Assembly (NCBI GenBank): GCA_016432465.1
Contig: CP066690.1
Coordinates: 747,666-786,723 of the forward strand
DNA length: 39,058 nt
DNA from: Candidatus Sungiibacteriota bacterium
GTDB taxonomy: Bacteria > Patescibacteriota > Minisyncoccia > Sungbacterales > HO2-52-23
Direction: 5' to 3'
Part shown: piece by piece, positions 1-39,058 of the stretch
Position numbering within the stretch: position 1 is the first letter of the stretch
Layout of the letters: each line of letters opens with the position of its first letter
Made by a program: the position numbers and the translations under genes
The notes under the pieces: model-generated
What the model saw: only the letters and a program-made list of their open reading frames with translations
Databases searched by the model: none
Told to the model about the DNA's origin: nothing

Positions 1-99
1 AGGAGGCGATAAACGCTCTCCGGCCCTTAGGTGCGCCAGCGCACCCGCTATCTTTCAAGTATAGCAAATCCCAAGTAATCTGTCAAGCGGCCTAATTTT

Positions 100-143
100 T
101 GTATTGTGCACTTAAAACCGATCGGTTTTAAGTGCACAATACA
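100..143. repeat. 44-bp perfect palindrome
   Basis: The two halves are exact reverse complements (half-site TGTATTGTGCACTTAAAACCGA, split here as TGTATTGTGCAC + TTAAAACCGA). It lies 32 bp past the stop of the leftmost glycosyltransferase, where a terminator would be expected. Neither strand has a T-run directly after the hairpin, so it is not a canonical intrinsic terminator. A smaller 7-bp GC-rich hairpin lies at 30-45. I see no gene in positions 1-175. Confidence 0.8.
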
Positions 144-175
144 GTAAACCAAACTTAAATTATTAGTTTAGAGAA

Positions 176-1981
176 CTATGGCAATTTGTATATAAAAATT
201 GAGCCAATTTGGGCAACTGGGGGATAGGGTTTTAACCACTCATAAGAGTCTTCGGGTTTACGGATAAATCCCGGCGCGGGAGTTCCAAATGCGCTTTGTC
301 TGAAAGTTGCGGAGATGGCAAACCAGTCATGCGCTGGTCCCCGGCCTGACCACCAGCCCTCAAATTTATCATCTAAATAATATTTCGGATCTCCGCCGCC
401 AAAATAATCCACGGCAATTTTTTCTATTTTATTTTTCTCAACATATTGCGCAAGGCGTTTTAAATCTTGTCCCCAGTCATAATTGGAATCAACTGCGATT
501 TTCCATCCGGAACGCGAACCGCCGGCAAATTCATTATAGTAGGTCATAAAATGCGGATATGCGCTTACGGTTCCCAAGGTGAGCCATAAAATCATAAGCG
601 CCACAAAAATATACTTGGGCACCGATTTTACAAAAATTTGATAAATTATTTTCAGCCACTCAATCCAATTTTGTGGCGTAGAAATTTTGTGAAAACGCAG
701 CCATTCTGTAATTTGTTTCGCCACCAGTAAATAGATAAAAGGAAAAGTTGGCAGTACGTGGCGCACGCCGATATTTAACGGCGATTTTATGGAGATTAAC
801 CAGTAAAATGCTATAAAAACAAGCGCGGAAAATTCAATAAAATGATTTTCAATCCACCCCCGTCCTCCTCCGAAGTCGAACTTCCTTAGGAAGTTCGACT
901 TCTTTATGCTAAACCAAACGGCAACTAACGTTAAAACATGCAGTGCCAGCGGTTCTTTTAAAAGATAAAGGAGTGGAAAGTAGCTCCGCGAGCCGGTATT
1001 TGATACCTCGCCTAAGAAAAATTGGGTGTTTCCGCCGAGCGCCCGTTGATTAACCATCAAAACCCCAAGCAAATACTGTCCCAAGGGCCGTGTAATTTTA
1101 TTTTTAACAAGCGCAATATCAAAATCCACCGGCGGCCGGAAACCGTAGGACGAAAGAAGAAATTCAGTGTCGCGGAGTTGACGCGCTTGAGGATAGTTCC
1201 AAGTGAACGGCACATATACGAGCCAGACGAGCAGCATTCCCAAAACTCCGACCATTGCTATTTTCCAAAGATACCGCAGGCCAACACGTACTCGTTCGTG
1301 AAAATGCAGGTTGGGTTGCGAAAAGACCCAGAAAATCCAGAGCAGGCCGTAGAGCGGGATAAGAAGAATGAGTGAAAATTTAATTAACTGCGCAACCCCA
1401 AAGGCAAGGGCCGAGACCAGCAGATTTTTCCAGGTTGGAGCTTCAAGAAATTTAAGAAAAGTAATTATACCGATAAAAAATCCAAAAGCCGCGCCCAAAT
1501 CGGTAGTAACGTAGCGCGAATGTGTGAGAAAAGTAGGAGAGAAAGCAAAAAACGTAAGTGCGAGCAAGGCTACCGTATTTCCAAACCGCTTTTTGGTCCA
1601 GTCAAAAAATAGCCAGCCAAAAAGAATAGCAAGAAGAATAAGCGGAAAGCGCGACCAGAAAATTATTTTGTCAGCATTGTTGCCGGAATTGTATAAAAAT
1701 TTTGTTCCTTGTGCCCATTGGCCATTGATATCGTCTTGCCAGTAAGGAGTATCGGTTGGGAAATGGGGTTTTGTAAAGATTTGTCCGGATAGTGCGGCCA
1801 GCGCCTTCAAAAGCGGCGGGTGCTCGGGATTTAGACGATAGTCAAGTTGAGTGACATATCCAAACCCTGCCGGAATGTGCGCTAGTTCATCCATAATGGC
1901 TGAATCATTACGAATTGAATCAAGCATGAGAAAAAGCATTACGAGGAGTATGGTAGCTGCCCCTATGTTGACTTTTTTCAT
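176..1981 (-). CDS. GT39/PMT-like membrane glycosyltransferase
   Basis: This is a 601-aa polytopic membrane protein of the GT-C fold, resembling dolichyl-phosphate-mannose protein mannosyltransferases and ArnT-like enzymes. Such enzymes move a sugar from a lipid-phosphate donor to a protein or lipid on the outer face of the membrane. The first helix is followed by an acidic pair (D31-E32, in DELAHIPAG) in the first outside loop, the expected GT-C catalytic position. A tail motif (NYDWGQDLKRL) precedes a soluble C-terminal end. I chose the ATG at 1981 because TATACT sits exactly 7 nt upstream and a hydrophobic helix follows; a longer frame to 2077 adds a polar stretch without a ribosome site. 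A 31-bp palindrome at 872-902 is translated in frame in a loop between helices. Donor and acceptor cannot be told from sequence. Confidence 0.85.
   Translation of the reverse strand: MKKVNIGAATILLVMLFLMLDSIRNDSAIMDELAHIPAGFGYVTQLDYRLNPEHPPLLKALAALSGQIFTKPHFPTDTPYWQDDINGQWAQGTKFLYNSGNNADKIIFWSRFPLILLAILFGWLFFDWTKKRFGNTVALLALTFFAFSPTFLTHSRYVTTDLGAAFGFFIGIITFLKFLEAPTWKNLLVSALAFGVAQLIKFSLILLIPLYGLLWIFWVFSQPNLHFHERVRVGLRYLWKIAMVGVLGMLLVWLVYVPFTWNYPQARQLRDTEFLLSSYGFRPPVDFDIALVKNKITRPLGQYLLGVLMVNQRALGGNTQFFLGEVSNTGSRSYFPLLYLLKEPLALHVLTLVAVWFSIKKSNFLRKFDFGGGRGWIENHFIEFSALVFIAFYWLISIKSPLNIGVRHVLPTFPFIYLLVAKQITEWLRFHKISTPQNWIEWLKIIYQIFVKSVPKYIFVALMILWLTLGTVSAYPHFMTYYNEFAGGSRSGWKIAVDSNYDWGQDLKRLAQYVEKNKIEKIAVDYFGGGDPKYYLDDKFEGWWSGRGPAHDWFAISATFRQSAFGTPAPGFIRKPEDSYEWLKPYPPVAQIGSIFIYKLP
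872..902. repeat. In-frame palindromic insert (copy 1)
   Basis: GAAGTCGAACTTCC, a TTA centre, then the exact reverse complement: 14-bp perfect arms inside the coding region of the glycosyltransferase. It encodes part of a hydrophilic loop (SNFLRKFDF). The same 13-bp arm core recurs in the second glycosyltransferase at 3609-3665, which suggests a mobile palindromic element tolerated in protein loops. Confidence 0.8.
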
Positions 1982-1988
1982 AGAATAG

Positions 1989-1994
1989 AGTATA
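1989..1994 (-). promoter_or_regulatory. -10 box TATACT, leaderless start
   Basis: TATACT on the minus strand is followed by exactly 7 nt and then the ATG at 1981. Transcription would therefore begin at or next to the start codon. No clear -35 box is seen. Confidence 0.55.
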
Positions 1995-2077
1995 ATTAGA
2001 ATATACAGTTTAGATTTTAATCTCGGCTTTATTATAGCAAAAATCAGGCCATTCCACGAGAAGAAAGGGGGAGTCAA

Positions 2078-2293
2078 ATGGCCAAGAAGGTGCAGGCGGC
2101 CCAGTCAAAGCCAGTCGTCAAGCCGTCGCAGCAGGTTTCTGCGGGCGGCGGCCCCATGGGGAAGTTCGCCATGAAGGGCGCTGTTGTATTCGGTGGTGCC
2201 CTCAACCCCACGCATTGGAGGGAGGAAATCCTCCGACGGGGGGCGACCATTCTCGAGGAGGGCGAAGGCTGGTTGAGCTACGGCATAGCGTAG
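2078..2293 (+). CDS. 71-aa orphan hypothetical protein
   Basis: Not recognised. The ATG has a strong ribosome site (AAAGGGGGAG, 4-5 nt before it), and a terminator follows the stop, so it looks like a self-contained transcription unit. The N-terminal third is Lys/Gln/Ser/Pro-rich and probably disordered. The rest (GKFAMKGAVVFGGALNPTHW onward) looks like a small folded segment, without membrane helix or signal peptide. Its codons are noticeably GC-richer at third positions than those of both flanking glycosyltransferases, which point the other way; this suggests a separately acquired gene. Confidence 0.6.
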   Translation: MAKKVQAAQSKPVVKPSQQVSAGGGPMGKFAMKGAVVFGGALNPTHWREEILRRGATILEEGEGWLSYGIA

Positions 2294-2315
2294 GCCGTGG
2301 CCCAGCCGAGGAGTC

Positions 2316-2358
2316 AGGAGCGGTGTATGGGTTTTGCCCAGCCGCTCCTTTCAATTTA
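2316..2358 (+). terminator. Intrinsic terminator of the 71-aa gene
   Basis: AGGAGCGG (2316-2323) pairs with CCGCTCCT (2342-2349), with an additional TGGG/CCCA pairing inside, followed by TTCAATTT. It lies 20 bp past the stop of the small + strand gene and overlaps the 3' end of the convergent glycosyltransferase. Confidence 0.65.
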
Positions 2359-3988
2359 CCAAAATTACGAAATCTCCCGGGACTTTAATCTTTAGACCCT
2401 CAAATTTTTCTTGAATGTTTTTTATAAGTTTTCTATCACCGCCGTTGAGAAATGCGATCACCGTCTTTTGTTGAGGCAAAACCTCTATAGCAGAGACCAT
2501 AGAGGTTTCGTCTCTATAGGGTATATATGTAATATTTTTTTCCATGCGCTCTTTTTTTCTAAATGTATTCGTGGCGAACATTACGGTTTGGGTCGGAGCA
2601 GGGATGCCACGGATATCAACTCCGAGCATATTTACCACTACATATTTTTTTACATCATTCGGCAATCCATTTAGATACTGCCCCAAGTGCCAGATATCCG
2701 TAGAGAAAGCAAAATAAGAGTTGGGATTATAGGCCCACTGAACGAAATACTGTTGGAATGTGTACAACGGAATAAAAAGCAGGGTCAGCATTCCAAGTAT
2801 AAAGACCTCTTTTTTAATACGCTCCAGCTGGCCTGTATACTGCGGCCATTTTATCTTCTGCTTTTCAAGCCAGTCTTTGACTTTGTGATAAATCCACCAA
2901 GACCCAAAACCCGAAAGAATCATAATCGGCGGAATCATGCCAATAGAGCGAAGGGCGTGCGGTAGTCCTTCGCGGGTAAGGGTGGCAGGAAGCGACATAA
3001 AGAAAAGCCATGCTATCAAGGTTAAACCTTGGTAACCAGGGGCTAACCTTGATAGCGCTAAGATGCCGATAGTGGCAAGTATTCCGTACGGCAGAAATGG
3101 TTGACAATCAAAATTGTGCCGCCAGTTACAGTCTCCGCCGCCGGGTACAAAAAACATACCTAAGGTTTTGGCATTGGATTTAACAAATTCTAAAGCCTGA
3201 TTTTTTGCCGAAAAAACAGATACCTCACCTGCCCGTCCTATAAAATCCTGGGGATTTTCAAAAAAATAAAGTGCGAGCGGCAGACCCACCAAGATGTTTA
3301 CTAAAAGAAAAAGTGCCACTAGGCATGGTATACAGTTTGTTTCTTTGTTTTTCCACCAACGAATAAGATAGATAATAATTGGTACTGCCAAAACAAAAGG
3401 CATAAACCTGAAAGCAATATAGGTATGGAATCCAAGGCCGGTAAATATACCGGCTGCGATTATGCTCCACAATTTCCCCGTACGCAGGCCTTTGAGTAAA
3501 AAATATAGAGCAAAACTGGCAAAAAATGGCACCATAATTGCGCGAAATCCAATGCGGGAAAAATTGATGTGCCAGAAACTCACGGCAAGAAAGAAACTGG
3601 TAAGGAGAGCGATTGAAGTCGAACTTCGCTCACTTCGCTCATGATTGAAGTTCGACTTCAATCGCAAGAGTTCGCGCGTCAAGAGGAATATCCCCAATAT
3701 CGTCAAAGTCCCAAAAAAGGCGCTTACTATCCGCAACGCCCAAGGCACGTTTCCGAAAAGCCCCAACGCTATTGCCTGCAAATTAATAAAAAGACCCTCA
3801 CGGCCGTTGTTTTCTGGATAAAATGTTTTGAAGTCACCCGTGGCAAGCGCCTCTAGGGCATTATTGCCGTTCATGGCTTCATCCGGATAAAGTCCCAACG
3901 GGATTTCGGTGATAAGATAAAAACGGAAAAATGCACCAAGGGCCAGAATACCTAATAAAATTAACAAGACACCGGTTCGTTTACTCAT
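2351..3988 (-). CDS. GT39/ArnT-like membrane glycosyltransferase
   Basis: This is a 545-aa multi-spanning protein, a second GT-C type glycosyltransferase. The first helix is followed by LGLYPDEAMNGNNAL with the acidic pair D36-E37, the usual metal/catalytic site of PMT/ArnT-like enzymes. About ten further hydrophobic segments and a soluble C-terminal tail follow. It is divergently transcribed from the VirD4-like operon; the 27-bp gap holds overlapping -10 boxes for both directions. The start is the ATG at 3988, with TATAGT 7 nt upstream. A 57-bp palindromic insert (3609-3665) is translated in frame within a loop between two helices. The acceptor is unknown; surface polymer or glycoprotein is likely. 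Confidence 0.82.
   Translation of the reverse strand: MSKRTGVLLILLGILALGAFFRFYLITEIPLGLYPDEAMNGNNALEALATGDFKTFYPENNGREGLFINLQAIALGLFGNVPWALRIVSAFFGTLTILGIFLLTRELLRLKSNFNHERSERSSTSIALLTSFFLAVSFWHINFSRIGFRAIMVPFFASFALYFLLKGLRTGKLWSIIAAGIFTGLGFHTYIAFRFMPFVLAVPIIIYLIRWWKNKETNCIPCLVALFLLVNILVGLPLALYFFENPQDFIGRAGEVSVFSAKNQALEFVKSNAKTLGMFFVPGGGDCNWRHNFDCQPFLPYGILATIGILALSRLAPGYQGLTLIAWLFFMSLPATLTREGLPHALRSIGMIPPIMILSGFGSWWIYHKVKDWLEKQKIKWPQYTGQLERIKKEVFILGMLTLLFIPLYTFQQYFVQWAYNPNSYFAFSTDIWHLGQYLNGLPNDVKKYVVVNMLGVDIRGIPAPTQTVMFATNTFRKKERMEKNITYIPYRDETSMVSAIEVLPQQKTVIAFLNGGDRKLIKNIQEKFEGLKIKVPGDFVILVN
3609..3665. repeat. In-frame palindromic insert (copy 2)
   Basis: Two perfect 19-bp arms (GCGATTGAAGTCGAACTTC and its reverse complement) flank a 19-bp centre containing TTCGCTCACTTCGCTCATGA. 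The total length of 57 bp is a multiple of three. Its inner arm core GAAGTCGAACTTC equals that of the insert at 872-902. It encodes a polar loop (KSNFNHERSERSSTS) between membrane helices. Confidence 0.85.
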
Positions 3989-3995
3989 TGTGTTT

Positions 3996-4008
3996 ACTAT
4001 ACTATAAT
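3996..4008. promoter_or_regulatory. Divergent overlapping -10 boxes
   Basis: TATAGT (4001-3996, minus strand) lies 7 nt before the glycosyltransferase ATG at 3988, and TATAAT (4003-4008, plus strand) lies 7 nt before the ATG at 4016. The whole intergenic gap is 27 bp, so both transcripts are predicted to be leaderless and the two promoters to compete for polymerase. Confidence 0.65.
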
Positions 4009-4015
4009 AGACTAT

Positions 4016-4447
4016 ATGGTTGAAGATCAGGAGAAACCCTCAGCCGAGGAAGAAATCCGGCAATTGGAGCAAAAACTTGAAGAAAAAAAGCGCGAGTTTG
4101 CCCTGCGCGGTGTTGAGGTGCCCGAAGAAAAAGAGCTGTTGCGTGAAGTTCTGCGAAAACAGGTTGAAGAGGTTCGTCCTCCGCTCTCCACCCCGGCCGT
4201 AACCCCTCCTGCCGGAGCGCACTTACTAACGGATGACCTGAAGAAAAAAGCCGACGAAGTTAAAAATCAGGAGGAGCGGGAAACGCAGGTTCGTACCTTG
4301 ATTGAGATTGCCTTAACACGCGGTATAAATAATGCCGTTAAGGTCGCCGAGTCTGCCACGCCCTATCTTTTAGACGAGCTGCATGATCACTTGGTGGACG
4401 ACTACTACGATAAACTTGTCCAACTTAGAAAGATAAAGAAGTTATAA
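4016..4447 (+). CDS. Small coiled-coil partner of VirD4-like ATPase
   Basis: This 143-aa soluble, highly charged protein has a Glu/Lys-rich coiled coil (about residues 1-50), a Pro-rich hinge (about 54-68) and a helical C-terminal domain (about 70-143). It has no signal peptide or membrane helix. It is the first gene of an operon with the large ATPase, 11 bp downstream, which suggests it is an accessory subunit. I do not recognise a named family; the pairing with this ATPase type is one I associate with CPR genomes, from memory only. The start is set by TATAAT 7 nt upstream (leaderless). Confidence 0.6.
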   Translation: MVEDQEKPSAEEEIRQLEQKLEEKKREFALRGVEVPEEKELLREVLRKQVEEVRPPLSTPAVTPPAGAHLLTDDLKKKADEVKNQEERETQVRTLIEIALTRGINNAVKVAESATPYLLDELHDHLVDDYYDKLVQLRKIKKL

Positions 4448-4458
4448 ATTTTATTTCT

Positions 4459-6900
4459 GTGGACGAGCTTACTATTTTTTATACGTATCTACTATTGCTT
4501 TTTATCATTGTACTTGGCGTTATCTTTGTTTTGGTTCTTAGAACATCGGTGCGCCGCGGACTTATAAGCCGCTCACTTAACCTCGGTCTGCTTTTGGTAC
4601 GTTTCAGTATTTCTCCGCCAGCGCAGGAGTCAACTCTACAGCAGATTCGGGAAAAAATTGCGCTTATGGAGCAATTTTACAACCATTTGGTTTTGGTTCG
4701 CGACAAATGGTGGAAGACCCTACTTTACGGAAAACCGGTTTTTGCGTTGGAGCTAACTGTTCCTTCCGTGGGCGAGGAGATTTCTTTTTATGTTGCCGTA
4801 CCCCGCCGTCTTACCGGATCGGTAGAAAAAATTATTCAGGGTATTTTCCCCGATGCCAACGTGGAAGAGTCGCGCGACTACAATATTTTTAATCCCGGAG
4901 GAGCGGTTTCTGCTTCTTATATCAGGCTAAAAGAAAATAAATATCTGCCAGTGCGAACTTATCAAAAAATTGAGGGAGACCCCATGAAGGAACTTACCAA
5001 TGTTTTCACCAAACTCGCTAAAAGTGGGGAAGGGGCGGCGCTCCAGATTGTGGCGCGTCCGGCCCGGAAAAAATGGCGCAAGATTTTAAAGGATCACGCC
5101 AAACGTGTTTTTCACGGCAAAAAAGAAAAAAGCGATGTTTTGCTTGGTGCGGTTAGCGCGGCCGGAGAAGTTTTCTCCGCCTCTCCCAAAGAGACCCCGG
5201 CCGCAAAAGCACAGGAAGGGCCTAAGCGCCTGACGCCTCTGGAGGAAGATTTTGTACGTTCTCTTGAAGCTAAGGCGTCCAAGGCGCTTTTTGAATCAAA
5301 TATCCGCGTGCTTGCTTCTGCTCCGACTGAGGAACGGGCTCGCGTCATTGCCGCCGGACTTGAAGCCGCGTTTATGCAGTTTAGCGACCCCAACGCCAAT
5401 AGTTTCAAGGTGGAGCAGAGTCGCGGGCACGCGCAAAAAGGAATTATTTTTAACTTTTCTTTCCGGGGATTTGATGAGCGCAAAAAAATAATTTTGGGGA
5501 GTGAGGAGTTAACGTCCATCTTCCATTTCCCGAATGTTTTTCTGGAAACCCCGCATATAAAAATTGTGAAAGCGCGTGAAGCCGTACCGCCTGTCAGTCT
5601 CCCGCGTGAGGGATTGCTTTTGGGATACAATGTTTTTCGGGGCGAGACCACCGAGGTTCGGATGCTGGAAGAAGACCGCAGACGGCATCTTTATACAATA
5701 GGGCAAACAGGCACAGGAAAATCAGTATTTCTGGAAAATATGATTATTCAGGATATTGAAGCAGGAAAGGGTGTGGGCGTAATTGATCCGCACGGAGATT
5801 TGGTGGAGCGTATTCTTGGGTTTATACCCCGTCATCGCTTGCAGGACGTTATTTATTTCAATCCCGGGGACGTGGCGCGGCCCATGGGATTAAATATGTT
5901 GGAGTATGATCCTAATTATCCGGAGCAGAAGACTTTTATCGTCAATGAACTTCTATCCATTTTTGACAAACTTTATAATATGTCCATTGCCGGAGGGCCG
6001 ATGTTTGAGCAGTATTTCCGTAATGCCACGCTGCTTGTAATGGACGATCCAAAGTCAGGAAATACGCTGTTAGAAATTGAGCGCGTACTTACTGATAAAA
6101 CATTCCGGGATCTTAAACTTTCACGCACTTCAAACATTGTTGTAAAAAACTTCTGGACGCAGATTGCGGAGAAAGCCGGAGGGGAAGCGGCTTTGCAGAA
6201 CATGGTTCCTTATGTGGCTTCCAAGTTTGATAATTTCGTGGCCAACGAAATTATGCGGCCTATTATTGCGCAGGAAAAATCCGCTTTTAATTTCCGCGAA
6301 GTGATGGATAGCCAAAAGATTCTTCTGGTAAATCTTTCCAAGGGCCGCTTGGGCGATTTAAACTCTTCATTGATCGGACTCATCATGGTGGGCAAGATGT
6401 TGATGGCTTCACTTTCGCGCGTCGATTTGCCCGAGGAGAGGCGTCGTGACTTTTATCTTTATATTGATGAGTTTCAAAACGTAACCACAGATTCCATTGC
6501 AACCATACTTTCCGAGGCGCGCAAATACCGGCTTGACCTTACAATTACCCATCAATTTATTGGACAACTTAAAGAAGAGATTAAAAAAGCAGTTTTTGGA
6601 AACGTGGGGTCAATGGTTTCGTTTAGAATCGGTTCAGATGATGCTGAATTTGTTGCCAAACAATACAAGCCAATGTTCGGCGAGCAGGACCTTCTTAATA
6701 TTGACAATTACAATTGTTACGTGAAGCTGCTTATCAACGGGCAAACCACACCGCCCTTTAGTATGAAGACTTATTCTTCGCAGAAAGGGGATAGAGAGAC
6801 TGCCGAAACAGTAAAGGAAATTTCACGCACTAAATACGGCCGGCCGCGCGAGGAAGTGGAACGCGAGATTATAGAAAGACATGAGAGGCCGGCGGTTTAA
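4459..6900 (+). CDS. VirD4/TraG/HerA-type membrane ATPase
   Basis: This 813-aa protein has one N-terminal membrane helix (about residues 7-27), a long cytoplasmic region and a RecA-like motor domain of the HerA/VirD4 superfamily. Walker A is GQTGTGKS (residues 415-422), followed by GVIDPHGDLVERIL, a hallmark of type IV coupling-type ATPases; Walker B is YLYIDEFQN (D670-E671), and ITHQFIGQL matches the downstream sensor motif. The likely role is pumping DNA or protein across the membrane, or type IV secretion/conjugation-like transfer. No VirB4, relaxase or other conjugation gene is nearby, so this is not an ordinary conjugation locus. The start codon is GTG, 11 bp after the small partner gene. 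A GtrA-like gene follows after 15 bp. Confidence 0.8.
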   Translation: MDELTIFYTYLLLLFIIVLGVIFVLVLRTSVRRGLISRSLNLGLLLVRFSISPPAQESTLQQIREKIALMEQFYNHLVLVRDKWWKTLLYGKPVFALELTVPSVGEEISFYVAVPRRLTGSVEKIIQGIFPDANVEESRDYNIFNPGGAVSASYIRLKENKYLPVRTYQKIEGDPMKELTNVFTKLAKSGEGAALQIVARPARKKWRKILKDHAKRVFHGKKEKSDVLLGAVSAAGEVFSASPKETPAAKAQEGPKRLTPLEEDFVRSLEAKASKALFESNIRVLASAPTEERARVIAAGLEAAFMQFSDPNANSFKVEQSRGHAQKGIIFNFSFRGFDERKKIILGSEELTSIFHFPNVFLETPHIKIVKAREAVPPVSLPREGLLLGYNVFRGETTEVRMLEEDRRRHLYTIGQTGTGKSVFLENMIIQDIEAGKGVGVIDPHGDLVERILGFIPRHRLQDVIYFNPGDVARPMGLNMLEYDPNYPEQKTFIVNELLSIFDKLYNMSIAGGPMFEQYFRNATLLVMDDPKSGNTLLEIERVLTDKTFRDLKLSRTSNIVVKNFWTQIAEKAGGEAALQNMVPYVASKFDNFVANEIMRPIIAQEKSAFNFREVMDSQKILLVNLSKGRLGDLNSSLIGLIMVGKMLMASLSRVDLPEERRRDFYLYIDEFQNVTTDSIATILSEARKYRLDLTITHQFIGQLKEEIKKAVFGNVGSMVSFRIGSDDAEFVAKQYKPMFGEQDLLNIDNYNCYVKLLINGQTTPPFSMKTYSSQKGDRETAETVKEISRTKYGRPREEVEREIIERHERPAV

Positions 6901-6915
6901 CATAGATCATCTCAT

Positions 6916-7524
6916 ATGACTAACAGCAAAGTTGATTATTATATCGCTATTTTAGTTGGGTTTCTAACCGGCGTATTTGTCCTGCCCACGCTTTTTAATC
7001 TTGGCCTTCGCGAGCGGATAATTTTTTTGGCGCTTCCTCTGGCAGTACCCGTTATTTTTGTTGCGGGTATATGGGTGGGCGGTTTTGTGTCGCGCTGGTT
7101 TGGTTTTTTTTCGCAACTTTCCAAGTTTGCCGCTGTGGGATTTTTAAATACGGCTATTGATTTTGGAGTGCTTAATGTTTTGAGTATTCTAACCGGAGTT
7201 ACCGGAGGATTTATTTTGGGCGGGGTCAATGTGCCCGGATTTTCTTTGGCTGTTATTAATAGTTATTTTTGGAATAAATTTTGGGTTTTCAGAGACAGAA
7301 CCGAGAAGGGCGTTTTTGAAGATTTTCCCAAGTTTCTTGCCGTGACTCTCTTGGGACTCCTTTTGAATAGCGGAATTGTGGTATTTATTACCACTTATGT
7401 TCCGCCGATTCTGCCTGTGGGCCAGGATGTTTGGCTTAATATAGCCAAAGCCGCGGCCACGGCCGTTGCCTTGGTCTGGAATTTTGTGGGATATAAATTT
7501 TTGGTGTTTCGTACGAAGGTTTAG
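6916..7524 (+). CDS. GtrA-like membrane protein
   Basis: This 202-aa protein has an N-terminal pair of helices (about residues 8-60) followed by a GtrA-like four-helix core (about 67-200). Typical family signatures are FAAVGFLNTAIDFGVLN, NSYFWNKFWVF and a closing W-N-F-x-x-Y-K-F-x-V-F. GtrA proteins are thought to move undecaprenyl-phosphate-linked sugars across the membrane for surface polymer modification. This fits the two GT-C enzymes nearby, which would use such lipid-linked donors. It is probably co-transcribed with the ATPase upstream. The extra N-terminal helix pair makes it longer than the usual 120-150 aa. Confidence 0.8.
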   Translation: MTNSKVDYYIAILVGFLTGVFVLPTLFNLGLRERIIFLALPLAVPVIFVAGIWVGGFVSRWFGFFSQLSKFAAVGFLNTAIDFGVLNVLSILTGVTGGFILGGVNVPGFSLAVINSYFWNKFWVFRDRTEKGVFEDFPKFLAVTLLGLLLNSGIVVFITTYVPPILPVGQDVWLNIAKAAATAVALVWNFVGYKFLVFRTKV

Positions 7525-7721
7525 CGGGTGCCCTCGGGGTTCTCTTTTCGCGACACGTCTCGGCGGCTCCAGTGCCTAGGCCCTTCGGGCCGGCATCCCG
7601 GCGCTTCGCCGCCTAGGGACGGCCGCCTCGCTAAGGGTCGTCGCGATTTTCCTCGCTATCGCTCGGAGCCAAGCAAATCGCTCCTCCCATTGTCGCAAGA
7701 AAGAGAACCCCTCGGCCCGCT
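7523..7721. repeat. 199-bp GC-rich inverted-repeat element
   Basis: The outer arms 7523-7555 and 7690-7721 are near-perfect reverse complements sharing the core GGGGTTCTCTTT; the left arm begins in the GtrA stop codon. Inside are nested hairpins: GGCCC-TTC-GGGCC (7579-7591), CGGCG-CTT-CGCCG (7599-7611), and two copies of CCTAGG (7575-7580, 7612-7617) closing around them. No convincing gene lies within. It could be a MITE-like element or a structured RNA. Confidence 0.75.
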
Positions 7722-7754
7722 AAAATTCATATGGGGTTGGGTTTGGAGTAGTAG

Positions 7755-7783
7755 TTGACAACAGCAAGGTGGGGTGGTAAACT
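7755..7783 (+). promoter_or_regulatory. Near-consensus sigma-70 promoter
   Basis: TTGACA (7755-7760), a 17-bp spacer, and TAAACT (7778-7783) form the best consensus-like promoter in the window. It drives the secreted protein at 7826 with a leader of about 35 nt carrying a ribosome site. Confidence 0.85.
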
Positions 7784-7825
7784 ATTCTTTAGTTTCTACC
7801 TTGTTACGACGGAAAGGGGATAAGG

Positions 7826-8434
7826 ATGAAAAGACGCTTTTGGGTCTGTGCGGTTTTGATTGCTCTGATATTTTTCACAGGGGGATTGGTGTACGCGGAA
7901 AATAACTATAGTGGTGATCTAGGACTACAACAGCAGGAGGTCGGTTTTCCAAAGCTGATTATTATTCTGCGCCACTCAACCCAAGAAGGGAAAGAACTAG
8001 TCCATCAATATTTTAAGGCGGCAATAGAGCCACAACAACTCCCCAAGGTTTCCGATCTTGATGTCCATTATCGTTACGAATGGGAATGTATGAAGGAGTT
8101 TTCTATCACCCTAGGGGGCCAACCGGCGGATTTGTGGTATTTTATTGCACTCAGAAGAGTTGGTGAGGGTTTTAATCTCTCCATCAAACAAGCCTTTAGA
8201 AGTAGCGTGTATGGTGAGGGAATAAACACCAAAGTTAGTGTGCCATATACTTTTTTATCAGAAGGCAGGAGATTTGAGATTTTTATGTGGTCCGTACAAC
8301 CGTCCGATTTCAGCTTAGATGGGTATACTGTTTTTAATCAGAAGGAGCTGGAGTCCGTCTTGGGGAAAGAGGTCTATGAACCTTTTTCATGCCGGACTCA
8401 GAGACGAGAAATGAGGACAATAGAAATTAAATAA
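7826..8434 (+). CDS. Secreted hypothetical protein, solitary unit
   Basis: Not recognised. The 202-aa product has a clear signal peptide (KRR, then about 15 hydrophobic residues, cleavage near VYA-EN around residue 24), so it is exported. The mature part is a mixed alpha/beta domain with only two cysteines (in WEC and FSC), which could form a disulfide. A consensus promoter, an AAAGGGG ribosome site 6 nt before the ATG and a strong terminator make it a self-contained gene between the GtrA operon and dnaX. Base composition is close to its surroundings. Confidence 0.7.
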   Translation: MKRRFWVCAVLIALIFFTGGLVYAENNYSGDLGLQQQEVGFPKLIIILRHSTQEGKELVHQYFKAAIEPQQLPKVSDLDVHYRYEWECMKEFSITLGGQPADLWYFIALRRVGEGFNLSIKQAFRSSVYGEGINTKVSVPYTFLSEGRRFEIFMWSVQPSDFSLDGYTVFNQKELESVLGKEVYEPFSCRTQRREMRTIEIK

Positions 8435-8444
8435 AGTGCTTAGT

Positions 8445-8473
8445 CGCCTCGGGACGAGGCGTCTTTTTATTTT
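8445..8473 (+). terminator. Intrinsic terminator
   Basis: CGCCTCG (8445-8451), loop GGA, CGAGGCG (8455-8461), then TCTTTTTATTTT. A perfect 7-bp GC-rich stem with a T-run, 11 bp past the stop of the secreted protein. Confidence 0.9.
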
Positions 8474-8499
8474 AGAGATAATATGATACAGTATTCTTT

Positions 8500-9609
8500 A
8501 TGAGCGAGCTGGTACTCTATCGTAAACATCGCCCCAAAAGTTTTGAAGAAGTTATCGGGCAGGAGCATGTGGTGGGCGCACTTACTAACGCGATTAAAAT
8601 GGGCAAAGTTGCTCATGCTTATTTATTTTCCGGACCGCGGGGGGTGGGGAAAACAACTATTGCGCGTCTGATTGCCAAAGCTCTCAACTGCGAAGAGAAT
8701 AAAAAACCGTGTAATTCCTGCGATTCCTGCAATTCTTTTAATCAGGGCCGTGCTATGGATTTAATAGAGATTGATGCCGCTTCCAATCGGGGGATTGACG
8801 AGGTGCGGCAACTTCGGGAAGGAGTGCGTTCTGTCCCTGCGCAGGGAAAATATAAAGTGTATGTTATTGATGAATGCCATCAACTAACAAAAGAGGCATT
8901 CAACGCCCTTTTAAAAACATTGGAGGAGCCGCCAGCTCATGCGGTTTTTATTCTTGCTACTACAGAACTTGAAAAAGTTCCGGCAACGATAGTATCGCGT
9001 ACCCAGCATTATGATTTTAGGCGACCCAATGTAAAGCAAATCGCAGAACGTTTGTCGCTTATTGCAAAAAAAGAGGGGGTAAAACTTGCTGATGATGGCG
9101 GCCGTTTGATTGCGCTGGCAGCCGAGGGCTCTATGCGTGACGGCGAATCTATCTTGGGGCAGATTATGGCCGTGGAGGATAAAGAAATCACGCGAAAAGA
9201 AGTGGAAGAAATTTTGGGATTTCCGAGGCGCGAGGCAGCCAAGAAAATGTTTGAGCTGATTGCCCAAAAAAATACTCCGGAGGCTCTTGCCTTGGTTCAG
9301 GAACTTCATGATTCCGGATACGACCTCGTGTATTTTTCCAAACTTCTTATGCAGTATTTCCGAAACGCGCTTTTTCTAAAAATAGAGTCAAACTCGACTG
9401 CGGCCGACTCCGCTCTCAAAAAATTTGTGGAGCTGGAGATACTGCCGGATGAGTTGGAGTGTATTGGCGCTAATATTCACGCGTTTTCAGACGCAGAGCT
9501 TTCACGAGGGGTAAATATTATTTTCCAAAATCTTCAGCAGTTCCGTAAAACGCCCATTCCCCAACTTCCGTTGGAGCTTACAGTAATCGAGCTTATCCAG
9601 ACCCATTGA
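8500..9609 (+). CDS. dnaX: DNA polymerase III gamma/tau subunit (short form)
   Basis: This 369-aa clamp-loader ATPase loads the sliding clamp during replication. Walker A is GPRGVGKT (residues 45-52), a zinc site is formed by C64, C71, C74 and C77, and NALLKTLEEPP is the family motif. The Walker B/DEAD-like box reads DECH (D124-H127), where most family members have DEVH. It ends shortly after the domain III collar, so it is a gamma-length protein lacking the tau C-terminal domains that bind DnaB and polymerase. TACAGT lies 7 nt before the ATG (leaderless pattern), with an alternative TATGAT 12 nt upstream. A toxin-antitoxin pair follows. Confidence 0.93.
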   Translation: MSELVLYRKHRPKSFEEVIGQEHVVGALTNAIKMGKVAHAYLFSGPRGVGKTTIARLIAKALNCEENKKPCNSCDSCNSFNQGRAMDLIEIDAASNRGIDEVRQLREGVRSVPAQGKYKVYVIDECHQLTKEAFNALLKTLEEPPAHAVFILATTELEKVPATIVSRTQHYDFRRPNVKQIAERLSLIAKKEGVKLADDGGRLIALAAEGSMRDGESILGQIMAVEDKEITRKEVEEILGFPRREAAKKMFELIAQKNTPEALALVQELHDSGYDLVYFSKLLMQYFRNALFLKIESNSTAADSALKKFVELEILPDELECIGANIHAFSDAELSRGVNIIFQNLQQFRKTPIPQLPLELTVIELIQTH

Positions 9610-9635
9610 CGTCTTGTTATAACAGGTGGTATTAT
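9606..9635 (+). promoter_or_regulatory. Promoter of the toxin-antitoxin pair
   Basis: TTGACG (9606-9611), an 18-bp spacer and TATTAT (9630-9635); the -35 box overlaps the dnaX stop codon. A second TATTAT at 9638-9643 lies 7 nt before the ATG at 9651. Overlapping boxes this close to the antitoxin start would suit autorepression. Confidence 0.5.
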
Positions 9636-9650
9636 GTTATTATTATGGGT

Positions 9651-9845
9651 ATGCAAACAGAAAAATTTACTCAAATAGCACGTCGAGAAGTGCTCGGAGC
9701 ATTGCGGGAGATATTCAGTGATCCTGATTTCGGTTTACCGTTGCGGACTAGTGTGGTACGGCGTTTGAGAAAATCGATACAATCAAAAAAAGAAGGCAGA
9801 ACAAAAAACCTGGAGGAAGTGCTTGCAAAGCTCTCGCGATCTTAA
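9651..9845 (+). CDS. Putative antitoxin of RelE-type pair
   Basis: This 64-aa (66-aa if started at 9645) basic, helical protein is encoded directly before a RelE-family toxin. That gene order, the size and the 1-bp gap to the toxin support an antitoxin role that neutralises the toxin and probably represses the operon. I do not see a clear RelB, PHD or MazE DNA-binding motif; a proline (GLPLRTS) splits two helices and the tail (NLEEVLAKLS) is an amphipathic helix that could wrap the toxin. The longer frame from 9606 overlaps dnaX and adds an unlikely N-terminus. Confidence 0.65.
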   Translation: MQTEKFTQIARREVLGALREIFSDPDFGLPLRTSVVRRLRKSIQSKKEGRTKNLEEVLAKLSRS

Positions 9846-9846
9846 C

Positions 9847-10122
9847 ATGGGGCAGTGGCATTTTGAAATTACTGATATTGCTGAAACCGACCTGAAACGT
9901 CTCGACCCGCAGATTCAAAGACGAATCAAAGAGAAGCTTTATTTGTTTATAGAAAATTTTGATTCGGTGGCCCCTCTTCCTTTACATGATCCTTGGAGGG
10001 GATTTTTTAAATTGAGGGTCGGTGACTGGCGTATAGTTTATGAAGTAGAGCCGGATAAAAAACTTATAACTATTCATGTCATTGATAATCGAGATTCCGT
10101 TTATCGGCGGCGAAAAGGATAA
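9847..10122 (+). CDS. RelE/ParE-family toxin
   Basis: This 91-aa toxin has the compact RelE fold: FEITDIAETDLKRLDPQIQRRIKEKL, then a strand pair carrying LRVGDWRIVYEV (the family GxYRIxYxV motif), then a C-terminal strand (ITIHVIDNRDSVYRR) whose Tyr and Arg/Lys residues match the catalytic region of mRNA-cleaving RelE toxins. It likely cuts ribosome-bound mRNA when the antitoxin is lost. A TTG at 9823 would overlap the antitoxin; the ATG at 9847 is preferred. It ends 4 bp before tRNA-Gln. Confidence 0.88.
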   Translation: MGQWHFEITDIAETDLKRLDPQIQRRIKEKLYLFIENFDSVAPLPLHDPWRGFFKLRVGDWRIVYEVEPDKKLITIHVIDNRDSVYRRRKG

Positions 10123-10126
10123 ATAT

Positions 10127-10199
10127 TGGGGAGTGGTGTAACTGGTAACACGTCGGCCTTTGAAGCCGAAGACTTCAGGTTCGAGACCTGACTCCCCAG
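10127..10199 (+). tRNA. tRNA-Gln (anticodon UUG)
   Basis: Full cloverleaf: acceptor TGGGGAG pairs with CTCCCCA (7 bp); D stem GTGT/ACAC; anticodon stem TCGGC/GCCGA around loop CTTTGAA, anticodon TTG; variable loop AGACT; T stem TCAGG/CCTGA with TTCGAGA; discriminator G at 10199. CCA is not encoded. It lies between the toxin gene and the start of the accessory stretch, so it could be an integration site, although no duplicate of its 3' end was found in the window. Confidence 0.95.
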
Positions 10200-10210
10200 A
10201 TTTCTAGCGG

Positions 10211-10277
10211 TCCCTATCGAGAGGGGTTGGGCGTCATAGTGTGGCGTGAAATAAGCCCCCTTAACATTGTCTCAATG
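10211..10277 (+). repeat. Intergenic structured repeat, copy 1 (diverged)
   Basis: It starts TCCCTATCGAGA, one base off the family start TCCCTACCGAGA, and continues to AAGCCCCCTTAAC and TTGTCTCAATG, resembling the tail of the copy near 19.1 kb. It fills the gap between tRNA-Gln and the AbiTii gene and ends about 20 nt before that gene's ATG. Confidence 0.5.
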
Positions 10278-10298
10278 AGTAATTAACAACGATCAAAA

Positions 10299-11201
10299 AT
10301 GTCATCAATAATACAAGAGCTACAAATTGAAGCTACAGAGACAAAAAACTCAGTCTCTGACTTATTGAGAAAAGCAAAAATTGTTGCAATAAAACTTGAT
10401 TTAAAAGAATTTGGTGAGTGGATAGACAAAGAACTAAATGGATATGGCGGAGGTCATAAAAAAGATTTCCCAAAGTATAGGATTGTTAGAGGTGAACCAA
10501 AAGCATGGAACCTATTCCATGGCTGGCAACCAATTGGATTTACTGATGCTAAAGTTGGTGACAGTATGCGAGAAAGGGTTGTAACGCAAGCAATAGGTGA
10601 ATTAGATGATTTGGCAAAAAATGATTCAGGAACTTTTATGATTGATTACAATACCGAAGCTGCAAATAGTATTAGAAAATCAATTGGCTTCGATACTGAT
10701 GTAAAATTTATGTTGAGCAGAGTTGGTGTTATCGGAATTCTTGATGCAGTTAGAAATTCAATTCTTGACTGGGCATTAAGGCTCGAAAAGGCGGGTGTTA
10801 AAGGAGAAGGTATTTCTTTCTCGAAAGAGGACAGGGAAAGGGCTAAAAAGGCTGGTGATACTTATAGTATCGGGCATATTGAAAATTTTGCGGGTGCCTT
10901 AGGCCCTGTTTCAGATAATGCAACGGTCAAGGTTTATCAAATTAACAATGAGTCCAAAGAGGAGTTAAAAAAACTAATTGAACAAATTGAAAAATATATT
11001 CCTGAGATAGAACTTACTGAAGAAAAAAAGAAAGAGGTTACAAAAATGAATTTAGTTGTGAAAGAGGAAATTGATAAAAAAGAACCACAGCAGTCAAAAA
11101 TAAAATCCGCATTATACTCCTTAAAGAGTATTTTTGAGGGTGCTGCGGGGAGTATAATTGCCCAAGGCATTATTGTTGAAATTAGTAAGTTCTTACATTA
11201 G
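10299..11201 (+). CDS. AbiTii-domain protein, putative phage defence
   Basis: The 300-aa protein opens with a clear AbiTii domain (about residues 1-100): IIQELQIEA, SDLLRKAKIVA, EFGEWIDKELNGY, then YRIVRGEPKAWNLFHGWQPI. This domain is annotated for abortive infection (phage defence) and occurs as an N-terminal sensor or adaptor in defence genes. The middle is an uncharacterised helical domain; the tail has a Lys/Glu-rich segment (about 220-255) and a final hydrophobic helix (SIFEGAAGSIIAQGIIVEI) that may insert into membrane. It is AT-rich compared with dnaX. Flanking intergenic repeats and the tRNA suggest horizontal arrival. Confidence 0.75.
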   Translation: MSSIIQELQIEATETKNSVSDLLRKAKIVAIKLDLKEFGEWIDKELNGYGGGHKKDFPKYRIVRGEPKAWNLFHGWQPIGFTDAKVGDSMRERVVTQAIGELDDLAKNDSGTFMIDYNTEAANSIRKSIGFDTDVKFMLSRVGVIGILDAVRNSILDWALRLEKAGVKGEGISFSKEDRERAKKAGDTYSIGHIENFAGALGPVSDNATVKVYQINNESKEELKKLIEQIEKYIPEIELTEEKKKEVTKMNLVVKEEIDKKEPQQSKIKSALYSLKSIFEGAAGSIIAQGIIVEISKFLH

Positions 11202-11234
11202 GAAGCAGTCAATGTCTGGCTTCTATTAATTTAG

Positions 11235-11352
11235 TCCCTACCGAGACCCCTCAATAGGAAGAGGGAAGTTGCCCCTCAAAAAGCCTTTTCCGCCAGAGGC
11301 GGATCCGCCTTCGGAGGAAGGTACTTGATTCCTACAAATCCGATACCGGGGA
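11235..11352 (+). repeat. Intergenic structured repeat, copy 2
   Basis: It begins TCCCTACCGAGACCCCTC, has a CCCT/AGGG hairpin, then GTACTTGATTCCTA and ends GATACCGGGGA. A GC-rich palindromic insert (CCGCCAGAGGCGG followed by ATCCGCCTTCGGAGG) interrupts the right half at about 11290-11318. It ends about 34 nt before the ATG of the next gene. Confidence 0.8.
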
Positions 11353-11386
11353 TTAGTTTCGGAAAATAAAAACTTTGTAACTTATT

Positions 11387-11869
11387 ATGGGAAAATTCAA
11401 TTTAAACGAGGAAGATTTTGATGCGGTAAAGAAAAAGGCCGAAGAATTTTATGCTAATGTCGGTGAGATTTATTGTCCCTATCTTAAAGAAAAAATCCCA
11501 TTCAACGCTAAGGGGTTAAGACATCTAAAATTTAAGATAGATCAACAAGCGCGGCCAAGGAACGATCAATACGCTAGATTGAAGCTTCTCCACCTTGCTC
11601 CGCAGATATTAAAAGAGTCGCACACCCTTCAGGGAATTTGGAAAACGAGGCAACTCGAAGCGCAGAAAACAAATAGTCGTTGGGAACACACTGTTAAGGA
11701 GGTTACTTTTTGTGAATTTATCGCTGTCTTGGATAGAGTACGCGCGAAGGTTATTGTTAAAGAAGTCCATGGTGGGGAAAAACACTTCTGGAGCATTATT
11801 CCTTACTGGGGGATAGATAAAAATAACAGCAAAAGAATTTTATATAGCGGCGATCCGGAACATGATTAA
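11387..11869 (+). CDS. Putative PBECR-like nuclease/toxin, CPR type
   Basis: This 160-aa soluble protein has conserved-looking polar positions: GLRHLKFK (His, Lys), RPRNDQYARLKLL (Arg), HTLQGIWKTR, then a beta-rich C-terminal half (KEVTFCEFIAVL, RAKVIVKEV) closing with KHFWSIIPYWG. This layout resembles phage Barnase-EndoU-ColicinE5/D-RelE-like (PBECR) nuclease domains, which cut RNA; I base this on motif order only. I recall similar proteins as common CPR hypotheticals. It lies between two copies of the intergenic repeat, like a cassette. Without a search, hypothetical protein is the safe call. Confidence 0.5.
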   Translation: MGKFNLNEEDFDAVKKKAEEFYANVGEIYCPYLKEKIPFNAKGLRHLKFKIDQQARPRNDQYARLKLLHLAPQILKESHTLQGIWKTRQLEAQKTNSRWEHTVKEVTFCEFIAVLDRVRAKVIVKEVHGGEKHFWSIIPYWGIDKNNSKRILYSGDPEHD

Positions 11870-11901
11870 ACTAAAAAACGCCGCAAAACGGCATCCTTTA
11901 G

Positions 11902-11957
11902 TAGTACTTGGTTACAGCTTGGATAGCCGTGACAGGGCCAAGGCCCTCCAAGTACTA
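11902..11957 (+). other. Nested hairpin downstream of 160-aa gene
   Basis: TAGTACTTGG (11902-11911) pairs perfectly with CCAAGTACTA (11948-11957), and AGGGCC-AA-GGCCCT (11934-11947) sits directly inside the right arm. A smaller GCCG/CGGC hairpin followed by ATCCTTT at 11881-11897 may be a terminator for the preceding gene. Function unknown; it could be a small structured RNA. Confidence 0.5.
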
Positions 11958-11995
11958 ATCTCAATATAGCATATTTCTAGAAAAGTTGTCCACAC

Positions 11996-12085
11996 CCCCT
12001 ACCGAGACCCCTCAATGGGAGAAGGGGAACAACCCTCAAAGAAGCCCTTAGGCACTTGATTCCTAGTTAATCGATACCAAGGAGG
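11996..12085 (+). repeat. Intergenic structured repeat, copy 3
   Basis: The clearest copy: CCCCTACCGAGACCCCTC, a CCCCT/AGGGG hairpin, AAAGAAGCCCTTAGGCACTT, GATTCCTAGTTAATCGATACC and GGAGG. Right after it (12086-12170) CAGGATCTTTG and ACCCGCTCCGCTGAAGCT recur in the same order behind copy 4, so the shared unit is longer than the core. GACCCGCT/AGCGGGTC forms a hairpin at about 12138-12170. Confidence 0.85.
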
Positions 12086-12285
12086 CCAGGATCTTTGAGC
12101 ACCTCGCCCGATGGCGAAGCTCGCCCATGGCGGCCGACCCGCTCCGCTGAAGCTTGGCGAAGCGGGTCGTATTCAAGAACAAAAAGTCCGCTGAGTAATA
12201 AGCGATTTTTTGTTGGAATATATTTTCTGTGGATAATTCCCAATAACCCCTATTTAAAAAATCTTTACCCATGCTATCCTTAAAA

Positions 12286-12447
12286 AGGGATTGTTGCCGA
12301 ATATGCTTTCGTGACGAGATTTTCAGATTTCGAGCGAAGCAAAACAAAAATGGTGAGGCATATATCCCGTATCTGTCGAACAATTTTTGCAAAGCGGTAT
12401 CCGAAATCTGGAAATTGCAGTAGAAATGATATTCGGCGACAGTCCCT
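12286..12447. mobile_element. 162-bp MITE-like nested inverted repeat
   Basis: The outer arms 12286-12304 (AGGGATTGTTGCCGAATAT) and 12429-12447 match in 17 of 19 positions; the inner arms 12319-12332 (ATTTTCAGATTTCG) and 12402-12415 match in 13 of 14. There is no ORF of substance. Two concentric inverted repeats with a short AT-rich border suggest a miniature transposable element or a long structured RNA. It lies 25 bp before the gene at 12473 and may carry its promoter. Confidence 0.7.
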
Positions 12448-12472
12448 AAAAATATAAAAACAGTTTATTTTT

Positions 12473-13051
12473 ATGAAAAATCAAAAATTAATTATTTGGG
12501 GAAGTTTTTTCGGGGGGATAGCTGTAGCCTTAATAATCGCCGGCGTATTTTACTTAAAAGACGCCAACATGATGGCCAAGCTCGGAGAGGTATATGCCGA
12601 TTGGCAGACCGTAACCGGACAGATCAGCGCCCTTACGGCGCGCCTCCCCGGGGAACTGGAGTATATCACCCAGGATCTCCCGATTCCTGATTCAGTTCAA
12701 GTCATGCGGCAGGAGGTTTATGTAGGCAGCGACGGCGTTATGTCCTATTTTGTGTCTGCAACTTTGTATCCATCTGAAGTCACCGGCGACGAAGAAGAAA
12801 ATTTGCGACAAGCTCTTGGCGGTATAGTTAAGGCCGTCCCCGATGGCGTGGAAGTATTTTCGAACTACAAGGCTCCTTTTTCGGGAGCTAATTTCCTTGA
12901 GTATAAAATCTACGCTCCTCCGACCAATAATGCCTATCAAGGGAGGCTTTTCCTTACCTCCAACGTGCTCTACCAGGTCTATACATCTTATGCCGAGGAA
13001 AACTATAACGACGATGCTTACACATACTTTACGAATTCGTTTTCTTTCTAG
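12473..13051 (+). CDS. Membrane-anchored hypothetical protein
   Basis: Not recognised. The 192-aa protein has a short basic start, one helix (about residues 7-28) and an extracytoplasmic remainder: a helical stretch (30-65) followed by beta-rich regions with a final LYQVYTSYAEENYNDDAYTYFTNSFSF-like tail, of the type where a small beta domain ends in an F-x-x-S-F-x-F strand. It overlaps the start of the giant surface protein by 38 bp, so the two are probably co-translated and functionally linked, perhaps as an anchor or export partner. No Shine-Dalgarno or 7-nt-spaced -10 box is seen before the ATG. Confidence 0.65.
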   Translation: MKNQKLIIWGSFFGGIAVALIIAGVFYLKDANMMAKLGEVYADWQTVTGQISALTARLPGELEYITQDLPIPDSVQVMRQEVYVGSDGVMSYFVSATLYPSEVTGDEEENLRQALGGIVKAVPDGVEVFSNYKAPFSGANFLEYKIYAPPTNNAYQGRLFLTSNVLYQVYTSYAEENYNDDAYTYFTNSFSF

Positions 13052-16000
13052 TATTTTACTTGCTGTTCTTGTTTTTTCCGGAGCGTTTTTTGTTTTACCA
13101 AAAGAGAGTTTTGCGAGGCATCACTGTACTCCCACGCAGCCGTCTGAATGTTATAATCACCCTCCCGCGCCGCCTGAACAAAAAGAAATCAGGATTTTAT
13201 GCGACGGCAGGAGAAATCCTAATTTTTGGGCCGATAGTCCCACTTGCACTGATGTAAATCAATTGAGGGGCGGCGAACTTATGACAATTGAAGGCTATGA
13301 TTTTATTTTCAACGGCACACTGAGTCAATACGGTTTTCGCCTCCCAAACGGCAGTAGGTCCGGAGGCACTATTGTTTCAGCTTATCCCGGGGCTCCCAAT
13401 AAAGATCCAAAAGGAGTATTTGTAAAGCCAGATTCCAACGGCCGTTTTACCGCCATATATAAAATTGACGAATCCGCGGGCGATGTCTCTTGGTTTAAGC
13501 CCGGGGCGTATCCGTTTTTTTTGGAATTTAGAAAAAATGATCCTAAAGACAAAGGACTGGTGCATCAAATTGGAGAAAAGAATTTGAATATTGCTGCTCC
13601 CAAGCCAAGCAGAATTCAAGGTTACAAAGTTGGAGCGCCAGGGCAAACTGTTCGTGTTGATGGCACAAATCCCACCACCGCCGATCCTTACTTATTTGAG
13701 GTTTCCAGGGGGTCTCATTCAGTTTCGGTTGATGTTCCAAGTGAATGGAGTGTTGGCTATACTCTTTGTTACAACAAAACTGATTGTCACAATAACAACC
13801 CTCTCAGGACTCATACCGCTTATATCAATGTTCCAAAAGGAGGGTTTGCCGATCTTTGGTGGCATTTTACTCCTCCGCCGCCAAAACCGCCGGAGCCTCC
13901 CAAACCGCCGCCGGAGCCTCCAAAACCTCAACCGCCCAAACCCCCTCTGCCTTCAGGCGGATCTTGCGATGTTTCTTTTCCAGAAAAAAAATTACATGTG
14001 TGTTTTTTTGACGGCACAGGGGCGCCCATAGGATCGGAACCAGCATTACAACAATTGAATGTAGATGCGAATGACGGTTCTTTTGTCGGCAAATCTCGTC
14101 GGTTTGAATTTGATTGGGGCAACAGTTTTTTGGCCAACAATTGGGAGAAAAAAGAGCGGGTGTCGGCGGTATGGAGAGGAAAATTGAGGTTTGGAGAAGG
14201 GGTATATGATTTTTATACGATATCCGATGACGGCATTGAGTTGAGATTTGATGATGAGATATTGATAAGTAATTGGAGCGATCATTCTTCTGTTCACGAC
14301 GAGTCCAAAGATATGAAAGTCGTTGGAGGGTGGCACAATGTTCAGGTGCGATGGTATCAGAATGTCGGGAGTGACAAGTTTGAATTTGGATGGAAGTGGA
14401 AAGGAGATCTTCCATTGCCTAAACCGGAAGCGCCCGGAGTTGACTCCAAAAGAGTACGGCCGCAGGGCGTGGTTAATTTAACAAGTTGGGTTGGGTTCAA
14501 GAACGAATACCCCGCTTTTATTTATTTTGACAATACTCGCGTGAAAACAGCCACTTTGAGTTTTGATCCAAACGCAAAATACTGGCCGGGAGGCCCATGG
14601 TTTTTGGTTCCCTTGGACACGCTTAACGGAGAGCATCAAATAAAACTAACTTCAATTGATGGATTTGTTGTTTCTCCTCCAACCACCATAGAAATTTATG
14701 GCGGAAAAGACAAAATTGATCCAACCCTTGCCGTAGAGCCAAAAACCGCGCTTGTTGGAGATTTAATCAAAATAAGGGGCAAGGGGTGGACAAACGCAGA
14801 AAAAACGATTCTTTTGGTAGCGCCGGATGAAAAGAAATATGAACTTTTGAATGTTGAAAATAAATGCCCCAAAACAGGAGCGTGTTATCCTGGTGAAATT
14901 TTTTATTCTGCCAAAATTCCAGAAAATTTAGCGACAAGCGTTTATTATGTTATGGTTTTTGGCGCGGAAGGCGAAAAGGCCGCAGCCGAATTGCAAATAC
15001 TTGATATAAAAAAGCCGGAAAGTGAAAAACCTATTATTATTTTAAACCCAACTTCTGGTATGGCTGGAATGACAGTAGCGGTTGCTGGAAGCGGATTTCA
15101 GCCAAAATCGGAACTTACAGCGAAATTTGATTCCGAAAAACTTGTTTTGGGACAAGGAGCCGTATTTATCTCGGATGAAAAAGGATCATTTTCAACGATA
15201 ATACAAATTCCTCCCGCGACAAACTCCGGAAAACACATCATTAGCTTTTCTAGTGGAATTGGTGTTCCCACAAAAACCATTTCCGGCAGTTACAGATGCG
15301 CAAACTCAAACACAATGCCCAATTGCCGCACCCTGCCGCCAATTATTTTAAAGGCGGACGGAACTTATTCCATTTCTTCGGAAAAAGGCACATATCGGAT
15401 TGAAGAAGGCGGTCTTTTTCTTTCGGAATCCAAAATTCGCGGAGTAGGAGCTTTTTTAGACAACTATTTGCAAGTCGGGTTTGAATATACATACAATAAC
15501 AAAAAGCAAACACTTATTTATCTTTGGGAAGATCTCAATAATCCTCCGAAATTGCAGGAAAATCAAACCAAAAGCGATTATGCTGAAGCTGAATTTACGG
15601 TTATTGAAAAACCCATAGAGAAGCCAATAGAAAAGCCCATTGAGGAACCGGTCAATAAACCTCCGCCAGCTGACGGGGAAAAACCAGAAGATAAACCACC
15701 AGAAAAACCGATAGAAAAGCCAGCGCAAAAACCAATTACCCCTAATCCAGAAAAAACTGATGGCGTTCCAGCTAAAACCTATGGAGATATTAAATCTCCA
15801 ACCTATGGTGATGTCCCAACAAAGACATATGGTAGTGTCCCCATAAAAACATATGGCGGCATTGAAACAAAAACATATGGAGATACGCCAACCAAATCCT
15901 ATGGCGATATACCCACTAAAAGCTATGGCGATATCCCAACAAAGACATATGGCGATGTGGAGGCTCCTAAATACGAGGATCCTAAAACCGCTCCGGGAGA

Positions 16001-16940
16001 ATGCAATCCCAATATTCCTCTTTATTCCCAGCCGGGATGCCGTCAACCCGGAAGTTATCTTGAAAACAGGTCTTCTTATTTTGCAGGATTTTTTGACTTT
16101 TTTCGGAATCTCTTCAAAGGTAAACCGAAACCAGAAGCAAAACCCGTCCAGGAATCAACGCGGTTTATTCCGCCTGCTTCGGTAAACCAAACGGAGAGCG
16201 AAAAGTCCGCAGACATAAAGCCGTCGCGTCCGAGCAAAGAATCTTTGCAGAAAATTCCAAAAGTGGAGACAAAAGAAATTCCTAAAGTAGCTTCTCCAAA
16301 AATTTCACCGAAGCCGTCACAAAAACTTTCCGGTAGCTATCGTTGTTGGCAGTATAATGTTAGCGGCGGAGGAGGAAGTTGCCGCATCTCACCTCCGTTA
16401 GTTCTGAAATCAGACGGTACATACTCGATGTCTTCAGAGGGGGGCACATATTCTATTGAAGGAGATCAAATCGTCCTTTCCGAGTCAAAAATAAGGGGCT
16501 CTGGAAAACTTCTTGAGGACAATATGCAGATTCGATTTGAATATGATTATAACGGGTGGCACCATACAATTACCTACCTTCGGGAAAATGTCGATGCGGA
16601 GTCTGTACCTGCCGAGGCAGCTATTCCCAAAGAAAAATATGTAGAAGTCACCCTGCACATCGTGTATCCAGAAGGAGATTATTCCGCAGACAGCGTGAAT
16701 ACCGTAACTCTTTATCCAAAAGAAGGTGGGTCGCAAGTGGCGCAGTCCCTCGCCTATGCCATAGATCGCTCTACAACGGAAGTTTGGTTTAGCAAGCGTT
16801 ACCCGAAACAAGGATTATTGACTGGCAAAGGTTACAAGGTGATGGTCTCAAGTGGTTTTGGGGAATGGCAAGTAGGCGAGCTTGATCTTAGTAAAGTAAC
16901 TGCAGATATAACGATAACTATCAATGCCTCCTCGCAGTAA
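13014..16940 (+). CDS. Giant secreted PA14-domain surface protein
   Basis: The 1308-aa protein begins with a signal peptide (hydrophobic residues about 10-28, cleavage near SFA-RHH). In order: an N-terminal beta domain; a Pro-rich linker (about 286-313); a PA14 carbohydrate-binding-type domain (about 322-462, with ISDDGIELRFDDEILISNW); two IPT/TIG-like modules (about 569-755, with NPTSGMAGMTVAVAGSGF); a first copy of a 75-80-aa beta module (about 757-836); a Lys/Pro/Glu linker; about eight tandem 8-aa TKTYGDIP-like repeats (about 920-985); a second copy of the beta module (about 1105-1189); and a final beta domain. It is probably an adhesin or cell-wall-associated factor. The ATG at 13014 is chosen because the signal peptide starts there; the frame is open upstream to 12843 but only inside the previous gene. 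Confidence 0.8.
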   Translation: MLTHTLRIRFLSSILLAVLVFSGAFFVLPKESFARHHCTPTQPSECYNHPPAPPEQKEIRILCDGRRNPNFWADSPTCTDVNQLRGGELMTIEGYDFIFNGTLSQYGFRLPNGSRSGGTIVSAYPGAPNKDPKGVFVKPDSNGRFTAIYKIDESAGDVSWFKPGAYPFFLEFRKNDPKDKGLVHQIGEKNLNIAAPKPSRIQGYKVGAPGQTVRVDGTNPTTADPYLFEVSRGSHSVSVDVPSEWSVGYTLCYNKTDCHNNNPLRTHTAYINVPKGGFADLWWHFTPPPPKPPEPPKPPPEPPKPQPPKPPLPSGGSCDVSFPEKKLHVCFFDGTGAPIGSEPALQQLNVDANDGSFVGKSRRFEFDWGNSFLANNWEKKERVSAVWRGKLRFGEGVYDFYTISDDGIELRFDDEILISNWSDHSSVHDESKDMKVVGGWHNVQVRWYQNVGSDKFEFGWKWKGDLPLPKPEAPGVDSKRVRPQGVVNLTSWVGFKNEYPAFIYFDNTRVKTATLSFDPNAKYWPGGPWFLVPLDTLNGEHQIKLTSIDGFVVSPPTTIEIYGGKDKIDPTLAVEPKTALVGDLIKIRGKGWTNAEKTILLVAPDEKKYELLNVENKCPKTGACYPGEIFYSAKIPENLATSVYYVMVFGAEGEKAAAELQILDIKKPESEKPIIILNPTSGMAGMTVAVAGSGFQPKSELTAKFDSEKLVLGQGAVFISDEKGSFSTIIQIPPATNSGKHIISFSSGIGVPTKTISGSYRCANSNTMPNCRTLPPIILKADGTYSISSEKGTYRIEEGGLFLSESKIRGVGAFLDNYLQVGFEYTYNNKKQTLIYLWEDLNNPPKLQENQTKSDYAEAEFTVIEKPIEKPIEKPIEEPVNKPPPADGEKPEDKPPEKPIEKPAQKPITPNPEKTDGVPAKTYGDIKSPTYGDVPTKTYGSVPIKTYGGIETKTYGDTPTKSYGDIPTKSYGDIPTKTYGDVEAPKYEDPKTAPGECNPNIPLYSQPGCRQPGSYLENRSSYFAGFFDFFRNLFKGKPKPEAKPVQESTRFIPPASVNQTESEKSADIKPSRPSKESLQKIPKVETKEIPKVASPKISPKPSQKLSGSYRCWQYNVSGGGGSCRISPPLVLKSDGTYSMSSEGGTYSIEGDQIVLSESKIRGSGKLLEDNMQIRFEYDYNGWHHTITYLRENVDAESVPAEAAIPKEKYVEVTLHIVYPEGDYSADSVNTVTLYPKEGGSQVAQSLAYAIDRSTTEVWFSKRYPKQGLLTGKGYKVMVSSGFGEWQVGELDLSKVTADITITINASSQ
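15774..15970 (+). repeat. 24-bp tandem repeats encoding TKTYGD(I/V)P
   Basis: About eight units of 24 bp, each containing a near-constant ACATATGG or CCTATGG core, encode an 8-residue Tyr/Gly/Asp/Pro unit. Units differ at third positions and at the I/V site. Such coding tandem repeats can change copy number by slippage, changing the length of a surface stalk. Confidence 0.85.
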
Positions 16941-16987
16941 TCCGAAGTTGGCTTGTTGATAGTTAAGAAACCTGGGTTTATCAATAG

Positions 16988-17080
16988 CCCCTACCGAGAT
17001 CCCTCAATATAGAGAAGGGAACCAGCCCTAAAGAAGGCCTAATGTGTCCCACTAGGCGGGGTTCCAGACCGAGGTACTCA
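16988..17080 (+). repeat. Intergenic structured repeat, copy 4
   Basis: CCCCTACCGAGATCCCTC, a CCCT/AGGG hairpin, AAAGAAGGCCTA, and then a different right half (GTGTCCCACTAGGCGGGGTTC, split as GTGTCCCACTAG + GCGGGGTTC) shared with the copy at 19.1 kb. CAGGATCTTTG and ACCCGCTCCGCTGAAGCT follow, as after copy 3. It lies between the 3' ends of the PA14 protein and the SbmA-like gene. Confidence 0.8.
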
Positions 17081-17171
17081 GGATCTTTGCGACCCCAACC
17101 CGCTCCGCTGAAGCTAGAGCGAGGCGAGCCGAGATGGGTAAGTGCGTCGTTCTTTCTAAATATGTCAAAAC

Positions 17172-17186
17172 TAAAAGGCCTTATTA
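17172..17186 (-). terminator. Weak intrinsic terminator of the SbmA-like gene
   Basis: On the minus strand GGCC-CTAATAA-GGCC is followed by TTTTAGTTTT, 10 bp past the stop codon. The stem is only 4-5 bp, but its position and T-run fit a terminator. Confidence 0.5.
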
Positions 17187-17196
17187 GGGCCCATAC

Positions 17197-18171
17197 TTAC
17201 TGTGGTTGAAATCTGTTGAGATTAGCCTCAAATTCGTGTAACCGCATCCAGATACTGCGCAGTCTGGTGATTACTTTCCAGTTACTAATGAAAATAGCCA
17301 GACTTGAACGTACTTCTCCGAAGGCATTAGATACCTGAACAACCACTCCCAGTGTTGCTAGTCCTGCCATTAAACTTGTACCCATGACAACATATGGCAG
17401 AATAACCAAGACTTGGCCATACAGATTAAGCCATAGGTCTACATAGCCTTTATGAAAATATAAGCGACGGTAATTACGTTTGACCCCCGAGAACAGATTG
17501 AACAGTACTGTTAAGTCTGAGTGGCTGGCTTTATATTCTTCGGCTAAAGCTAAATATTTTCTGAATTCTGCTTCTACAACCTGGTTATTATATTCCAGCT
17601 TCGGAAGTTTTTGGGCAACGAACCATGTTATGGTCATGCCGCCAATGGTTATCACGAGCGCTACCCAGACCAGTGATCCGGGGATGTCAGTCAAAAACAA
17701 GTATTTAACTTCTTTGCTTAATACCCATAGGACCGGTATAAACGCTATGAGCGTCATTACGGCATTAACTGCCTGAAGGCCCAGCGACTCAACGATCTCG
17801 GCAAAAAGCGCGGGATCTTCCTGCATTCGCTGGCTTTCGCCTTCGATCTTTACTGGTACAAGTTGCCAGCGCGGAAGATAATCGTTTGTTATGGCCTCAC
17901 GCCACCGGAGTCCGTAATGGCTGGTTACAAAAGTCATAATCGCGCCCAAAACTATCCAGATTGCGGCGAGTACTAAAAATCTTTCTAATCCGGCATTAAA
18001 CTCTTGAATGGTATGCTCTGCCGGTTTTTGCATGATGGTGTAAAACATGCCATACCATGTGTTGAATAATACAGCCAGACGCACCTGTCCGTAAGAAAGA
18101 AGAATTAAGACAGATCCGACTCCATATGCCCACCAAAACCACTTCCTGTTCCAGAAAAATGACTTTATCAT
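17197..18171 (-). CDS. SbmA/BacA-like peptide or cobalamin importer
   Basis: This 324-aa polytopic membrane protein of the SbmA/BacA-like family has family signatures HYGLRWREAITNDYLPRW and ESQRMQEDPALFAEIVESLGLQAVNAVMTLIAFIPVLW. Known members take up proline-rich peptides, bleomycin-like compounds or vitamin B12, driven by protons or by a fused ATPase. Here there is no ATPase domain, so it is the SbmA-type, proton-driven form by inference. A near-consensus promoter and a Shine-Dalgarno (AGAGGGAC) precede the ATG. Copies of the intergenic repeat lie on both sides (16988 and 18247), so it looks like an inserted unit. It is unexpected in a CPR-like genome. Confidence 0.85.
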   Translation of the reverse strand: MIKSFFWNRKWFWWAYGVGSVLILLSYGQVRLAVLFNTWYGMFYTIMQKPAEHTIQEFNAGLERFLVLAAIWIVLGAIMTFVTSHYGLRWREAITNDYLPRWQLVPVKIEGESQRMQEDPALFAEIVESLGLQAVNAVMTLIAFIPVLWVLSKEVKYLFLTDIPGSLVWVALVITIGGMTITWFVAQKLPKLEYNNQVVEAEFRKYLALAEEYKASHSDLTVLFNLFSGVKRNYRRLYFHKGYVDLWLNLYGQVLVILPYVVMGTSLMAGLATLGVVVQVSNAFGEVRSSLAIFISNWKVITRLRSIWMRLHEFEANLNRFQPQ

Positions 18172-18210
18172 TTACCGTCCCTCTTATTCGTTTTTCAGGT
18201 AACTGTATTC

Positions 18211-18239
18211 ATTGTATCATGGATATATAAACTAATCAA
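18211..18239 (-). promoter_or_regulatory. Promoter of the SbmA-like gene
   Basis: Minus strand TTGATT (18239-18234), a 17-bp spacer, TACAAT (18216-18211), with a leader of about 32 nt that carries AGAGGGAC 5 nt before the ATG. Confidence 0.75.
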
Positions 18240-18246
18240 TTTTTAA

Positions 18247-18336
18247 TCCCTACCGAGTCCCCTCACTAAGGAGAAGGAAATGACCCCCAAAGGAGCCCTT
18301 GGGTACTTGATTTAGGGATAATCGATACCGGAGAGG
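18247..18336 (+). repeat. Intergenic structured repeat, copy 5
   Basis: TCCCTACCGAGTCCCCTC, then CCCAA/TTGGG hairpin, GGTACTTGATTTAGGGA, ATCGATACCGG and GAGAGG, aligning along its length with copy 3. The left end ATCCCTA is complementary to TAGGGAT inside the element. From 18337 to 18466 I see no gene; a purine-rich stretch and possible weak hairpins only. Confidence 0.82.
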
Positions 18337-18466
18337 TCAGCAATGAGCAGAAGAGGTTCGGCGGGGTGAAGTAGGACACGGGATTTTGGATCTCGGTACG
18401 AAGGTCCGAATCTTTCCCCCGCAGTGAGGCTATGCTAAGTCAGGTGACTGAGACATATGTATAAAT

Positions 18467-19084
18467 ATGAATACCGAGAAAATAATTGATATTAGATTCA
18501 TTGCCCCAGTGGGCATAATGGTTTTCTTTGTTTTTATTTTTTCGCCTGCAAATTTTGTTGAAATCACCAGTTCCTTTTTAAGTATAAATTGGATAGCGAG
18601 TATAGTTGGTGTGTTAGGTGTCGGTTTTATAATTTCAAGTATCACTCATTTTTTAACAAGAATTTTCTTAGGCGAACCCATTGGCAAATATCCTCACGAC
18701 CTTGAAAAGATATTTAAATTAAAACAAGAAGACCCACCTAAAACAAAAAATCCTATTGCAGCTACAGAACTTGCTATCTGGATAAACTTAGGTTTGGAAG
18801 AGAAAGAAAGTGGGAAAGGCGTCGCAGATCAAATTCATAAGCGATGGAATATGGCCGAAGCCAACTTCAATGCAGCCATGGCAGTATTCGGAGGAGTAGC
18901 TATAGCCATTATTCTGACTTTAATGAATGGAGGCAGGTTGCATTTCCCGTCTTGTTATTGGTTTATTGCGTACTTTATTTTTGCTTTTTTTCTCTTCTGT
19001 ATTTTTATATTTAATGGCAAAAAAGCAAGAAAATCAGTGCTGGACATGGGTGATCTACTTGCTACAAGAAACCATCAATCATAG
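18467..19084 (+). CDS. Four-helix membrane protein, unknown function
   Basis: Not recognised. The 205-aa protein has two N-terminal helices (about residues 11-28 and 40-65), a charged cytoplasmic-looking middle (GEPIGKYPHDLEKIFKLKQ to HKRWNMAEANF, about 70-135), two C-terminal helices (about 137-152 and 160-182) and a basic tail. This hairpin-loop-hairpin layout is seen in small membrane effectors and transporter-like proteins but is not diagnostic. It is AT-rich, and copies of the intergenic repeat lie on both sides. Its place among AbiTii and a toxin-like gene makes a defence or toxin role possible, as inference only. Confidence 0.6.
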   Translation: MNTEKIIDIRFIAPVGIMVFFVFIFSPANFVEITSSFLSINWIASIVGVLGVGFIISSITHFLTRIFLGEPIGKYPHDLEKIFKLKQEDPPKTKNPIAATELAIWINLGLEEKESGKGVADQIHKRWNMAEANFNAAMAVFGGVAIAIILTLMNGGRLHFPSCYWFIAYFIFAFFLFCIFIFNGKKARKSVLDMGDLLATRNHQS

Positions 19085-19093
19085 ACCGACCGA

Positions 19094-19171
19094 TAGCCCT
19101 AAAGTTGATACACAAAAAGCGCTCAAAGAGCCCTTATGGTGTCTCAATTTGTGGGGTTCGCGACCGAGCCA
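19094..19171 (+). repeat. Intergenic structured repeat, copy 6 (diverged)
   Basis: GATAGCCCTAAAG, CTCAAAGAGCCCTTA, then GGTGTCTCAATTTGTGGGGTT and GACCGAG, aligning with the right half of copy 4 and the middle of copy 3. The left end has drifted. It ends about 33 nt before the ATG at 19205. Confidence 0.55.
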
Positions 19172-19204
19172 GTCAGCCCCCGACAGTCCTCCATAGAGTT
19201 ATTT

Positions 19205-19558
19205 ATGGAAAAGTTTACAGAAAGAGATTCATACAAAAAAGCGGCCGAAAAATTTGAACGACTTGGTCTTCTGGGAGTAACCGCTGAAGACCACAGAGAA
19301 ATAAAAAGTACGCCGCCGGAGGAGTTAGAGAAAAATCCGGGAAAAACTCGGGCAGAGTTGATGTCCGATGAAGAAATAACCCAATGGCTCAAAAAGCAAC
19401 GAGACCTGATAGAGGAGTTTTCGCAGGAAAAATACAAAGATAATTCCTTTGCGCAAAGTTACTTACCGGATCTTAGAAAAAAATTAGAACTCTCCATTCG
19501 GTACTTGAAAGAGATCGGCCGACTTCCTAGGAATTTTGAGGAGGAGAGACCTAGTTAA
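19205..19558 (+). CDS. Small charged helical hypothetical protein
   Basis: Not recognised. This 117-aa soluble, almost entirely helical protein is rich in Glu, Lys and Arg; a first helix (residues 2-20), a middle with SDEEITQWLKKQRDLIEEF and a last helix (LPDLRKKLELSIRYLKEIG). There is no membrane helix or cysteine pattern. The ATG at 19205 is preferred over 19136, because the longer frame would begin inside the intergenic repeat. It is the last gene before the region's composition changes. Confidence 0.55.
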   Translation: MEKFTERDSYKKAAEKFERLGLLGVTAEDHREIKSTPPEELEKNPGKTRAELMSDEEITQWLKKQRDLIEEFSQEKYKDNSFAQSYLPDLRKKLELSIRYLKEIGRLPRNFEEERPS

Positions 19559-19577
19559 GAAAATAGAATAAGAAAAA

Positions 19578-19595
19578 GCGCCAGTTTGCTGACGC
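19578..19595 (-). terminator. Intrinsic terminator of the 128-aa gene
   Basis: On the minus strand GCGTCAG-CAAA-CTGGCGC is followed by TTTTTC: a 7-bp stem with one G-U pair, 6 bp past the stop codon. Confidence 0.85.
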
Positions 19596-19601
19596 GTTGT
19601 T

Positions 19602-19988
19602 TCAAGACAGTTTTTGTAATGTTTTTTCAAGAGCAGCGATGAGTCCATGAGTAAGGGATTCTCGGTGCTCTAACAGATAAGCAGTTTGCTGCGTTTCGTC
19701 GAGCATGCAGAAAGATGGATCTGCGATACTTGCGAGTATTTCAAAGAGCTCAGTGAGGGGAGGGTTATCATCTAATGAATAACCGCTCATTGCAAATTTC
19801 ACGCTCCACGATCCATCGACGTGAAGCATGAGAGCATCCCAGCCGCCAATATCTTCGTTGCTGCAGATGCGGATTGCTTCGTAACCAACCCGTTGAAGTT
19901 GAATCGCGGGATCGCCGCCTATTTCCTTAAGTTTCGTGATGATTGCTGCTTTAAGATTCTGGATGCGTTCTTCCGTATGTATCGTCAT
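19602..19988 (-). CDS. Solitary hypothetical protein, 128 aa
   Basis: Not recognised. The soluble product has helical ends around a beta-containing middle (VGYEAIRICSNEDIGGWDALMLHVDGSWSVKF) and an acidic overall charge. The ATG at 19988 is fixed by a strong Shine-Dalgarno (GGGAGG, 6 nt upstream); the longer frame to 20048 is not supported. Promoter (TTGCAA, 16 bp, TATGCT), leader with ribosome site and terminator make it a self-contained unit, the same style as the genes at 2078 and 7826. Confidence 0.65.
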   Translation of the reverse strand: MTIHTEERIQNLKAAIITKLKEIGGDPAIQLQRVGYEAIRICSNEDIGGWDALMLHVDGSWSVKFAMSGYSLDDNPPLTELFEILASIADPSFCMLDETQQTAYLLEHRESLTHGLIAALEKTLQKLS

Positions 19989-20020
19989 TTGTAACCTCCC
20001 TTGGGAATGTCCCGAAGCCC

Positions 20021-20048
20021 AGCATAGCAGACAGAGTAAAATTTGCAA
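20021..20048 (-). promoter_or_regulatory. Promoter of the 128-aa gene
   Basis: Minus strand TTGCAA (20048-20043), a 16-bp spacer, TATGCT (20026-20021), with a leader of about 25 nt containing GGGAGG. Confidence 0.6.
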
Positions 20049-20147
20049 ATATACTCGGTTGCTGACAAATAGCCAAATCCCAATTTGGGGACTGTGGATA
20101 TCTCAATCTGGCTGTATGCGGTATTATAGATATTATAGAAGTATTGT

Positions 20148-20378
20148 ATGGAGTTTAAGTCAAAATCAATAATTCTCGTCTCTATCGTTGTTGTGGTTGT
20201 TATTGCGGCCGCCGGTTTTTGGTATTGGTCGCAAAAAAAATCCGCGGTTCCGGAAGAACCAGCAGCGGAAGTAAAAGACGGCTTGGGCGCGGAGGTATTT
20301 AAAAAAAGTAATAATCCCTTATCCAACGAACTCCCCGAAACAAACCCCTTTAATGTCGACACCAACCCTTTTAGATAG
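20148..20378 (+). CDS. 76-aa membrane stub with LPETNPF tail
   Basis: This short protein has one strong membrane helix (about residues 8-26), a basic stop-transfer, an acidic linker and the C-terminus ELPETNPFNVDTNPFR. The larger Cys-repeat protein at 25588 has the same plan in its first 60 residues (helix, acidic linker, SLPETNPFEIKSNPF), followed by Cys repeats. This gene therefore looks like either a stand-alone anchor or the head of a gene that lost its repeats. Downstream a CGCTA/TAGCG hairpin with an inner AGATG/CATCT stem (about 20389-20419) may end transcription. Confidence 0.6.
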   Translation: MEFKSKSIILVSIVVVVVIAAAGFWYWSQKKSAVPEEPAAEVKDGLGAEVFKKSNNPLSNELPETNPFNVDTNPFR

Positions 20379-20434
20379 ATGAGTCCCGCTAGAGATGAAA
20401 CCCCATCTTTAATATAGCGTATGATGAGCGATTT

Positions 20435-20559
20435 ATCCCCCCACCTTCCCAGAATACCCTGCAGTTTAGGAAGTCAGACTTCCATTGCTGCGGGGATGAA
20501 TGGGCGCCGTAGAAGTCCTCCCCGCGGGGTCCAATACCCCGCTAGGAAGGTGGGGGGAT
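20435..20559. repeat. 125-bp multi-stem inverted repeat, REP-like
   Basis: The closing stem is perfect over 15 bp: ATCCCCCCACCTTCC (20435-20449) with GGAAGGTGGGGGGAT (20545-20559). Inside: CCCTGCAG/CTGCGGGG (20457-20464, 20488-20495) around the hairpin GGAAGT-CAG-ACTTCC (20469-20483), and GCGGGG-TCCAATA-CCCCGC (20524-20542). This multi-branched form suits a REP sequence mobilised by a RAYT/IS200-type transposase or a structured RNA. No transposase is in the window. Confidence 0.8.
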
Positions 20560-20609
20560 TTATTTCAGAACAAAATAAGTGTTAAAATTAGCCCCAAATC
20601 TCTAACGGG

Positions 20610-23435
20610 ATGAACACTCTTTTTCAAAAAAACATTTTAATCTCTGGCGCTATCCTGGTTTTTTCTTTGCTCGTCGGCTCTTACATCATTTTTGCCCCGG
20701 GGAAGAACGTTTTCGCGCAGAAGTTCACGGAAGAACGCCGTGTCCCTCTTCAATTTGATTTTGTCAGCCAGTGGAATGGGGGCGAAGAGTCGGGGGGAAC
20801 CGCGATAGATATCGGCAGGGGAAACAACGGAACTATCCGCAAGGGGGTAGCCGTTGCTCCTGGAAGATTTGGGCAGGCATTTAAGTTTAGAGTTGGCTCT
20901 TCTATTAGCATGGGCAACCCCGAGAGTTTAAACTTTGGTACCGGCCCATTTTCATTGAATGCCTGGTTTAAGTGGGATGGCGGGGGATCCATAAATAACA
21001 TCATCAGAAAGTCAAATTATCCGACGAAGGGTCCCGGAGCAGGATATTGGTTGAGAATAGGCACCAGTGAAGGCAAATCAACTTTGGAGTTTTCCGTAGG
21101 AGCAACTACCGGTCCCGAGGGTCAAAGTCTCATTACTACACCCGTTAGTTCCGGAGTCTGGCATTATGTTGTAGCCACAAGGGATAGTTCTGACGCTATA
21201 AAATTATATGTTGATGGCGAGTCAAAAGGAACTGTCATCCGGAAGGCCTCAAAAGCCGAGACAACGAGCGAGGCACAATTCACGCTCGGGGCATGGGACG
21301 ACCGATTCGGCAGGAGAGAGTTTTTCTCCGGACTCATAGAAGAGGTTGCGGTATATAATAGAGCCCTGACTTCTTCGGAGGTCCAATCTGCGTACAAAGA
21401 ATTGCGCCAAATCCTTGCCGCAAAAGATTCTGGTGTACCGTTTCCGGGCAATTGCAATACTAGGTACAGATGTCTGCGGTATTGTGAAGCGCCGGCCAAC
21501 GCATTGGCGTGCGTTGATTTTGCCGAGGCCGCGGGATTTATCAGCAAGGATGAAGCGCAACAGGCCAGAAAATACATTCCTCTAATCCTTCAAGGAGTAA
21601 CGCCCGGCAAGTGCGACACCAAAGAACGGTGCGAGGCCTACTGTCAAGATCCGGCTCATACGCTGGAGTGTATGGAATTTGCGGTCAAGTACGAGGTGCT
21701 CCCGAAGAATGAGCTTGAAGTATTAAAGAAAATCCTGCCATTCATGAGAGCAGGAAAAATGCCCGGCGGGTGCAGGAGTAAGGCCGAATGCGAAAGCTAT
21801 TGCACCGATACGGCTCATTTTGAAGAGTGCCTGGATCTTGGTTTGGCGCTTGGAGTCATCAAGCCGGAAGAAGTTGAACTGATCAGAAAATCAGGCGGCA
21901 AAGGGCCGGGCAACTGCCGTTCCAAAGAGGCCTGCGAAACTTATTGCACAAAACCCGAAAACCAAAAAGCATGCATGGATTTTGCGGTTAAAATCGGATT
22001 GATGACTCAAGAAGAAGTGGATCAGGCCCAAGCAGCCGGAGACGTAAGACAGTGTTTTGAAGAAGCTGATGAGAAGATAGTCTCTTGTTTTGTCACTAAT
22101 TTGGGAACTGACCTTTTTGAACAAATGAGGGCCGGAAAAATGCCGTACGATATTGCCATCATTGAAAAGATCAGAAAAGCCAAATCCTGCGTGAAGCAGT
22201 ATTCCGATCAGGCCACGGATGTCTTGGGAGATTTTCTTAAGGCGCTGCCTGCGGCCGATTCCTGTGTTGCGGCGGAATTCGGACCGGACTTTATCGGACG
22301 CTTGAGACGAATGGCCGTTCCGTGTTCACAGATGAAGGGCATAAGGGGGAAAATGGAGGCCTGCTTTCTGCAAGGAACCAATGCTTTATTTGAACCGTGC
22401 GCCCAAAAAGAATGCGGCCAGGTCCAAAGCTGTATGTTAGAGGTAGCGAAGCCGTTAATGAGCATTGCCAAACGGGTTGAGGCTAGCGATCCGGCAAGGT
22501 CCCAAAAGCGGGAACTTCCCAAAGTAATGCAGGACAAACTACTCTCGTGCGGCATAGACCCTAATTTTGATCCCAATACCTGCATAAGCAAGTCAACCTG
22601 CACGGAGTTCTTTTCTTGTCTTAATCCAAGCGGAAGTCAACAGCAAGGCGATCAGCCGGGCGAGATGCCCCCGGAACTTAAAACCCGGGTGGATTCCTGC
22701 ATGAAGGAAATAGTTGATATTAAAATGCGCGAATGCACCAGTAAGCCGACCTGCAGCGAAGTAAACATTTGTCTGAAAGCCCAAATGTCAGAAGGCGCTT
22801 CAAAAGGCGATAAAGACATGGGTAAAAAGATTGAGCTCCCGTTGGATGTTGAGTCAAGACTAATGGTTTGTCAACAGGAAGAAATTCAAGCCAAGCTTGA
22901 TGTTTGTGTCGCTAAGTCATGTTCCGAATTTGACGCCTGTATAAATTCTCTACAAGAGGGCGGCGAGAAACAGGATGGACAGCAGCAGAAGCAGGGCGAG
23001 TCGGACCCAAAAATTAAGGCAAAAGTTCAGGCCTGTGTGGATGAAAAAATTAACGCGTGTATTGCCAAACCGTGCGGTGAGTTCACTGCCTGTGTTAGCG
23101 CTTTACAAGGAAGCGCAGGCGGTGGGGAGCAACAACAGCAACAACAGCAAGGACAGTCCAACCCCGCTATTGAAGCCAAAATGAAGTCATGCCAATCCAA
23201 AGGTGGAAGCGGCGGCGCGCCTCCGGATGGTAGGGGACAGCAGCCTCCTCAAGGATTTCAACCGCCATCAGGCTTTTCCCAGCCTCCGGCGTCATACCCT
23301 AGCGGATCATCGTCTGAAATTCCAATAACGCCGGAGCTATGCGCTAACTTCACCAACATTCCAGCTTGCTCCTACGTCGGCTCGCCGGATTCTCAAAACT
23401 ACCAACTTTGTAAGAAGTGCTACCCGGACAAGTAG
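20610..23435 (+). CDS. Secreted LamG plus Cys-repeat surface protein
   Basis: The 941-aa protein has a signal peptide (hydrophobic residues about 10-30, cleavage near VFA-QK), a LamG/concanavalin-like lectin domain (about 45-268; GPFSLNAWFKWDGG, GVWHYVVATRD, KLYVDG, GLIEEVAVYNRALTSSEV), and then four repeats of about 45-53 aa with spacing C-x5-C-x3-C-x8-C ending in FA (about 274-480). A longer Cys-rich region follows, with at least four units of the type C-x-A-K-x-C-x-E-F-x-A-C (about 580-840), a Gln-rich spacer, a Pro/Gly/Ser linker and a Cys-rich end (CANFTNIPACSY). The protein at 25588 has the same Cys repeat. It is probably a disulfide-stabilised, sugar-binding surface protein. A TGTTAAAAT extended -10 box lies at about 20581-20588. 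Confidence 0.82.
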   Translation: MNTLFQKNILISGAILVFSLLVGSYIIFAPGKNVFAQKFTEERRVPLQFDFVSQWNGGEESGGTAIDIGRGNNGTIRKGVAVAPGRFGQAFKFRVGSSISMGNPESLNFGTGPFSLNAWFKWDGGGSINNIIRKSNYPTKGPGAGYWLRIGTSEGKSTLEFSVGATTGPEGQSLITTPVSSGVWHYVVATRDSSDAIKLYVDGESKGTVIRKASKAETTSEAQFTLGAWDDRFGRREFFSGLIEEVAVYNRALTSSEVQSAYKELRQILAAKDSGVPFPGNCNTRYRCLRYCEAPANALACVDFAEAAGFISKDEAQQARKYIPLILQGVTPGKCDTKERCEAYCQDPAHTLECMEFAVKYEVLPKNELEVLKKILPFMRAGKMPGGCRSKAECESYCTDTAHFEECLDLGLALGVIKPEEVELIRKSGGKGPGNCRSKEACETYCTKPENQKACMDFAVKIGLMTQEEVDQAQAAGDVRQCFEEADEKIVSCFVTNLGTDLFEQMRAGKMPYDIAIIEKIRKAKSCVKQYSDQATDVLGDFLKALPAADSCVAAEFGPDFIGRLRRMAVPCSQMKGIRGKMEACFLQGTNALFEPCAQKECGQVQSCMLEVAKPLMSIAKRVEASDPARSQKRELPKVMQDKLLSCGIDPNFDPNTCISKSTCTEFFSCLNPSGSQQQGDQPGEMPPELKTRVDSCMKEIVDIKMRECTSKPTCSEVNICLKAQMSEGASKGDKDMGKKIELPLDVESRLMVCQQEEIQAKLDVCVAKSCSEFDACINSLQEGGEKQDGQQQKQGESDPKIKAKVQACVDEKINACIAKPCGEFTACVSALQGSAGGGEQQQQQQQGQSNPAIEAKMKSCQSKGGSGGAPPDGRGQQPPQGFQPPSGFSQPPASYPSGSSSEIPITPELCANFTNIPACSYVGSPDSQNYQLCKKCYPDK

Positions 23436-23456
23436 TTGCAAAATTGCAGTTTTAAC

Positions 23457-23498
23457 AAAAACAAAACATTGGTCTAATTAGACCAATGTTTTGTTTTT
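23457..23498. terminator. 42-bp perfect palindrome, bidirectional terminator
   Basis: The half AAAAACAAAACATTGG + TCTAA is mirrored exactly; on the + strand the right arm ends in TTTTGTTTTT, giving a U-rich tail after the stem. It lies 21 bp past the stop of the Cys-repeat protein. No coding function. Confidence 0.85.
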
Positions 23499-23565
23499 AA
23501 GTTCATTTTTATTTCTGCACATGTTATCGTGTAAGTATTTAGTTGAAGGCCCAGCGGTTTGCCAG

Positions 23566-23781
23566 ATGAAATTTTTTGTAAAAGTGAAAACGGGAGCAAA
23601 ACGGGAACGAGTTGAAAAAATTGACGCGGTTCATTTTGTTGTATCCGTAAAAGAACGCGCCAAAGAGGGCGAGGCCAATCGGGCGGTGGAAAAGGCATTG
23701 TCAAAACATTTTGATGTGCCAAAAACAAATGTTAACATTGTGAAAGGCCGCTCCAGTCGCAATAAAATTATTGAGGTCTGA
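23566..23781 (+). CDS. DUF167 (YggU-like) family protein
   Basis: This 71-aa protein of the DUF167 family has the typical pattern VKVKTGAKRERVEKI, FVVSVKERAKEGEANRAVEKALSKHF and VNIVKGRSSRNKIIEV. It is a small alpha/beta fold whose biochemical role is not established; nucleic acid binding has been suggested from structure. The start at 23566 gives the normal family length; the frame is open to 23491 but would begin inside the palindromic terminator. Confidence 0.88.
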   Translation: MKFFVKVKTGAKRERVEKIDAVHFVVSVKERAKEGEANRAVEKALSKHFDVPKTNVNIVKGRSSRNKIIEV

Positions 23782-23858
23782 TAATAAAACCTTCAGACGC
23801 CTGTCCGGGTAGCGCCCCAGCAACCAGTCGCGCCAGCACAATAACGATAGGATTTCGC

Positions 23859-23896
23859 AAACTAAAATGTCCCGACTAGTCGGGACGTTTTAGTTT
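23859..23896. terminator. Bidirectional terminator palindrome
   Basis: AAACTAAAA, one unpaired base, GTCCCGACTAGTCGGGAC, one unpaired base, TTTTAGTTT. It lies between the convergent DUF167 gene and the Ig-like secreted protein gene and gives a T-rich tail in both directions. Confidence 0.85.
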
Positions 23897-23927
23897 GGGG
23901 TTGATGCACTTTTTGTATCTTCATTTC

Positions 23928-25427
23928 TTAACCCTCGGTGCCGCTGTCCCCGGCAAAGGTCTCTACTTTGAAAGTCGGCGTTTTTCCCAGAAACGTATTT
24001 CCATCGGCGTCAATATAGGTTGCGGTTACAATTCCCGAGCCCTCGCCGTATTCGGCAATAGCGTCGTCAAGTTTGGCAACGAATACTCCGGCAGGAGTAA
24101 TGTTTCCAACCTGTCCGATGAGTGTCCACTTAACATTTTCTTTGATGATCTGCGTGGAGCCATCGGACATCACAAGTTTGGCCGTAAAGGTTACTTGGTC
24201 CCACTCTTTTAATCCTTCAAGAGTCCGATTTTGAGTGACGATAAGATTTTTTGCGAATATTTTCTGGGTTTTTGTCTCAGGCGATGAAGTCGGTTTTGGA
24301 GCCGGCGTAGTTGGCGCTGTAGTTTTTGGTTGCGGCTCGGATTTTTTCTGGATCGCTGTGTCGTATACGACCGGGAAGGTAAATTTAGAAGAGTCAGGCA
24401 GTTTCGCGGATTTGGCAGGATCAACTAAGTAGTCCTCCCCGCAGGAATTTTTCAAACTCAACTCCAGTAGTTGTACCGGATCCGTTCCAAGCGGCTGTAT
24501 TTTCCAGGTGATAGTCTCGTCGGCCTTGGCTTCCTGCCGGGCGCCATTGAGAATTTTGGCATTTTTTACGTTAAGAGTAATCGTCCCCGGCTGGCCCAAG
24601 GATTTGGTTTGGATTTCAAAATAGCCGTTCGGAGCCACGGTAAAGGGTTTTAAGGGGGGAGTACCAGATAGGAAAGTATCCTTAAAACTATCTTTTCCTA
24701 TCATCATAATTAAACTGGGACTTTGCTTCTTGCCGACATAAAATCCTTTGGAGCCCTTCGCCTCCGCTCTTACGAGTCCAGGTCTTAGGCCGCTAGTGGT
24801 ATATGAGACTTTCTGCCAGCTTTCGATACTGCCAGCGCGGGCATATTTAGCTTGTTTGGGGGTGCTCGTGTCCCGTATCCGTACTTTGATCCAATAATTT
24901 TTGGGTTTAGGGATTGTTTTATTTCCCGGGAGGTAGGATGATATATCCCAGGTAAATTTTCCCCCTAACGATGTGTAGTTTGTTCGACCAAAGCTTACGC
25001 CAGGCTCGGTATCTTTTGGAGACCAGTCGATAATATCGTCGTTTAGGTAGGCAGGGAAAGGGGTGTACATATCTATGGAATTTTCATTGAGGCTCGGGTT
25101 TAGGGATAATGATACAGCAACTATGTTATCGGGACCGGCAATGGAAATTTCCGGAGTAATGTTGAGCACCCCGTAAGGCGAGACCAAATCTATACCCGCG
25201 GGCTTGGGCGGAACCGGAGGAGTGCAATTGGCCTGAATAATACCGGATGACTTATCGGAGGTACCTTCTTTTACCAGAAAGGACTTGATTTTAGAGAAAA
25301 TGGAGAAAACCGCAGCAAATGGTTTTTCTCCGAACCATCCGGCCTGGGCATAGACTGGCGTTATTAGTAAAAGCGAGATAAGTGCGACAGGGGCTAGGAT
25401 AGAGAATAAAAAAGATTTTTTTATCAC
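23928..25427 (-). CDS. Secreted protein with C-terminal Ig-like domain
   Basis: The 499-aa protein has a signal peptide (hydrophobic residues about 5-26, cleavage near VYA-QA). The first half (about 75-340) is beta-rich and unrecognised; a Pro/Thr/Lys linker (about 365-390) leads to a bacterial Ig-like (Big_2-type) domain (about 395-490; FTAKLVMSDGSTQIIKENVKW, GNITPAGVF, GSGIVTATYIDADG). Such domains act as spacers or adhesive modules in surface proteins. The start codon is GTG with TAATCT 9 nt upstream. It is the only minus-strand surface protein in this block. Confidence 0.75.
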   Translation of the reverse strand: MIKKSFLFSILAPVALISLLLITPVYAQAGWFGEKPFAAVFSIFSKIKSFLVKEGTSDKSSGIIQANCTPPVPPKPAGIDLVSPYGVLNITPEISIAGPDNIVAVSLSLNPSLNENSIDMYTPFPAYLNDDIIDWSPKDTEPGVSFGRTNYTSLGGKFTWDISSYLPGNKTIPKPKNYWIKVRIRDTSTPKQAKYARAGSIESWQKVSYTTSGLRPGLVRAEAKGSKGFYVGKKQSPSLIMMIGKDSFKDTFLSGTPPLKPFTVAPNGYFEIQTKSLGQPGTITLNVKNAKILNGARQEAKADETITWKIQPLGTDPVQLLELSLKNSCGEDYLVDPAKSAKLPDSSKFTFPVVYDTAIQKKSEPQPKTTAPTTPAPKPTSSPETKTQKIFAKNLIVTQNRTLEGLKEWDQVTFTAKLVMSDGSTQIIKENVKWTLIGQVGNITPAGVFVAKLDDAIAEYGEGSGIVTATYIDADGNTFLGKTPTFKVETFAGDSGTEG

Positions 25428-25574
25428 GAGTTTGGAAGATTATTACGCAAGAAGTCTCAGGGTCGAGTATATAATAGAATGGAGAAGATTTTCAACGCCA
25501 GTTATCCACTTAGTCGCTTTAGATGACTCAAAAACCCGTACAGTATAACTCCTGTGTGTAATGTTTAAGTATGT

Positions 25575-25580
25575 TATAAT
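25575..25580 (+). promoter_or_regulatory. -10 box TATAAT, leaderless start
   Basis: A perfect TATAAT is followed by 7 nt and then the ATG at 25588. This decides against the in-frame ATGs at 25561 and 25585. Confidence 0.65.
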
Positions 25581-25587
25581 AACTATG

Positions 25588-26643
25588 ATGAAGCTAAAAC
25601 GTATTATTTTAATTGGGATAGGTATCTTTTTCCTTCTTGTTATAGCCGGTGTTATTTACGGAGTAAGCCGTGTTAGCAGTGTTACTGACGGGGAAGGGGC
25701 ACTCAAAGGAACAAGTCTACCCGAGACTAATCCTTTTGAAATTAAGTCAAACCCCTTTGAGTTTTTTAAAAACCCCTTTGATGATACCTCCAGCATTACC
25801 GGGTCGCGTCTTAGGGCACAGGTATCCGCTGGGAAGATTACTTTTTCTATAACGGAGCTCGGAGGGTGTTCCAATCCGGAGGAGTGCCGCGCCTTTTGCA
25901 ATCAAATTAAAAATCTTGCCATCTGTATTGATTTTGCCGAAAAAAACAGCATGATGTCTTCGGAAGATTTGGCACAGGCGCGCAGATTTGCAAAAGCCGG
26001 GGGAGTGGGACCGGGGGGATGCGCCAATAAAAACGATTGCGAAAATTACTGCAGCAACTTAGACCACATTGAAGAGTGCGTGGCCTTTGCGGAAAAATAC
26101 GGCATTCTTCCAGCAAAAGATCTGCAGGAGGCGCAAAATATCAGACGCTACCTTAAAGAAGGCGGCGTTATGCCCGGCGGATGCAAAAGCAAGGAAAACT
26201 GTATGGACTATTGTAAGGCGCCTCTGCACATGAGAATATGTCTTGATTTTGCAGAACGCGCGAATCTTATTCCTCCACAGGAACTTGCCGAGGCGCGCAA
26301 AGTTATGCCGTTTTTGGAAAGAGGCGAGACTCCGGGTGGATGTCTTTCCAAAAAGGAGTGTGATTCTTACTGTTCGCAATTAAATAATATGCAGGAGTGT
26401 CTTTCCTTTGCGGAAAAAGCAGGAGTTATTCCGGCGGAGGAGCTCTATCTTGCCAAAAAAATATTGCCTTTTATGCTTCGCGGGGAAACCCCCGGCAAGT
26501 GTCTGTCACAGAAAGAATGCGAGAGTTATTGCCGCCAGCCACCGCACTTTCGTGAATGTCTTGATTTTGCCGAAAAAGCTGGATTTTTAAACCGTATTGA
26601 GCGTATGATGCTAAATCAGGCCGTTAAGTTAATACCGCAGTAG
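25588..26643 (+). CDS. Membrane-anchored five-fold Cys-repeat protein
   Basis: The 351-aa protein has an N-terminal membrane helix (about residues 5-25), a linker with three NPF motifs (SLPETNPF, KSNPFEFF, KNPF) and then five tandem repeats of about 50-54 aa from residue 90 to the end. Each repeat reads G-G-C-x5-C-x3-C-x8-C-x2-FAE followed by a helix with EL-x2-A-(K/R) and a linker ending in MPGG or TPGG. The four cysteines per unit suggest two disulfides, outside the cell. The same unit occurs in the LamG protein at 20610. I do not know a named domain of this form; binding or structural surface roles are inferred. Confidence 0.75.
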   Translation: MKLKRIILIGIGIFFLLVIAGVIYGVSRVSSVTDGEGALKGTSLPETNPFEIKSNPFEFFKNPFDDTSSITGSRLRAQVSAGKITFSITELGGCSNPEECRAFCNQIKNLAICIDFAEKNSMMSSEDLAQARRFAKAGGVGPGGCANKNDCENYCSNLDHIEECVAFAEKYGILPAKDLQEAQNIRRYLKEGGVMPGGCKSKENCMDYCKAPLHMRICLDFAERANLIPPQELAEARKVMPFLERGETPGGCLSKKECDSYCSQLNNMQECLSFAEKAGVIPAEELYLAKKILPFMLRGETPGKCLSQKECESYCRQPPHFRECLDFAEKAGFLNRIERMMLNQAVKLIPQ

Positions 26644-26771
26644 TTAAGCCCGAAGCTATTAAGCTATAACGGTTCATTAATTTTTCGGCACTACTTGTGT
26701 ATCTTTAAGGCCCTGTGCTCTACATTTTAACTGGATAATTCCGCGCCAGCTCTGCTGCACGGAGCGTCATT

Positions 26772-28865
26772 ATGAATACAGAAGCAAACTATACTTGTCC
26801 CATGCATCCCGAAATTATGCGGGATAGTATTGGTATTTGTCCGGACTGCGGGATGAATTTAATTCCGGTAAAGAACAACAAAAAACATAAACTGGCAGAA
26901 CACGATAAGCACAAAGGGCATTCTACGGAGATGTTTCTTAGAAAATTCTTGGTAAGTTTGATTCTTACCGTACCGGTTGTTCTTTATGCGGACGTTGTTC
27001 AGAAAATTTTCGGATGGTCGCCACCCAATTTCCCTGGCTCGGCGTATTTGCCATTGGTTTTGGGTTCAGTTGTTTTTTTCTATGGAGGGTGGGCGTTTTT
27101 AATAGGCGCCTATCGCGAGCTCAAAGCCTGGCTTCCTGGCATGATGACGCTTATTGGTATTGCTGTTTCTGCGGCCTATTTTTACAGCGTTTTTTCCGTG
27201 ATTACTGGTAGGGGACACGACCTTTTTTGGGAACTGACTACTTTGATAACGGTTATGCTTCTTGGTCATTGGTTGGAGATGCGGGCGGTCTCGGGAGCGC
27301 AAGGGGCATTACGAGAACTCTCAAAGTTGTTGCCGGACACCGCAGAAATTATTCGTGATGGAAAAACTGAAACAATTCCGCTCTCTGGGCTCCGCGAAGG
27401 AGATATGGTTTTTGTCCGCCCCGGCGCACGAATTCCCTCGGACGGAGTTGTGGTTGAGGGAAAATCTGAAGTGAATGAATCCATGGTCACGGGCGAGTCC
27501 GCGCCAGTTGCCAAAAACGCCAACAGTGAAGTTATTGCAGGGACTGTAAATGGCGACGGCTCCTTAAAAATTAAAGTGACAAAAGTCGGCGAGCATACTT
27601 TTCTTGCCGGGGTAATGCGTTTGGTTAAAGAGGCGCAGGCGTCAAAATCGCGATTGCAAATTCTTTCGGATAAGGCCGCATTTTATCTCACAGTTATAGC
27701 TATTGGCACAGGCGGTTTAACTTTTGTGTTGTGGCTTTTTGCAAAAGCGGGTTTTGGATTCGCACTGGAGCGATTAGTGGCGGTTCTCGTAATCGCTTGT
27801 CCTCATGCTTTGGGTCTTGCGGTGCCGTTAGTTGCTTCTATTTCTACGACCTTGGCCGCGCGGCATGGTTTTTTGGTAAAACAGCGCTTGTCGCTTGAGG
27901 CCGCGCGCAATGTTGATGTTGTGCTTTTTGATAAAACAGGGACTTTAACTCGCGGAGAATATGGCGTAACCGATATTTGGCCGGTCAAAATAAGCGAGGA
28001 AGAGCTGCTTCAAGTTGCCGCGTCGGTTGACATGCATTCCGAACACTTCATTTCTAAAGCCATTGTGAAAAAAGCAGAGGATGCTGATATAACAATCGTG
28101 GAAGCGCGGGACTTCGTTCGTATTCCCGGAAAAGGAGTAAAAGGAACAGTTAATGGCGGGGTTATTTTTGTCGGCGGGCAAGCGATTTTAGAAGATCTTG
28201 ATGTTATGCCGCCCGATGAACTCAAAGAAACTGTTGAAGAAGAAAATAAAAAAGGGAAAACTATTATTTATGTAGCGTCGGAGAAAGAACTTCTCGGTAT
28301 TTTTGCTCTTGCCGACCTCATCAGAAAAGAATCACGCGAGGCGATTCAAGCACTGAAAGCAATAGGCGTAAAAATTGCGATGATCACCGGCGACTCGGAA
28401 GGCGTAGCCAAGTGGGTCTCGCAGGAACTTGGCATTGACGAATACTTTGCAAGAGTTTTGCCGCATCAAAAATCGGAAAAAGTAAAACTACTTCAAGGCA
28501 AGGGTCAAAAGGTTGCCATGGTAGGGGACGGGATTAACGATGCTCCGGCATTAACACAGGCGGACTTAGGTATTGCGATTGGCGCAGGCACTAATATCGC
28601 CATAGAATCAGCCGGCATAATTTTAGTGCGCAACGACCCCCGCGACATTGTAAAAATAATAAAACTTTCGCGTCTTACCTACTCCAAAATGATACAAAAT
28701 TTATTTTGGGCAACGGGCTACAATGTCGTTGCGCTTCCATTGGCTGCGGGCGTGCTGGCCTCTAAGGGAATTTTATTGCAACCGGCGCTTGCCGCGCTCT
28801 TTATGTCACTCTCCACTGTTATTGTTGCGGTAAATGCGGTATTCTTAAGAAAGAGAATTTTATGA
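26772..28865 (+). CDS. CopB-like copper-type P1B ATPase
   Basis: This 697-aa heavy-metal efflux P-type ATPase begins with a heavy-metal-binding domain (TCPMHPEI and CPDCGMNL, residues 8-34) and a His-rich linker (KHKLAEHDKHKGHS). Core motifs: TGES (240-243, actuator), CPH (C343-H345, transmembrane metal site), DKTGT (D387, phosphorylated) and GDGINDAP (585-592). The CPH rather than CPC motif places it in the P1B-3/CopB-type group, known for copper (Cu2+ or Cu+) and silver export. It heads an operon: the DoxX-like gene overlaps it by 4 bp. GGAG lies 8-10 nt before the ATG. I left gene_symbol blank because copA and copB naming varies. Confidence 0.92.
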   Translation: MNTEANYTCPMHPEIMRDSIGICPDCGMNLIPVKNNKKHKLAEHDKHKGHSTEMFLRKFLVSLILTVPVVLYADVVQKIFGWSPPNFPGSAYLPLVLGSVVFFYGGWAFLIGAYRELKAWLPGMMTLIGIAVSAAYFYSVFSVITGRGHDLFWELTTLITVMLLGHWLEMRAVSGAQGALRELSKLLPDTAEIIRDGKTETIPLSGLREGDMVFVRPGARIPSDGVVVEGKSEVNESMVTGESAPVAKNANSEVIAGTVNGDGSLKIKVTKVGEHTFLAGVMRLVKEAQASKSRLQILSDKAAFYLTVIAIGTGGLTFVLWLFAKAGFGFALERLVAVLVIACPHALGLAVPLVASISTTLAARHGFLVKQRLSLEAARNVDVVLFDKTGTLTRGEYGVTDIWPVKISEEELLQVAASVDMHSEHFISKAIVKKAEDADITIVEARDFVRIPGKGVKGTVNGGVIFVGGQAILEDLDVMPPDELKETVEEENKKGKTIIYVASEKELLGIFALADLIRKESREAIQALKAIGVKIAMITGDSEGVAKWVSQELGIDEYFARVLPHQKSEKVKLLQGKGQKVAMVGDGINDAPALTQADLGIAIGAGTNIAIESAGIILVRNDPRDIVKIIKLSRLTYSKMIQNLFWATGYNVVALPLAAGVLASKGILLQPALAALFMSLSTVIVAVNAVFLRKRIL

Positions 28866-29242
28866 ATACCAAAATCATTCAATGGGTTTTAAGGGTGGCG
28901 GTTGCTGGTGAATTCGTAGGCCATGGCGCTTTTGCCCTGCAAGGCAAGCAAGCTTGGATTGGCTGGATTCAGCAGTTTGGTTTTGCCGACGCTGCTTTGG
29001 CTGCAAAATTACTTTTTCTTGTGGGTTTACTGGATTTATTAGTGGCTTTGGTTGTGCTGATTAAGCCGGTGAAAATCGTACTCCTTTGGGCGGTTTTTTG
29101 GGGCTTTTGGACCGCGCTTCTGCGCCCTCTGGTTGGTGAACCAATCTGGGACTTTGTTGAGAGGTGGGCCAATTGGGGCGCGCCCTTAGCATTGCTTCTT
29201 TTGCTTTGGCCTTCGCCATTTAAACAAGTTAAACAAATATGA
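28862..29242 (+). CDS. DoxX-like membrane protein (operon with CopB)
   Basis: This 126-aa protein with about four membrane helices has the DoxX-like pattern of small redox-associated membrane proteins (RVAVAGEFVGHGAFAL near the start, then AAKLLFLVGLLDLLVALVVL). Its ATG overlaps the stop of the ATPase (ATGA), and the 43-aa peptide gene starts in its own TGA, so all three are translationally coupled. DoxX-family proteins have been linked to thiosulfate:quinone oxidoreductase and to oxidative or thiol stress; here it probably supports metal or redox stress defence. The function is inferred from position. Confidence 0.7.
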   Translation: MNTKIIQWVLRVAVAGEFVGHGAFALQGKQAWIGWIQQFGFADAALAAKLLFLVGLLDLLVALVVLIKPVKIVLLWAVFWGFWTALLRPLVGEPIWDFVERWANWGAPLALLLLLWPSPFKQVKQI

Positions 29243-29370
29243 TGTGGAATTGGGGACAAAATATTATGACAGGCGGATTTGGCGGGTTTTTTACTCTGAC
29301 TTGGCTGGTATGGCTGGTGGTTGGTATTTTTGCGGCCATCTGGCTTTGGCAGCAGATTACTAAAAAATAG
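29239..29370 (+). CDS. 43-aa membrane micropeptide
   Basis: ATG at 29239 overlaps the TGA of the DoxX-like gene (ATGATG; a second start at 29242 is possible). The product is MMWNWGQNIM, a Gly-rich turn, one long hydrophobic helix (about residues 17-38) rich in Trp, and a QQITKK end. Overlap with the upstream gene and the single-helix form support a real small subunit of the copper/DoxX operon. There is no family I can name. Confidence 0.6.
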   Translation: MMWNWGQNIMTGGFGGFFTLTWLVWLVVGIFAAIWLWQQITKK

Positions 29371-29469
29371 TTCCAACAAACTGACTCTTTTCAGTTGCCA
29401 AGAATAGCCACCTGTGGATATCCTGCAGTGACTTTAGTTTAGGCTTGCCCTACTCTTAGTATAGTATTC

Positions 29470-29475
29470 TAAACT
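29470..29475 (+). promoter_or_regulatory. -10 box TAAACT, leaderless start
   Basis: TAAACT is followed by 7 nt and the ATG at 29483; TTGCCC about 19 bp upstream of it may serve as -35. TATAGT at 29460 is an alternative. Confidence 0.5.
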
Positions 29476-29482
29476 CATTTTT

Positions 29483-32400
29483 ATGAAAAAGTACACCCAT
29501 TTTTTGGCGGCTGTTTTATTTTTCCTAGTGCTGTTATCGCCCTACTTTTCTTTGGCACAGACATCTTCCGTAGCCGATTTGAACGCCTTAGTGAAGCAGC
29601 TGCAGCAGCAAATAGAATTTCTCCAAAAGCAGGTTATTAGTTTGCAGGCCCAAGCGGAAACCTCCAAAAAAGAAGCCGCCACAACCAAGGAAGAACTTAA
29701 AACCACCAAGTCAGACTTGGTTGCTACCAAAGAAGAGGTAAAAGCCATTAGAGAGGAACTTCAGTTCACCAAAACACTGGCCCGCGGCTCTTCCGGAGAC
29801 GAGGTTAAAAAACTCCAGGAGTTTCTCGCCAAAGACAAGGAAATTTACCCGGATGGTTTAATCACGGGCTTTTTTGGTTCCAAAACCGAAGCCGCCGTTA
29901 AAAAATGGCAGGAAAAACACAACATTGAATCAGTAGGAATTGTCGGCCCTAAAACACTTGCGCAGATAAATAAACTTTTTGAGACCGGGGCAATTTCTCC
30001 TACGGCCGCCCCCGAAGTTCTTCCGGCTGTTGCTTCCTCTGCCGCCACGCCTGCGCAACCAGCCACACCCGCAACGCCTCAAGGTATTGCTGCAACCACC
30101 ACCGTTCCTGCAACCCCAGCTACCCCGGCTGTTCCGGCCACTACAGCTGTTGCCGCGATTACTCCTTCTGCCGCAACCACTTCGGCAGTTTCTTCGGCTC
30201 CAACCACCCCTTCCTATATTACAACTCAAATAGGAATCAGCGCTTACCCTACCTGCGGAGAGAGAGTGCTTAGCGTTCCGGATAAGTATTTAAATATTAA
30301 TCAAGCTCTGGCTGCGGCCAAACCGGGCGATACCATACGTTTGGGTGCCCAGACTTTTACCGAAACAGAACCAGTCAAATTAAAAAGCGGGATTTGTCTT
30401 GAAGGCGCGGGTATTGATAAGACCAACATTGTAGTACCCAGCAGTTGGGGAATACAAATCAATAATGCTTCTTATGTTATTGTGAAGAATTTAACTGTAA
30501 AGCAAAGCGGACATCTGAAAAATACGAGTCCGGCAGGCGGAGGAGAGGGCGGTGGAATTTCAGTTCTTTACTCCAACAACGTTAAACTAGAGTGGTGCCG
30601 TCTTACCCAAAATGCGGAGATTAACGGCGGGGGGCTGGCTATTGCGGGGAGTAAGAACATTGATGTCTCACGATGTCTTATTGATAATAATTACGCCAAA
30701 GATTTCGGAGGCGGAGTATCTTCAGCCTGGTCCACTGTTACTTTTAATAATGTCACCGTTGCTCACAATCGCGCCTCTTACGTCGGCGGTAGTATTGATA
30801 GGACAGTGGGCGGTATTTATGTAGTTGGCGGGGATGTAACTGTTAACAGTTCTATTGTTTGGGGTAATTCCGGCCATGATCTATTTTCGCTTCCAGAGTA
30901 TAAAACAAGCTCCAGAATGGCGGTACTCTACGTTCTTCTCGGCGAGTCCTTTATTGGTCATAGTCTCCTTTTGCAGGATCCTCTATTTATATCCACCACT
31001 ACTTATAAGCTGACACTGTACTCCCCGGCCATAAATGCCGGCAACCCGGATTCAAACTATAACGATCCGGACGGAACAAGAAACGATTTGGGTATTTACT
31101 ATTATCCCTTGGCTGCTGTTCCTGTTTCTGCTGCTACTACCGCCGCCACTACTGCCGGAACCGGAACCACTGGGGGGGGAGGAACTGGCACCACGCAGAC
31201 GACCACCACCACAACCACTACTAGTTCTACGGCCACTACAACTACTTCTACAACAGCCACCTCAACCACGGCTACGACTACTACCACAACCACCGTACCT
31301 CTTGCTAATACGGGTGCCTGTAGTTTGGCCAACACCTATTATGTCAATAAAACCGGTGTCAACGATCTTAACCTGTTAAAATCTGTCTGCACCAGCGATG
31401 ATTACAAATCGCTCCTAAACCAAGCTTGTCAGCAGAACTCTAGTTTTACTGGTCAGGAAGGGGTGATGACTCGCGACGCCAACGGCAATTTAGTTAGTTC
31501 AACTTGCGGGCCTTTTGGCTGCGGGACCAGAAAATGCTCACAGCTAGCGGCCTACGACACCAATGTCACTGCCGGCGCATGTTACTTAACCACCGGATCG
31601 TTAAGTTTTGTTTATCAGGATCCTGACTCCGGGTCAGGATATGCGAGGCTGAATGTTATTGGCAGCAGTGACTACAATACTGTCAAATCAATTTGCGCCA
31701 ACAACCGGGATTATTATGATCGTCTAACCACCACTATCTGCACGGATAACCCCAGTGCCTCCGGCATGCAGGAGGCAGTAACTGTTTATGATATGAAGGG
31801 AAGTCCTGTTACATCCGGATGCGCCAGTTCGGGCAGCTGTGCAACTCGTTCTTGTCCTCCTCCGTCTACTCCCGGTTCTCAAACGCCGATTGGTCACTGG
31901 AAGTTTGACGGAAATGGCAATAACGAAGTTTCCGGGGGGCCAACGGCTGTTACCGTAGGAAGTGCCGTCTTTAATTCCAGCGGAGGCAAATACGGAGGGT
32001 ATGCGTATCTTCCCTCCACCAGCGACTACGTAAAAATTCCTTATAGCAGCACTTTTGACTTTGCCAGTGCCTTCACGGTTGAATTCTGGTTTCGTCAACG
32101 CTCCAACCAAAGCACTACTCAAGATCTGGTTTATAAGGGAACTTCACCCAACAATTATAACTTCAGAGTTTTAAGACGGTTGTGGGATCAATATAACTTC
32201 GGAGAGATTATAGCAGGCTATACGAGCGCAACTACCGGCTATTGGACACAAACCAGCAATCCCAACCAACTGGCCCACAACGTTTGGCACCACGTGGTGT
32301 TTACCAAGGACTCCTCGCATAGCGTTTATTATCTGGACGGTTCGTTAATCTACTCCAGCCCTGATAGTCCGCAAGCCAAAACACCGGCAAGCGACATTAT

Positions 32401-32599
32401 TGTTGGTAATCCGGCCATAGACACCGATATAGATAACCTTAAAATATATAACCGCGCTTTGAGTTCCAGCGAAGCATCGCAAAATTATGCGGCCGCCACG
32501 GCCGGCAGGAAATTAAGCGGCCTTGAAGAACAACTGGCCAATATTGGGGTGTCGCTTTCTAAGATCAGCGAAGAAATTAAAAAGTTACTAAAGAGATAG
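29483..32599 (+). CDS. Wall-binding beta-helix/LamG surface protein
   Basis: The 1038-aa protein in order: signal peptide (1-25, cleavage near SLA-QT); coiled coil (about 30-95); peptidoglycan-binding domain of the PG_binding_1 type (about 99-168, with GSSGDEVKKLQEFLAK and LITGFFGSKTEAAVKKWQ); Ala/Pro/Thr linker (168-245); right-handed parallel beta-helix (about 256-473, pectate-lyase-like turns such as GGGLAIAGSKNIDVSRCLIDNN); Thr-rich linker (about 546-609); two Cys-containing modules of about 85-90 aa (about 610-793); LamG domain (about 802-1003, with WKFDGNGNNEVSGG, NVWHHVVFTKD, DNLKIYNRALSSSEA); and a short coiled end. It likely binds the cell wall and displays sugar-binding or sugar-cleaving modules on a long stalk. 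No catalytic residues of a lyase can be assigned. Confidence 0.82.
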   Translation: MKKYTHFLAAVLFFLVLLSPYFSLAQTSSVADLNALVKQLQQQIEFLQKQVISLQAQAETSKKEAATTKEELKTTKSDLVATKEEVKAIREELQFTKTLARGSSGDEVKKLQEFLAKDKEIYPDGLITGFFGSKTEAAVKKWQEKHNIESVGIVGPKTLAQINKLFETGAISPTAAPEVLPAVASSAATPAQPATPATPQGIAATTTVPATPATPAVPATTAVAAITPSAATTSAVSSAPTTPSYITTQIGISAYPTCGERVLSVPDKYLNINQALAAAKPGDTIRLGAQTFTETEPVKLKSGICLEGAGIDKTNIVVPSSWGIQINNASYVIVKNLTVKQSGHLKNTSPAGGGEGGGISVLYSNNVKLEWCRLTQNAEINGGGLAIAGSKNIDVSRCLIDNNYAKDFGGGVSSAWSTVTFNNVTVAHNRASYVGGSIDRTVGGIYVVGGDVTVNSSIVWGNSGHDLFSLPEYKTSSRMAVLYVLLGESFIGHSLLLQDPLFISTTTYKLTLYSPAINAGNPDSNYNDPDGTRNDLGIYYYPLAAVPVSAATTAATTAGTGTTGGGGTGTTQTTTTTTTTSSTATTTTSTTATSTTATTTTTTTVPLANTGACSLANTYYVNKTGVNDLNLLKSVCTSDDYKSLLNQACQQNSSFTGQEGVMTRDANGNLVSSTCGPFGCGTRKCSQLAAYDTNVTAGACYLTTGSLSFVYQDPDSGSGYARLNVIGSSDYNTVKSICANNRDYYDRLTTTICTDNPSASGMQEAVTVYDMKGSPVTSGCASSGSCATRSCPPPSTPGSQTPIGHWKFDGNGNNEVSGGPTAVTVGSAVFNSSGGKYGGYAYLPSTSDYVKIPYSSTFDFASAFTVEFWFRQRSNQSTTQDLVYKGTSPNNYNFRVLRRLWDQYNFGEIIAGYTSATTGYWTQTSNPNQLAHNVWHHVVFTKDSSHSVYYLDGSLIYSSPDSPQAKTPASDIIVGNPAIDTDIDNLKIYNRALSSSEASQNYAAATAGRKLSGLEEQLANIGVSLSKISEEIKKLLKR

Positions 32600-32692
32600 G
32601 CATCCCTGAAAAAGGCAGCACTGTTGGGGTCACCGCGATCTTCACTTCAGCGCCCTTAAGGAGACTGCGCTAAGATGCAATTATATGAATAT

Positions 32693-32720
32693 TAAAATTT
32701 CCCCCACAGGGGAAATTTTA
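32693..32720. terminator. Bidirectional terminator
   Basis: TAAAATTTCCCC, loop CACA, GGGGAAATTTTA: a perfect 12-bp stem between the convergent beta-helix protein and Rieske genes, 1 bp from the Rieske stop codon. Positions 32600-32692 hold no gene; an AGCGC/GCGCT hairpin lies at about 32649-32671. Confidence 0.85.
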
Positions 32721-32721
32721 G

Positions 32722-33870
32722 TTAGCGCGGGATGACGGTTTTTCTTTCCTCAAAAAGCAGCTCATATAGACGGCGGTGGAACCAGTGAGGAGCTTGTTCT
32801 TTATCCGGTAGGAACTTATTTTGTCTCAAAAAACTTGGATTTTTTATGCTCCGCGTAGTTTCCTGAATAGCCGCAAGGTCTTCTTCGTTGACCGCACTGT
32901 CCGCCCAAAATTCGTTGCGTCCCGCATATTTATCGTTATCCCAGATATAATGGTGGCGATAGAAAATTGTTGTTTCTGGATTTCTGTCCGTAGGCAGCCA
33001 CATATTTACCGACAGCCCCCAAGGATAAAAATTAAAAGCCATATTGGGGAAAATAAACCACCAGAGCGCAAAGACTCGTTTGGCGGCGTCTCGGAATCTT
33101 TCCGGAAGCAGTTGTGGATCAAAACCGTACTGTGGGTTTTCGGCAAATACCCACTGTAGCACTGACCACGGGTAAATTTCTGTCCGATACGATTTCATGT
33201 CTACGGCCTTGGCAAGCGATCTTCCGTGGATATAAGTTATATGCAGTTCGTCAAGATAGTTGAGTATATGCAGAAACGGACTGCCCGGAACCCTTTCCAT
33301 CTCTTTTATTTCTCCGGAGCGGCGGAAGCGGTTTAGTGCCAAAAGACCGATAACATTATGCATGTCTTTTATAAAATCCCAAAGTTTGGGCGGCGCCGTA
33401 GAAGCATTTACAAAGAAGAACTGATTCCACAGTCCAAGATTCAGTTCATACAGGCCAGCTGACTTTTTCTCATTTGCAGTCATTTTTTCTTCAAGGCCGG
33501 TATGACTTGCAAACTCTCCGGTAAGTTTATACTTTCTTCCGTGCTGCGGGCATTCAAAATGAGTTCCACAACCCGAAAAAAGTACGGCTGGAAATCCGGC
33601 GTGAGAACAGGTGTTATAGAAACAATGCAGTGTTCCGTAGGAGTCCCGGGTAATAATTAGTTTTCGGTCCCGAGACGGCGCCCAGGAGCCGCGGGCAGCC
33701 AGCAATTCGGGGAAGGTTCGCAGATCGGTTTCGGGCGGCGGAATAAATTGCCAGCTTATTTTAAAAATTTCTTGGGTACGTAGGTGAAATTCAGGGTCAA
33801 GAAATAGTGCCTTGGGAAGGCCTTGGGCCCGGATGATGTCCTGATCAACAAAAAATTTTCGTGGATCCAA
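32722..33870 (-). CDS. Rieske non-heme iron oxygenase alpha subunit
   Basis: This 382-aa protein has an N-terminal Rieske [2Fe-2S] domain with C88-x-H90 and C107-x2-H110, and a C-terminal non-heme iron domain with D207-x2-H210-x4-H215 (in NYLDELHITYIHG), exactly the spacing of the Asp bridge and two iron-binding His in ring-hydroxylating dioxygenases. D331 (NEEDLAAIQ) is a candidate third ligand. Family members hydroxylate aromatics or quaternary amines with O2 and electrons from a reductase. No reductase is present here. The start codon is TTG with AAGGGG 5 nt upstream and a good promoter. The substrate is unknown, and an O2-using enzyme is surprising for a CPR-type cell. Confidence 0.88.
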   Translation of the reverse strand: MDPRKFFVDQDIIRAQGLPKALFLDPEFHLRTQEIFKISWQFIPPPETDLRTFPELLAARGSWAPSRDRKLIITRDSYGTLHCFYNTCSHAGFPAVLFSGCGTHFECPQHGRKYKLTGEFASHTGLEEKMTANEKKSAGLYELNLGLWNQFFFVNASTAPPKLWDFIKDMHNVIGLLALNRFRRSGEIKEMERVPGSPFLHILNYLDELHITYIHGRSLAKAVDMKSYRTEIYPWSVLQWVFAENPQYGFDPQLLPERFRDAAKRVFALWWFIFPNMAFNFYPWGLSVNMWLPTDRNPETTIFYRHHYIWDNDKYAGRNEFWADSAVNEEDLAAIQETTRSIKNPSFLRQNKFLPDKEQAPHWFHRRLYELLFEERKTVIPR

Positions 33871-33900
33871 GAAAACCCCTTTTTCAAATAGCCAAGGTGT

Positions 33901-33929
33901 ATTTTATATGTAATCAGCCTCCGCCACAA
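33901..33929 (-). promoter_or_regulatory. Promoter of the Rieske oxygenase gene
   Basis: Minus strand TTGTGG (33929-33924), a 17-bp spacer, TAAAAT (33906-33901), with a leader of about 24 nt carrying AAGGGG. Confidence 0.7.
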
Positions 33930-33977
33930 GTGCCCGAGAGTGGGGATAAAAAAGTATCGGGGTTTGCTTTTTCATGC

Positions 33978-33983
33978 TAAAAT
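33978..33983 (+). promoter_or_regulatory. Extended -10 box, leaderless start
   Basis: TGCTAAAAT fits an extended -10; TAAAAT is followed by 7 nt and the ATG at 33991. This rules out the longer frame from 33940. Confidence 0.6.
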
Positions 33984-33990
33984 TTTATAT

Positions 33991-34434
33991 ATGAATATTT
34001 TGCAGAAAATTCATCCAGTTTGGGCACTGCGTCTTGGTCTTGGTTTAATGTATCTTTATTCCGGTTCGGGTTTGTTTTATAACCCGTCTGACTGGTATGG
34101 TTTTGCCCCACAGTGGTTTACGGCCCTCGTCACTCCCTTTGTTTCCATTGATACCTATCTCCGAATGCAGGGGGTGGGGGAGTTTATACTCGGACTTCTC
34201 TTTCTTGCATGGTTCTCCGGCAAATGGGGCGTAAGGGTTGCCTCGGCAATTGCAACGGTTGAGCTTGCGGCTATTTTGATTTTTGTCGGCGTTGATCTTA
34301 TTACGTTTCGTGATATCGGCCTTTTGGGGGCGGCTCTGGCCCTTTTAATAATTTCGTTAAAGAGCCCGCCTGGGGAGCAGTTTGTCGCCGAGCATAAAAA
34401 GGTATCTTCCATAACCCAAAACCACCCCGATTAG
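33991..34434 (+). CDS. DoxX-like membrane protein
   Basis: This 147-aa protein of about four helices has RLGLGLMYLYSGSGLFYNPSDWY in the first part and a GVGEFILGLLFLAWF helix, the DoxX-like fold. It is divergent from the Rieske gene, 121 bp away, which is the second case in this window of a DoxX-like protein beside a redox or metal gene. It may serve in electron or redox balance at the membrane. The stop codon falls in the loop of the hairpin that follows. Confidence 0.65.
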   Translation: MNILQKIHPVWALRLGLGLMYLYSGSGLFYNPSDWYGFAPQWFTALVTPFVSIDTYLRMQGVGEFILGLLFLAWFSGKWGVRVASAIATVELAAILIFVGVDLITFRDIGLLGAALALLIISLKSPPGEQFVAEHKKVSSITQNHPD

Positions 34435-34454
34435 TCGGGATGGTCTTGGGTTAT
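34411..34454. terminator. 20-bp hairpin over the DoxX stop codon
   Basis: ATAACCCAAAACCACCCCGA pairs with the segment 34435-34454 at 18 of 20 positions (20 of 20 with G-U pairs on the minus strand); the TAG stop lies in the TTAG loop. No T-run follows, so termination strength is uncertain. Confidence 0.6.
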
Positions 34455-34520
34455 CCACAGCTCCGTTGGCAAACCTTTTTACGATAAAGTAGGATAAAGT
34501 TATTATAAATAATGCTTAAT

Positions 34521-34526
34521 TATAAT
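34521..34526 (+). promoter_or_regulatory. -10 box TATAAT, leaderless start
   Basis: Perfect TATAAT, 7 nt, then the ATG at 34534. It is the same spacing as at 4016 and 25588. Confidence 0.65.
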
Positions 34527-34533
34527 AAATAAT

Positions 34534-37500
34534 ATGTTCTATTCCAACATATCAAGGTTTCTTATTGGCTATTTTTTGGTAGCCGTATTTTTGTTAGTTA
34601 TTTTTGCACCCAGCGTTGATGCCGCAGTTTTGACTCTTAACGAAGCTCACAATGTTGCCGCGCTGTCCCTCAAACTAAACGCTCTTAGAAATCTGCTTGA
34701 TTTTTTGAAGATGGCGCTTCGTCCGGTAGGCTTGGCCCAAGTCTCATCCGCCTGTACCGCTAGTCTTATTACTCTTTTGGGCGACGGCTGCCACTGGATG
34801 TCCACCGACTCCGCGGGTAATGCTGTTTACTGTGACGGCCCCATGACCAAATCTGCCAAAGCCGGAGATACCGTAACTACAACCGGCTGTGGAGCTTATT
34901 CAGGAACAGGAACCGGAGGAACAACAACCACCACTACTTCTTCTTGCTCGGCTTCTTTAACCGCCCTTCTTGGAACCGGCTGTCATTATATGTTTAATAA
35001 TTCGTCCGGCCAAGCGGTTTACTGCGACGGCCCCATGACTAAATCAGCCAAAGAAGGGGATACTGCCACTACCTCCGGATGTTCTTCAACTACAACCACA
35101 ACTACAACTTCCTCCTGCAGTTCTTCTCTCACTGCCCTTCTTGGAACCGGCTGTCATTATATGTTTAATAATTCGTCCGGCCAAGCGGTTTACTGCGACG
35201 GCCCCATGACTAAATCAGCCAAAGAAGGGGATACTGCCACTACCTCCGGATGGCCACCTACCGTTCAACCACCAATGATGTGGAACTTGCTTGGAATGAG
35301 AACTCTATTGGTGAGGATCAGTATAAAGTTTGGAGAAGGACCTCCGGGGGCAGTTGGACAGAGCTTAACCCTAAATCAAGGCCATATAACGACGACAGCA
35401 CTATTTACTATTATGACACCAGTTTTGCTGTCAATACCTCTTATGAATATATGGTCAAGGCCTGTACTTTTTCCGGAAGTTGCGCATCATCTGATTCCAA
35501 TATTGCGTATGTCACAACTGGCAGTGGGGGTACGACAACTACCAGTAGTTGTAGTTCCTCCTTAACCGCCCTTCTTGGAACCGGCTGTCATTATATGTTT
35601 AATAATTCGTCCGGCCAAGCGGTTTACTGCGACGGCCCCATGACTAAATCAGCCAAAGAAGGGGATACTGCCACTACCTCCGGATGTTCTTTAACTACAA
35701 CTACAACCTCCTCTTGCAGCTCTTCCTTAATAGCGCTTCTTGGCGACGGCTGTCACTACATGTATAACGATTCTGCCGGCAACCAAATTTACTGCGATGG
35801 TCCCATGACCAAATCTGCCAAAGCCGGAGATACTGTAACCATACAGGGCTGTTCTTCTTATACAACCACAACAACAACCACAACTACAACTTCCTCCTGC
35901 AGCTCTTCTTTAATAGCGCTTCTTGGGACCGGCTGTCATTATATGTATAGCGGGTTGGGAGACGGCAGGGGGCCAATTTATTGCAATACCGAGATGAATA
36001 AATCAGCCCGAGAAGGGGATACGGTTACGACGACCGGGTGTTCTTCTTCCACCTCTACCACTCCATCTGGGCAGAAAGAACAGATCTGGAATGTTCTAGG
36101 CTTGAGATCTTGGATTAGAACCGATGCCGATGCGACACGGATAGATTCGTTAAAGCAGGCCTGTGCCAATGTGCCCAGTGGGGCTAATGTTTGGCTGCCG
36201 GGCTCCGGTGACTCTACAAGTGTTGATTTCGGCATGCCTAGTGCTGATAAGTGCCGTCTTGCTGCAGCTTGCGCCTCCGGTCAATATTTTGATGGAGCTT
36301 CGTGCGTCACCACTACAACTACTGGCGGTACTGTGCCAGTTGCTCCTACCAACCTTACTGCCGTGCAATCCCAGGCCGACGCGCTCCTTAACTGGTATGA
36401 CAATTCAACCAATGAGAATGAATATAAAATTGAAAGAAGAATTACCGGAAGCGCTACCTGGACATATGTTGGAGGCGCCGGAATTGTGTATGGAGGTTCA
36501 GGAACGTATAGGGATTATTATCCGCCGGCAGGAAGCTATGATTATAAGGTAAGGGCCTGTAACAGCGCCGGGTGTTCCGAGTCCAATGTAGTGTTGCTCG
36601 TTATAAGCCCTACATCCACTGTCGCGCAGTGTTCAGACGGCCGCGATAACGACGGAGACGGACTGATTGATTATCCCTCTGATACCGGATGCTACAGCCG
36701 CGATGATAATGATGAAGCTGTGTCACCACCAGTTGGTGGAGGAGTTCCTCTACCCCCATCCGGCCTTACGGCCGTTGTTGCCGCAAATGGCTACGACCTT
36801 ATTCTTCGCTGGAATGATAATTCAACCAACGAATCCGAATACAAGATTTGGAGACGGCTAGGCACTAGCTGGTCATTTCTCGTATCAATAGGAATTGCTT
36901 ATGGGGGGACCGTGACCCACACAGACTTGAGTATGCCCGCCGGCTATACGGGTGTAATTGACTATAAAGTACAGGCCTGTAATTCTTCAGGCTGTTCTCC
37001 GGACTCCAATACGGCTTCAGTTACTGTAGTAGGCACTCCCCCCCAGCCAACTGGTTGCGACAGCGCTCTTATAGCGCTTCTGGGTCAAGGGTGTCATTAT
37101 ATGTACAATGATTACTCTGCCAATCCGGTTTTTTGCAACGGCAATATGACGATTTCTGCCAAGCGAGGCGACACTGCCATTACTCAAGGATGTCAATATG
37201 GCGGCCCGCCGGTTCCCACCACGTTTAGCGTTGACCCTTATAGCACTTACCCGAAAGATCAGGAAAGCGGGGTAAATACCCTTATGCGGATCCGTGTTAA
37301 CTTCACCAGAGAGATTGATCTTGCTTCAACCATTTCCCAGTTTTTCTCCTTAGCGCTTGCATCGTCTCCCAGCGCCGTGCTAAATGGAACATTCCAATTT
37401 TTCGGCAACGGATTTGAGTTTGTCCCAGCTTCACCCCTTAACTCCAACACCACTTACATCTATAAAGTGTTTACAACCCTTAAAGACAAAAGCGGGACCA

Positions 37501-39058
37501 ATCTTTCCGCCCCCCTAACCAGAACTTTTACCACGGTGGGGGGGGTTAGCGCGAATGCGACCATTGAAGGAACAGTACTGGACGCCGCAGACAAAATATT
37601 ATCCGGAGTGTCAATAAATGTCTACAAAGAAAACTTTACGTCCAATATCTCAGCCGTAAGCGCTGCGGACGGCTCGTTCCGGGTGATTGTATCCGCGGGA
37701 AATTATTGGATTGAGGCTTATCCCCCTTCGGGAAGAGCCGACCTACTGCGTCCTAACCCGATAAAAGTTTCGGTTGTTTCGGGCGCGATAGAGAAAGTAA
37801 CGGTTAAATTTAACACCGTAAGCACGGCCGCGAAAGCCGTTACCGGCAGTGTAAAGTTTAGCAGTGGTGGCGCTGTTACTGATGCCGAGGTGGGCGCTTT
37901 TTCTCTGGAAACTTATCAGTGGGTTAGCACCTCGCCAGACGCTACTGGCAACTACACGCTTAGGGTGACAGGCGGCAAATGGACAGTAGGAGTTCGTCCC
38001 AAAAATCCGGCAACTGCCAGCTGGTCGTATTCCGGCCCGTTCCCAGAAGTTTCTTTTACTAAAGACAGTGCGTCTGATTTGCAAATTGTTAATTTTCTCA
38101 TTCCCTCGGCCGATGCCACCCTAAATGTTAAGACTGTTGATGCGCAGGATAAGCCCCTGTCTGGAGTAGGAGTAGTTGTGGATACGATTAGCGCTGGAGG
38201 CAGCGAGAGTTCTTCTATCGTTGAGAACCGTTCTTCGCCCAAGTTTCGCACCAGCGATGCCAACGGAGTTGCTAAATTTAATTTAGTTTCGGGAAGGTAT
38301 CATGTTCGCGGCTTTCTTCCTTCGGAAAAAGGATACCTGAATTCCCCGGAGCAGGAAGTAACGGCAGTGGGAAGCAAGATTGTTGAAATCAGTATGGTAT
38401 TTTTGAAACGCAATGCCGTGATTACTATTCCCTTCAAGGGCATAATAAAGCTTGAAGACGGCATACCCACTGATGCGTTTATCTGGGCTTGGTCAGAAAA
38501 AGGAGGATACTTGTCAACCTTTTCAGCGGCATCTGGCCTCTTTGAATTTAAAGTAGGCCAGAATGAGCGCTGGCACATTGGCGCAGGCAAAGTGGTTAAC
38601 AACATCCCATATAAGGCTCCAGAAGTGGTTGTTGACGTAAAAGAAGTAGGTGTGAATGTGGAGTTGATTTTGGTGAAATTGGATAAAGATGCCCTGCCTC
38701 CTCCGGTGGTGATAAAAGAATCCACCACCAAACAAATCGTGGCTCAGACCGAAGATGGCGCTAAAGCCGTTGTTCCTCCGAATGCCGCAGGGTCAAGCGG
38801 TAATATAAGCGTGGAAGTCAAACCCACGGTAGAGGCACCTTCACAGGCGGCAGCGCAGGTGGTAGGCACGGTTTATGATGTTTCCATCCGTGATTCGGCA
38901 GGAAAAGATATTACCACTCTTAATTCCGATGTAGAGATTATAATTCCTTATGACGAGGCCGAGCTTAAATCCAAAGGGGTTGACGAGGATGGAGTTATAC
39001 CAAGTTTCTTTGATGAGAAAACAGGCACTTGGGTAAAAGTTGATAACTACACTATTGA
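34534..39058 (+). CDS. Giant FN3/CDGPM-repeat surface protein, frame break, partial
   Basis: This is a secreted protein (signal peptide about residues 8-30, cleavage near VDA-AV) of at least 1500 aa, cut by the window edge. It has seven copies of a 47-aa module with the pattern C-x6-8-LLG-x-GCH-x-M, then YC(D/N)G-x-M-x2-SA-(K/R)-x-GDT, ending GC, separated by Thr-rich linkers; three fibronectin type III domains (about 35253-35510, 36330-36600, 36750-37030); a DNDGDGLIDYP Ca-binding-type loop (about 36640); a Big_5/SbsA-like Ig domain (about 37205-37535); carboxypeptidase-regulatory-like domains (about 37555-38400); and further beta domains. The reading frame starts in frame 1 and must shift at about 35252 to the frame of 35253; without the shift translation ends at 35565. 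The shift lies exactly at the end of a 119-bp perfect repeat, so an assembly error is likely. Confidence 0.75.
34963..35686 (+). repeat. Three identical 119-bp coding repeats
   Basis: Positions 34963-35081, 35134-35252 and 35568-35686 appear identical base for base, from GCCCTTCTTGGAACCGGC to CTACCTCCGGATG. The first and third continue into a Thr-rich linker (TTCTT...), while the second continues directly into an FN3 domain in another frame. Perfect identity, including third positions, means recent duplication or gene conversion. Confidence 0.85.

Follow-up and report, generated by a model that had tools for sequence, protein, structure and literature searches.

In-frame palindromic repeats of REPIN-like build in protein-coding genes of a Candidatus Sungiibacteriota bacterium and its relatives

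We analyzed a 39,058-nucleotide stretch of DNA (hereafter, the window) from the complete genome of a Candidatus Sungiibacteriota bacterium (923,369 bp), the whole sequence of which was scanned, and found a dispersed palindromic element that many genes carry in frame and that leaves them unbroken. The element is built of 2 inverted 13-nt hairpin units of the form GARGTYNRACYTC and has its closest known counterpart in the REP/REPIN-RAYT system, from which it is set apart by its host from the candidate phyla radiation (CPR), by the absence of the known tags, and by its mostly genic location. We put at roughly 75% the probability that this is a REP-type mobile palindrome, REPIN-like in build, which is most likely spread by a Y1 (HUH) RAYT and survives in tolerant protein loops.

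The 2 palindromes of the window, to which no strand is assigned, are each contained in an uninterrupted minus-strand open reading frame (ORF) for a GT-C type glycosyltransferase, namely, GT1 (positions 176 to 1981, read from an ATG; PMT family match) and GT2 (2351 to 3988; PMT_2 family match). The first pair (872 to 902) is a perfect 31-bp palindrome with 15-bp arms and a 1-nt center, consists of units at 872 to 884 and 890 to 902, and reads KKSNFLRKFDF in GT1, whereas the second (3609 to 3665) spans 57 bp, with perfect 19-bp arms and a 19-nt loop, has units at 3615 to 3627 and 3647 to 3659, and reads LRLKSNFNHERSERSSTSIA in GT2. A sequence-only reading of the window had reported both palindromes, their common arm GAAGTCGAACTTC, and their translation in frame, all of which stood up to measurement, as did the 19-bp arms of the longer palindrome; those of the shorter one had been given as 14 bp. 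It had also pointed out that 57 is a multiple of three, which is correct, but 31 is not and length alone is therefore no argument. In single-strand DNA folding, the 2 loci reached z-scores of −6.2 (872 to 902) and −6.6 (3609 to 3665), far beyond the shuffled sequences, none of which folded equally well. The common arm is present in each orientation, such that each locus represents an inverted pair of GAAGTCGAACTTC, and the arm is palindromic in its own right, GAAGT-CGA-ACTTC, with the 13-nt form GARGTYNRACYTC, which is the true repeat unit. An imperfect palindrome in GT2 (3012 to 3056, also without an assigned strand) has a AAGGTTAAACCTT unit and is possibly related; alignment with close relatives gave no insertion for this palindrome or for the one at 2473 to 2514 of the same gene.

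A genome-wide search for the arm, which the sequence-only reading had proposed as a check, gave 22 occurrences at up to 1 mismatch (11 per strand listing), compared to 1 for a reversed control. Across the whole genome, GAAGT-NNN-ACTTC is present in 49 copies versus 1.7 expected under a Markov-4 model, and GAGGT-NNN-ACCTC in 16 copies versus 0.7 expected; given the reversed control for the arm and the Markov-4 excess of GAAGT-NNN-ACTTC, the repeat is not a product of chance. Like a REP, it is a short hairpin with a genome-wide distribution. Single GARGTYNRACYTC units lie mostly between genes. Exact inverted GARGTYNRACYTC pairs number 7, with 1 intergenic and 6 in frame in the genes for TsaD, PolX, LysS (lysyl-tRNA synthetase), MurB, GT1, and GT2 (host gene names in this genome by NCBIfam), and a slightly diverged pair in UvrC constitutes the seventh genic pair. 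The pairs of this genome are 31 to 57 bp long. Reading of the sequences revealed zero stop codons over all 6 frames in the common form of the unit, GAAGTCSGACTTC, and in the window variant, GAAGTCGAACTTC, and hence survival inside genes is favored. Perfect inverted repeats can also result from local template switching or from fold-back during assembly, but such an artefact is hardly credible for identical units that recur in different genes, in independent assemblies, and in many genomes.

The genome contains several other palindromic repeats. The TsaD gene (genome positions 432850 to 434055) holds 3 different palindromic segments (433080 to 433161, 433595 to 433631, and 433917 to 433943). A second type of element, with the ends CCCGTTAGAGRT...AYCTCTAACGGG, has about 20 genome copies, 2 of which bracket tRNA genes; the copy in frame in MurB (genome 847526 to 847596) corresponds to a 25-residue insertion absent in all 14 aligned relatives and has TGGGC on both sides. 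Hairpins of CAAGTCTGACTTGGC immediately follow several tRNA genes in a large tRNA cluster (genome 439 to 442 kb), and about 13 longer palindromes, mostly intergenic, are built on GGGAAGTCAGACTTCCCTTGCTGCGG (e.g., L030 8643 and L037 8936). Palindromes of the form TCCGCC-NNN-GGCGGA are found at 11288 to 11319 of the window and at genome positions 374980, 624548, and 672963; they also occur as inverted pairs, and some are located in ORFs, where they read FSARGGSASGG. The palindrome CACTTAAAANCGATCGNTTTTAAGTG (100 to 143 of the window) has 6 genome copies, at 543, 1165, 747774, 851609, 865794, and 905402, all of them in a region of about 180 kb that surrounds the GC-skew maximum (at 891 kb); considering this placement and a DnaA-like gene near the skew minimum, these may be terminus-region sites.

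Comparison with orthologues indicates that the pairs add residues to many of their host proteins. For 30 of 55 elements with a spanning orthologue, the alignment showed an orthologue gap of ≥8 residues, compared to 3.4% of control windows, some elements being counted twice due to duplicates from one contig that entered by 2 routes. The GlyRS, LeuRS, and GatB of relatives have clean additions of 14 to 16 residues compared to the G000 orthologues. Relative to most relatives, the pairs of the genome studied here add about 7 residues in PolX, about 8 in LysS, and about 6 in MurB; these net gains fall short of the palindrome lengths, and sequence must therefore have been replaced or subsequently trimmed. 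The AlphaFold model of LysS (mean pLDDT of 65) was too poor for placing the insert. In GT2, the second-pair segment starts right after the predicted membrane helix 82–107 of an AlphaFold-type model, used for placement only, and the loop comprises 26 residues versus 13 in the 4 shortest homologues, a difference of 13 residues. Other relatives have longer loops with different palindromes (z = −9.3 in G004 and z = −5.3 in G010), and this variation in both length and palindrome marks the site as a tolerant, hypervariable loop. The check proposed in the sequence-only reading, whether homologues lack the loop segment, supports an insertion in GT2 relative to the 4 shortest homologues, but not in GT1, where the 26-residue loop falls within the range of the homologues (25 to 31 residues) and no net insertion is seen. 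In-frame sites with homologues devoid of the element, as known for Rickettsia palindromic elements (RPEs), are present in GlyRS, LeuRS, GatB, PolX, LysS, and MurB, but were not seen in GT1. No near-identical empty site was present among the genomes compared, and the insertion ends and any target duplication or target-site signature could consequently not be read.

The pairs extend well beyond this genome: 7 of 13 family members and 11 of the 23 genomes that represent the order have them, with zero matches for the reversed-pattern control. A scan of GTDB genomes recovered at least 118 stretches with pairs, mostly from CPR groups (Giovannonibacteria, Liptonbacteria, Vogelbacteria, Nomurabacteria, and others); among the matches listed, pairs were also found in some Chloroflexota, cyanobacteria, and others. 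The exact unit was found in only 3 of 380 genomes of a broad phylum sample, which had few members of the same class, and is therefore patchy across the phylum. Among the matches listed, the pairs were located inside ORFs of at least 150 codons in 61 of 91 cases from CPR or unnamed bacteria and 5 of 14 from Chloroflexota, compared to 0 of 18 elsewhere, and 114 of the 123 pairs outside this genome had complementary centers, that is, were inverted doublets as in REPINs. The units are translated in all 3 frames, yielding KSDF (56), SPTS/SRTS (40), and EVGL/EVRL (26). Host genes in relatives, named by eye from sequence, encode GlyRS, LeuRS, GatB, KsgA, MutM, Mfd, UvrC, and a ROK kinase. In Mfd, the same site holds pairs of 2 different unit types in 2 genera, and the UvrC pair site is common to this genome and another genus. 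The UvrC site, together with the complementarity of arms, centers, and often inner flanks, would fit functional mRNA hairpins maintained by selection (e.g., for translational pausing or RNA processing) and positioned where the protein tolerates them. We consider this explanation improbable, because identical sequences occur in unrelated genes and between genes, are mostly absent from orthologues, and are patchily distributed, and because the window elements had no match in Rfam, where a single sub-threshold, miRNA-like hit concerned another palindrome.

A candidate enzyme for the spread of the element is encoded by most genomes of the order. The Y1 transposase family PF01797 was detected in 17 of 23 order genomes, and the genome studied here has 2 Y1 transposases of RAYT type, both with PF01797 above the cut-off. 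The RAYT alignment contains the motif LMPNHYH, consistent with a Y1 domain with an HUH motif; the sole NCBIfam match of the RAYTs was to REP_Tyr_transpos (NF047646), under its curated cut-off, and a PDB sequence search with RAYT returned no significant relative. RAYT-1 (genome 196732 to 197412) has GAGGTCGGACCTC hairpins just upstream, within the coding sequence, and just downstream, RAYT-2 (genome 537936 to 538649) is associated with 4 GAGGTTNAACCTC-type units, and the flanking hairpin of RAYT-1 recurs as a doublet in LysS, where it makes up the pair. Across these genomes, RAYT genes often have 2 to 4 copies of a single hairpin in and around them; in relatives, many have a hairpin version specific to them, frequently at approximately codons 58 to 68, and the RAYT of G015 is flanked by the unit GAAGTCSGACTTC. 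Overall, at least 2 copies of one hairpin were present at 11 of 25 RAYT loci, compared to 5 of 178 control loci. Because RAYTs are often bracketed by such hairpins and carry them, the REP/REPIN-RAYT system is the closest known kind.

The exact GAAGTCGAACTTC unit flanks neither RAYT of this genome, and the known REP tags are not enriched, with GTAG or GTGG beside the hairpin foot in 4 of 250 flanks (7.8 expected) and CGTC beside the units in 6 of 250 flanks (4.0 expected); for these reasons, mobilization by a RAYT is something that we infer from the association between hairpins and RAYT genes. The most plausible scenario is that a RAYT recognizes the hairpins of the REPIN-like inverted doublet on single-stranded DNA and then spreads copies, so that the element would move by a single-stranded DNA route. 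Where a copy happens to enter a tolerant protein loop in frame, it would survive selection and be translated, adding roughly 6 to 16 presumably neutral residues. Binding sites for a chromosome-organizing protein could also be short conserved palindromes located inside as well as outside genes, and matS, a 13-bp palindrome with a YNR center, is similar in form to the unit. The inverted doublets, varied spacers, and hairpin flanks, as well as the clustering of like hairpins at RAYT genes, speak against such sites and leave this interpretation with very little probability.

REPINs are inverted REP doublets tied to RAYTs (PMC3116915; PMC2817692). The element resembles these systems in its short hairpin unit, its inverted doublets folding into a long hairpin, and, for some unit versions, a link to the RAYTs they flank (PMC3116915; PMC2817692), but differs in lacking the GTAG/GTGG tag, in its 13-nt unit, in the hairpin that several RAYTs of this clade hold within their own coding sequence, and in that genes are not avoided, two thirds of the CPR pairs being located in long ORFs. 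In contrast to REPs of the GTAG superfamily, it is not mainly extragenic, with 6 of the 7 exact pairs in this genome lying in genes. In-frame intragenic REPs, both single and paired, are known in Proteobacteria, Opitutus, and Rickettsia, and their hosts include uvr genes and tRNA synthetases (PMC3733652). The CPR element shares with these GTAG and CGTC REPs the single and paired arrangement, the in-frame location, and the uvr and tRNA synthetase hosts, but carries neither tag. Perfect palindromes in protein-coding genes, reaching 284 bp, have also been described for the mitochondria of Nematomorpha (PMC6649704), a likeness of description. Consistent with the sequence-only reading, which knew of no CPR equivalent, the literature searched, with partial coverage, yielded no report of in-frame REPs in CPR.

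The sequence-only reading had likened the palindromes to those of Rickettsia, and this interpretation is partly supported. Palindromic elements of Rickettsia and Wolbachia likewise add in-frame peptides to housekeeping proteins and leave the genes unbroken; to our knowledge, no link between them and RAYTs is known. The likeness in behavior does not extend to membership: RPEs, from another lineage, are described as 100 to 150 bp in length, and RPE-4/6 are classed with the CGTC REPs (PMC3733652), whereas the pairs described here measure 31 to 57 bp and are untagged. A selfish, gene-borne palindrome of the Rickettsia type, spreading by a route independent of RAYT, would account for in-frame insertion at variable loops of housekeeping genes, as reported for RPEs (PMC3767692; PMC3733652), and for genomes that have pairs without a matching RAYT, such as G010, with 12 pairs and no detected RAYT. 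The differences in length and tag, and the like-formed hairpins that repeatedly flank the RAYT genes of the clade, make such an origin unlikely.

For the REP-type element, a further and more tentative possibility is that the RAYT/REP systems of this CPR lineage have adapted to coding sequence, through stop-free units, doublets in essential enzymes, and a cognate hairpin in the RAYT frame that might serve self-regulation, and together might keep supplying novel peptide loops to a genome that is very compact. RAYT would offer a testable enzyme for protein-coding palindromes such as those of Rickettsia. The element is also a warning that insertions in CPR proteins may derive from transposons and not from function. 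REPs owe their name to their extragenic position; if most REP-like doublets of a lineage prove to be translated as parts of essential enzymes, this would show how selfish DNA persists in tiny, dense genomes that are almost free of spacers.
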